The notes under the pieces: generated by a model
What the model was told of the DNA's origin: nothing
The model's database searches: none
The model's input: the letters and a program-made list of their open reading frames with translations, nothing else
Translations under genes and position numbers: made by a program
Origin: Odontesthes bonariensis
Taxonomy: Eukaryota > Chordata > Actinopteri > Atheriniformes > Atherinopsidae
Reading direction: 5' to 3'
Assembly: GCF_027942865.1 (NCBI RefSeq)
Contig: NC_134526.1
Span: 21,743,784-21,807,783, forward strand
DNA length: 64,000 nucleotides
In this document: positions 1-64,000 of the stretch, in pieces
Position numbering within the stretch: the stretch's first letter is position 1
How the letters are laid out: every line of letters starts with the position of its first letter

Positions 1-291
1 GAAAGCAAATTTTTTTTTCTTTTTTTTCTTTTTTTTTCGTGTTCCAGACCTCAACTCGACCTCCAACATTCCTGCTTACTGCCGTTTCTTAATTACATTA
101 CAAACTGAGCAAACAACCAAGCAGCTGCTTAGAGGAGCCCGTAGCTGGTGATTGTAGTGTTTTATGGCCACAGCCCTAACAAGCCAAGTTCATCTTCTTC
201 TCACAAACTATTTATAATAACAGAAATTCTGTTCAGAGGTCTAAAGGTTTGGGCAGATGATTTAGTTTGGAGCGGCTGTAATTCTCGATGA

Positions 292-399
<108 letters not shown>

Positions 400-498
400 T
401 GATAATCATATACTTGGTCCCGTTCAAGTAAATCCAATCAATACTATTCCATGAAGAAAGGTCCTTGCCTCTGATCACGTTTTCTTTGTCATCTTCAG

Positions 499-3400
499 TT
501 CTTTGCCTCCATGATCTCCACCTTCACTCTGAACTTCTTCCTCAGTATCTATAACAAAAAACCAGGAGAGCTTTCCAATCCAGGTCTCATAAACTTTGGA
601 CGCTTCGAGAGTGAAGTAAGGAGCTAAAGAAATAGTTTTTTATTTTCTTTTGTGCAAAAAAAAAAAAAAAAACAAACACCACGACATTCATTTATTTATT
701 TTTCTTCCAGATAATGGAGTACAACCTCTATGAGATTCCCCTGTTCATTGCTATGGGAGCTTTAGGTAAGATCTGTTTAACGACTGTAGAAATCTGTACA
801 ATTTTTGACATCATAGAATGTCCAAAAAACAATGCGCTTGCTTCTGTGTCTGCCTACAGCGTACAGCAGCAGTCACTCCACCCTGATGTGATATATCACT
901 TAAATGTCAAATGATTAGAAACCCAATCATCTTTCAAACTCTGCTTCATTTTAAAGTCAACAAGAATTGTCGTTATTGTCGAATGTCGCAGAGAAATGGG
1001 GCGTTCCTCCACAGAATGTTTTGTTATTGAATTTGTAATTACGTTTGAAAGCTCATTTGTGTGCCTTTGTTCTGTTTGTCATCCCTTTTTGCTGTTTAGG
1101 AGGAATATTGGGAGCTCTGTTCAATGTGCTCAACTACTGGCTGACCATCTTCAGGATCAGGTATGGAGTTTAGAAAGGGATCAAACATTTGCAAATGCAA
1201 ACTTTCATGAAATGTTCGAACACACATGGAAGCATGAAGCTTTTGCTCTTGGTTTTCACAGATAGGGTGGGGGCGTATGCATAGTGCGAATTACGGGGGA
1301 ATTAACTAACCTGGGTGCCAGCCGAACTTAGCCCCGCCCATAAAATTTTTGCTCGGGAAGTTCGGTCTGGCTCTGCTCAGTTGGGAAATCTCTATGCTCA
1401 ACATCAAAACAGTCGACCCAATCAGATTGCCAGGGTGGGCTTTATACGATGATGGACAGATGATCAACAGGGACATTATCGACTACGTCACTAAAGAGCG
1501 CTTGGTTTGAATTCGTTTGAAACAAACATGGCTGCCGCTGGAGAGCTAGGGTGTGTATATTCTGCCATCGAGTCTGTTCTACAGGATCTCCACATTGCAT
1601 TCATTTTGAAAGACAAACAGAGGAACGCGATAAAGGCTTTTATCGATAGAAAAGATGTTTTTGCCGTCCTTCCTACAACAAGTGTGTAGGGATGGGAATT
1701 GATAAGATTTTTACGATTCCAATTCCATTTTCAATTCTGCTTAACGATTCGGTTCTTTATCGGTTCCCTTATCGATTCTCATTTGGAGGAAAAGGACAAC
1801 AAACCGGTCGATTAGCATCAACTTTGTTTAGTTTAGAAGTAACACGAGTCATGACCTTACAAACCCAACAACGGTGAGGTCCACATTGGTCTTTCATGGC
1901 CTGGGTAATTTAACTCTTCCCTGCTCTGGTGAAAGGAGAAGCTAGAGGTAGACCTTAACTGGGGGTAGTACCACCAGCCTCTAGCTCTGAGCCAGTCAGG
2001 CTCTGTCTCTCATGATTTCATCTAAATGTAATGCCTAAGAAGGCTTTCATTTAACCTTAACCGTTACTAACAGCAGCTTTTACAATGAGGCAAATGGCGC
2101 TAACATGATAGGCAGTGTTTGTTAGTTAGTGACCTGCAGTGTTAGCCGAGGACATGCTAACGTTGCTGCTGCTGCTGGGTTCAGATTCACCAACGTTAGT
2201 CCGGAGCAGATCGAAAACGCGACATTCATTCATAGTTATTGCATGTTGGTAGTATTTCCTCCCTTTGGTGAAATATTCACTTTGCAAGTTGCCCTGTTGT
2301 CGTCTTTTTTAGGGATGTGTAACCAAACCTTCGAGCGTTTGTACCGCTTGGGCCCCATGTTTACTGTTGACTGCTGGCTGTGCTGGACTTGCCACGCAAC
2401 GTTGCTTGGTGACGTCATTTGCGCCCACTGGAATCGATAAGGGAATCGTTTGCAAAATCGCCAAAGGATTCCAAGGAATTGAAACACTGGGAACCGGTTC
2501 TCAACAAGAACCAGTTCTCGATCCCCATCCCTACAAGTGTGTGTCGCTTAATCTACGTCACATACTACGTTGCTCTGATTGGTTGTAGGTCTATCCAATT
2601 GAGCGAAGAGGCATTTTTTTCTCCTGGTTCGGTTGAAACATCCCCACCCCCTTATCCGTAATCATAAATATTACAATACACAGTATATTCCATATTCATG
2701 CCAAGAAGATGCTTGTAGTAAAATGTCAGGCTGTACCATTTCATTGTCTGTCTGCCTCTCACTGGATCACGTCCAAGTCGGCGGGTGCATGGAATTTTTT
2801 TTTGCGCCAGTGCTTTGTTGCAAGTAGCTGTAGATGAATGTAAGTAGCTATCTAACTAGTTTATTACACTTAACTTTCAGAGTTTCAGAATTCTATTGTG
2901 TCAGGTGACTTCAGACAAATGCTAACGTGCGTCTATGGCTTTCCATCTAAATGGAAAATGTCATCATGTGAAAGTTAGCGTACATGTTATTCAATGTAAG
3001 CTTTGTGCCCTGTGCTCGTCACTCTAGTAACATAATCTAGTTGTAAACGATGCCTAAAGCGTGCTGCGTTGCCAGGTTTGACAGTTGCCCCCTTTTCGAA
3101 ACCACATTAAATTGAATTGACAGGAGAAATATAATAGGGATGTCTGCGTGTTTTTAGTGTTATTTGTGTATTAGCGTAGCACATCATATAATAATAAACT
3201 ATTGTATTATATTGTTTAATTTTAATAGGCTTTTGAGTGGTGTTTCAGATAGGCTTTTGCCTTCTCCTGAATTAGTTGAAAATATAAGGATCACTGAGTC
3301 GATAGATTACAGTCAGGTACAGGTCCACACTAGCATGTATGCTAACACATTTGCATGTTAATAGTGTGTTTGGATCTGGTTCAGCATCGTGTAGATCTGC

Positions 3401-6067
3401 ATTTGAGCAGTGTGTGTGTCTGATTTGCTGGCAGTTTGGGTCTAGTTTGTGGGTGACAGCTCACTGCAAATGTTGTTTGTGTGGTACATTATGTGCCCAA
3501 TGAACTATGAAATGGTGTAAAATTTGGTTTATCATCATCTACAGACTGCAGACATTTAGTTGAACAAGCAAGATTCTGTTAACTGAAGCATGCGCTGCTA
3601 TGGCTTTCCTTTACACCCTGGAGAAAATGTTAAAACCACCCTCCCCAATTGTCACTGTATAATTCGCACACTGGGCGTATGGTAAGGAAGTTTACAACGG
3701 AGGACGTAAAACAGATTCTCAGAATATCAGTATCTCGTGATTTAAGTGAGTAAAAATATTCCAAGTGTAAGAGTAGACTGACTTATCTGTGAGTAAACTT
3801 CCACTACGACGCCTTCCTGGCAGGAAGCTGGATGGTGCGGAATGTTGACTGATCATAAGAACTGATATCACTGCAAAGGTTTCAAGAAACTTAACAGCAC
3901 TCCATGAACCAGTTGTTAATGGATGGGACCCACCCAGACCGGCTAACCCAAGGTCTGACAGTCCTGATCAGGAAGGGGCCAGTTCCGTCCGATAACCTGC
4001 CTCTGTACAACATGGAAGCTCCTGTCAGTCATCATAGAGGATAAGATGAGTAGGCACATGGCTCAATACATGAGCGGGGCCTAGAGGGGAATTGGAAGTA
4101 ACACTCGAGGAAGCTGCACACCGGATTAACAGAACCGTCACTAGAGACTGTAAGATAGGACATATAAATCTATTCACCGCCTGGACTGACGACAAGAAAG
4201 CCTACGACTCATGTAATTCTCCAGCTCTCTACTGGAGACCAATTCAAATCCAGTTGTACAAGTGCAGTATCTACCAGGAAGATGCTCTATCCCCACTGAA
4301 TGAACCCCTTCATCTCAAAGAGGGGTTTGGATCAGCCACCACCTCGACATGGACGACATCGAGCTGTATGCCAGGACTGTGCGAGACATCGACTCACTGA
4401 TGCGCCTCGAACAACCAGAGGGCACCATGTCAGATGTTCAGGACAGCGATAGATCCCTTGGGATGCCAACCACGAAGAGGCTGCAAGGAAGTCGGCCACA
4501 ACCAAGTGCCTACAAAGGATAAGGCAGGTCCTGAAGAGTCAGCTGAGTGGGAAGAAAGTCCAAGCCATCAACGCAAATGCTCCACCAAAGCGCCACATTA
4601 AATATGAATGAAAGAGACATTTTGCACTTCATACACTTATAGTGTATGCACATTTCATCGGAGCACTTATTTACCTGTTTGTTGTGCAGTAAGTAAAGCA
4701 GAAGGATTTCAAAATTAGGTCTATCATTACTTGGTCACTGTTGCCATGATGTGCTAATATTCAAATGAATGTTTAGATAAATAACGCAACAATGATTCAA
4801 GATTATGAGACTCAAAAATGTTGACCTAGATTTTATCTTAAAAAAATAAGTGTTGAGTCTCTGAAACTAATGCAGTGGGAGAGTATTTGAGTTACGGCGA
4901 TGCTAACGTATTGTTTCGTGTGAATAGAGAGACTTGATGTCACGTGAAAAACATGTGACCGGAACATTTATAAACCCTGTCAAGCGGGGCTTTGTTGGTG
5001 GCAGACTGTCTGATGAGATGAGTAGTTTATTATTTATTAGTTGTAGGCAGCCTCGTTTCTAAAAATACCATCACTCAGTGACACAGTGAGCGACTGTAAG
5101 GAAGTCTGTTTTTGTGTCACGTTACATCACCGTAATTCCACCCGACATTTATGGCGAGATTGCCCGAGGACAGAAGACGCCTAATTTAGCAGAGAAACTT
5201 TGTTTCTGCTAAACTTTTTTTTTTCCATGTGGTAAAATCCACACTGTGTTTGTGGTGTTTAGTTGTTTTGTGTGTGCGCGTGTGGAGTCTGGTCATGCCT
5301 AATTTGAACGCCTTATGGTTTGTTTTTGTCAGATATGTCCATCGCCCGTGTCTGCAAGTGATGGAGGCCATGTTGGTTGCTGCGGTGACGGCGACGGTGG
5401 CTTTCACCATGATCTACTTCTCTAATGACTGTCAGCCTCTGGGGCCAGAGCACACTGAGGAGTACCCGCTGCAGGTGCGTGTCACCTTGATCAGCTACTT
5501 GTGACAAAGTTAGAAACATGGAGAAAGGCTTGTCGGACACCAGAGGTGTGACAAAGGAAATGAGAAATTCAGATCAGACACGTCTTCTCATAGTGAAACT
5601 TGGTGCTTCCCTTTTTTCCTTTTTTCCTTTTTTTTTTTTTTTTTATTGCGGGAAGCTTTATCAACCTCTGGGTCACGAGAGCAATATTGCTAAAGAGTTG
5701 TCATATTTCTGTCACTCTTTGGTTTCCTTTTTTCCCATAATTCCATTCAGGTTTAACTGTAATTACTGTCATATTTGACATTATGTTCACGTTTCGCGGA
5801 TCAGGGGCCACTCCACAGTAATGCAAAGCACGAATGGTGGTTCGTCTTTAAAGAAAAACGAGAGGGTTTAGCCTTTTCTGCCCATGTGTGTCTTCCTTTT
5901 TTATCATTTCTGTTCTTTCAATTTCTTTTTCCAGTTGTTCTGTGCAGACGGGGAGTATAACTCCATGGCGACAGCCTTCTTCAACACTCCTGAGAAGAGC
6001 GTGCGCAGCCTCTTCCACAATCAGCCAGGTAAACTGCACAAGAGCAAGCCAGTATTAAACTTAGTGC

Positions 6068-6137
<70 letters not shown>

Positions 6138-7748
6138 GTTTGCCCACTTCATGCTACGCTAACACTCTGAAATATTATAGATGTCTGGTTTGCCTAATTT
6201 GGCCCGGTTAAGTGTGTGAAGATTAGATGGATAAAAGTAATGATGGACATGTTTTGTATGGATTTAGCAGTTGAGGTAAGTAGTTTGATTAATGAATATT
6301 GATAACAAGTACTTAATAAAGTACTTGTTTTGTCAGGTTTCTGCTGAGACACTTGGACTCTTGAATATGGGGTAAATTCACATGTTTTGTTTTTCATTAC
6401 CTTGTATCTTCTTTGTTGTAAAGGAACCTACAATCCTCTCACGCTGGGTTTGTTCACTCTGACCTATTTCTTTCTGGCGTGTTGGACCTACGGACTGTCG
6501 GTGTCTGCTGGAGTCTTCATCCCGTCTCTTCTGATAGGAGCTGCCTGGGGGAGGCTGTGTGGAATACTGCTCGCCTCTCTGACTTCAACAAACACGGTTG
6601 GTAGTTACTTTGCTAAGTGTGGCAGAGCTAGGACAGTGAATCACCCATAGAGCTTGATTGGGAATTTCATCTGGCTAGGAAAATCCGTAATGCATGCAAT
6701 CAATTTTTTTGTGTTTCGATAGCCCTGGGCTGACCCTGGTAAATATGCCCTGATTGGTGCTGCTGCTCAGTTAGGTGAGTAACTTAATGCCTTTCAAAAG
6801 TATCCTCAAATCCTTATTTTTATACATTTGAAGATTTCTGGGTGAAACAAGCGTAATAAAAACAGACTTCCAGTATATTGATGCACTGTTCTCCAGGTGG
6901 CATCGTGCGAATGACTCTCAGTTTGACCGTCATCATGGTGGAGGCGACGGGAAACGTCACATACGGCCTTCCAATCATGCTCGTCCTCATGACTGCCAAG
7001 ATAGTTGGAGATTACTTTCAAGAGGTGAGTTATGGTGAATGGACACATTCTGAAGAGGACTCCCGTGTTGGCTGATGTTGTTTATACCAGTGTGTCCACG
7101 CCACAGAATGCAAAGTTGAAAGAAACCCACTGACACACTTTGGAAACATGCTCTCAGTGACAGTGGGACACATTCAATCTGTAAAGATTAGAAATGTGCT
7201 CAGGTGTCAGTGTGGGGGGAAAAGAGGAGACATTTACTGCCGGTGGCGTTAAAGAGGCTCAGAGGAATGCAAAAAGTTAAATACAGTGATTGCTTGCTCT
7301 AATTGGCGGTTTCATCGAGTGCCCCAAAATTTGATGTCTGCCAGCTTCTCCAGCTTCTGTTTCTGTTCATGTAAAACTGTCGAGCGTGTGTCTGTAAGCA
7401 CTGTTTCTTTTTTAGGGTTTGTATGATATCCACATCAAGCTGCAGAGTGTTCCCTTCCTGCACTGGGATGCTCCTGCCACCTCCCACTGGCTGACTGCCA
7501 GGTAGGTCCTGTCTGACTTGTGCAATGCTGACTAAATGTCATTTTTATTGAATGACTCTTAAAGGGATTATTATAAGTGCCTTAGTGGAGTCGGTATACA
7601 GCCATCACAGTGCTCTCAGCACTGTGAATTTACTGTAGCATCCTACGGTAAATTAATACAGATGTCAGCATAATAACAGAATTCTCACCAACATCTTCCC
7701 GCGATGAGCAAGAAGATATAAAAATAGCTTGGAGATCGGACGTTGTAG

Positions 7749-7779
<31 letters not shown>

Positions 7780-8812
7780 TCATCTCGTGACTTTTCTTAC
7801 TGCTCCCTCTGTGTCACTATTGTCCACCTCACTCTCCTTCTCCATTTGCCCACCTTGTCGCCTCCTTCACAATCCAGGGAGGTGATGAGTTCTCCGGTCA
7901 CCTGTTTGAACAGGATCGAGAAGGTGGGAACCATCGTAGACACCTTAAGCAACACGTCGACCAATCACAACGGCTTCCCTGTCGTCGTGCAGGTTTCTGA
8001 CAGTGATGAGGTACTGTTTGATTGCATGATAAATACTAGTTTTCAACCAAACGCCAGAGTTTCCAACAGCTTCTCTCTCATTGATGACACCGTCTTTTAT
8101 CTTTTTACTCAGCCGGCAAAACTCTGCGGCCTCATCCTCCGCTCTCAGCTCATCGTTCTTCTCAAGCACAAGGTACGATCAGTGGCACGGTGGATATTTC
8201 CAGCTGTTATGCGGCGTATTGTGGCGAGTTGCACGGAGTGAATCGCTGACGGTTTCCCGCTTTCTCCCCGGCAGGTGTTTGTGGAGTTGGCCCAGTCCCG
8301 GCTGACTCAGAGGAAGCTCCAGCTGAAAGATTTCAGGGACGCCTACCCTCGCTTCCCCCCGATCCAGAGCATCCACGTCTCCCAGGATGAGAGGGAGTGT
8401 ATGATGGACCTCACTGAGTTCATGAACACAACACCTTACACTGTACCCCAGGTAACGGACGCTACTCGAAGCCCTTTGTGCTTCGGTGCGCTTGTTTTTG
8501 ATATTTTATGTGGATGAAGGTGAAGTAAAGCAAATCCTTTTTATTTCCAGGACACCTCTCTGCCGCGTGTGTTTAAGCTGTTTAGAGCGCTGGGCCTCAG
8601 ACACCTGGTGGTAGTAGATGATAACAGGGTAAGAGCGCGTGTTTGAGCGCCTCCTCGTGACATTTCTGTTGCTTAAAAACTGTGTTTGTTCTGATGGGAC
8701 GTTTGTGGCTCGTGTTGCTTTGCAGGTGGTCGGACTGGTGACCAGGAAAGACTTGGCCCGATATCACCTGGGCAAACACGGCCTGGAGGAGCTTCATCTC
8801 GCTCAGACATAG
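499..8812 (+). CDS. clcn7: Chloride/proton exchanger ClC-7, C-terminal 480 residues (5' part outside window)
   Basis: ClC-7 is a 2Cl-/H+ exchanger of late endosomes and lysosomes (osteoclast ruffled border), which works with the beta-subunit OSTM1. I read 14 exons: 499-615, 711-765, 1100-1160, 5333-5474, 5935-6028, 6424-6596, 6723-6774, 6897-7024, 7416-7501, 7878-8010, 8113-8172, 8275-8451, 8551-8628 and 8726-8812. All have GT-AG borders and together give 1443 nt in one open frame. The visible part starts near residue 325 of a roughly 805-aa family protein, so the first selectivity-filter and gating-glutamate motifs lie upstream. The GVFIP chloride-filter motif is at 6510-6524, followed by membrane helices ([15 protein letters not shown], 6895 onward). 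Two cytosolic CBS domains follow: one starts near [11 protein letters not shown] (exon 7878) and the other spans exons 8275-8812. The C-terminus ends [10 protein letters not shown], very close to mammalian ClC-7 and unlike ClC-6. The third visible intron is 4.2 kb and full of transposon remains. No frameshift or missing residue was seen. Confidence 0.96.
1272..3681. mobile_element. DNA transposon remnant carrying a RecQ-helicase-like N-terminal ORF fragment, with 8-bp target duplication
   Basis: The element spans 1280-3673 and is flanked by identical 8-bp direct repeats GGCGTATG (1272-1279 and 3674-3681). Its ends are imperfect inverted repeats: CATAGTGCGAATTA at 1280-1293, and TAATTCGCACACTG at 3660-3673, whose complement is CAGTGTGCGAATTA. 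An 8-bp duplication is typical of hAT and P-type transposons. Inside, an ORF from 1507 to 1689 reads MAAAGELG followed by [23 protein letters not shown]. This resembles the start of RecQ-like helicases just before the Walker A motif, but the Walker A motif itself is absent. A second element is inserted at 1687. Without that insert the element is about 1.54 kb. The borders are seen directly; the family assignment is inferred. Confidence 0.7.
1687..2533. mobile_element. Nested non-autonomous hAT-like element, 847 bp
   Basis: It begins TAGGGATGGG and ends CCCATCCCTA, a perfect 10-bp terminal inverted repeat, with looser similarity continuing inward. It is flanked by 8-bp direct repeats CAAGTGTG (1679-1686 and 2534-2541). 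Terminal TAGGGATGGG and an 8-bp duplication fit a hAT-type non-autonomous element of the kind common in fish. No transposase ORF is present. It lies inside the larger element and interrupts its helicase-like ORF, so it inserted later. Confidence 0.8.
3840..4640 (+). mobile_element. Decayed non-LTR retrotransposon reverse-transcriptase fragment
   Basis: In shifting frames this reads as RT palm pieces: [11 protein letters not shown], then TDDKKAYDS (motif A type), then [12 protein letters not shown] (motif B type, where QGD is usual), then [10 protein letters not shown] (catalytic DD). Stops and frameshifts separate the pieces, so it is not functional. The order and wording of the motifs fit a vertebrate LINE-type RT. 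I cannot name the clade with confidence. It lies directly downstream of the 1272-3681 element, in the clcn7 intron. Confidence 0.6.
4939..4976 (+). promoter_or_regulatory. Intronic E-box pair and TATA-like motif in clcn7
   Basis: GTCACGTGA at 4939-4947 matches the CLEAR/TFEB-type E-box. A second E-box CATGTG follows at 4952-4957, then ATTTATAAA near 4967. The arrangement resembles a small core promoter about 370 bases upstream of the next clcn7 exon, but it may instead belong to a mobile element. Function is inferred only. Confidence 0.25.
6070..6134. repeat. (GT)n microsatellite
   Basis: About 32 uninterrupted GT units in the clcn7 intron after exon 5935-6028. This length is usually polymorphic. 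Confidence 0.95.
7750..7778. repeat. Poly-T tract
   Basis: Long uninterrupted T run within the clcn7 intron upstream of exon 7878-8010; a low-complexity tract. Confidence 0.9.
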
Positions 8813-10345
8813 TACACACACATACCCACACACGCTAATGAACTATGACCACCTGATGCCTCAGAGGCTGCTGAACACCAGCGGTGCGCCCATGAAAGAC
8901 ACCTTCAAGGCCCAAGAGATCGTTTTTTTTGTATAGATTATTCTCAGAATAACTGCCCCAATTAAGTAAGAAAGATACTGAAAGGATTCTGATTTGCAGT
9001 TTATTCAAGACTTCTTATTATTTACCCTTTTTTTTTTTTTTTCCTGTGTTGAGTCGTCACATGTTTTAGTTTCTTGCGTTTATCTTCTTTTTTTATTTTC
9101 TTGCGACCACGCTACATTCATCTGTCACAACGACAGGGTCACTTCAAATCAAAGCCGCCATGTCAGCTTTCAGTTTGCTCTGGGATTTACTGCTTTGAAC
9201 CTTTTGCCACAGCCTGAAACCCAACCCCCCCCCAGAAATGTAACGACATAACGCGGGGAAGCAGCAACCGATCAGTCCTCCCTGCAGCAGCCGGGTCACA
9301 GGGAAGATTGAGCTATATGTCAATAATGTCTCCATGAAACAAAAATGTGATGTCTAATGGGTTGTAAACCAGTCTGGCTCATGCTCTTTGTGACCCCGCG
9401 GACAGACACACTGGCTCGCAAAAAGATGAATTTCTCACGATGGCCACTCGTGAAGACTACAATGTAGATTCACTGCATTCGCTTCTTCTTTGTTCGGACG
9501 AATGATGGTAATTCCATTATGAAATAATCTATCTGCTGTTATGAAGATGAAGTCATACTGTAGTAACTGATTCATTTGATTTTAAACTGGGGGAGATGAG
9601 TGCTTTTGATGTCCTGCTACTGATCTCCAGACATTCCTTTAAGTGAGTCTTCACGTTCAAAAGTTGGTTATTATCTCTCGTCGCTGACCCTTGAAGGTTT
9701 TAATGTAATGTTTGTGTGGTTTTGCACTGGAAAAAGAAAGAAGAAAAAAGCTGTTATTTATTGTTGATTTGTTTTTTGTTTTTTTTTGAATGGTTGTTTT
9801 AATTTAAGAGGATGTGTTGGGCTCGTGTGTTTGATTCAGCACTCCGTTTCATTTAAAGTTTATTCTGAGGAAAGAAGAGAATGCCTGAACATCAGGTCTG
9901 TTGAGAATATACACACACACACACGTTTTTGTACTACTGTCAGTAAAATGTACTTTGTGCGACTATAAGGTACGATAGTTTTTTTTGTTTTATTTTATAG
10001 AATAATTTCTAAAGTATTGCACTTTGACCTGTTAAGTTTGCAGAAGTGACCCGAAGTGTCTCCCTTATGAAGCTCTCAGTGAATGTAAGTCTTTGAAACA
10101 AATGCAGAGATGCGAAACAGAATTTTCAGATCATCATTTTGTTCAGTTTGTACATCCAGCCTTTATTCAGTGATCAGTGTTACTTTCTGTGCACTTTCTT
10201 ATTATTTTATTTTATTTGTGTGTGTGTTCCGTTCGCAGGCTTAGTTTAGTTTTACAGGGTGTAAAAAAAACGTCTACTTCACTCTCTTTTATAACCACTG
10301 GAAAAGCCTTTTGTGAAATAATAAAGTTTAAATCTGTCCATTGTT
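8813..10345 (+). other. clcn7: clcn7 3' UTR
   Basis: This AT-rich stretch after the clcn7 stop codon has no open frame that looks coding. An AATAAA signal at 10320-10325 is the likely polyadenylation signal, giving a 3' UTR of about 1.5 kb. A poly-T tract lies near 9030-9043 and a short (CA)n run near 9911-9924. Confidence 0.6.
10320..10325 (+). terminator. Poly(A) signal of clcn7
   Basis: Canonical AATAAA, followed within about 40 bases by a T/GT-rich stretch (TCTCTGTGTGTTTGATC). It is the first good signal after the clcn7 stop. Confidence 0.5.
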
Positions 10346-13260
10346 AAATTTCTCTGTGTGTTTGATCAGTCTTTGAACGCTTTCCACAGTCTGTAGTATC
10401 ATCAGCATCAAAGTTCCCACTGCTTCAAACATGTTAGATTTGAGATTGTTTCAGTTGTATCACAAATGGTTTTCGAGATGTTTTAAATGCGACTGCTTTG
10501 TGGAAAAGACGCTTGAGTCGGATCTGTGTATGAAAGGATTTAACAGCGACGGACGTGGAGCCTCAGAGCACCGAAAGCAGTCACTGGTTGCATTTAATGC
10601 ATGAGTAAAACAAAATTAAAAAAACTGTCTCAATAATGATAAAGTGAGGGAAGCAAAATCAGGAGCAAATTGTAAAGAATGTGCCCTTAAAGTGTTGTTC
10701 AAGCCACAGTTAAAGAAGTCCAGTTTCTGTTATGTAATCTTATGGTTTGATACATTAACACTGATTAAACACATAATGAGAAGCTGAAAGTAGAAATGCC
10801 ACATTGAGGGGATAGAAAAGGGTGTGAAATTCAATGTTTAACTAACAAAAATGACAATAGTATCACCAGAATTTACCTGGAATAACAAAAGTATTTAAAT
10901 AAATCTATAATCCACAACTGTTCTCTTCAGCTGTGGTTATCTTCCAGATGCTTTTTTCCCTCCCCCGACTCCCTCAGTTATACCATCAGAGGATTAATTC
11001 TGCCACCTAGTGGGAGGACGACACAATTGCAGCATTTCTACTATGTTGAGTTTGTGTAAAACGAACAAATCCAGATTGTTGAGCCCCTCAAACCTTCTCT
11101 TATCTGAGAAAGTTATGAATGGAGAGGTGTTGCGTGAGCGTGTCCCGGCTGCAAGTCGGCTTGTTTTGGATCACTTTGGTCCAAATTAGTTTTCACTGTA
11201 ACACATGAAGAACATATGACCTCCTCGAGATGAGTTTATGTTCAGGGTTTCGGATTGTTCATTATGTTTCGGGCCGAAGTTAAGAAATCGGGTCAGACTT
11301 TCCACAGTGAGAAGGGATGAACTTTCCCACACTATTCGCTGTCAGAAAACCACTTAGACACTGCTTATATATGCACACCAAGAGCATATCGTATATTCTG
11401 ATTGTCTGTGTGTGTCTTTGAGATAAAAAGCAATTACCGCAGCTCGTGTACCCACAGCTCAATGGAATAACGTGCCAAATCAATGCAGATTATACTTGCA
11501 AATCCATGTAATATCAGTTTGAGATGGATTACGGGGAGTGATGAGGATGTGTTTGCTCGTTTTCTTTGGATTTCATTTGACTATTTCTTTATCATCGCCC
11601 AGTGGGATGAGTTCTTTAAGTTTAGCCTAACCTTTATATGTGTGAGCCTGTTAACTAAATTGGCCAACAACAGCGCGAAAACAATACATGAAAGTTTTGG
11701 GGGGAGATTGGCGGATGGGTGGACTCCGTGCTGCTTGCAGTCTTTACACTGAGCTAAAGCTTTTTCACCGTGTCATGAAGACAAAGTACATCGAATCCTG
11801 GCCTGCTTAGCATCTGGCAGGTTTTTCCTGTTTGAGGAGCGATGTGAACATGAATGTTAAAACGAGGGGGCCCTTACAGTGAGACACTCTTTATGACGCC
11901 ATCTTTGTTTGGCATTTTTCAACCACACATTTTATAGATGCCACGTACCCCACTGGGGCCCATTACTGCCTCTGATTTATATTTTCATAAAGCAGCATGA
12001 TAGTAATCACTTTCACTGATGCTTTGGAACACACAGTGGTTACTGAGGCGAGGCAACCAAATTAGATCTTTTTTTTAATCGTTCCAACATTGATATCCGG
12101 TTCGGTGCTCAGTGGGGTCATCAGTGGTCTACACACTGAATGTGCACACATCTTGGAAAGCTAACACACAACCATCAACTAGTTTCCAGCAAGTAGGAAG
12201 TCATCAGCATAGATGGTAATGGCAGTACGAGCTAGCTTGCTAACAGCAGTCGATTTTGAGCAAATATTGGTGTTAAATGTGTTTTGCCCATTGTTTGATG
12301 TTTATGTCAGTTAAATGGTCATTAGTGTAGTGTTTGATATGTAGTCAGAGCCCTGAGCAGTTAATATTTGCAATATTTGGGCTAGCCACTGCATTTTGAG
12401 ACCGATTAGTGGAAATTATCTGAAAAACTGTACTTCTTTAAAGGAGGGGCATTCAGGGTTGAAACGGTGGTCAAATCCCAGTTCCACAGCTTTGGTCTTG
12501 GTCGTTAATCGACCTCCAACCAGCCCTCTTCAGATTTATACATCATGCTACAGTTTGCTGGAGTCTTGAAGAGTGTGAGACGGGGGAAGTTGTCTCCCAC
12601 GGCATCCTACATGACGTCTGGACAACGAGGCATGTGTGTGCAAACTGTGGGTGAAAAGGAGTGCGTCTCATTATCGAGTGAGAGAAGCAAACCCCCCTTT
12701 TTGTATTCTATACTGAAATAAAAAAAAGAGGAAAGCAAAAGGAGAGTTGAATAAACGAGCGGGGAAAAGAATAAAAAAAAGTGTGTTTGTGTGTGTGAAG
12801 GGGAGGCAAAGCAAAATCAATGAGAGTCATGATTGAAGCATGCTGCTGACAGGGCGTGGTCACTAAAAGACAGAGGGAGATAAAGATGATGAAGACAAAG
12901 AGGTGGAAGTTGGTAAATAAGGCACAGACGCAGAGAGAGTTGGGGTGACAGTGATGGATAAGTGGAGGGAGAGAGCGGACAGCGCATGAGATTTTATGTG
13001 AAAGTGTAGACAAATGAGAGGCATGCAGAAAAGCATGGCAGAGTTTGAGGAGTGGGTGGGGAGGGATGAGGTGCAGAGAAAGGAAGGGGATGCAAGGAAG
13101 AGCGAACCAGGGAGGGGAGGAGAGAAAGAAGGAATGGGGGGGGGGTAAAGGATGAGCTCATTGCAGTCACTGGGCTGATGACATGAGGAGGGGTGGGGTG
13201 GGGGTACAGGAGGGGAGGGGCTCGCTGCTTGTCTGCGAATCGATGGCCAGCGTCTGAGTG

Positions 13261-13302
<42 letters not shown>

Positions 13303-13678
13303 CTGCAGACAGCTCTGCCGGTTAAACCAGCATCTGCCTTCCGCTGTAAGCTTCCAGCAGCTCTGCTACATGCTTAAAAAAAAAAAAAAACTGCTGACAG
13401 CATTTCCGCCTTTAGATTTCTGACATTGTTTTTTTTAACGTGTGTATTTTTTACTTTTTGCTTCTGAACTCCTGTTTGTGAAGACAAGAGGAAGTAGTGC
13501 AGAAAACCAGCTGATTCGCATGTCTGCTGATTCTCCCTCCACCCTCCCTCCATCCTCCCTCGCTCTAGCTCACACATCACATCCACACCCACACCCAAGG
13601 ATACCCTCCTTGCTTCTCCGCTGCCTATTTTCCTCACTCCAGTCTCACACCTTTTCTCCTTCTCCCTCACCCCTCCAA
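10346..13678. other. Intergenic region clcn7-arhgdig
   Basis: I see no convincing exon. The longest open frames (e.g. 11483-11752) lack splice support and family resemblance. From about 12700 to 13240 the plus strand is strongly purine-rich (GA runs), which explains the long minus-strand proline/serine-rich open frames there. A (CA)n microsatellite follows at 13264-13301. Confidence 0.6.
13264..13301. repeat. (CA)n microsatellite
   Basis: About 18 CA units roughly 570 bases upstream of the arhgdig start codon. Confidence 0.95.
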
Positions 13679-13679
13679 C

Positions 13680-13691
13680 TATATATATATT
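13680..13691 (+). promoter_or_regulatory. TATA-like run upstream of arhgdig
   Basis: TATATATATATTTT lies about 185 bases before the start codon, after a C/T-rich stretch. It could position a TATA-type promoter or be simple AT repeat; I cannot tell which. Confidence 0.25.
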
Positions 13692-13874
13692 TTTTTATTA
13701 TCCGTTTTGGAAAAGAGATGCTCGTCTGACCCCTTTTCCCTCGACCAAAGACTTTTGTGGATGCTCCTTTATTCAATCCATCCTTGCTCTGCTACTCCCG
13801 TGCTACCTGTGGAGGTCCTTTGATTCTGTGGGTCTTCCTCAGCCAGCCGTCTCACAGCCCCGCAGAGAGGAACC

Positions 13875-14444
13875 ATGCTGGGATTGGACGTGTGTGAGTT
13901 TGGGGGTCAGGTGCTGGAGCTGCTGTGGCTAACCATGTGCTACAGAGGTGAGGCGATGGAGGGGAGTGTATGTGTGTGTTTAGAATAACTTCAGCTGTTC
14001 AAGTTATTCTACTACAGATAAATTAACTATTTTAATGGCATTTGTTTTGAAGCTTTCATAATAAAACATACATTTTGTGTGTGTGTGTGTGTGTGTGTGT
14101 TTGCAAGGATGTTCTTTTGTGTATTTGAGCGTATTTCAAATGTCTCCATCCTGGCGGGTGTGGACAGTTTGATGTCTGGCATAAAGAGCTGCCAAGACAA
14201 ACCAAAGGTGATCAAAAGCTATTGATCACACCTCTTGCGTTTGCCTGTGTGTGTTCATGCATGTGTGCCGCTGTCCACTGTAATCACATTCTTGTTCATT
14301 CAAAAGGGTGTGTGCTCGGGAACAGGTGCAATGCACGAGTGCCAGAAAGGTGAGTCAATGATGTCACCAACATCTGCTCTCACGTGTAACAGATTTTTGT
14401 GCTTTTGTTTCTGCGAGATTACAATATGTACATGACAAGACAGC

Positions 14445-14484
<40 letters not shown>

Positions 14485-17400
14485 ACTGCAGTGTTGTGAC
14501 AGATGGTGAAACTGTGCTGGGGCTTCCCTTCACACAGATGTATATATTAGAGTGTGACTTTGCCCAATTAGAAAAAAAAAAGAGAGAGGAGGGGGGGTGC
14601 AAAGCAAGCATGAGGTAATCTGAAGAGAGACACAGAATCAAAGCGCGGGGACTTCTAAGGGGAGAGGTTACCTAAGAATTACCTAAGAATGACAAAAAAA
14701 AAAAAAGCTTCCAACCTGTTTCTTCCGCAGGTTTGCATCTCCATTCTGACCACCAGCAGTGCAATAACCACAGAGGCCCTCTCCGACATTAACTGGTTTC
14801 CATTCATTTGTCTTCGGCTAAACAAGTCGGTTTCGTACGTTTTTTTGTAACAATTCGGTGACGGCAGTTTGACCTCCATCAGGCTTCAGTAACATTTACA
14901 AATCACTCATAATTTCTCAAAGTCGAGGTTGGGCGGTCGGATCACAGCAGTGAGAACAGGTGCAATGGCGCCCAAATTGGCCAAGGCGCTCTGTGGTTGC
15001 TTCACAGTTCCTCTCCCAGGTTTTGACTCAGAGGTAACGGGAGAAGTTCGTACAGAGAAGGAGAAGCAGGTAACAGCAGAGAATAACCACCAAAGAATCT
15101 CATCGGAAAAAGAAAATAAAGGCGCATGGCTCGCACACAACGTGCAGGCCTGTAATTTGCCACCTGATAAACAGTTGGTCATTTGTTTTGGTCAGTGATG
15201 TTGTAGGACAACCCAACAAACCCTGAATATTGACAACCTGAAAGGGGCCTCTCACCACCTGTCGTAGTGGAGCCAGACATTCAGACACTTTGATAAGAAA
15301 ATTGGATTGCCGTCCGTGCTTGTATACTGGAACAAGGACATGGGTCAAATCAAATGGCCTAGCTGACCTATAAACATAGCTCAGCTGTCCATAGAAGCAT
15401 ACTGACTGTCAATAGCACAAGTCTCAACTGCTGCATTCACCTTGAGACAGAATTAAGATGTATGCATTTCTGGTGTCGACGATCTCACTTCTTATTCACC
15501 GTGGACGTGGTCATTTCCTGCGCCGCTGAATTCAATTGTGGGCACTTTACTTAGCGTAGATCAGGGCCCAAACTGTCACTGGTTTTTCTTACCAATTCTT
15601 TGTGAACCGCCTATGCGGTGCCCAGTGCCTTAGGAAAGGGAACAGGAAAAAAACAAGAACTGTTCAGCAATTTAGATTATTTAAACAACAGTGAGGGCGA
15701 TTTCCCTATGTGAAGAGAAAAATCACATTGTTCTCGTGCTGATGGCAACTGCAGTCATTACTCTGAGGGCAATAAAACCCTTCTGAGCAAGAAGCAAGTC
15801 AACAATTGTTTGGTCGCTAAGCTGAAACATACAGAAAAGCAATCAGCCTGATATGCTAATATCAAATGTTGTTGTCAGGAAACCCCAGCTATGAGGAGAT
15901 TGGCCTTATGCCTCACTCTATGTCGCACGAATGGCAAATCGTTTTCACGCACCGTGGTTCTAGCTGTCACTGTCTCATGGCTGAATGAAGGTCTGAGGAA
16001 AATTCTGTTCATGCGACCAGTGTCTCAAAGTCTGAGTGACAGATTGTAGCAAAGAAGTTGGCTTTAGGTTGCACATTGCATCTTTGAGGAACATTACAAG
16101 GTTAAATTAAAGCCAAAAGGCTTTTTTTTTGGGTGTAATTGGATCATATGGTGATGATACAGTCCTTTAAAGTAATTCAAGTCGGATATATCTTGACTTA
16201 TATGTCTTGACAATTTTTACTATTCGAAAAAATCAACTTCTATGGACTTGTTTTTCGTGATCTGTAACAAGTTTGCTTCACATTAATCTGTTTGGTCCCA
16301 GACTTTCTGTACTATAGTGAAATATAAGCATCCTGACATGAGAAAAATAATAATGAGCAAAGTTCGGCTGTTGTCAAAATGAACACAAGTGATATTTTTA
16401 AACGCGTTTGAATTAGATTATTGAATTAAAATTAATCCTCACTGTGGAGGCTTTTAGAAATTGGATTGTGCTCGTGTGCGTTGTAATCCCACACGTCCAT
16501 TCCTGCACTTTGGAGTGTCATAATGCCTCATTAATACCAGACATACTGTAGCCAAGAGCCTGTACTACAACGATGCTGGTGTTTTATTCAACAGACGCGA
16601 GATGTTTGAGACATCGCTGAGAGATGAGAACCAAATGTAATGTGATTACACGTCATACAGAAAAAAAAACAAGTGTTGCTCTCTTCATCTTTCAGGGTTT
16701 CTTGCTCAAAAAAAAAAGAAGAAAAGAATGATTTATTTATTTATTTTGTAGTTGCAGTATGAGACATCGAATCCCTCGAAGACACTTTGGTAGATTTTGA
16801 TGGAACGTAGGAGGTGACATGAACAGAAGGGAAATGGCAGGACTAAAAAAGCAAATGATGAAGCCAGGAAAAAAGAGAAGGGGGGGGGGCATAGCTCCAA
16901 AAAGGGTCCAGCAGAAGTGGGTGGAAAAGAAGAAGAGTAGGAGGGCTGGAAAAGAAAAAGGAGAAGAGGGAAACAAGGTGAAGAAGAAAAGAGAGGGAAG
17001 GAAATGAAGAGGGGATTTGCTGTGCCATTAGAAAGAAAAAGAGGGAGTTACAACAAAATAAAGCAAACAAAGGTTGATGTTCTGTCAGTCGCTGCTACTG
17101 AGAATGAAACACGAGCGGCTCAGGATACTCTACAAAGTGTGAGTGTGGCAGAGAGAAAGACTGGGTGAGGCACAAGAGGCGGAATGCTTGTCATGAGCTG
17201 CCAGTCAACAAACACCAGCTCTCACGGTGAGCAGTAGACCCTGAAACAGCCTAACTGAAAATCTCTTTACCACATTCTGTCTTCATTTGCCCCTTTATTC
17301 TACAACCCACACCATTCCCATCCTTCCTCCCCTTTTCGTTCTCTTTCATTCTTTCATTTGCTGAGTGGGACCGATGCTCTCTGCTGTCTCTATTTCTCTT

Positions 17401-20400
17401 TACCGCCCTCTCTCCTGTCACCTGCTTGTTATTCTCTTCCTCCCACTATCTCAAAAAACCTGTAACCTGAATCTTGCCTTACTTCTCTCTTTACCCTCTC
17501 ACTTCCACAACTCCTGTCGATGCGCTCTCACTGTCAGCTTGTCAGACGAGAGCGTTTAAGAAACCGCACTGCATCTGCGCCTCACATCATCCCTCCTCCG
17601 TCTTTGTCTCCCAGTCGAGATAAATTAGGTCGTATGGGTGAGCAGACATATACATACCAATCAAGTCAGTCAATTAGACAACCTGCTGTCTCATCAAGGC
17701 TGACTGTTCAGCTGAGAACATATTACTGCGTAAATGTGTGTGTGTGTGTGTGTGTGTGTGTGGGCAGAACAATTACATGCAGGATGCTGAATTAATAAAT
17801 GGAAAAGGCCTTCGTCTTCTCAGTACACCTAATCTGTTGCAGCCATTGCACTATAGAACAAGTAATTGCACCAAAGAATAGTTGTTTTCTTCCAATTGAC
17901 CTGCTCTGACAAAATCTGACAGACAGTCATTGCTCCGAGGTGAACCACAATCATTTTAAGTGGAATATAACAGCATTAAGACTATTATGGCAACATCCAA
18001 AGTGGAAAAAGTTTAATTGATGAATCGTCGCGTTTCACCGCTGTTTGTTAAACTGTCACCAAACGTAGTCGCGATAGATTCACGTTCTTGAAGACAAGTT
18101 TCTCATTTTCCACATACAAGGGCACCGAAGAAATTATGCAAAGGAGCGCAGTCTGGTGGTATTCCGTGAAACTGGGCCCAAAGGTTCGGTTACCAGTTTT
18201 AACAGGAGAAGAAGTGCATTTTGGGCGGCTGGATGATGGAGAAGGGTCCGGCCTCTCTTCACAAGTCCCTTCACTTGACCTCGAGTTGAGCACGAGTAGG
18301 AAGCTTCAGCTTTCCCAATGGACCAAGCTGTAATTTGTTTCTTAATCGGCGCCTAAAATCAGTTCCTGGAAATTTTTGAGGCGAGAGGTATAAAGATTTG
18401 GCTGCTTCATTTTCATTCAGATTCTGCTCCAGCTTTCATAAGAGAGGGGCTCGACTGCACTCCTGGTTGTAATATCGCTCTTTGCAAAGCCGCCAGACTA
18501 AAGGGATTATGAGTCTGAATATTCTAATAACATGCATATCATATCTACCTCAATATCACATTACAAACATGTTAAATATAAACGTAAGCATGAATACAAA
18601 TAGCTTTCCTCATACTTTTAAAAAAGTGTGGTACAAAACTTAATAACCCTTAATATTATTAATATTTTCATATCAAAGTGATCTCACGTATTATGAAAGC
18701 TTCACAGCTTTGTATTCCCTTTCAGTTGTAGGTCTAATATGAATGAAAAGCAAGCAGCAGCATTGCTTACCTCTGCCTTAAATCTCTAAAAGGCCTAAAA
18801 GGCCACCTGACTGCACGTGGGAGAAGTTCATAATGTGTTAAAATGACATGTCAGCACCACAGACGACAACAAACGTTCCCTCTTTTGGCCCAATTCCAGT
18901 CGACCCTTTGTCCTTACCACTTTGCCCACCCATCACTCAGTTTTACACATTCAGGCCAAGGGCGACGTGTCCCAGTTCTTTCTGGAAGATAGGGGTCAGG
19001 CAAAGTGAAAGGGTTACCAAAGCAAGGCTTTTCAGAGGCCAATGCAGGTTAAACCAGTATTCATAGCTAACTTTGTAAATGCTAACTAGACTGTAGCTAA
19101 CTGCAATAGAATTGGTTTGAGGTCAGTTATTACTTACTACAAGCTAACGTTCACAGGTGATTTTCTGACAGCGACTGTAAAAGAGTGCCTGAAGCTCACG
19201 CAGGAGATTTCACAACCGTTGAGGATAGTGGGACTCCAGGAAAACCTCTTTGTGCCGGTTTATGTGTGAGGAGTCAGTGACAGTGTCCCATTTTATGGAG
19301 AAACATTTCAGCTACTGCACCTTGTAAATCTATTTCAAGGAGAATGCAAGGGTAAGAAATCGAGAGACTGGGCATTTGTCTTGGTTTCCAGGCTTAAAAT
19401 GATGAATATTTAAATTATTAAAATATTTTTTTTAAATGATACTACTTTAAGCTTTCTGGTTAGATTTTTTGTTTGTCTTTATCATAACCAGACATTACTG
19501 GTGTCTGAATTTAACCACATGGGAGTCAAACGCCGGCCCTCTGGGTGGACATCATGCAGTAGTGCTGCTCCACCACCATTGCCTCAGTTGTCATCATCAT
19601 ACCAACATATGGTTTCAGTTAAGCTCGATATCAACCAGCTCTGTTGTCTTATCATTGTTTTTTTTTGTTTTTTTTTTACACACTTTGCAACCTAAACTTT
19701 AGATCCTCAAGTTTAGTTTTAAGTTTTAAGTTTTTCATAAAGTCGTAGGAGTGACTTGAAAACTGTAAGATTTAATGGCTGCAGTGAAATAGTACAGATT
19801 CTTCAGATCGATGGTGAGGAGCTCGCTCGTGCTGGCGATTAGAGTAGCTAAAAGAGCCACTTGAGGTGGCTTGGACATCTCATCCAGATGCTTTCCAGGG
19901 GCGATGTCCAAATAGGAGGAGGCCTGGGGGCTGACCCAGGTCTCGCTGAAGAGATTTTATCTCTCAGCTGTATCGGGAATGACACATGGTTAAGCGGCAG
20001 AAAATAGATCTATATTGCTATATTGCATTCATCAATACTGACTAATGTAACATTGTAGCCAAAGTATAGTTATTGTGTCTCTTTGTTCCACAGTATCAGC
20101 ATGTTAAAAAGTAAGCAGGAGAAGGATTCTCAGTCTTGAATGTGTTAATATTACCGCTCACCTCAGCTAGTGTCATTTATTTGTTATCTCAGCCTTCCAG
20201 AAGCAAGTAAAAATGGGAGTTGAGGGTCCAGTGATTTGTAACATCATGTTTAGCAATGATGAAGTGTTATGTCTCCTGTGCTGACAGGCTGTCTGCAGCT
20301 TTTCTGGAATAGATTGCAGGTGAGAGATCAATTGTACTCTTGTTGTAGCAGGAAAAGGCCACGCTCACACACATAGTGCTGAAATGCTGTTGTGTTGATC

Positions 20401-23400
20401 ATACTTCCTTCACCGCCTTTTCTTTCATTGTAAAAATGTGGTCATAGCTTTACTGAGTCCCGGAAGCTTCCTTTTTATCTTGTGCTTTGTGCCTTTTTGT
20501 AGATGTGTGTGTGTGTGTGTGTTTCAGTGTCCCAGAGGTCTTGTTGTAGAATTAGAGCAGAGCAGTGACAGTGAGCCTCAGAGGACAATAAAAAGACGAC
20601 AAATCAACACTCGGGGTACACACACAGACAAAGACTCCTGTTGTTGACACAGATAAAGAGAACAAAAGTGGTTTTCTGATACAGTCAACGGTTATCTGGG
20701 TTAAGGGAAGAGGCGGCAGACAGGAAGCAATTATGAAAACAAACAGGAGGACTGTGGGGGTAAAAGAAAGTGGTCAGACTTTGTTTACTTACAATAAGAT
20801 TCAATTTCCTTTTGTATACGATAATGCAGAGACCCTAAAGTCGTTTAAATAAAGGTCAAAACCAGCTGCGATTGTCCTGATTCACTTTCAATATCAAAGC
20901 TTTCATATCAACGTGAAAAAGGACAAAACTTAGAAGCTCAACGTGTCCATAGTCGACTCGTAAGGTGAAGACCGTTCCATTCTGTTGAACAGTACTACAG
21001 CCAGCAGCCAGTTCTTTTAGCTTTGAAAAGGTAGAAACGGTGCCAGATTTACCTCTAGAGCGACAAAATCTGCTCACTGCTACCTATGAACCATTTTTAT
21101 CTTATTCATTGGACTGATCATGGCTTTAAGCTGTTGCCAGACAACCAAAAGGAATTTTAAGAAGTAACAGAAGAAGTTGGGTGTAAAGAGCACCACGAAG
21201 TTCAGAGTTAAACGCTGTGCATGACTACACACAGCAGATGGCATGATGCTTTTTGTAATCGTTAGCAGAAACTGTATGTATACTTAGCCAGTAGTATGTA
21301 GCATGTCATAGATCACAAATTAGATGTCATATATAGTCGATTTTGGCCAAGGTGAGCATCTAAAAGCAGGTGATACTCATCTGATGATAAAAGGGCAAAT
21401 TCCCTGCTGTTTTTGTTGCATTTGACTACAGTTTTTAAAGTTCCAATGAAACTGCTAACAGAGTGCAAATTGCAGAGTGGTGAGTAGTGTGGTGGTTAAT
21501 ACTGTTCCCTCATGGGAATATCTCTGGTTCAAATCCTGGCTGTGCTGGGTTTTTTTCTTTCAACAGTCTGGCATGGCAGTTTTTCTCTGTGATGGACTGT
21601 GACCTGTCCACAGTGACATCCTCACCGACAGGCTGAAGTGGAAAATGGACTGATGGATAGTTAAATGTTTGTTTAAAAAAAAAACAAAAAAACTAAAGTG
21701 ATAGAGGCTACTCACCTTCTTAAAAGCCAAGTCTGCACTGATTTGTCCATTTCACACCACTTCTCCCAGTGTTTAGTTTGACGTTACAGACATAGAGGGT
21801 GATTTTAAGTATGAATAAAACAAGATACAAAATGATTATGAGATAGCTTTGGAGGCTTTTGTATCAGCTGACCCAAGCTAGGTTACTGTCTGCTAAGTTG
21901 GAGAAGTTTACATGATGACAAATGGAGGCTGACACAATTGGGAAAAGCCAACAAACGCATAGACCTGTGCAGTTATTGCTGGTGTTTTCACAGGCTCAAC
22001 ACACAAAGTGAATCTGTTTTTCCAGATTCAAATTAAGCTCATTTGGAATATGGATATATTAGGAAAGAGCTTGAGGGGGGCTTCACTCTGCTCAGGTCCG
22101 AGATGATCGCCTGAGTTTTTCTACTGCTACAAAAATTCCTTTTTTTTTTTCTTCTTTTTTTTTAAATTTTCTACTATCCACGACACATAAAGAAAGATCA
22201 CTGGCAGTATTGTTTCTTTTTGAACGTGTCGACAAGAAACCAACAATTTCACTGCGGGTGTTCATGTCTGTGACTCGGTTCTGTGCAAGTGTGTGTGTGC
22301 ATGTGACCAGTCCCGCCTGTATCCAACTTCCCCTGAAGCCTTATTTCCCCGCCAAACAGATTGCTATGTAGATTTTCTCTGAATGTGTTGGTTTAGCTAT
22401 GAATGCTAGCGGATAAATACAATGTACCCTATTGTAGATCTCCGTCACTTTGCTACAATAGAAACTCCTGCTGCAGGAACACTGCAAAGTTTCACATGTT
22501 TTTGACTCTCATGTGCTCCAATTTAAAACCAAGCAGAATCAAAACACTCAGAGACTGGATCCGAACCAAACCCTGCCTTTTGAAATGAATGGTAATTGAC
22601 GTGTTAGTGTGACGGGTCAGCAGTCTGCAGTTCAAAGAGGAGCTCTCGGATGGCAGAAAGGAAACTGGTTTTCAAAGCACTCTCACTAGTTTGAAACACG
22701 CACCGTGCGCAAATGTGTGCACTTCCACATTCATGTGGGGGAGGAAAGCAGAGTTTGATATGTAAATACAGCTCAATGAATCATTTATGAAGCCGTGTGA
22801 ACCCATATCTGACATACAAGGTGGTTTTGTATGCGACTCTGTGGATTCGACAGACCTCGTTGATGTTTGCTGATTTTTACAACAAATAATCTACTTTACT
22901 TCTGAAATTTGATGGGCTTTGCCTCTTCTACAGTATTTTCACAATATATGAATATTTAAAATGCCATAAAGCGATTTAGGCTGTGACAACAATGATCTAC
23001 ACACTTAATCTTAGTTTCCAAAAGGATAGGACAGGGATTCATCACTTTTGCAATGAGTCGAGGCAGAAATCTGAGTGGAAACAATCTGGTAACCATTAGT
23101 TTAACTTTATAACTCTTGAAACTAGATAACTAGATTACAAAAAGGGGCATGCTTCCTCATACCAAGCCAATTAACAGGAGCCTTTCTGTGATCAGAATGA
23201 TCAGAACTAGCCCCGCTAGTCACAGGCCTAGAAGACACCAAAGGTCACCAATTGTGAAAATCACGAGCCACAGAATGACAACGTGAGACAAGAAACAACC
23301 GGAAATTGAACAAAATGACCACAAAGAGACAAATAATTTGTAATCGCTGCAAATATGCACAAAGTTTCCACCTACGTCATCATATGGTTCGTGCTCAACG

Positions 23401-26400
23401 TTTCGTTGCAAACATCATCACATCCTTGTTCTATGTCTTGCACATGTTCAGTCATATTTATCTGGCCACAAAAGCTAAGCCAAGACAGGGTTGTCCGAAT
23501 GTGCAACAACCGCAACTCAAGACCATTTTACACAGTCCTTTCACTCCTCTCATTCCCTCACACTTGTGAATACGTAGGGTTAAGAGTCAAAATCCCTTTG
23601 TTAAGGTCACTGAATGATGTTACATGGTAACACATGGCACATGGTTTGGACTAACAGATTTGAGAATTCATGTGTCATGATTCCTGTCGTGTCATGCCAC
23701 ATGGACGCTGCCCTCAGGAAAACAACAGCTTAGAGACACGTCATAATTTCTAGCTGTAAGTAGTGACACTTCTCTGTTTGAGCTGAGAATGTTGTGGATG
23801 AAGATGTGATCACAAAACAACCACAACCAGGGGGGGCTTTACACCACTTTTCCCAGAAACCTGCATGAACTTCAGTGCTTAATGCTTACTATCAGGATTC
23901 ATTATACAGCATTGTGTTAAGTAGGGAAGAAAAAAAGTTACAATGATCAAAATAATCTATGTTTGGCTTAAGATTGATTCAGGTGAAAAGGATAAGCCTT
24001 AATGCAGGAGGTTAAAGCATCAAGAAACAAGCGGTTCAGTGGCATGAAAATGTCCACTCATGTGCGCAGGGTGTGTCTCTCTTCTTTTATATTCGGTCCT
24101 ATAAAACAGATCCACAGCAAAGGTGACGACACTGCAAGGGGAGTTAAACGTGTTGCCATGGTGACGGTTGAAGGCAGCCGTGTTTGGCCCTGACTTGGTG
24201 GGTTGCTGCTGTAACAGACACACGTGCACAGAAGAGTTTTGCATCTGTTTGTGTGCACTCGTGCGCTCCCCATGTCATCCAATTACCTCCACACGCAGCT
24301 CTGGGGTGATGTGCACTGTGTCATCTCATTATGAGCAGTACAACAAGAACCCGAGGATATTACACGGGGCTGTTACGGCACAGGGCTGTTTCGTGCTCTA
24401 CGGATAATTGGAGTTCAGAGGTATGCTTTGTGCATCTGTGTCTGGAATCTTGAGCAAGTGTCGCATCATTTATTTCTTTCTTTTTTTTTGAGCCAAACTA
24501 GTTATTCCTTCAGCTCAGGGACAGTTTTGCAGAAACTATTGTAGCCAACCAGTTCACATAAAAAGCCAACGCTGTCGTGACACCTGAACAAGGTTTTATC
24601 CGGTCAAATCCCTCCAATTATCTAACTACTCCTGTCTGCAAGTTTTTACTCTCTGGAGGTACAGATGAGAGGGGAATGCTGAAATGAAATTTCAGCTTGC
24701 AGAGCACATTGTCGAACGTCTGGGAGATTTAATATTGAATCTTAAATCCCTGATGAAATCAAACCCAGATGGCTGGAGGTTTCCTACATAGAGTAATATG
24801 CATCCTTTAGCAGACACAGAGACATTTTGCATGTGCTTATAAGGAAAATGTGTCCTGCAGGTGAGCTCTGCTGATGGAAGTGTTTCCCTTTTCCTCGCCT
24901 AAAGTAATGATAAAAAGATTCAACAAAATGTGCAATGTCGATTGTTTTTTTTTTTTTTTTTTAAATAGTTAGGATGGGTATATTTAATAGTCTCCTCCCA
25001 TCGCTCTTGAAGGTCTGCTGGCTGACAAGAATGATTTGCCTGTCGAGGAGGAAGAGGATGAGCGGAACCTCAACTACCATCCTCCTGCTCAGAAGTCGCT
25101 GCAGGAGATTCAGGAACTGGACAAAGATGACGAAAGTCTGGTGAAGTACAAGCAGACCCTGCTGGGACCAGAAGCAATCACAGCAGGTGTGTGTGTGTGT
25201 GTGTGTGTGTGTGCACGCGTTTGCTTACCTGTGCAAAATGTGACAATTCACTCAAAGATTATTAAATCGGCAGTATTACTGCCGATTTAATAATAATATT
25301 CACTCACTATAACGACTTGGTGCATAACTCACTCGCTGCAACAGACCTGCTGGCCTCAGCATCTTTAATCCAGCGGCCAGGCAATGACAGCTGATATCAG
25401 TAAAATAGCTCTGACTCCCTCTCTGCTGTAACTCAACACCACCTCATCTACAGCTTAGTAGGACTGAATTCACCGGGAAGGGCTGCAGTGAGAGTACGGC
25501 GAAGCAGAGAGGGGAGGGGAGGCTTTAGTGTCAAACAGAAGCTGTAAATCTAAGCCTGGGTGTTGAATCTTTGTAACTGTGCGCAAACACTGTAACATAA
25601 AGAATGATCTTTTTGCTCTTTTACCAAAACGACAACTTGTCTTGCAGTGTTGTGCCAAAGTCTTGAGCCACCCCTCATTTCTTTGTATTTGGCTTCCCAG
25701 CAGCCAGACTTTCTTCTGATCTTTTAAAGCGATCTTGGTCGGTAGTTCTCCAGGTTTTCTGAGGGTCACTGGCTGCTCTTGGTCTCATTTCCAGTCCAGT
25801 CCTTTTACCTGACCATTTTCAGGAGTTTATTTTCTTGTGTCTTTAATTTGTTAAGGCATTTAACACAGATCTATGACTCTTTCAAACTTCCAAAGGACTC
25901 CTAACTCGAGGGCTGAACCAGTTTTGTGTCTACACAAACCAATCTTTCATTTTATCCGTAGGCGCTTTGTTGCGAGCGGCATCTCACAATAACCCAGGTT
26001 GTTCCCATGTCTGCTTTTGAAAAATGCTAAAGGTAAAGAAGTTAAAGAATTCTAGTATAGAAAGTTCAATAAGGAGAGATCAGTTGAAAGGTAGTAATGT
26101 AATTTACTAATGTGCTGAATTAGAAAATGTTTGGCAAGGCTCATTAGAATAGTGCTTACTCAGCTTTTGCCTGTATTTATGTATTTATGTTTTTACATAT
26201 TCCATATTACTGTGCCATTCCATTCATCAAATGTCAAACCAAAAAAAATGCCCATATATGAACGAGTGAAGGAAGAAATGATCGAATCTGTATGTTCAGC
26301 GGTAAAATGCTGTCTCTCTGCCTCCAGACCTCTCCGGGCCTAATGTCAACGTGACCAGGCTGACCCTGTTGTGCGACGACGCCCCTGAACCGATCAATAT

Positions 26401-29400
26401 GGACCTCACAGGTACACACGCTAATCTGTCTCATCTGCCCTCTTTAATATGACTAGAATATGACTCATTGGTTTCAATTTCTAAAGCCTGTTCTGGGGAC
26501 GCAAATGGAAGATCTGCTCTGGAGTGAGGAACCCCCTCCCCCAACTGGGCAAGCATTTTATGTGCAGGGACACTGCAGTGGCTTCGTCGATGCTTATGGG
26601 AGGGAAGGCAGATAAATGTTAGCTTACTGGACAGTATTGCCTCTTTTCCTATGCAGGGAAGGTGAGGAATGTGTCTGTAAGTTTGTATGTGTGTCTTCAT
26701 TGCACACCACTGCCATTAGGGAGGCAAGTCAAAGAAAGGTTTGAGTCGCATACGTGCACAGTGAGAGTCGTAGACCTTGTTATAAGTTATACTGCATGCA
26801 GAATTACCTGTTTTTTTTGTTCCCCCTGTAGGAGGATACCCCTCTGTACAATCACAGTCACACTTATTTGCTCATTCAAACACAAAAAGACACAGTCGCT
26901 GCCTGCTGATAGGAAAGGTCACCTGGTTGCTAGGCAATTCTGACTTCATACAGTCTGGGCTTCTCTGATAGAAAGCACCAACCAGCCTTTTAAGTCCGAG
27001 TGAAGCAGCAATAAATCTGTGTTCTGACTTTGTCACATCACAGAAAAATGTGTAGTTGGCTACTCAGCCAAACCTGAGTGATTACAGCATTCATGAAGTG
27101 AATAATTTTAGGTCTGAATATAACAGGAAAATGAGCAGTGCTCTCAGCTCTCAGATGCTGCGGAAACACCCTGATCAACAGATCTCAGATCAGCTCAAAC
27201 GAAACACACCAGCGGGGCAAACAGAGCAGAGTACATTTGCAACTCTACTATACGCTACAGACTTTTGTCTGATGTTCCTCTCTTTCTATGGAAACCATAT
27301 GATTTCCTGATGTTAGATCCGATGGTGTATGGTAAAGTGTTTCGGTGTTGTCATTGGACATGTTAACTGGCAGGCAGCAGCGCCATCGTTTCGAGATCCG
27401 AACTGGACATGCAGCGTGTGGGCTGATTTGTAAATGCACAAGTGCACTCCCATCGTGTGTTGGCATGGTAATGGTGCGGACACACTCTTAGGCTTTACTC
27501 TCAAGTTAAGGCAAAAATCTATTACCTCTGTGCAGGATCTACAGTCAGCTGGCTTCAGGCTGCAGAATCAGAGCATCGGACAGTTTATGGTACATTTCTA
27601 TGTGATCCAGGGGGTCCTCGTCCTTGTGTGGAGTTTGTTAAAACTGGGTTTTGATCCTTGTTCATTTTCACACAAAAAAAAACGATTTGTTTCCTTGGGA
27701 ATCTGTTGAATTGGAATGAATGTATGTTTGTGTTGTTGAACTAAAATACTGAGAAATACACAACTGAATGCGACGTGAGAGAAACGCACCTTCCATCTTA
27801 AATCCGTGGAGCAGCCGTGGTGTAATAATCGGACTCACTGTTGTATCATGTTGCAGTCAGAAAGCCGAGTCTGCGAGGCTGGATGTGAAATGGACTTTCC
27901 ATTGGAGGCAGAATGCATTAGAGACCCCATTACACACTGCAGGCTGTGCAGCACGGTGTGTTATGTTGATGTTACTGTAACGGGAGTGAGAGTGGATAAG
28001 AGGGTGGCGAAACAGGGTCAGATACGTTTTGCTTTGCACTCTTAGCGCCTGGGTGGGGAAGGGAGACACTCAATCTTGCTGCACGCCTGAATGGTCATCC
28101 CATCGGAGACCTTTCACTTCTGCTGGGGTGCATGAGTCTGTGTCTTAAGCTCAACCTCTCAGATCATAACAGCTCCCTAGCTCCTGCGCTCAGAGCCTGT
28201 GAACTCTCTGTCACACATCCAACCGCTGAGTCTCTGTCACAACAACAGAGTGGTGGAAAGCAGCCAAGAGCTTAGAGCATTATCTCTGTGGTCCAGTTAC
28301 ACTTCGAAGAATATGAATTTCAGTACGCACAGAGGAGTGCTAACACCCGAGCTGGTCAACAATTATGTTGCTGTGTTTTTTATTTAAAAATGGGGGGGGG
28401 GGGGGGGGGGAGTGTATTTAACGTGAGAACTGCCTTTTTTGAGGCTTTGTCCACAGATTTTTAATGATGTGTAGGTTGGATGACAAAACCTTCAACTTGC
28501 ACATCTTAAGACATCTAGGAGGTGCATTATTGGCAACGATTAGAAACAACCCATAGCCCTAGCAAGCCAATTAAAGTCCTAGAAAATATCCGCTATAGTA
28601 TTTACACCCACCGTACAATTACTCAGAGGGGAGTCGGTCTGACCTCGGATAATTAAGTCAAACCTCAGATCGTAGGTTTTGTTCTGAGCCAGCAAGAACT
28701 GATATTAAAACCTTTAAAGATGACTGCTGAAGTTTACTACGACTTTCAAAGCACTCAGCCATCTCCTTCCTTCTATGCCTGTGGCGTGCTCATAGAGAAA
28801 CCTACACCGCCGCATTACAAGAGTGAACCTGAGAATGGAGACAGAATCCCACATGTACCATATGCGTCTCATTTTCTCTTCATAACGTTCTGCTTTGAAG
28901 ATCATTCTGCCTTTCGTCTGCACATCTGCACCTCCACGAGAACAAAGATGTTGGATCATTGCAGCGGATTCTATTTCCACAAGTTTAAATTAAAAACAAC
29001 TGCATGAATATCCATTTTACAACATCCAACAGTCCAGTATCGTATGTAACTAACAGTAATCTGTACTGTGTGGCCTGCAGCCAGACCTCACGACACAAAG
29101 CAGCGTCTTGGACTACGATTCTCAGTGTTTTGGTGCTCTTGATCCAGCTGTTGGCTTTGTTAAAATTTCATGTTTCGGGGGCTGTTTTTCTGCTCCATAT
29201 TAATGTAGTTACACATGCTTGACACCAAGCAGCTTCAGTGACCTTAACAATATCTTTTCTGTGCAAGATGCGAAAAATGCAATGTTTAATTCAAAAGACC
29301 TGGATGCCAGCCCGAAGCTCCTTTTCCATTTGAGCCGCTGAGAATAAAACACTCCTCGTACAACAAAGATTATGAATGCTTTCACAGCAGGACAGTCATT

Positions 29401-29955
29401 TCTGAAACTCCCCTGCCTTCTTTTTGGGGACTTGTTAAAGGAAAGATTGAGAATGACATCTGCTCTGATGTGGAAACCTCATATTGTAAAGCCGGTCCTT
29501 TACAAGACATATTTAAGGGCATGAACAAACAATCAAATGCTGGTTTGAACTGGAGCATTTAATGTTGAAGGACAAATTTTTCATTTGAAATTATACTCAC
29601 AAAGAGATTCTGAAGAGTTAAACCCTTTGAAGAGGTTTGAAAAGTTTTCATTTTGCACTGTGAGGGCATATTGGTGCAGGCAGCCTTTTATAACAAATAA
29701 CCGTAGAGCTTAAAGTGTGCTGTCTGTCACTGCTGTACCTGAGTGTGGTTTAATTAAGCTTTAATCTCATAACTGTAGTTTCCCTTTACATGGACCTCTA
29801 GGTTAATGTACAACCTAAATGAATGGAAGACGAGAAAACATCTGCCATTTTGTTGAATAGATCACACACAAAAAAATTTTTCTGCTTATTTTCAATTTTT
29901 CTTGGCCTTTCTGACAGCTGTTAGCTTCAACTGGAATTTGAGTATATTCAAGGAG

Positions 29956-29987
<32 letters not shown>

Positions 29988-32900
29988 AGAACAGGCAGAC
30001 AGCTCTGTCCTATTTTCTCCATCAGACGTTCCCGGGAGAGACCAGCATGTTCCCTCTTCTCTCAATCTCCTGAGACAAGAGAAAGCTTTAGAGGAGCTGA
30101 ATCAGTAGGGGAGGGAAGAACGGAGTCACATAGATAGGTTGTGTTAAATGGGAAAGAATTAGAGCTGGAGCAAAAATCCCCAAAATATCAGCTACTTAGG
30201 AACATGTTTTATTTTATCTTACAGCGATAAAAATAAAAAGTCTGAATGAAGGCATATTTAAAGCACAGTTGGGGGATTTTCTTATGGTGTCCGCAATATG
30301 TTGCATGTTGGGTTGTTTACCTTTATATGTCTCACTGTTCCACAAGAACACAATTATATTTTTGATATGGGGACTCCAAACATCCTCCCACATGGTGCTC
30401 CATGCACTGTTCTTGTGCTCTTTTATTTCCTCTCACATCCGCCTCTCTTCCTCTTCACATCACATCGCTGCTGTCTGTTTTTTTTTTTTTTTATTCATCC
30501 CAGTCCGTTATCTGTCCTTCATCTCCTCCTCCTTTCCTTCCTCTGTCCATTATGAAGCACTCAGGACTGATGGTTGGCTTTAAATCGACATATAAAGTGA
30601 TTGGACGGTGGATGCATTTCTGATTGCTGTGTGCTTTTACAATGGCCCAAGCTGCCTTTTACCCCTGTAGAATGAACTCATTGCGCCCCACAGCACAACC
30701 GGGGCAGCCTATTATATGAGCATCCCTCATTTACATGTATGTATTCCTCTGGATTCAGCCAAACACGAGAGAGTAAAATCACTTCCAGCTCCAGCTGTAT
30801 TCGATTTATCTATTTTGTATCACATCATCGTCACATGGAGTTAGTGATGCTATGCTGTAAGTGATACTTGTGTTGTATCTTTGTGCAGGAGACCTGAGCG
30901 TACTGAAGGAGAAAAGCCTCACCTTACAGGACGGAGTGAAATACAGGCTAAAGATACACTTTAAGGTAAGACAGATAGACAAAGTTTATATTAAGTATGA
31001 TCAGAAGGGAGAGCTTTACGTTGCAATATAACCTAGGTGGACCTCTGTGATCTGTGTATGAAGGAAAGAAACTGAACATTAAGTATTCAAGTGACAAAGA
31101 GCTTAAAGGGGGAGACTCTGATGAGTCAGCTTCCATGGACTATAAGATCAAACCACCATTGTGCTTTTTATGAACTCTTTCAGTGCCGTTCAATTTTATG
31201 GGCAACATCTATTTGGTGCCTGAAAGGATTAATGTCGGCAATGAAGTTTGTCATTTAATATTCGTGACTGATTTTTATTTCAGATGTAGAGCTTAATTTC
31301 TTCTAAAGGTCTTTTATAGTCTTTTGGTCCACCGCTGTGGTCCAGATTGAAATATATCTACAATCAGATCGAGATGAAACGCTGTACATAAGCGAATTTG
31401 TCCGAAGGATGAACCTTGCTGACTTTTATGATTGCTCGTTGTTCCCCTTCAGCGCCACTGATAGTCTGACTTGCATAAACTCATTACATTTTTTCTGCAT
31501 TCATGGCTGCTCGGTCATGGGGCTTAAAGGAGGATTTTGTAGCTTTGGTCTTTAAAAATGATCGCCACAAGGGGGCAGAGTTTTACCAGTCGAGGTGCAT
31601 TTTTCCATTCCTATCTAGAAATGTATTAATCGCATTCTTTTATTCATATTTTAAACGTACCAAGAACTTATATACAACTTCTGCCAAGATGCTAATGAGC
31701 ACAAAGTTCAGAGATTATCAGCTGTGTAAAGAGAAGTAATTACAGTTTCTACATGCTGTGTAATGAGCAAATACACACTCACAAGTCTGCATTTTGTTAA
31801 AGTTCTTCTTTTTTTCTTCCTTTTCTGTGTCAGCACCCAACCAACAACACTTAACAAGACAAGCGTAAGCTAATTCTGATCTCGCTGCTGATTCTGCGAG
31901 GACTTGTCATGATAACACGGCTACCTTTACATGTGTACAGTTTACAGTACATTATTAGCTCAGTTTTTAGCACACACGTGGTTTCGAGCATCTTAACGCT
32001 GTGAGAAAATTCAGAGCTGCAACAGAAGCTGCATTCACAGCGTTAATAATACTGCTTTTTTTCTGCTTTTTTTTTTACCAGTCCGGGAGAAAAGTTGCAA
32101 GTTGTGCTTTGGATTTCAGTCCTTTACTGCCCCAGTTGTCATATGTGAAGAAAATTAACAGCAATATTTACCCTTGTTTTGGTCTTTTTCTGTAATTTCT
32201 GTCTTTGCTGCTGAACACATTTTTTTTTTTGTGGGAGGAGAAGATGTCAAAGCCAATGTTCACCTGTCAGGAGTCTCCAGTATTGTTGTAATTGCTCTGT
32301 TTGTCGGCAGTTTGTTCTTTCATTTGCAACAGCTTGGGCTTCTTCTTGTTCTTCTCCTATCTTTCTTTTTCTATTGCAGTGCCTCACATCCCCACTAATG
32401 GTAACAACCGGTACTATGGAAAAATGCGGTCCGTATTAATATTTCAGTTGTAGTTTGTCTTCGATGCATAGAACTTAGACGTTTTTTAAAAGTCATTAGT
32501 TTGATTTTTTTAATTCTGTTGATAGTTGTAGCTGAATTTTGGATGTCTTAAACTTTTTTTTATCAACATAGAGCACCTTTAGTGATCCTCTGATTTTTTT
32601 CCTCTACCTTCACAATTCGCTTCAAACTACTCTGATCCTACTCTGCCCTGCGTCTATCTGTAAATTAAATCTGTTGTTTTTACAGTCGGTTACATTTAAT
32701 AACTCACACGAACAAAGCTCCATGCTCAGCTTACAAGAACAGATCAAAGAGACAAAAACGCTCCATCAGTTTTGAAGCACATGAGGTCAAATATTGCAGG
32801 ATTCCTCCATTTATGTTGACATTTCAAATAACAAGATGACCGTCTCTCCCCGTAAATAGCAAAGACGCGCTTACACAACCAATTTCTGAAGCATGGAGGA

Positions 32901-34133
32901 GTTGGATTTCAGTCTTCAAGAGAAAGCTTTTTTTTCTGGCGTTGTGCCAATCAAATGAGCAGTCTGAATGTGTACAGGGAAAATGAAACTGTCCTGTGAG
33001 GCATGTGCCTTTGGAAGCTGTCACTGTTGCCCCTCGATATCCAAAAGCAATTGAAACAGGCCCTCATTAAATTGTAAATGGTGGGTAAACATTTACAGTA
33101 TATTGCATTTTTTAAGTCTTCTTGAGCACATGTGTGTCTTACTCATGAGCACATAGCTGGTAAGATAGGCTGGAGTTCAGCAATACTACACTTTGGTGAA
33201 TAGTTACTGATTCCTCATCCTATCTGTGAATCGCTGTATTAATCTTGAAGCTTCTCCGGCTGTTAATTCAAATTGTGGAAAACACCCCTGTAATGGCAAG
33301 GCTGTAAGCCTTAAAGCCAGTGAGATAAGAATGAGAAAAGAGTATCAAGTGTTTTGGCATAAAATCAATTAAAGCAAGACGATTGTCCCTGTATTGCTAA
33401 CAGTCCTGTCAAAAAGAAGAATGTGTCCTGTTGCAGCAAAATACCCCGAGGTTAATTTGTGTGTCTGTGTGTGTTTGTGGGAAGACTTGGGAATCTAGGG
33501 ATTTGGCCTCAAAGGAAAAGGGAGATCAGGGAGGCACAAAAAGTGGCTGACTCTGCTGTGCTGCGAGGACACCTACTGGATAAATGCCGTCACTGCAGCC
33601 TCCTAAAGCCTTCTGAAGTGGATGCTCTCCATTTCACAAAACCTTTTGTCCTTTTGGCGGAGGGTGGAGAGGTTTGTATCAGCAAAGAAAGCAGATTATA
33701 GAAATAAATGTATCTGTGTGTTTGCAGGTGAACAAAGAAATTGTTTCTGGCCTGAAGTACCGTCATGTGACCTACAGAAAAGGAGTAAGAGGTACGTTTA
33801 GTTTTCACTCAATGATCTATATGCGAAAAATCTTAAATTTGAAGTCATAAGATACGTTTCTAAAGAAGACTAAGAGTGCTGAATTTTCCCCTTTTCTCTT
33901 GAACTTGCCACATGTCCATTCTGCATCTGCCCTCAGTGAACAAGTTGGTGTGCATGGTGGGAAGTCACGCCCCGCGAGCGGACGAGCAGGAGTTTCTGTG
34001 CCCAGCTGAGGAGGCGCCTAAAGGCATGATGTCTCGTGGCCATTATCTGATCAAGTCCTGCTTCACCGATGACGACAAGAATGTCTACTTAGCCTGGGAG
34101 TGGAACCTCATCATCAGCAAGGACTGGAATTAA
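13875..34133 (+). CDS. arhgdig: Rho GDP-dissociation inhibitor 3 (RhoGDI-gamma), 222 aa
   Basis: RhoGDI proteins extract prenylated Rho GTPases from membranes and hold them GDP-bound in the cytosol; the gamma form is membrane/Golgi-associated and enriched in brain. Exons are 13875-13947, 25013-25186, 26328-26411, 30889-30965, 33728-33791 and 33937-34133, totalling 669 nt with GT-AG borders. The first exon encodes [19 protein letters not shown], the hydrophobic amphipathic N-terminus specific to RhoGDI-3, which is absent from RhoGDI-1 and -2. This identifies the paralogue. Exon 2 gives the regulatory arm ([20 protein letters not shown]). Later exons give the immunoglobulin-like prenyl-binding fold ([28 protein letters not shown]) and end at ISKDWN, the family's usual C-terminus. 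Length matches mammalian RhoGDI-3 (about 225 aa). Intron 1 is 11 kb; the start codon follows AACC, a good Kozak context. Confidence 0.95.
14077..14100. repeat. (GT)n microsatellite
   Basis: Twelve GT units in arhgdig intron 1. Confidence 0.9.
14445..14481. repeat. (GT)n microsatellite
   Basis: About 17 GT units with one interruption, arhgdig intron 1. Confidence 0.9.
17735..17761. repeat. (GT)n microsatellite
   Basis: About 13 GT units in arhgdig intron 1. Confidence 0.9.
19850..20010 (+). repeat. LINE 3'-end-like remnant
   Basis: The wording TTGAGGTGGCTTGGACATCT, then CAGATGCTTTCCAGGGGCGA, then GGAGGAGGCCTGGGGGCTGA, then TAAGCGGCAGAAAATAG is a diverged form of the dispersed 3' tail of a LINE family common in teleosts. 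There is no intact ORF. Confidence 0.5.
21480..21660 (+). repeat. tRNA-derived SINE/LINE-tail remnant
   Basis: GTGGTGGTTAATACTG followed by GGTTCAAATCC (21526-21536) matches an RNA polymerase III B-box in the usual spacing for a tRNA-like head. It is followed by GATGGACTGTGACCTGTCCA and a GGAAAATGGACTGATGGATA tail, as in common fish SINE/LINE repeats. Confidence 0.5.
25187..25213. repeat. (GT)n microsatellite abutting a splice donor
   Basis: The GT run starts directly at the donor of arhgdig exon 2 (exon ends at 25186), so the donor site is itself part of the repeat. Confidence 0.9.
25645..25990. mobile_element. Tc1-like element end fragment
   Basis: CAGTGTTGTGCCAAAGTCTT followed by GAGCCACCCCTCATTTCTTT is the terminal inverted-repeat type also seen at 36272 and 59879. 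TCTTGGTCGGTAGTTCTCCA follows in the antisense direction of a Tc1-type transposase. Only one end is recognisable. Confidence 0.5.
28392..28410. repeat. Poly-G run
   Basis: An unusually long homopolymer of about 19 G in arhgdig intron 3. It is prone to length error in assembly and could form a quadruplex. Confidence 0.9.
29956..29986. repeat. (GT)n microsatellite
   Basis: About 15 GT units in arhgdig intron 3. Confidence 0.9.
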
Positions 34134-36040
34134 CAGTGTGTGAGAGAGATGATGCCACTCTCTTCCTTTCTTTCCCTCTTGCTCTTCATCCCCTCTCATC
34201 CATCCCCTTTGTGACCCTCTTCCTTCCAGTCCTTTGAGGGCAGGCTTGCACAGGCCAAGACAGGAAGCTCTGTTTTCCCTCCTCTTCCACTATTTCCACG
34301 AATTTCTTTTAACCATTTTGGCTTAAAACACCATACAGACTAGAGAAGAGAGTCCAGGTATCTCTCTGCCTTATGTCCCATGGGTTATCTGCATTTATCC
34401 ATCATGAACATCCCCTTGTGTTTCTACTTGAAGGTTTCCCATCCCTTCCTGCTTATCATGTCACAAAGGCGGTCATAGAAAGTCAGTTTGGTCACTGAAA
34501 TACCAAGGGAAATATTAGATAAAAATGCCTAATCCAATTTTACAGCTGGAAAGACACAAATGTGTAAAAAAAAAAAAAAACTGCAGATGCTGCTACTGTA
34601 GCCTGCACGAGCTATTCATTCTGATTGACAGCAAAGAGGAGAGTAACACATTTTCATGTATCTTTCCTATAGAGAAGATACAGGCAAAGAGTATGAGTGG
34701 ATACCAAGAAGGAACTGGATACGAACATTAGTTTTAAAAGGGTGCTGGTCAGATGCATGCTGATGTTCTGGAAACAACAGAGCAGCAGTGGAGGCAAATC
34801 AAACCCTCAGTGGAAGATTGCCCCACACATAAGTTGAGGATAAAGTTGTAAATGAACGCACAAAGAACAGGTTAGAAAAATGTGTGATCCAGTGACAGCT
34901 GTCTGTACATGAGTGGACACAAACACAAACAGCATTGTCACACTCAGTTTAAAGAAATCCAAGGGACGTTCGACAGAAGAAAAGGAAAAGAGCTACATCA
35001 ATATTTCATGTGCTCACTTGTTTAGTTGTCTCTCATAGCTAATGTACAGCGTACCATTTTTCCATTTCACAGGGATCAATAGGGCCGTTTTTGTTTTATA
35101 GGACCGCATTTTCTGTCAATTATTTTTAATGGCTTTTGTTTTCTTCTAAGCTCTCTGTTTTCATTCTCCCTCCTCAGTAACAACACACCACACATTTAGA
35201 AATGTCAAGATTCTTTAAGAGCCCTAAAATGAAATAAATCTTCAGCTAAAGTGTCTTTTCAAACCATTATCAATCCAATGTGAACAGATGACTAACTCTA
35301 ATGAATAACTCTTCCTACAAAGGTCTTTGAGTTGTGTTTGATAAACCATATCTATGTTCTGTTGGCTATTAAAGCCCTGCTTTCTTGAAGTCTTTGTGGC
35401 AGTAAAGAGCACACCAATAAACGGCTGTATCCGGAACTGTGTATATTGTAGAAAGAAATGCATGTATGTCCATCAGGATTTGATACTACTCACTCAGCTT
35501 TCGAAACCTCTCTCTCATACCAAGGACACAAGATGTGAAGGATATTCTGCTCCGAAAATAGAAGATATTGGAGTGATGTCAAATAAGTAAATGAAGGGAT
35601 AGATGGATATTCCTTTTTAAAAAGTAAGAAATACAATTACTGTGCTAAGTTTTTGGATATGCTATCGTCATTGTAGCTGAACATATTGAACACTGAAGTA
35701 CCATTTGAGTGAATCGTTGTGGTCTCGGACTAACCGTACGTGTAGGCTTGTTGGGTGTTGCATGGTTTAACAAGATTCTTTCTCTCCTTTTTTACAACTT
35801 TAATCTAAAACTTAATGTGACTTGAGGAAAAAATTAAAAAAAAAGAAAAATACGGACACATTTCCAGATGTCAGCGACTGCAGATACAGTATTTGCAGGG
35901 ACAGTTTTAAAGGCACAGAAAGCTGGGAGGAGCTGCCTGTGTCCCCTGCCTCCGCCTGTAACAACCAGGAGCTGCGTCTTCAAATATTGGTGTCAACTCT
36001 AGTATCCTGTATCGTTTAATAAAGGCATTTTAAACCACCA
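34134..36040 (+). other. arhgdig: arhgdig 3' UTR
   Basis: No coding signal after the stop codon. AATAAA at 36018-36023 followed by T-rich sequence is a plausible cleavage signal, giving a 1.9 kb 3' UTR. An earlier site near 35235 (AATAAATC) is an alternative. Confidence 0.5.
36018..36023 (+). terminator. Poly(A) signal, probably arhgdig
   Basis: AATAAA in GTTTAATAAAGGCATTTT. A usable AATAAA also lies about 785 bases earlier (35234-35239), so the true end is uncertain. Confidence 0.4.
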
Positions 36041-36271
36041 GAAAGTGGTCGACTTTGAAATGTTTGTCCTGCAGCGTAAAAAAAAAAGAACGAGACAATC
36101 TTTTTTTTGTCGTGGCTCAAAGAACGACCGTGTTCTATAAAGGGTGGAACGGAATGTAAAGAGCAGCTAGGATAGAAGGCAATGTTGTTCAAATCATTTC
36201 AATGCTATTTTCAAAGGAAAATAGTGGAGAGAGAATGCATCACCTCACACAAATAGGATCATAAAATATAT

Positions 36272-36674
36272 ATTGTACTGTGCAAATCTCATGAGCCACC
36301 CCAAATATTTCTGTATATTGCCAAGAAATAGGTTATTGAAATGTGCAAACATTAAGGAAAATACAGTGTATAAAGAAAAAGCAGAGTTTGAACAGTTCTT
36401 CCGAGCTTGAAAGTCAGTGTTCGGTATGACCACCTTTATTCTTAAACTAGCTTTCTGGGGATTTCTTTAAGTCGTCTTCAGGAATAGTTCTCCAGGCTTC
36501 TTGAAGGACATCCCAAAGCTCTTCTTTGGATGTCGGCTGCCTTTTGTTCCATTCTCTATCGAGATGATCCCACACAGCTTCAATGATGTTGAGGTCCGCG
36601 CTCTGGTGAGGATTCATCCCTCCATAGGACCTGTTGCCACTGATTTTCAGTCCACTTCTTGAGTCATTTGGCAC
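36272..36674 (-). mobile_element. Tc1/mariner-like transposase C-terminal fragment
   Basis: On the minus strand 36447-36674 reads SADLNIIEAVWDHLDREW followed by KRQPTSKEELWDVLQEAW. This is the Tc1-family C-terminal region around the DDE-domain catalytic acid (normally SPDLNPIEN-W). A Tc1-type terminal sequence, TGTACTGTGCAAATCTCATG, starts near 36276. The N-terminal DNA-binding part is missing, so the copy is dead. Confidence 0.75.
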
Positions 36675-37822
36675 ACCTCACCCTTCTCCTCTTCTCTCAC
36701 CCTTCCATGGAGACCATTTAAAAAAAACATACTTGTTCTTTTTTGCTCTGTTCCTTAAATCTTCAGAAAAGATCATCAGAAGTAGTACGACAGAGAATTT
36801 ATTTATTGAGCTATTTAGAATTCAATAATGAGAATTAAACATTGCACAGGACAGCTATGAAAAAAATAAACCGATATGTTTAAAGACATTAGCACATGTA
36901 AGGAGTCATTTACATAAGCACACACTAGGGCATGTAACCACATCTAGGAATTTATGAGTAATTGTTAGTTTTTACAACAGAGAAATGGCCCAGAGCGTTT
37001 GGTTGCATAATTATAAAAACTCTCTGATCAGATGCAGCCGCAGATGCATTGGATACTTATTGCTTTTCACCCCATAATAATGTGTCACACTGGAACTTTA
37101 ACGGTGTATGATGTAGGTTATCCATCTCACAGCTGTCTGCAATCATTTGCCGGAGGATTTGAAGCATTTTCGTTTTCAGCTATTCCGGGAGGAATTGTTA
37201 TCATACTTAAAAGAAAGAATGGTGTCTTTTGTTTTCACCCCTCTGTGCAACTTTGACATATTGGCTGTTTATTGTTCTTCTCACACCCGAATGGCCCCTT
37301 TGAACGATAAATCTGTTGTTGTTGTAATGCAGATTACAATTACACCGTCTGGAAAACTAAACTGTCAAAAAACGTTCTCATAAAGCTGCATAGACATCAT
37401 AAGATGGGCTCTTTAAATGCATCGAGGCATGTAAAAAGAAACCAGTACATTTAATTTAGTGCTCGTGATTTATCTTTGACTGTAGAAATATTTGACCATT
37501 GCTGGTGAGATGTGAAAAACAACAATACTGCTGCATTTTGTCCCTTACTCGGAAAAGATGAAGTGTAAGTGATTCGGAGAGTCTGAGCCATATAAAACAA
37601 GGAACTTCACGCTTAAGTCTCTTTGTTTCATCCCCAATGCCCCTTTTCAGGTCAAGAAAAGCTACTCTATGTAGGCCTACATTACTGAGCTATACAAGCA
37701 AAATAACAAACAATAGAATTAATGAAAAAAACAACAACACATACTTGATAGAAGGATATGAAGTCTATTTACAAAAGGACAGTGTGCGGGTGAGCATCTG
37801 TCAGTGCACCCATCTGTCCAGC
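36675..37822. other. Intergenic region without recognised content
   Basis: AT-rich, with several short open frames on the plus strand (37032-37383, 37637-37969) that lack any recognisable family signature. I see no feature to support here. Confidence 0.4.
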
Positions 37823-38753
37823 TCATTTGTGAGTCATGGCAGTGGTGTTGTTGCTTCTGAGTGCCTGCTCCAGCAGGGCTCGATGGGCTTCTGCAGGCAG
37901 GTACAGGAAAGAGTAGATGAGCGCCAGAAGCAGCAGTGCCAGCAGCAAAAAGAGGCCACAGTCCGCTGACATTAAAGGCTCATTACAGCGAGCCTGCATA
38001 AATGAATTATTATGCATGATAGACAGTATCTTCGCTAAAGATTTGGGCTTGATTGGGAAAAATTCAGTCAAAGGACCTTGGTGTTGTTCGCAGAAATTGA
38101 ACTTGTTTTTGTTCAATGTACTGAAAGATACTCGTGTTAGACCACCAAAATCCACCCAAAGTCAAAGACGAGTAGGGGAACTGGATCAGAGAAGACCTGA
38201 CAAAAATCCCACGTTTTGAGCTCCTCACCAAAGGATCCAAAAAAGGCGTGGAAATGATGGAGAAAGTTGGTTTGGGAAATGTGGAGTCAGCTTCATCCAG
38301 AGTACCGGGGTCTATCTTCAATGAGCAAAAAAGAAAAAGCTGAAAAACGTTTACAGAATTAGATTTTGAAACAAGGTTAACAAAAAAAATAAATTAGATC
38401 CATCTTACTCATCGTAAATAATTACGAAATACCTGTATTATCTGCAGTGTTTGCAAGGTCAGCCTCTCTCCTCTTTATCCTCTCCTTCTGTCATCAGATG
38501 GAAATGTCTGTGTCGTGTGTGCATGCGTGCAAAGCTTCGTTGTCCCTGCATTGCCAGGTAAGCAGGGCAACCTGCTCTGTGAGATGTTACGAAACAATAA
38601 CCAGAAAACCAATAACAAAGACATATTCTGAATTTAATTCTCACTCATCTATAAACGCACACACAAGCCCAAAACTGAGGCAGGTTGTGTTATGAAATAT
38701 GAATTATATAATAAATCATAATCATCTTACCTCTGAAACACACTCATACCTGG
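37823..38753 (-). CDS. Candidate unrecognised gene: terminal exons of a tail-anchored membrane protein (partial)
   Basis: Four minus-strand segments chain in frame with AG/GT borders. From 5' to 3' in gene order they are 38731-38753, 38433-38487, 38229-38311 and 37823-37993, where the last includes the TGA stop. Junction phases agree (0, 1, 0). The translation runs RYECVSE / KERIKRREADLANTADNT / DPGTLDEADSTFPKPTF...FLDPL / ARCNEPLMSADCG, then a 20-residue hydrophobic helix rich in L and A (FLLLALLLLALIYSFLYL), then a polar 25-residue tail ending TTAMTHK. The last exon is GC-rich and CTG-rich, unlike its AT-rich surroundings. The predicted topology is a single-pass C-terminal anchor. I do not recognise the protein. 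Upstream exons were not found with confidence; 39010-39080 has a weak candidate. The first 23-nt segment is the least certain. Confidence 0.45.
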
Positions 38754-39329
38754 CTGTGTTCAGGGATTACTCAACGAAAGAGCTGGTCTACGCATTAGTT
38801 GAGGACAATGTGAGGTCATAGTGTGATATTGTTGGGGAATTATTAGCATTTGTCCTAAGAGCTTAAATAAAAAAAACAGCTGGAGGTTTTTTTTAAATGG
38901 ATTTTGTGCAAACAGTCCTGACTGGCTGGTTGTGATTGATTCCAGGTATTTAACCTCTTGCGGGGGGGTCATTAACACTATAAGAGCCACTGAGTTCACA
39001 TGAGGATTGTTTACTCGCTATGTGGGCGACCACCTCTGTCCAGTGGTTTAATCAGATGGCCTCTTTCAGCGCTCTCTTAAACCATCTGTCTTCTCTTTTC
39101 AAAACGTGTACCTTACCGTCAGTTTATCTATCAGATGCAGTTGGACAGCTGAATTGTGACTTAACAAACCTGTCATTTTCTCCGAAATGTCAACAACAAA
39201 TGCGACATTTTGGACATACAGCATGCTGTTCTGGTGAAAAGAGGGAATGGAATTTAATAACTTGTATTTATTGGTTTAGTAAGTCTCTTATAATAAGAAT
39301 GATGGTGACGTTTTAAAAGTTTTTATTTC

Positions 39330-39760
39330 ATTGGATGGGTTTTAGGTAGCCCTTTCCACTCGTTTTGACAAATTTGACAAAACAATTAGATTTGTTGGTC
39401 TCCTGGCATGGAGACGTCTTTTAAACACATATTTTCAACAGGGTTGAAGTTAAGCCTTTAGGAAGGACATTTCAAAAGCTCCATGTTAGCCTGCTTTATT
39501 CATTCTACCACCAGTTTTGAGGTGGGAACTCTTAGTTGTGTCCCTGTTTTAGCTTTTTTTGTCTGATGATGTGTAGTTAATGCTGAAGCAGTCTGAGGTG
39601 CTCTTTTTTCTTTGTTACTTTATCTGCTTTGTGCAAATTACCAACCTCAGCGGCAGCAAAACTGTCTCAGATCATGATGCCACCACCACCATGTCTAACA
39701 GTTTGTACAGTGTCCTTAGCAGGGTGGAGCCCAACGTTTTAGACACAGCACTTTAACAAG
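39330..39760. mobile_element. Decayed Tc1-like DNA transposon fragment
   Basis: Wording such as AGATCATGATGCCACCACCA, the antisense of a Tc1-type transposase coding stretch, and TTTGTTGGTCTCCTGGCATG are typical of old Tc1-like copies in fish. No open frame survives and the borders were not found. Confidence 0.4.
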
Positions 39761-40005
39761 TATGGACTTGGGCTACATTAGAATAGGCTCTTGTGAAAAC
39801 AAATTCACTGCGATTGATATAGTGTGTAGAAACGAGACAGATTTGAGGTGAAGCATTAGATGTGAAGACCCCATTCCAAATGGATAAATATAAAACATGA
39901 AATAGGACTATAGTGGGCGAAACCACACTGCCAAAACAAAAAGATTGTAAAGAAAGCAAAAAAAGCAAAAAAAAAGCCAGAGAGAAGATCATTTCACGTG
40001 CCCTA

Positions 40006-40020
40006 CCAGTTGGTGGCGCT
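40006..40020. promoter_or_regulatory. CTCF-like motif
   Basis: CCAGTTGGTGGCGCT differs from the CTCF core (CCASYAGRKGGC) at one position. It lies 50 bases upstream of the NRF1-type palindrome. The match is by eye only. Confidence 0.3.
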
Positions 40021-40070
40021 AATTTATTTGCCAAACGCAAATAAAACCTAAAAAATCCTCAAAGAAGACT

Positions 40071-40155
40071 TTGCGCATGCGCAACGTTAGTATGTGCGAT
40101 GTGATTATGTTTACGTCTGTCAGAAAAACGTTGACGTTTTCGCTCTTCATTCTTG
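40071..40155 (+). promoter_or_regulatory. NRF1-type promoter element and probable non-coding first exon of rpusd1
   Basis: TTGCGCATGCGCAA (40071-40084) is a perfect palindrome containing the NRF1 consensus GCGCATGCGC, usual close to the start site of housekeeping genes. Some 70 bases on, ATTCTTG is followed by GTAAGT, a strong splice donor (exon end 40155). No other gene starts before rpusd1, whose coding exon has a likely acceptor at 42503, so I infer a 5' UTR exon. An ATG at 40092 opens a short upstream ORF (MCDVIMFTSVRKTLTF) which, if spliced to 42504, is out of frame with the rpusd1 start. Confidence 0.5.
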
Positions 40156-41229
40156 GTAAGTTTTTCGGGTTATTTTAGTTCTCCAATATTGGATTGAATT
40201 ATTTTGTCAGTCTCGGTTACAGATAGCATAAGTTTCCTGTTGCTGTTTTAGCATCCAGCTGCTAGCAAACCAGCGGTGCTGAGATGCTGAGTGCACAAGT
40301 AGTTCTCATTCATACGTCCTTTGCTGCCACCGAAAAATAAGAAGTTATTATCCCTACCGAAGCAGCGATAAATAGGGTTGTGTCACACACGACAGCACTG
40401 ATTTTCTTTCATGACAAAGAAATGAATAAGAAAAAGAAAAGCCAACGTCATTTGATCGGAAACCAACAGCGTCGTGAAGCAACACCTGAAAGATGGGTGG
40501 GAAAAGCTATGAAAGAAGGGCAGGAAAGAAAGAGCGAAGTGTTTTACAGATTTTAAATGGAAGGACGTGTGCTGGTAGAAACAGAAGAGAAGAAACGAAA
40601 ATAGCCCGATTTAGATGAGGGCACGCAGCACTTAGAAAAAACCCACGATACCACAGGTGGATGTGACGACTGTAGGCAACATGGAGAGATGAGGCAGGAA
40701 GAAGATGCATCATCCAACCCTCAATTATGATATTGTAATGTTTCTGTATCATTGAGCAACTAATGTGACTGCGAGGGAGGAGTTTTTAGGTGTTTTTTTT
40801 TTTTTTTTTAAAATACAGTAAATTGATCATCATCCTGATCCTCTCTCCAGACCAAACCGCCATTAAAACTCAAGAAAAGGGACGCTTAGCTGTACCGACG
40901 ACAGCAACTCTCAGTGAAGGCAGTTATTATTATTTTTTATTATTGTTTTGGTCCTTGCTGCGTGGCAAAGTGCGGCAGCGCTTCACATGAGCGTCATGGG
41001 AGAGAACTGGAGAAACGAGTTTTAGAAGCCTGCTGAGAAAAAGCAGGTGACAGTCAGTGTGGGGCTGGCCGGGACGGGGTGCTGAAATAAACCACGCGTT
41101 GGAAGAGAACCCTGAAGTGTGAGCTTGGAAGGATGGAAATGGATGAAAACCTCTTAAAGGACGACTTTGGGAAAGTGAAGTACAACACCAGACTATCTCA
41201 CTTTGACCTCTGTTGTGCCGCACCTTCCT

Positions 41230-41606
41230 TCACCACCTTTTTTCAGATGGTTCTCCTGACTCTCATGTGCCTGAGGCTGAATCTGCTTGTGTAACAAGTT
41301 TCCCACTTCTTTGATGTATACCAAAAAATTGTTGGCAGCACTTTCAGTGACACCATTGGTGTTTTTGAATGCACCACTTAGCTCCTTGTAGATTCCTTTG
41401 ATTTCTAAGGATGAGCTTGCATTAAAAAAACGCTGCCAGTTTGAAGCCCTGACCTTATAGCCACCGTCATCGTGGTTTCTTTGAAACAGCCCGTTTTGAG
41501 CCTTGTGGAGGCTCATCAACTTGCATCCCAAATAGGAAGCTGAAGTAACAGCCAGCCAGAAGCTGATAGATGAGTCCTGATTGTTACGTAGCTCCTCCTT
41601 CACCAA
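41230..41606 (-). other. Unassigned minus-strand open frame of about 125 codons
   Basis: The frame reads MVKEELRNNQDSSISFWLAV, later ASNWQRFFNASSSLEIKGIY and NNFLVYIKEVGNLLHKQIQ. The composition is protein-like and not low-complexity. It lies in the presumed first intron of rpusd1, antisense to it, and on the same strand as the candidate gene at 37823-38753. I do not recognise a family. It may be an exon of that gene, a retrocopy, mobile-element coding sequence or chance. Confidence 0.2.
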
Positions 41607-42539
41607 TAGGTTTGATTAAAAACCAAGTTTTTAAAGGCTGACGCCAAGAACAGTAAGAACTATACAGTTATGTGACAGGAGGTATTCCTCATTAGGAGAC
41701 AGCTTGTACTCTGAGATACATAGGAGCTCAAAAAAGGTCTTTCAAACTGGAATTCGTGTAGCTATTTGGAGGAACTCCTGACTGTAATGTCACTAAGGGT
41801 TCATATCAGCAGTGTGAACGTAACCAGAGAAGAAGACCATGGAAGTATGTATGTTGTTGGGGTAGCTCCACAGACCCCCATAACCCTCTGAGAGCCCCTG
41901 AAGAAATTTGGTCTAAAAATATCTTAGAGCAACACCAGAGAAGTTTGGGAATCTTGAAACCATGTCCTCTTAACTTATTTTGAAGTACACAGATTTTAGT
42001 TAGTTTATGCACATTCTCTGGGCCTGAAACGGCCCTTTGATACCACAGTCCGTGACCTTTTCCTGCACTGCACAACGTTTTGATTTGCACCGTCTTGTTT
42101 TTATGACAGTGGTGTTGCATTCCACAGCTGTAGGGGGAGCCAAAGTCAAATTCTCTTGTGTTGCTTTAAGACCCCCACAGAGTTTTGTGAGATACAAAAC
42201 CATTTATGAGCAGCTCTCTTTGTGTGTTTTAAATAAACTTCAGTTGGAAGCGTCCATATTTTTCTGTGTGATTTTCTACCTGTAGCACATACATTTTAAC
42301 GATGAACCCATTTAAACACATGTTGTATACACAGAGAGCAACCGTGAATGAAATATAAAGTATGAAATACTCAATTTCACTTCTTTTAACCACAAGGCAT
42401 TTTTGTGTTTTAGGTTTTTCTGTCCGCACGGTAAACATCTGGAGCACTGGAAGCGAATATCCAAGTTGAGCAGAAATCGTACTTTTTTTTTTTTTTTACC
42501 AAGCTGCATTAGTGCCAAGGGCGTTGATAGCTACTCACG

Positions 42540-44920
42540 ATGACCACGGAGCCTGCAAGCCTGGAGAGCCTGCGCGTGCTGTACCAGAGTGATGACTACA
42601 TTGTCGTGGACAAACACTGGGACATCCGCATCGACAGCAAGATGTGGTATGAGAAACAGACGGTGCAGGCGCAGCTTCAGCACCGCTTCCCTCATCTGGC
42701 AGACCCGAGCACCTACTATGGATTTAGGTTGGGAATCAAATAAATGAATCTGTTGAAGTACATCACGCTCATGAGAAACGGTGCTCTGATCGTTTAACCG
42801 TCGTTTTTCTCCAGGTTCTGTCATCAACTGGACTTCTCCACCAGCGGAGCTCTTTGCGTCGCCCTCAACAAGGCGGCCGCCGGCCGGGCCTACCGCTGCT
42901 TCAAGGACCGCACTGTCACCAAAGCCTACCTCTCTCTGGTATGGAACACAGACTAAGTGACACGTGTGTAGAGCAGACTTTGCATACACAAGGAGCAGCA
43001 TGCAAAAGAAATGAGACAGCCAAAATATCTGAGCTCTGAAGTCTAAGTCGAACTTTATGGCTAAGCTTTGTTTACAGTCATTTTTAAGGAAAGGTGAGGT
43101 GACTCAGCAGCCTTAAATCACTTTAAGCAGCTTCTTAGAAAGAAGACCAAGTCTACGAAAGAAGAGGAAACCCACAACAACAGAGTCGGTTATTCGTTTG
43201 CAGTTAAATCAAACCAACCAACATGTATCAGGCGCTCTTTTTGTACCTTTATGGACGTTTATAACTTTTCGCTCATAAGAGACTAAAACAGCTAAACCAA
43301 TCTGAGAACAAACTGGAGATGTTTGCAGCATCAAATGTTGAAGTTTTTGTGACGCCATTGGTGCACAAACAAAAACATACTTTTTCCATCTTTGTGTTAC
43401 GGGGCCAAAAGTGGGCAAGCGACTGCATGCCAGGCCCGGTAGTGTTTGCACTTATGGCCGCTTACGGAGTTTCCGTGAGGTTTTATTGGGTCTCCCTCTG
43501 GGCTTGTGGTCACAGGTATCGGCCCAGCAAACTCCTTTCGGCAAAGACAGGGCTGCTGTCGTATGAGGCAGCGTCAAAGGCCTGTGGCTTACGCATATCA
43601 CCAACTCACTGTTTCTTTTGCTTATACTGCACTGTACTGCACACTATCCAAAAACGGGAAAATGCCAGGACATTCCCACGCAATACAGACATATATTCCA
43701 ATATGCTAAAGAAGCGTTCCATCTCCAGCTATGCGTTGTGGAAATCGGTCCTCTTTTACTCCCTTTGCTATTCCGATTCCGATTTTTATACTACTGTGTT
43801 GATGTCACAATGTAATGACTGTAATTAATATTTGTTCTCCTGCGTGTTTCTAAGATCTCTTATAAAGATTAGCCTCATTAGTTTGTTTTGCTCCCCAGAT
43901 TCGTGGGTGGGTGGAACAAGAGAGGCAAACTTTGGACTTTTCCATCGGCAAGAACTCCACTGAGGGAAAGACACACATGATGTGCATTGAGGGAACAGAA
44001 GGTACACAAACCAAGCTAGGTTTGGACTTTGTTAATGTGGGCATCGCTTGAGTCTATAATGATTGGGAAATGTAGGCAGCACCTTAGTTTCCTTGTATTT
44101 GCTTGCTAAGGCCCGGGATTCGATAGTTGATTTTCAACAACCATTTCAAGCGTCCAAGGAAGATAGATGTACAGATAACCACAGATAGTTTTTTTTTTTT
44201 TTTTTTAAGTATCCTGCTTCATTTTTTTGGTGTTCTCATCAGGTTGTGAGAATCCAAAGCCTTGCCAAACTGAGCTGACAGTGTTGGAGTACGGGTTGTA
44301 TGACGGGGACCCTGTGACCAAGGTGCTGCTGCAGCCACTCACCGGTAACCCCACCCATTTCTTTACTTTGCTGCAGAGCATGCTAAAGGCAAACAATAAC
44401 TTTAATGTTTGCAAGTGTAGCAGCTTCTCACCTGCTCTACAAGAAAGAATACAACGAATTATGCGTTATATGAAAACGATATTGCACAGTTGTAAAACAT
44501 CTTCCCTTCTGGCTGCTCTCAGGCCGGACCCACCAATTAAGGGTCCACTGTAGCGCCATTGGCCACCCTATCGTCGGGGACTACACCTACAGCTTGAGAG
44601 CAGATGACTCTCCGTACCGAATGATGCTGCATGCCTACCTCCTTCAAATTCCCCTGGAACCCCAGCACCTTCTTGTCGTGGCCGGAGACCCCTTTGTCCC
44701 AACGGTCGATCCTAAATGGCTCCCGCAGCGCTCGCTACGAACACTGGCAGCCACTGTGGAGGCCCTGCTGGAGCTCAGAAAGGCTAAAGAGGAGGAACAA
44801 AGGGAAGCTGGAAGAGAAGAGGCGAGGAGGAAGCAAAGCAAGAAACAGAGGATTGAGCAGGAAAGTGAGGAACAAAGTAGGGTTTGCCAGGAGTGGCTGA
44901 GTGAATGGGCTGGAGACTGA
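42540..44920 (+). CDS. rpusd1: RNA pseudouridine synthase domain-containing protein 1, 304 aa
   Basis: An RluA-type pseudouridine synthase that isomerises uridine in RNA; the substrates of the vertebrate protein are poorly defined. Exons are 42540-42727, 42815-42938, 43899-44001, 44243-44344 and 44523-44920, totalling 915 nt with GT-AG borders. The active-site motif HQLDFSTSG carries the catalytic Asp at residue 69, split from its upstream part by the first intron. The second family motif, GRTHQLRVHCSAIGHPIVGD, crosses the last intron. The N-terminus (LRVLYQSDDYIVVDKHWDIR) and the C-terminus (CQEWLSEW) match mammalian RPUSD1, separating it from RPUSD2-4. A lysine/glutamate-rich segment (44780-44880) replaces the proline-rich linker of the mammalian protein. 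The start ATG follows an in-frame TGA in TTGATAGC; transcription probably begins at the NRF1-type promoter near 40090. Confidence 0.95.
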
Positions 44921-46216
44921 TTGGGGGGTCGGGGGGTTGCATTATTTAAGTTATTTTAGCTGTCTACACATAAAACGCATGTTAAGCATGCCCTACACTA
45001 TCTGAGGGACCACCTGCATTTCATGCACATACAGGAGCATGGACGAGTGCCTCTAATTTCTTTATACACAGATTAAAGTCACAAAAACGTGTGAGGATAA
45101 TTTTTAAAGCTCTTTAAAAAATGCATATTGTACGACTGGAGTCCAACCGCTATAGTACAACCACTCGTACGTGGTTGCATAGCAACCCCACCGCAGCTCA
45201 GAAATAGATGTCTTGATGTTACTAAAGGGTTCTAATGATGTTCCACATGTTTCTATTTATCCGAAGTTTAAGAGCTATTAGTTTGATAAAGGCTTTTTAA
45301 AAGGCGTATTTGAGGAAATGAAAACGTTTTTTTCACTGGTCCCATGAAGATAACTTTAGTTTAATGTGCCAAAGTTATGAGATGTAAGCAGCATCCCATG
45401 TGCGTTTTGTCCAGAGGAAATATACTACGCCAGCGGTCGTTCACCTGTATTGTATGCTGTATGTCACTGGCATACATTAAATATCACAGAAAATCTTACT
45501 ATATGTGTTTGGTTTTTTTTTTTGCTATGCAAACTGCATCTATTAAATCTTATCCAGCTCCCGTGTTCTCAATTTGTATTCTTTTAGGGCTAAAATGGTT
45601 CTCTGTAGAGCAGCACCATAACTCGGAATGGAGAATAAATTTGTGTAATCGGGGAATTGAGGTCGAATACACCTGCGGCCGTTGGGTCCAACTGATGTCC
45701 TGGAGATCCTTGGCAAAAGCTCCACAAGACAAAATCAGAAAGAGCTATTCAAACAGATTTGTTACTGCTTAAAAGAATATTAAGCGGAGGAAGGTCGGAC
45801 CCTGATAACAGCGACACCATATCAGTGCATAGCTGAGTCAAGCAGCTAAATGCAGTGCTCTGATGTCATTACTCAGTTACAAAAGCATATTGGAATTTTT
45901 GAGGTGGCTGACAGCAGGTGCTTATTGGTTATGAAAGTATTCACATCTTTTACCTTTGTCAAAGTATCCTATTACAAGTATTACTCTTGGGATAGGTGTA
46001 TTATCATGAAAATAAGTTTTAGCTGGGTGAGGTTAAGCTAATTATTTCACATTTTCATCCAAAATACATAAATATGTGTTGTTGTTTTTTTTGTTTTTGT
46101 TTTTGTTTAAGTAACTATGTCATGACATGTAAGGGAAACTATACTTGTGGCGAATATAACAAAACAGTAGGTGATGAAGGACGAGTTTGGGCTTCAACCG
46201 GTGTTGCGTGAATTAA
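44921..46216 (+). other. rpusd1 3' UTR and rpusd1-slc25a17 intergenic DNA
   Basis: ATTAAA at 45072-45077 is a likely poly(A) signal for rpusd1; ATTAAA near 45476 is another possibility. The rest is AT-rich. The open frame at 45377-45772 has no recognisable family and no splice context, so I do not call it a gene. Confidence 0.45.
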
Positions 46217-46235
46217 ACTACATTACCCACAATGC
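46217..46235 (+). promoter_or_regulatory. ZNF143/THAP11 (SBS2-type) promoter element of slc25a17
   Basis: ACTACATTACCCACAATGC closely matches the consensus ACTACAANTCCCAGAATGC bound by ZNF143/STAF with THAP11-HCFC1 at housekeeping promoters. It lies 150-170 bases before the slc25a17 start codon, the expected place. Confidence 0.7.
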
Positions 46236-46387
46236 CGTCGTGAGTGAACCATAAGGAAGCGAGGTACCGAAAATTAAACCGACAAGTAGCAGGGAGACAG
46301 AACGGGTTTGTGAAAGTACAGAGGAAAACGAAGATTTCAAAAGTGGACTAACGACTTGGGCTGTGAAAATAAGTAGCTGCAGTGACA

Positions 46388-49325
46388 ATGACTTCCAAGG
46401 TTTTCTCGTATGAGAGTTTGGTCCATGCTGTGGCAGGAGCAGTGGTAAGTTAGCATATGTTTTTCTTTTTACTGTATGCCAATTGTTTACATTAAAAACG
46501 TTACAGTCTAATCTCTAAACACATTCTTTTTAAAGTCAAAATTTACCCCTTTTTTTGTTGGCTTTATCGGGCTAAATGCTACAACAAATTGAATGGTATG
46601 TAGGCTAATAATTAACCTTAACTTACCGAATTCAGTATATATATAGTCGAGTTTAGTATGTATTTTATTCTGTACGTACCGCTTGGATTGTACGTCTTTT
46701 TTAAGCTTCGCTTGGTGTGGTAATAATTTGTATACATATACAACTTTAGTCTTTCCTTTTAGTTTTGACTGTAACCTTTTTTTTTCTTAGGGAAGTGTGA
46801 CTGCAATGACAGTATTCTTCCCTCTTGATACTGCCAGACTGCGTCTTCAGGGTAAGGCACAGAGTGGATGTTGCCTCATTTAAGACTGGAACTACAGAAA
46901 CTGTCTAACGTGATTCTTTTCTCTTTTTGTTTGTGCTCAGTGGATGAAAATAGGAAGGCCAAATCTACCCCTGCCATACTGGCAGACATTGTCAAAGAAG
47001 AAGGACTGTGAGTGAAACAATGTTGTTCTATCAGACTTGAACGATGACACCAGAGAGCCTGTGCTGAAATGTTTAAACCCAGCGTCTTTTACTGTCCTTT
47101 TACAGACTAGCTCCCTACAGAGGTTGGTTCCCTGTCATCTGTAGCCTATGCTGCTCCAACTTTGTCTACTTCTACTGCTTCCACTGCCTAAAAAACAGCT
47201 GGCTGAATGGAAAGCAGTCGGCACCCACCGCTGACTTGGTCATAGGCATCGCTGCAGGTGAGACGATCGTTGACCATATCAGAAAAACCTTGTTTTAGTA
47301 AGTCGGGACAAGAAAGGTCCCAAATTCCTTCTCTCTTGACCAAGCAATAGGACGCCTTTCCCTTCATAGCCCACAGTGAATACCACTTAAACTGACAATA
47401 TTGGGTTTTTACGCGCTCTACCTATGTGATATGTCATACTTCATGATTCCTGTATCTAACTTAATGATTACATAGTGATTCAGAGTGGGGGAGGGATGCA
47501 TCACATCACTGCTTGATAATTGCCTCATGAGTTTATGACAAAGTTGCCAGATTTACAGAACAAAATAGAAACTAACCACAAACCACATTTGTCATCTGCC
47601 TTCTCATCTCATCAGGTGTTGTAAATGTACTAGTTACCACCCCTTTGTGGGTGGTCAACACCAGGCTGAAGCTCCAGGGCTCCAAGTTTCGCAGTGCAGA
47701 CATCCATCCCACCAACTACTCTGGGATTCTGGGTAAATGACCATTATTTGGATGAGCTTTTACTTTGTGTGTTTGTGTTTTTTTAATTTTATTTATTAGT
47801 ATGCATTCACTCATTGACTGTACACATCATTTCCATTTTTTAGATGCATTCGTGCAGATCGTCCAGGATGAGGGCGTCGGAGCCCTGTGGAACGGGACCT
47901 TCCCGTCCCTGTTGCTGGTGCTGAACCCCGCCATCCAGTTCATGATTTATGAAGGCCTGAAGAGGCAGCTGAGGAGAGGAGTTCCCAGGGAGGTGAGTGA
48001 CACAGAATGAGCAGGGTTAGGGCAAAGAGTCGTTATCTGAGTGAGAAGACACGAGATATGCAGATACTTGGTAATTCTGTGCACATGACTTTTTTGGGAG
48101 ACTTAAAGAGAGATTAGAGGTTAGGCATGTGTGGCGGCTCTGTTTCAAACCGCGTGCATTTTGACATTTTTTGCAGTCTACCAGAGCGTTTGTGGGATAA
48201 AAAGGAAAAAAACTTACGGGTCACAGTACACAAGGAAGAGACTTTTCCTTGTTCTTTTTACCACTTAGTGAGGGCATTTGAATTCTGAAAATGTCCTTGA
48301 CAAGCATGACACATTTAGAATACCACTGTTAATTTCCTGCCAAATCATCCTTCTTTTTCTCCCCAAAGCTGTCATCGGTGGAGATCTTCATGATCGGCGC
48401 CGTCGCCAAAGCCATCGCTACCACCGTTACATACCCACTGCAGACTATACAGTCCATACTTAGGGTGGGTTTCATCTGTGTCACGCGATTGCACGTTTAA
48501 AATCACGCATGGTATATCAATGAAAAAGAAGGTTTTGCCCTTAATTCGACTGTTTTTAACTATACTTTTGTAAACCCAGTTCGGTCAGTTCAACACATCA
48601 GCAGAGAAGTCGAAACTGCTAACGAGCGTGAGGACTATCAAGTCTCTATTGGTCAACAGAATGAGGTGGGTGTTTTGTGCACTAATTGCACAATCCGTTT
48701 TCAACTCAGCTTATTTGTCAGATGTTTCCACGTTTGTACATTCCTTTAAATACACTATAAAACGCAACAATGTGCACACATTGACTGGAAGCACGAGTAT
48801 GAACTTGTATGTGAGTTTCAAAGAATTTCTTAGGAAGTGTGAAAAGGTGTGGAAGGATATATTTGGCTCGCAGCCAAAATCGGAGTAGAATGTTTGCTTT
48901 TGCGTTATCTGGATGACACATTGACAAATTCGCTCTGTGCCCTGCAAATCTAGTTATCCTTTATATTTTAAATGGCAAATACACCGACCTAAAGTATGCA
49001 TAAGACAGTTTAGTTTATAAAGTTTTATTGTGACACACAAGAAAAACACAACTCCATTATTGCTGTTGCCTCCTCATGTTGGCAAGATTTAACTTAGACG
49101 GTTTATTATCATAAAGTTGATAAGACTATTTAATGCTATTTTGATGTTTTGACCTTGGCTCTCTGTTGTAGGAAGTATGGCATGTTGGGCCTGTTTAAAG
49201 GCCTGGAGGCCAAGCTGCTGCAAACGGTGCTGACCGCTGCCCTCATGTTCCTTCTCTACGAGAAGATCACTTACTGTACCTTCAGAGCCATGGGACTGAG
49301 CAACAGCCACTTAAGGAAACGTTAG
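46388..49325 (+). CDS. slc25a17: Peroxisomal membrane carrier PMP34 (SLC25A17 family), 312 aa
   Basis: SLC25A17 is the peroxisomal carrier that exchanges CoA, FAD, NAD+ and nucleotides across the peroxisomal membrane. Exons are 46388-46444, 46791-46851, 46941-47007, 47106-47257, 47616-47732, 47844-47992, 48369-48464, 48580-48665 and 49172-49325, totalling 939 nt with GT-AG borders. The threefold carrier repeat is clear: PLDTAR at residues 30-35, PLWVVNTR at 122-129 and PLQTIQ at 224-229, each ending an odd-numbered helix. [41 protein letters not shown] and [17 protein letters not shown] are diagnostic of PMP34 rather than other SLC25 members. Mammalian PMP34 is 307 aa. Teleosts also have a slc25a17-like paralogue and I cannot tell which of the two this is. 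The promoter carries a ZNF143-type element. Confidence 0.93.
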
Positions 49326-49498
49326 CTAGCAGGACGCCGCACCACCCTGAACACTTGAGCTCATGAAAGCAGTACAATGAACGGTGCTGAGCATCTGCTT
49401 CCACACCCTGCGATAGGAGTTTGATCTTCGTGCAACTTGTAATTATTTTAAAAGCACTGACTCTTCAAATGTGACCTCTTCTTGCAAATATTCCATCC

Positions 49499-49504
49499 AA
49501 TAAA
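49499..49504 (+). terminator. Poly(A) signal of slc25a17
   Basis: AATAAA in CATCCAATAAATCAG, 174 bases after the stop codon, followed by a GTGTTTTTT stretch. This makes a short 3' UTR. Confidence 0.75.
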
Positions 49505-50299
49505 TCAGTTTAAGCTTCGGCTTCTGTGTTTTTTCGGGGAAAAAATGGGAAGTGATAAGATGTGTGGTAAGGTTGCACAGACTGTTCTGTCTCCTTCAGA
49601 GATGGAAACACCAAGATAAGAAAAAGTCAACTGATTGTTTTCCTGGCTCACTGGAGTCTGCTCATAGACTTTAAAAGATGAATGCAGTCACTATATAGCT
49701 GCCCAGGGACGTTACTACTCCTGGTGACCATAAGTAGTACTGCACCTTTAGGTATTTTATCAGCTTTTATATACAGTTTTTGGTTCCGTCTAGAAATGGT
49801 CCACATAAATGCCAAGATCCGTCTTGTGGCATTAATCATCTCCTTAGATTACTCTAATTAATTAATTAATCTATATGTACATATGTGTCAGATATTGCAC
49901 ATGTAAACATATTACAGAAAAGTTTTAATGCAAAACCCCATTGTCTTGACGTAAACAATCATTGTGAAAGTTTGGTGGGGATGTCTGTTGGATACGAATG
50001 TTTCGTCTAAACATTTTCAGTTTCTGTTGTTGAAAATCTGGAAATCTTCTAGTGTTATGTATTTCCCAGACCTGGAAGACACTCGAAGGTTTTTTAAAAA
50101 AGCACCATCAGCACAGATACCGGCACACGCCACAGAGCACACGTGGAACACCCATGATTGCCTGCGCGAATCTAACACGTGCGAATGGGCTTGGAGAGAT
50201 GCAGTGGCGCGAGGCTCGATCCATCCCCATGACATACAAATCGCAGGTACTCCAACTGTTACGTGACGCGGCAGCCGGCAGTAGTTCACGCTTTCGTCA
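49505..50299. other. slc25a17-znf598 intergenic DNA
   Basis: Under 900 bases separate the slc25a17 poly(A) signal from the znf598 start. The first half is AT-rich with no signal. The last 250 bases become GC-rich and rich in CpG, consistent with the znf598 promoter. Confidence 0.5.
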
Positions 50300-50307
50300 T
50301 TACGTAA
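50300..50307. promoter_or_regulatory. Palindromic TTACGTAA bZIP-type site upstream of znf598
   Basis: TTACGTAA is the ideal PAR-bZIP/CREB-type half-site palindrome. It lies about 65 bases before the znf598 start codon, in CpG-containing DNA with GTGACGCGG at 50261-50269. Function is inferred from motif and position. Confidence 0.4.
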
Positions 50308-50371
50308 GCACTTCAGCGGTTGAGGCTCTCCCATAAAGTATTAAGGTTGACTTGTGCCTTTTTTCGCCGAC

Positions 50372-53300
50372 ATGGATTCAACAGCCGCAAAAGACGCTGA
50401 AAAGACTTGCGTCTTGTGCTGCCAAGATATCGATATATTCGCCTTGGGAAAATGCGACCACCCGGTTTGCTACCGCTGCTCCACCAAGATGAGGGTGCTG
50501 TGCGACCAGAAGTACTGCGCCGTCTGCCGGGAAGAGCTTGACAGGGTGAGCTTTCCTCAGCTACTGTATGTCGGGGGTTGGGACCTGCTGGAGCTAGCTA
50601 GGCCGCAACCTCATGTTTTATTGTCAGAATAACACCCAGTTTTGTGATAGTATCTCAGCTGAATTAATAATGACGAAAACGTTATGCTAGGATATGAAAT
50701 ACAAGCCAACAGTGACTGCCTGCTGCTCAGGGTACTATATATTTTATTTCCTCGCTGTCATTTGCCTAGCAAAGCAAGCTAATGCTAACATCAGCAAGCC
50801 AGCTCCACCTTCAGACAGGTGGTTGGTCTCCGTAGTAAGCAATAAGCAAATGACAGTATGATAGTGGAGTCCCAAATTTGCTGGCAGTATCTCAATTTCT
50901 TAATAAGACATTAAACTTTATATTTACTTGACACTACACGACTGTCTTACATGAAATGTTACACCATTTTGAGAGCAATAAGGGTGTTTGCTAGCCTGTC
51001 ACTGTAAAGTTCAGATTTCTCATATATAGATGACTAAGTAGACAGCCAGTTTGTCAACCCTGGTGGACAGCATCATCCGCAAATAAAGGGTGTCAGTGCA
51101 CACTACTTTTCATTGGGGTGTACCATTCATTCACTGTCAAGTACGTTGCATGCATCTCTGGTTAGGAGATACATTAACTATGGACACAAATGGAGTGGAA
51201 ATGGTTAGAATGGGCGTACAAGTTTTCTAAAATCAACACGGTCCATATTGCTTATTTGGGTTAAAAATAAACCATACACCCAGTAGAAGTACTAGTTTCA
51301 AGTTGCTGTAAGTTTCAAATTGTCCAAAGTTTAAATGCACCGTTGTCTTGACTCCCAGTTGATGATTGTAATTGACTGCTGCCGTCACAATGCTGTGGTG
51401 ATGCAACTAATTTGCTTCAAGTCTTAACCTAAAAAGAAAACATTTTTAAAAAAAGACCTAAAATGCCGGAGTACCCGGAGCAATACCTCCCACTGTCCAA
51501 AAACATGCATGTTAAGTTAATTGGTGGCTCTAAAATTGACCCTGTGATGGACTGGCAGCCTGTCCAGGGTATACCCTGCCTCTCGCCCATTGACTGCTGG
51601 GATAGGCTCCAGCCCCCCCGCGACCCGACCGACGGATTCAGCGGTATAGAAAAAAAAATGGACCTAAAATGCCACCATCAGCTGACACAAAGTTAGTGTG
51701 ACCCAGGGAACAACAAAGGGTCGAGGCCCATGGTGTGTTAAAAAAACGATCGAGGCAGTTTTATACTGCTGGTCAACTGTATCTGATATCAATAATGTTC
51801 TGAACTGCTTGATGTATGTATGCAAGTCACTGTACTCACAAGAAAAAAAACATTTCCATAATTCCATGTAATGCCCAACTTTCTCCAAATGTTCTTTGTT
51901 AGAGGGGGGTGGGATGTTTTTTTGTTTTTTTTTTCACTTTAAAAATGATTTGCTGTTACATAACCTTTCTAAATTTTGTAACTATATATACTATAAACCA
52001 TGCACGGCCGCCATTTCTCTGTGCTTTTCCCAAGAGACGGGGTCTGTGTGTCTTGAGATGACATGCTATGTCCTGTCTTTGCTGTGCTCAGGTGGTGTTT
52101 GTGAAGAAACTGGAGCCCTTTCAGTCTCTGCCCTATCAGCAGTTCCCCTGTGAGAAGAAGCACGACATCTTTTGTGGCGATGAGATGATCTATGCTCAGT
52201 ACAGGTATGGGGCGACTGTTCGTTCTGATCCTGGTACTCTGTGTTCTCTTATCAGTAGGCTACAACAGGAACCATTTAACCTGTCTGTTAGTAGCGAGAG
52301 TCAGGTTGATGGATGAAGAGAAGTTTGGTTAACATGGCTGAACTTATCTAAAAAGACATGCTTAACGCAGTCACACAACTCTAGTACTGAATATGTAATA
52401 ATGTAGTCGATGCTACAAAAACTTAACATGGATAATAACTATGATAGCTGTTTAATTATTCTTGTATATAACTTTTTTTAATTTTTTTTTTTTTTTATGC
52501 TTTGAGTAATTATTTTACTCAACTCTGACCGAAGTTGTTCTTGATGGGCTTTTCTTTTTTTGTCGTTTGTTTTTGATAAGGCACCTGCTGCTGTCGGAGT
52601 GTGTTCGATGTCCAGAGCCCAAGGTTTTCTCCAGGTTTGAGGAGCTCGAACAGCACATGAGGAAGCAGCACGAGCTCTTCTGCTGCAAACTCTGCTCAAA
52701 ACATCTCAAGGTAAACTCATCCCTAACCACTCGGTCCGGCTGTCAGGGTTGGTCTGACCTTTGTCTTTTTTTGTTGTCATTGTTGTCGTGTCCTTCAAAT
52801 GGAAATTTCTCCTCAATATTGAATAACCTTGCATGTGGTTCATCTTTTGGTCCAGTTGAGGGCAACAAAGCATTGCCATTCTCCACGGTATTTGAATATT
52901 TCACTGTACCAAACATACCCAAACCAGCCCTTTGCCATCTGTGATGATATCAAATGGAAGAAGAAACATTTTTAATCTTTTATTTCAAACAAATGTCATG
53001 TTCAACCAGAGAAGAGAAAAAAAAAAAAACATTGCCAGTCTTCCTGTGAAGTTTTGCAGTAAAACAGCAACTCGGGAGGGGAAAACTTCTGCTTTAGATC
53101 AATCTCTTGAGTCTCTTTTTGTTGCTTATAATGTATTTATTGACCGGCTGATGTACATTATGTCACGTGTGGGTGGTGGCGAGCGGGGAGGAGGACCCAG
53201 GTGCAGACACAGGCCGAGAGCCAGGAGGCAAAAATGAAACAAAACTATTTATTTTAAACAAAGGCACATTGCGGGGGGCAACATATATATGACAGACTTT

Positions 53301-56300
53301 AAGTGATCAAACTGCAGTTCGAACTGTCGGTCGCGTGTGCTTTAAACCTCACACCTCTCATCAGATCTTCTCCCATGAGCGGAAGTGGTATAACCGTAAG
53401 GAGCTGGCACGTCACAGAGCGCATGGAGACCCAGACGACACGAGTCACAGAGGACACCCGCTCTGCAAGTTCTGCGACGATCGTTACCTTGACAACGACG
53501 AGCTGCTTAAGCACTTGCGCAGGGACCACTTCTTCTGCCATTTCTGTGACGCAGACGGTTCTCAGGAATACTACAGGTGTTTACAGCCATTTCACATCAC
53601 ACGTGAAAACCAACTTTGGTTAGTTCCATTTTTACACCCCATGTTGACATTTCTATATGTTTTTTTTTTTTTTTTTTTTTTTCAATTCTTCCACTGTTAG
53701 TGATTACCTGTATCTAAGTGAGCACTTCAGAGAGAGTCACTATCTGTGCGAGGAAGGCCGCTGCGCCACAGAACAGTTCACCCATGCATTCCGTACTGAG
53801 ATCGACTACAAGGCCCACAAAGCTGCAGAACACAGCAAAAACCGCGCAGAGGCCCGACAGAACCGCCAGATCGACCTGCAGTTTACCTATGCCCCGAGAC
53901 AACAGAGGAGGAACGAAGGTTTGTTAGAGTGTAACCGTATTGATATGCACTTCTAACTGGGGTTTTGAGGCAGTAAACGTGATCAAAGCATGTGCATCCT
54001 TAGGTATGGTGACAGGCGAGGACTACGAGGATGTACGCCACAATCGCGGAGGAAGAGGAAGGCCTCAGGGCGGGCAGAAGAGCTGGAGGTACTCTCGGTG
54101 AGTCGGAGTGACAATTTTTTTTTGACTGAAGTAGATTTGACAGCAGAAACGGCAGTGGTTTGCTGTCTGTCTGCACAGAAATGGCACACACAAACCTCTC
54201 AGGACAGAAAAAAGGGCTCGATGCCACTATGAGCCTTAGAGCTGGACTGCAGATCTGCCGCTGCCAATACCGAGAAAGGCTAAATGATCCACAGCTATTT
54301 AGCACGTTTTTAACTTTGTGTAGGCTTTAAAAAGTGCTTTGAAATCCGTTTCTCATTCACAGAAAACACTCTTTGCGCTCTATATTCAATTTGCAGCACT
54401 TAATTTCCAAAATCTATATGTCAAAGTTTACAAAGGAATCTTTGACATATGTGGTCACTGGGGAAATCGAGCCTCTGACCTTTTGGTTGGCTGAGCATAG
54501 AGCCCTGTATTAAAATCCATATTAGTCCTTTTCATATAATGCCCATTAAAAAGTTGACACGCTAAGGAAACCAGTACATTGCAGTGAATCTTCCCTTCAA
54601 ATGAATTCTTCCGTCCTGATCATGCACAAGGTGACAGAGGAGGTCATATGTACGTGCAGAGTGGGGAGAGGTGCATTATGGGAGGTTCCCAGCAGACCAG
54701 GCCCAGAGCGGTGACATTTTGATGCACCGTATCAAAAAAGAAATAAACATAGAAATGATTGGAATTTTGTATTATTTTGACTTTTCTGCTTCTCCATGCA
54801 GAGAAAGAGAAGAAGAGGACAGGCAGGTGGACGCTGCTTTGAGGGCTTCCATGGCGGTGCGTGGACCGTTGGAGAGGCCTGCGGTGCGTGGACCGTTGGA
54901 GAGGCCTGCGGTGCGTGGACCGTTGGAGAGGCCTGCGGTGCGTGGACCGATGGAGAGGCCTGCGGTGCGTGGACAGATGGAGAGGCCTGCGGTGCGTGGA
55001 CAGGTGGAGAGGGCTGCAGTTCAGGAGAGGAGCGCCCCCAAACACAGCAGAGAGGAAAAGGTCGAGAGCACAGAACCAGAAGAGCCCAGACACCAAACAG
55101 GACAACTCAAAACAACTGGCAAACCTCCAGGTGTGGAAAAAAATAATATTTTTATTGGTTGAGTTGCACATCTTCCATGTAGCTATTCTCTGTGTATAAT
55201 GGAAGTCCACTCATATAGCTGATGGACTTATTGAAGAGACGTCGGCTACAGCGGTCCTAATGTCTCTGTTGTCACCTCGTTAACAGTGAGAACAATGAAA
55301 AGCAAAAATCCAGGGGACGAAGATGATTTTCCAGCTTTGGGAGCCACCGCTGCAGCACCCATGTAATCCACCGCACACAGAACAAAGCTGAGCTCCTCAT
55401 GTTACATTCTGGTGTGTGCTGAAATGTTTCACCTGCGTTGTTGTTGTGTCCCTCCAGTGTGAAGTCAGCTCCTGTGGTGTCGGCATCGGCTCACGCGGCT
55501 CTTAAGGAAGACGACTTCCCCAGTCTTTCGGCTGCTGCCGTCACATCCCCGATGACCCCGGCTTACTCTGCACAGCCAAGGAAGACTTCATCTTTTCAAG
55601 AGGAGGATTTCCCCGCTCTCGTCTCTAGAGTCCGGCTCCCCAAACCTGCAGCAGGCACCAACACGGCGTGGTCCAGCCATACTGCTGTAGCTAAGCCCGT
55701 CACACATCCTCTTCCTTCCTCCAGACCACCTCCTCACTCATCGGCGTCCTCTGGCCCTCAGCTCCTCTCTTCCTCTACCTCATCGTCCTCTCGCAGGAAA
55801 AAGAAAGTTGGGGAGAACGGAAAAGTAGCAGTGCGTAACTCTCCTCCTCTTTCTGACGACGAGAGCGGAGGACTGACGCAGCAGGAGTTCCGCTCAGTGC
55901 CCACCATGTTGGATATCTCCTCTCTGCTCACCGTCAAAGGTGGCAACAGCAAACCCTCAACTGTGCCCTCCACCTTTGCAAATCCACCTCCCACCACGGA
56001 TCTCCCCACATCTAAAGCCAACAAGAAGAAAAAGCAGAAGAGCACGCCCGCCTCCTCTCCATCTGTCTCCACAACGTCGGCGGCGACAACAACTGCCAAC
56101 ACAATCTCAGTGGAAACGGCAGCGCAGAAAGAAAACGTTCCGGAGAAATCTTGGAGCAAACCGCTTTCCAACGCTGTGACTGCAACAGCGACGAGCGGAT
56201 TGGCCAATGGCTTCGCTGAAGACCCAGAAGCTGTTTGCAAAGATTCGCCAGTGGTAACCACGCACCCCAGCACAGATCCTGCTCCTGAACAAGAGGAAGA

Positions 56301-58232
56301 GTTCCCTGCTCTCATGACCAAGAAGCCACCCCCAGGTACAACCAAACTCTCTTTAGGCATAATCTCAATGTGAGCCCAGGTTGTTAAAGCATCACCCCGC
56401 CATCATGCTGCTGGCAGAGTACGATAACAGCCGGCTGGCAGGTTAATTCCCCGGGTAAAAATATCTTCTCGTAATTCCATCCATCGCATATTTTCTTTGT
56501 GAACTCTGCCTTCACTGTTAGTCCATTCTTCTGTGTTTTAAGTTTTTAGAGGTTAATGTTTGGTGTTGCTTGTATAGACGAAGCTTTGTTGATTTTACCA
56601 GTTTATTTTTTGTGCTGGCTGGTTGTGGGATAGTGCTGCAATCAGTTACAAATGGGAAATCAGAATTTCAGTCGGGGGATGAAAAAAGAAAATGAAAGAA
56701 GTTTAGTTAGAAGTCTGTTTTTATATCCATTAAGGATGTAATGAGAATTTGCTATTGGTTAGCGAATCAAAAAGCAAGAGTTTCAACTTCCCACTTCCAA
56801 AGGGCAGTGAATGCAGCATGACTTGAACTTGAAGTTGGGTGGAGATGAAAATGGGGAGGCTGCTCTGAGCCGAGTGAAGTGTAGAACTCAACTTCAGTGC
56901 TGAACGGCTAACTGAACGAGTTGATTTTTTTTTTTTTAAATTTTATTTTATTTGATTATTTGTTTGATGTCCATTAAACGAGTGCAGGGCTTGTGTATGT
57001 GTATATTTTCTTCGAAGTTTGTAGGGACTTGACACCCATATATTCTGTGTCAGGAAAAAAAGACACCTCCACATATGTCCCCTTTTTTTTTTTTTTTTTT
57101 TTTTTTACAGGTCAAACACTCTAACGGCATAGCTGTAATTAACCCATTGTAATGTTTTAATAGTCCATAATGATGATATTCGATCAGGTTCTTGATTGGT
57201 ACCTCTTCGGGTCTTTAGCAGAGATGAATTTACACTGTTAATTTCTCAGGCTTCAAGACCGCTTTTCCAATGAAGGCCTCAACTCCTGCACCACCCTCTG
57301 CAATGCCATCACCTCCCCCTGGACTGGGAGTCTCGGCCCCCAAACCTCCCCCAGGCTTCACTGGAATCCCCCTCAACAGCAACGTAGTGGAGCCGGCGCC
57401 CTCTGCAGTCAACCTGTGAGCACTTCTCGCTTCATATAACACGTTATTTCCTCTTAATTTGTCTGTGGACAGTACGGTGGTATTTGGACCTGTGTAATTA
57501 ATGTTTTTTTTTTTTGTTTGTTTGTTTTTTTTGAAAAATTTCAGGCCCCCCAAGTTGTCGAGCAGCGGTTACCTGGTGCCAGAGGACTTCAACCAGAGAA
57601 ACTTGGAGCTAATCCAGTCCATCAGAAAGTACCTCCACGATGACGAGTCCAAGTTCAACCAGTTCAAAAACTACTCTGCCCAGTTTAGACAGGTCCTTGC
57701 AACATTTCTAAACTTCTCTTTTTCTTCCCATACTTGTATAAAAAAGTGTAACAAGTACAACGACTGAATCTGCAGGACTTTTAATAGTGTGTCAGCACAG
57801 ACTTGCTTGAAGTAAAAGCTCACCGGTTTTGTTCATCTGTCCACTGTCTGTTTCCAGAGTGTGATCTCAGCAGCCCAGTACCACCGCAGCTGTAAGGACC
57901 TGCTCGGAGATAACTTCAACCGCATCTTCAACGAGCTGCTGGTGCTCTTACCGGATACAGGCAAGCAGCAGGAGCTCCTATCTGCCCACGGAGACAGCAA
58001 GGCTCTGGAGAGGCAGTCGGGCGCTGGAGGAGGAAAGAAAAACAAGAACAAGAAGAACGCCTGGCAGATGCCCGCTTCGGCGGCTAACACAGCAGCTGAA
58101 CTGGACTGCCAGGTGTGCCCCACTTGCAGACAGGTACTGGCCCCCAAAGACTTCAATTCCCATAAGACCCTGCACACAAGGGACAGTGAGGAGTTCCCCT
58201 CTTTGCAGTCAATCAGCCGCATCATCAGCTAG
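50372..58232 (+). CDS. znf598: E3 ubiquitin ligase ZNF598, 970 aa
   Basis: ZNF598 detects collided ribosomes and ubiquitinates small-subunit proteins eS10 and uS10 to start ribosome quality control. Exons are 50372-50545, 52092-52204, 52581-52710, 53365-53576, 53701-53918, 54004-54097, 54802-55130, 55287-55362, 55458-56335, 57250-57415, 57545-57692 and 57858-58232, totalling 2913 nt with GT-AG borders. The RING-type domain has Cys13, Cys16, Cys28, His30, Cys33, Cys36, Cys49 and Cys52. C2H2-like fingers follow (HMRKQHELFCCKLC, GHPLCKFCDDRYLDNDELLK, HFRESHYLCEEGRC). Then come a basic/acidic linker with a 27-bp minisatellite, repeated acidic FPAL-type motifs, PPPGF motifs (GYF-domain ligands of GIGYF2) near 56330-57260 and 57345, and a conserved C-terminus (LIQSIRKYL, VCPTCRQVL) ending SISRIIS. 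Mammalian ZNF598 is about 904 aa. The ATG at 50372 is chosen; an in-frame GTG 18 bases earlier is not a start. Confidence 0.96.
51420..51660 (+). repeat. Dispersed teleost LINE/SINE tail in znf598 intron 1
   Basis: GGAGTACCCGGAGCAATACC, then CCAAAAACATGCATGTTAAG, then GACTGGCAGCCTGTCCAGGG, then GCTGGGATAGGCTCCAGCCC and a CGGTATAGAAAAAAAATGGA end match the widely repeated fish L2-like 3' tail unit. The sequence is well preserved, hence relatively young. Confidence 0.75.
53160..53285. repeat. Probable dispersed repeat fragment in znf598 intron 3
   Basis: GTCACGTGTGGGTGGTGGCG, then GGGGAGGAGGACCCAGGTGC, with a GCCGAGAGCCAGGAGGCAAA stretch, resembles a phrase seen in many fish mobile elements. 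It differs sharply from the AT-rich intron around it. The family is not assigned. Confidence 0.35.
54857..55018 (+). repeat. znf598: In-frame 27-bp minisatellite inside znf598 exon 7
   Basis: Six tandem 27-nt units encode nine residues each: VRGPLERPA three times, then VRGPMERPA, VRGQMERPA and VRGQVERAA. The first three units are identical or nearly so in DNA and the last three diverge stepwise. Because 27 is a multiple of three and the unit lacks stops, several other frames stay open, which explains the long shadow ORFs here. The array lies in the disordered linker after the zinc fingers. Confidence 0.95.
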
Positions 58233-59508
58233 CCCCCCCACCCTCCCGTCAGTCTTCCTCTGCTCTGTTTGCCATCATGGGGCAAAATTGCGTTGCCCCA
58301 GCAGTTCTGTTAAAGCCCCGCAGCACTGCAGCAGCCTGTGTGGGAGAACAGCAGCCCCATTTCCTGTTGGGCGGCGTCCCAAAGGAGCCCGAGGCCTGTG
58401 CTCATAACGAAGAAACATGGTTTACGGTGTGGTTACTCTGATGAGGGTTATATCGATTGGTTTGTGTAAGTGGTTTCACAGTTGAGAAAAGGGGATTCTC
58501 CATCTTAACTCATGTTTCAACTGGCATCCTGCGGGGATGTCTCCAGCTGGCACTCGCTCCGACAGCGTCCATTTGGAACTTACGATCCAAAGAAACGGGA
58601 GGAGATCGGTTTGCTCCCCAACGCACAAATGAATCCGATTCTATTCTTTTTACTTCTGCTTTTTGCTTTCACCCAAACAGAGGATGACACGTAAGCTTGT
58701 TAACATTGGAGTTGATAAAATAGACGCAACTCCAGCGGTGCTGCTTGGTTAAATAACAATATAAACATGTTCGTTTCTAATATTACACTATATTTGTGTA
58801 ATTTATTATATAGTATATTTATAGCTGTTTATTTGCTGTCCTTTGTCGCTCCGCAGCGGATGGATTGTCCAACAGCTCGTTGGAGGGTGTGACGGCAATC
58901 GAGCTGCTTCGGAAATCAGAACAAATTTTTGGTTTACAATTGAAATCTTCTTTTTATTCTAGAAATTATCTTTCTGTTTAAATCACCCATCGGTACATTT
59001 GGCATATTTGTCCATGAACTGGCTCATCGGGGCTCCTGTGTTGCCCAAAGCTTCAAATGAAAGGATGAAAGAATCTTGTGTGTTCATAATCTCCTGTTTA
59101 AGTAATATTGATTATTTTTTTCAAAGAGCAGTGGTTAAAATAAGACGGTACCCCCCTTACAGTTGACAGTGGCTCGGTTTTCATTTCAACCCGCAGCTTT
59201 GAAATGCATTTTCCACGATCCTTTATAATTGGTTAGAGTGAAGAAAACTGACTCAGAGTAGTGTTTATTTCCAGCCAATCAATCTGCCTCCATCTGAGCG
59301 CCTTCAAGCTTCGACACAAAGGGCCCAGTAATTCTGTTTATTTTGGGTTATTGGGAACATCTACTACAGAATCTCTTCATTTTCTCCATCTCAGGACCTT
59401 TAGTTTACACATTGGCCTCCACGTCTGTGCGTCTGCATGAGTGTGTGTGAGATTTTTCTTTGGATCATACAGCAGCTCATTTGGTTTTTTCCATCTGCCT
59501 CCAATAAA
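58233..59508 (+). other. znf598: znf598 3' UTR
   Basis: No coding frame is seen after the stop. The first canonical signal is AATAAA at 59503-59508, giving a 3' UTR of about 1.3 kb. A shorter form using a variant signal is possible. Confidence 0.45.
59503..59508 (+). terminator. Poly(A) signal, probable znf598 end
   Basis: AATAAA in CCTCCAATAAAGCTGTTTCT, the first canonical signal after the znf598 stop. Confidence 0.4.
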
Positions 59509-59878
59509 GCTGTTTCTGTCAACATGGTACTGTTTCATATATCTGGCACGTGCACAGGTCACATTGTCAAAAATCTTCAATATTGAACAGACATCCAGTG
59601 AAGAACTATTTTATTCAGCTTAGATTCAGAAGTTGGGGTGTATCATGTTTGTTTTTGTTTTTTAAACTTGACTAACTAAAGACTTCTCCACACACACTTT
59701 TTGAATTAATAGGTATTTAAGACATTTAGTGTGTAAAATTAGAATCAAATATCAATGATGGGAAGCTCTTTAGGAAGTGACTCCTCAGAGGGTGGATCCG
59801 ATCTCCAAATCCAAGGTGTGTGTGCCGTCGTGGTGTAAAGTTCAAATTACCAGTAGTTTCCAGCTCAAAATCGGAACG

Positions 59879-60740
59879 CAGTACTGTGCCAAACACTGTG
59901 AAACACCCCTCATTTCGTCTCATATAGGCGGTGAAAATGGGGAAATGGTTACAGCGGCTTTTTTGGAAATGTGTGCCAACATGAATGAAAATGCAGTAAA
60001 TTAAGCAAAAACAAAACACAGCCTGAACCCTCTGAGACAAACCTTCCTGTCATTTACTTTGAGTAGTCTTCAGGAATATCGAAGGACATCCCAAAGCTCT
60101 TCTTTGGATGTCGGCTGCCTTTTTATACCGTTCTCTGTCAAGATGATGCCACACTGCTTCAATGATGTTGAGGCCCGGGCTCTGGACCTTATTTTTTTTT
60201 TCTTATTTCTTAAGGACATCACTTTCAGACACTGTTCATCTGCTGTTCTTTTTGCGCTCCACTTTCTTTTGCCCGGTTTTCCACAATTTCTATAACTGAC
60301 GCAGCACACCGTGCAGAGTTATGTCAAGTTGTCGGCCAACAGCGATTCGGGGAATCTCCGTGTAAAAAAGAAACTACTATTTTGCGTCGTCATCTTTGGT
60401 ATTTTTTGCAGATACAACTAAAGAAATGTGGACACCGTATCTTTCTATGCGACTGCCTAAAGATACATTTTAACATGGCTTCTTAACCCAGTTGCTTGTC
60501 TGTTTATGCTTGAATGATTCATAGGTCAGTTTCAGTGGCCCAAATGAAAATGGTCGGCTACTCGGACCGCTCTTAAAACGAGTGAAAAAATCAGCCAATG
60601 TCCAAAGAAAAACTTTGACAGAGCTTCAGAAAGTCTTGAGGACTTTTGACGAAGGCCATTTTTAAAAGATTACAAGAAAGTCGAGACTCCTTGGAAGCAA
60701 AAAGAAATGAGAGGTGCCTCAAAAGTTTTGCACAGTGCTG
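59879..60740 (-). mobile_element. Internally deleted Tc1-like element with both ends
   Basis: The left end CAGTACTGTGCCAAACACTG and right end TTTTGCACAGTGCTG are inverted copies, each with a CCCCTCATTTC-like stretch inside (right side as GAAATGAGAGG). Minus-strand coding at 60070-60180 reads KRQPTSKEELWDVL and the SLKQCGIILTENG stretch just upstream of it, the same Tc1 C-terminal region as at 36447-36674. At about 860 bp it is roughly half of a full Tc1-like element. Frames are broken. Confidence 0.65.
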
Positions 60741-61620
60741 TGCGTGATGCAAACGGAGACAGAACTTGCAAATGCATACTGTTGGTGTTAAAATAAATGC
60801 GTCTACAGTGCACAGATTTAACCTGTGTGTCTTAAAAGTGTGCTGAAAGGAGCTTTTTCTGTCCTAAAACAAACTTTGGAACAAAACTGCAGTTCGCCAG
60901 TTCTGCACAGCGTATCAAAGACTTAAGTTGTTTGGTTGAAAATAGATTTCAGCAGAGGAACCTTGTGCCGGCTGCGCAGCATGGTGGTGGAGGTTTTATG
61001 TTGTGGGTTGCTCTGCTGCCTCTGGGATCGGGCGACCTCCTGCGTTGGATTAAAATGGGAGATCATACGGGAGTGCTTGAGGTTAACGTGAGCTCTCCTG
61101 TCTGAAAGTTCAACAGAAAAAAAGGGGAAAATAAACCTCTGCTCATTGTGAAATTCATCATCGCGTGGAGCAACAGGAAGGGGAAGCTTCAAGTAGAATG
61201 TTGTGGATGGAAGTAATATCAACAATCCATTATTTTGAGCCCAAAAACAACTTTTGTGTAGATGTGTTTAGTTTCTCTCCCAAAGTGCTTTATATGTTCA
61301 CTTATGACATATTTGAGTAAATGAAAAATTTCCCCATTGGTTGATACCAAAACTGATCGGCAATGTGTTAAAAACAATCTAAGAAAGCCAACCATTTTCC
61401 TTGACAAACACTTTCTTCATTACTTTTCTCATCTGTTTCTTCATAAGTTCCCAGCTAAAAGGAACGCACCATCATTGTGTGCCGACTTTAAAAAGGGGTC
61501 TTAAGCTATCAGTTGCTGTGTTTTGCTGCACGTTGAAGGCCTTTAGAACCAACTGAAACCTTTTCCTGCTGCTAAAAAAAAATCATCACAGAAAACGGGT
61601 TAGTCCAAAACATGTTTTCT
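60741..61620. other. Intergenic DNA
   Basis: No gene seen. AT-rich, with a stretch near 60950-61060 (ATGGTGGTGGAGGTTTTATG) that resembles Tc1-type transposase coding sequence and may be another fragment of the element at 59879-60740. Confidence 0.35.
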
Positions 61621-61621
61621 T

Positions 61622-64000
61622 TTTATTGGCGTCACGGTCAGACTGCAGTCCAGAGACATTCAGGTAATACACAGTGACACACATCTCTGTACACAGCGAG
61701 CTTACACTGAAGAGGCCGAACAACTTCCAAACAGGAAGAAACAACTCAGTAAAAACATGTTAAAGGGGTAGCACGTTACAAAATCGATGCTTGCTTGTTT
61801 GTCGGTTAATGGGGAGGAATTTTTTTTTCTTTTCTTTTTTTTCCATCAATATAACCAGGGGGTGTGGGATGAGGTGGAGAGGTGGGTGTATTGTAATATC
61901 CATGCAATGTATTTTACTCTAAACCACACCATTGATGGCGGCAGCATTACTGCATAAAACAGCCTTTTTATTACCTCCGTCTCACAAAACAACAGACCGA
62001 TCGCATAAAACTTTGACTTTGGCCCTTTTACAAGCGGCCAGCAAAGTACCTCCAACAAAGTGAGTGTGTTCTAGGTAATACATAATTGTCATTGATAATA
62101 TTTTCTTATTTTCAGTAGTACAGGACAAACCAGACCCTGGACAGCATCACACACGAGTTCCATTTACTTCATGAACATACTGATTTGTACAAATCGACCA
62201 ATACCACGTTAGTGTACGTGGGCCAGAGCACAAAACACAGAGAATGCTCATATTAATTTTTCATCTACCACACTGACTGAAGAAAAGACCGAAGCACTGA
62301 GAACAATAACATAGCCTGACCCGACAGAACCCCAGACTACCCAATAAATCCCCCGTAGTACCCAACACAGCCAGCAATATCTCAGTCTCACACAAACGAA
62401 ATGAGACGGCGTCTGCCAAACAAATAATGATGATGACTTAAAGGACCACACTAGTGCTTTCCCATACTTATCGTTATATTATTACTGGCCATTTTCAAAA
62501 GCATGCCAATCATCTATCTTCCTTTAAAAGTGAGTATAATGGACAGAATTTTGGAAATACTCGATGAGGGTTTATAAATCCGGCACTGGAATGGCCATCG
62601 ACGTGTTTTCACAGCACCAAACCCAAAAGACAAAGCAACGGGTCAGTTTTGGATCAGTCTAGATTCTTGTTGGAATTGGCTGAAACCAATGGACGCGCTG
62701 AAGGGAAATGTATCTATGGGGGAGGCGTGCTTTGGGAAATGGCGAGCAGAGGTGTTCGGGCTTACGTAACTTGGCAGCCAATGGGCACAAACGTTTGCAA
62801 AACACACCAAGGGTTGCTTTTCACAGTCAGTGATGCTTCCTTCGTGGGATGGGGCTTTCCAAGTCATGCCCTTTTTTTTTTCTTAATTCCTAGCAATTTA
62901 TACTTTGCTGTTCTTAGATGGAACACAGTACGATGCTCTGACTTTAAGGTGGCAACAAATACAGGGAAAACAAAGCATTTCACAGAATGATGGACTAACT
63001 TCATCAGAGAGTCCTTCAGGGAGATTTTATGTGGCATCCTGGAAACGTAGCCATTAAAGATCCAGCCTGGACTTTGAGAAGCCTCTAATGTGCACCTCTT
63101 AGGCCTAATGGTAGCCCCACCCAACATACCTTAAACGCCAGCACCTAACCGCTGCATACTCCCCCTAAAAACAAAATCATACCACTAAATTGTCCCTCAG
63201 CAAAAGAGAAATAAAACATTTAATTCAATTCTCTTATGCTGAAACAAGGGACAGTTGGAATTGTATGAAGGGCTTTAATTTGCCATTATTTATTCAATTC
63301 TGAAAGTGCTTTTTACAAACACACTTCTACAATTAACCTGTCTATCTTTGATTTGTTACAATTTTTAATATATGTATATATATATATATAATATGCGTTC
63401 TGTTATCTTCAGGACTGAAACACGAGAGCCAGAACACAAATCCACATTTCCATTAGCATCCTGCAGCTCCAGCTGCTGGAATCTGGGATTGGATTCGTTT
63501 TTTACTACAGGTTAAAGTTCTTTGGAGCAGTAACGTTAGAAACTCTGGAACGGTTTTGCGTATTGGCACATTTGTGGGTGCATGTGTGTGATCGCCAGGA
63601 TCACACGGGTGAGAAAGCGCTGAGGAAAGAGCGTGTTGTTTGGCTTTACGGGCACATTTCTGCAAATCTATGCAAAACCTAATGGAAATGGCATAGTATT
63701 CAATATATATCATTAATTCTATAGAACATAGTCATGCATTAATGTCATGATTACTTCTTAAACCCGCATCAGTGGCGTCTCTGGTAAGCAGCGGTAACTT
63801 CACACTGGATCCATTAGAAGAGCAGGCAAAGCGTTCTACATGTCAGTCATATCACTTTGACATTAACGTTTATATTTGGCTCTGTTCGGCAAAAAACTAA
63901 ACTAAACTCTCAACTTCCTACTTTACATTTCAAATATCTTTACAGTGATATTGATAATACATTTAGCTGAAGATTAGTTTCATTTCTGGGGTAAATATTA
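61622..64000 (-). other. Possible 3' UTR of a convergent minus-strand gene
   Basis: TTTATT at 61622-61627 is AATAAA on the minus strand, followed in that direction by a T/GT-rich stretch (TTTTCTGTGATGATTTTTTT), as at a cleavage site. From there to the window end I find no coding exon on either strand and few recognisable repeats, as expected of a long 3' UTR whose coding part lies to the right. This is a weak inference. Confidence 0.25.
63374..63392. repeat. (TA)n microsatellite
   Basis: A short run of TA units (ATGTATATATATATATATAA). Confidence 0.85.

Follow-up and report, generated by a model that had tools for sequence, protein, structure and literature searches.

Evidence for a small single-pass membrane protein encoded between arhgdig and rpusd1 in Odontesthes bonariensis, with a second copy in an intron of chtf18

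The window analysed here is a stretch of 64,000 nucleotides from Odontesthes bonariensis (contig NC_134526.1, C26:21743784-21807783 in our own-genome searches), and its gene content looks like that of a bony fish. On the plus strand a Rho_GDI match at 33939-34130 marks arhgdig; from their exon peptides we took other plus-strand genes to be clcn7, rpusd1, a slc25a17-like gene and znf598. Pfam searches with two rpusd1 exons and one clcn7 exon gave no match. The presumed slc25a17-like gene, at 46791-49325 (plus strand) between rpusd1 and znf598, is a mitochondrial-carrier gene (Mito_carr, E 2.7e-8). Upstream of rpusd1, at 39750-40500, the CpG observed/expected ratio is near 1; this segment might serve as a bidirectional promoter, driving rpusd1 on one side and a minus-strand transcript on the other.

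Traces of transposons were also seen. A Tc1/mariner-like transposase fragment at 36447-36677, minus strand (DDE_3, E 6.5e-5, below the curated cut-off), has an 87% identical copy within the window, at 60067-60185, and another on contig C4, at 3090 kb. A possible DDE transposon relic lies at 41238-41366, plus strand (HTH_Tnp_4, E 0.0016, below the curated cut-off); the ORF 41091-41294 alone gave no match to Pfam.

Between arhgdig and rpusd1 the original prediction placed a minus-strand gene built of four short exons and ending in a membrane anchor. The features that bear on this gene are as follows.

37823..37993, minus strand: conserved coding block of 56 codons, ARCNEPLMSADCGLFLLLALLLLALIYSFLYLPAEAHRALLEQALRSNNTTAMTHK followed by a stop, with one hydrophobic helix at 37957-37898
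37994..38017, minus strand: possible N-terminus, MHNNSFMQ, of an unspliced 64-codon reading (ATG at 38017-38015), or else the end of an intron (acceptor CAG at 37996-37994)
38315-38229 (38311-38229 in the original prediction), minus strand: Ser/Thr/Pro segment, IDPGTLDEADSTFPKPTFSIISTPFLDPL, a candidate exon, unconfirmed; donor 7.8, codon score -3.0
38487-38433, minus strand: predicted segment with KERIKRREADL, unsupported; acceptor 3.1, donor 5.1, codon score +2.4
38753-38731, minus strand: first predicted segment (RYECVSE), unsupported; donor 9.9, good, acceptor 1.2
39230-39117, minus strand: alternative upstream exon candidate, NSMLYVQNVAFVVDISEKMTGLLSHNSAVQLHLIDKLT, unconfirmed; phase 0/0, acceptor 10.5, donor 9.4, codon score -13.5

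Among 231 non-genic blocks of the window in which 56 open codons precede a stop, the block at 37993-37823 has the top codon score, 12.7, followed by its own antisense (7.2) and then by a block with 6.9. In 40 simulated sequences of 45 kb each, which yielded 10,456 open blocks, this score was never reached. The GC content of the block, 0.548 against a mean of 0.411, is matched by 49 of 3983 non-genic windows, and of the window's 17 strongly hydrophobic stretches of 20 residues its helix is the only one with a positive codon score. Together with a relative elsewhere in the genome, the GC content and the codon-score rank bear out the earlier claim that the GC-rich last exon goes beyond chance. 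We hold it as very nearly certain that the block is genuine protein-coding sequence; its product is the C-terminal portion of a small membrane protein that crosses the bilayer once. The original claim of an unrecognised coding sequence on the minus strand here, with a membrane anchor at its C-terminus, is thus supported.

The block can be taken as part of a real gene because a clearly related second copy sits elsewhere in the genome. A protein search of the fish's own genome (945 Mb, 187 contigs) gave at least two matches, the block itself and C4:3163400-3163528 (E 7.5e-6); locus counts in these searches are lower bounds, with the best candidates scored (3/3). The reverse search with the C4 protein recovered the window block at E 4.5e-8; the other match among the best candidates scored had E 0.9 and two stops, at a locus whose ORFs we take to be helicase. 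At the DNA level the region of the original prediction is single copy in the genome search. The C4 frame reads MWDQTEERRAAGGGSFFQARCDEVLVTNDWCLPLVLALLLLLLLYTFLYLPSLAHHNATL followed by a stop, a complete ORF of 60 codons that opens with an ATG of its own (C4:3163346-3163528) and has an in-frame stop five codons upstream of this ATG. Its N-terminal 18 codons are coding-like: of 4678 open, overlapping stretches of non-genic DNA, 32 score as high.

Over the 42 codons compared between the window and C4 copies, identities at codon positions 1, 2 and 3 number 22, 32 and 20, the conservation of position 2 having P 0.003 by permutation of identity flags, and 11 of the 23 identical residues are specified by different codons. 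With 23 of 42 residues identical to its relative the protein evolves fairly fast, in agreement with the suggestion that it may be a fast-evolving one. The C4 copy ends 14 codons before the window copy, its TGA falling inside the match; the tails of the two copies therefore differ, and one copy may have been shortened. A coding block that had been picked up from sequence alone was in this way backed by an independent second copy.

Given this pair, the coding strand can be judged from both copies. On the shared block the codon score in the window is 15.4 on the minus strand versus 7.9 on the plus strand. The per-codon sense margin is small, 0.16 (known exons have 0.01 to 0.66), and in all 19 known exons the sense frame outscored the in-phase antisense frame. 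A plus-strand reading would have a Gln-rich exon at 37877-37969, with an open frame, an acceptor of 8.7 and a codon score of 11.4, and the C4 copy, too, has an open antisense frame; however, when the copies are compared in this frame, only 15 of 42 residues are identical (BLOSUM62 sum 43) and the window copy has two stops, whereas the sense frame gives 23 of 42 and a sum of 100. The codon score of the C4 block over its 42 codons, +25.2 in sense versus 7.0 in antisense, goes the same way. We thus consider the plus-strand exon highly improbable, and the minus strand is well supported, from sequence comparison, as the coding strand of the window block; the cross-copy comparison of frames supports this choice more than codon use in the window alone. 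Hardly more credible is that both copies are remnants of a pseudogene or a transposon. The relics at 36447-36677 and about 41238-41366 are nearby (both below the Pfam cut-off), and the C4 copy ends earlier than the other; still, the 945 Mb yielded only two loci among the best candidates scored, codon position 2 is the most conserved, and neither copy has an internal stop before its own end.

The structure of the gene is a separate question. All four minus-strand segments of the original prediction (38753-38731, 38487-38433, 38311-38229 and 37993-37823) are present, with AG/GT borders and matching phases, and the three donors score 9.9, 5.1 and 7.8. The acceptors, in order, have 1.2, 3.1, -2.6 and 5.3 bits, whereas 23 acceptors of recognised window genes range from 5.2 to 12.8 bits; the latter were taken from the top of our own exon scan, so that weak true acceptors are under-represented and the yardstick is somewhat favourable, and the splice-site weights were consensus values. 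For the Ser/Thr/Pro segment the acceptor is 5.1 bits at 38315 and -2.6 bits at 38311, and the join with the KERIKRREADL segment, as originally drawn, requires the one at 38311, which is close to the median AG on the minus strand. The three-exon upstream chain totals 22.6. When this DNA was dinucleotide-shuffled 150 times, the top-scoring three-exon chains had a median of 22.7, and 18 of the 150 shuffles reached 29.6, the score of the best observed three-exon chain of any composition. As shuffled DNA gives equally good chains, the agreement of phase over three joins, put forward as beyond chance, is no evidence here. The KERIKRREADL and Ser/Thr/Pro exons, with their weak acceptors and codon scores of about +2 and -2 to -3, could not be upheld either, and the upstream exons have no counterpart found at C4. 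We believe there is very little chance that the four-exon chain is the true gene structure: of the gene as first proposed, the last segment stands as coding, with a relative in the genome, but the three upstream exons are at chance level. A plausible in-phase exon chain may equal shuffled DNA even though its last exon is genuine.

The window copy would be either an unspliced ORF of 64 residues, 38017-37823, or the terminal exon of a small gene with introns. Ahead of the common block S, F and Q are shared in frame with the C4 copy. Splicing at 37994 is to be reckoned with, because the N-terminal extension of the window copy has a codon score of -6.3, not coding-like, and is not alignable with the C4 copy beyond SFxQ. 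In both copies an AG directly precedes the shared residues (acceptor 5.3 in the window, low, and 11.5 in C4, strong), as would be the case if the block closed a longer tail-anchored protein encoded by several exons, the upstream ones being 38315-38229, 39230-39117 or others. Taken as a single upstream exon, 39230-39117 was equalled in 2 of 150 shuffles and 0 of 60 natural segments. The chain from 39230-39117 through 38315-38229 to 37993-37823 has better splice sites than the chain originally predicted, and splice-only scores of the 39230/38315 chain were equalled in 3 of 150 shuffles and 2 of 60 natural segments, but the codon scores of its upstream exons are poor (-13.5 and about -3); once a third upstream exon is included, the result is equalled in 24 of 150 shuffles, and the ORF on C4 begins at an ATG and ends at a stop of its own. 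A tblastn search near the C4 copy revealed no upstream exon common to both loci (best same-orientation E 0.004 versus 8e-4 for the opposite-orientation control), and a C4-like N-terminal exon was not found near the window copy (best minus-strand score 24, plus-strand control 25). A dynamic-programming search for complete genes was uninformative; it adds exons freely. We see the longer spliced protein as rather doubtful and, given that the block is real, lean towards the unspliced microprotein, with an N-terminus that in the window copy is inferred. Short single-exon genes and nested genes are easily missed in annotation.

The C4 copy is nested in such a way: it lies on the plus strand in an intron of chtf18, itself on the same strand, between exons 3162070-3162200 and 3165224-3165470, which match neighbouring stretches of the CHTF18 chain (8zwo_A, residues 814-855 and 858-944). 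Next on C4, on the opposite strand, there is a G-gamma-like exon (E 0.0006, below the Pfam cut-off), which we take to be gng13. As an alternative last exon of chtf18 the C4 block would not join to the exon directly upstream: exon 3162070-3162200 ends in phase 2 and the block starts in phase 0, and since the phases differ, the conserved frame is unreadable from this exon.

Human RPUSD1 and CHTF18 are head-to-head neighbours. PMC7279195 places human CHTF18, RPUSD1 and GNG13 in one chromatin domain. Because the three genes are together in human and the copies described here are beside rpusd1 and inside chtf18, the two copies are most likely to have come from the teleost genome duplication, after which each locus would have lost the other neighbour (the rpusd1 side in one case and chtf18 in the other). 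This origin rests on the human neighbourhood, as neither a shared ordinary gene nor a clear chtf18 remnant was found. In a comparison of window ORFs of at least 25 residues with 240 kb of C4 (E 1e-4), there were no shared ordinary genes among the matches listed: 12 of the 14 listed matches (16 in total) fell at one Tc1-like fragment, and none of those listed at chtf18. The two others involved 1495-1686 and 2990-3106 of the window. Of these, the plus-strand ORF 1495-1686 matches C4:3092515-3092679 (E 4.4e-9) and may be a repeat or belong to a gene family; we presume it to be helicase-like. When 473 plus-strand ORFs of the chtf18 region were compared with the window, no clear chtf18 remnant was seen among 16 matches with E <=0.05 (best 0.002), which were scattered. 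On the minus strand at 37.8-42 kb the block itself was the only match, with a match at 42132-42097 (E 0.025) just beyond. Provided that the two copies survived a genome duplication after which their neighbours were lost in opposite directions, the protein is probably needed.

As to the form of the protein, the hydrophobic stretch covers residues 21-40 of 64 in the window copy (unspliced) and 31-50 of 60 in the C4 copy, where no second hydrophobic stretch was seen by eye. A single helix thus stands near the C-terminus, as in tail-anchored proteins, at 10 to 24 residues from it. An AlphaFold single-sequence model of the C4 copy has helices at 5-27 and 32-59 (mean pLDDT 72.5, pTM 0.39). Common to both copies are the helix-end motif Y[ST]FLYLPxxAH and an invariant Asp just before the helix. 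Because the 60 codons on C4 form a complete ORF that starts at an ATG of its own, we read the pair as probable membrane microproteins of ~60 residues, in which a polar N-terminus leads into one Leu-rich helix that is followed by a short tail, also polar. Such a protein would be inserted into the membrane from its C-terminus, and the helix could then pack against a larger membrane protein and tune it. Judging by analogy, its action is most likely similar to that of other single-helix microproteins. The simple form of the protein would make a study by knock-out and tagging straightforward.

Taken as a whole, the observations are best explained by a pair of small single-pass membrane proteins derived by duplication, a reading to which we assign a probability of roughly 0.6. 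A more ambitious proposal is offered tentatively, and we would not bet on it: a previously undescribed vertebrate microprotein, nested in a CHTF18 intron, would have persisted in two copies since the teleost duplication, one of them without the host gene, and would tune a membrane protein.

The original prediction could name no known family for the protein, and our searches concur. The joined peptide of that prediction had no meaningful match in Pfam (E <=1), neither the C4 copy nor the alternative joined peptide hit any family at E <=10, and there was no match to KASH/nesprin, junctophilin or other C-terminally anchored Pfam families; fragments alone gave weak unrelated matches (OppC_N, 0.49; WH_AprA, 0.047). 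PDB searches produced no relative, the rows being TTHB210 (E 0.76) and cannabinoid receptor 1 (E 1.3 and above); with the profile of the pair, seven sequences were collected up to E 10, all of them cannabinoid receptor 1. There was no relative in Rfam, nor among viral and prokaryote contigs, where a fish gene is not expected. Titles and beginnings of abstracts in the literature on the neighbour genes, chtf18 and microproteins contained nothing on this gene, which may still be described elsewhere in print.

Among known systems, small integral membrane proteins of SMIM type are similar in being short, with one helix and no other domain. The pair differs from them in that this protein, its parts and the C4 copy have no meaningful Pfam match; the label is one of form, not of family. 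The regulins (phospholamban, sarcolipin, myoregulin, endoregulin and another-regulin) are tail-anchored micropeptides that bind the SERCA pump. In PMC8396278 MLN and PLN are described as tail-anchored, and regulins as acting on a membrane pump. The pair resembles them in small size, a single C-terminal helix and a short tail. It differs in sequence, with no match and with no regulin among the seven PDB profile hits to E 10, and an equivalent of the polar Asn34 of PLN, noted in PMC8396278, is not evident in its helix, although alignment of a bare helix is unreliable. With generic tail-anchored proteins the pair shares the closeness of the helix to the C-terminus; unlike them, both of its tails carry an N-x-T sequon near the C-terminal end, which may go unused.
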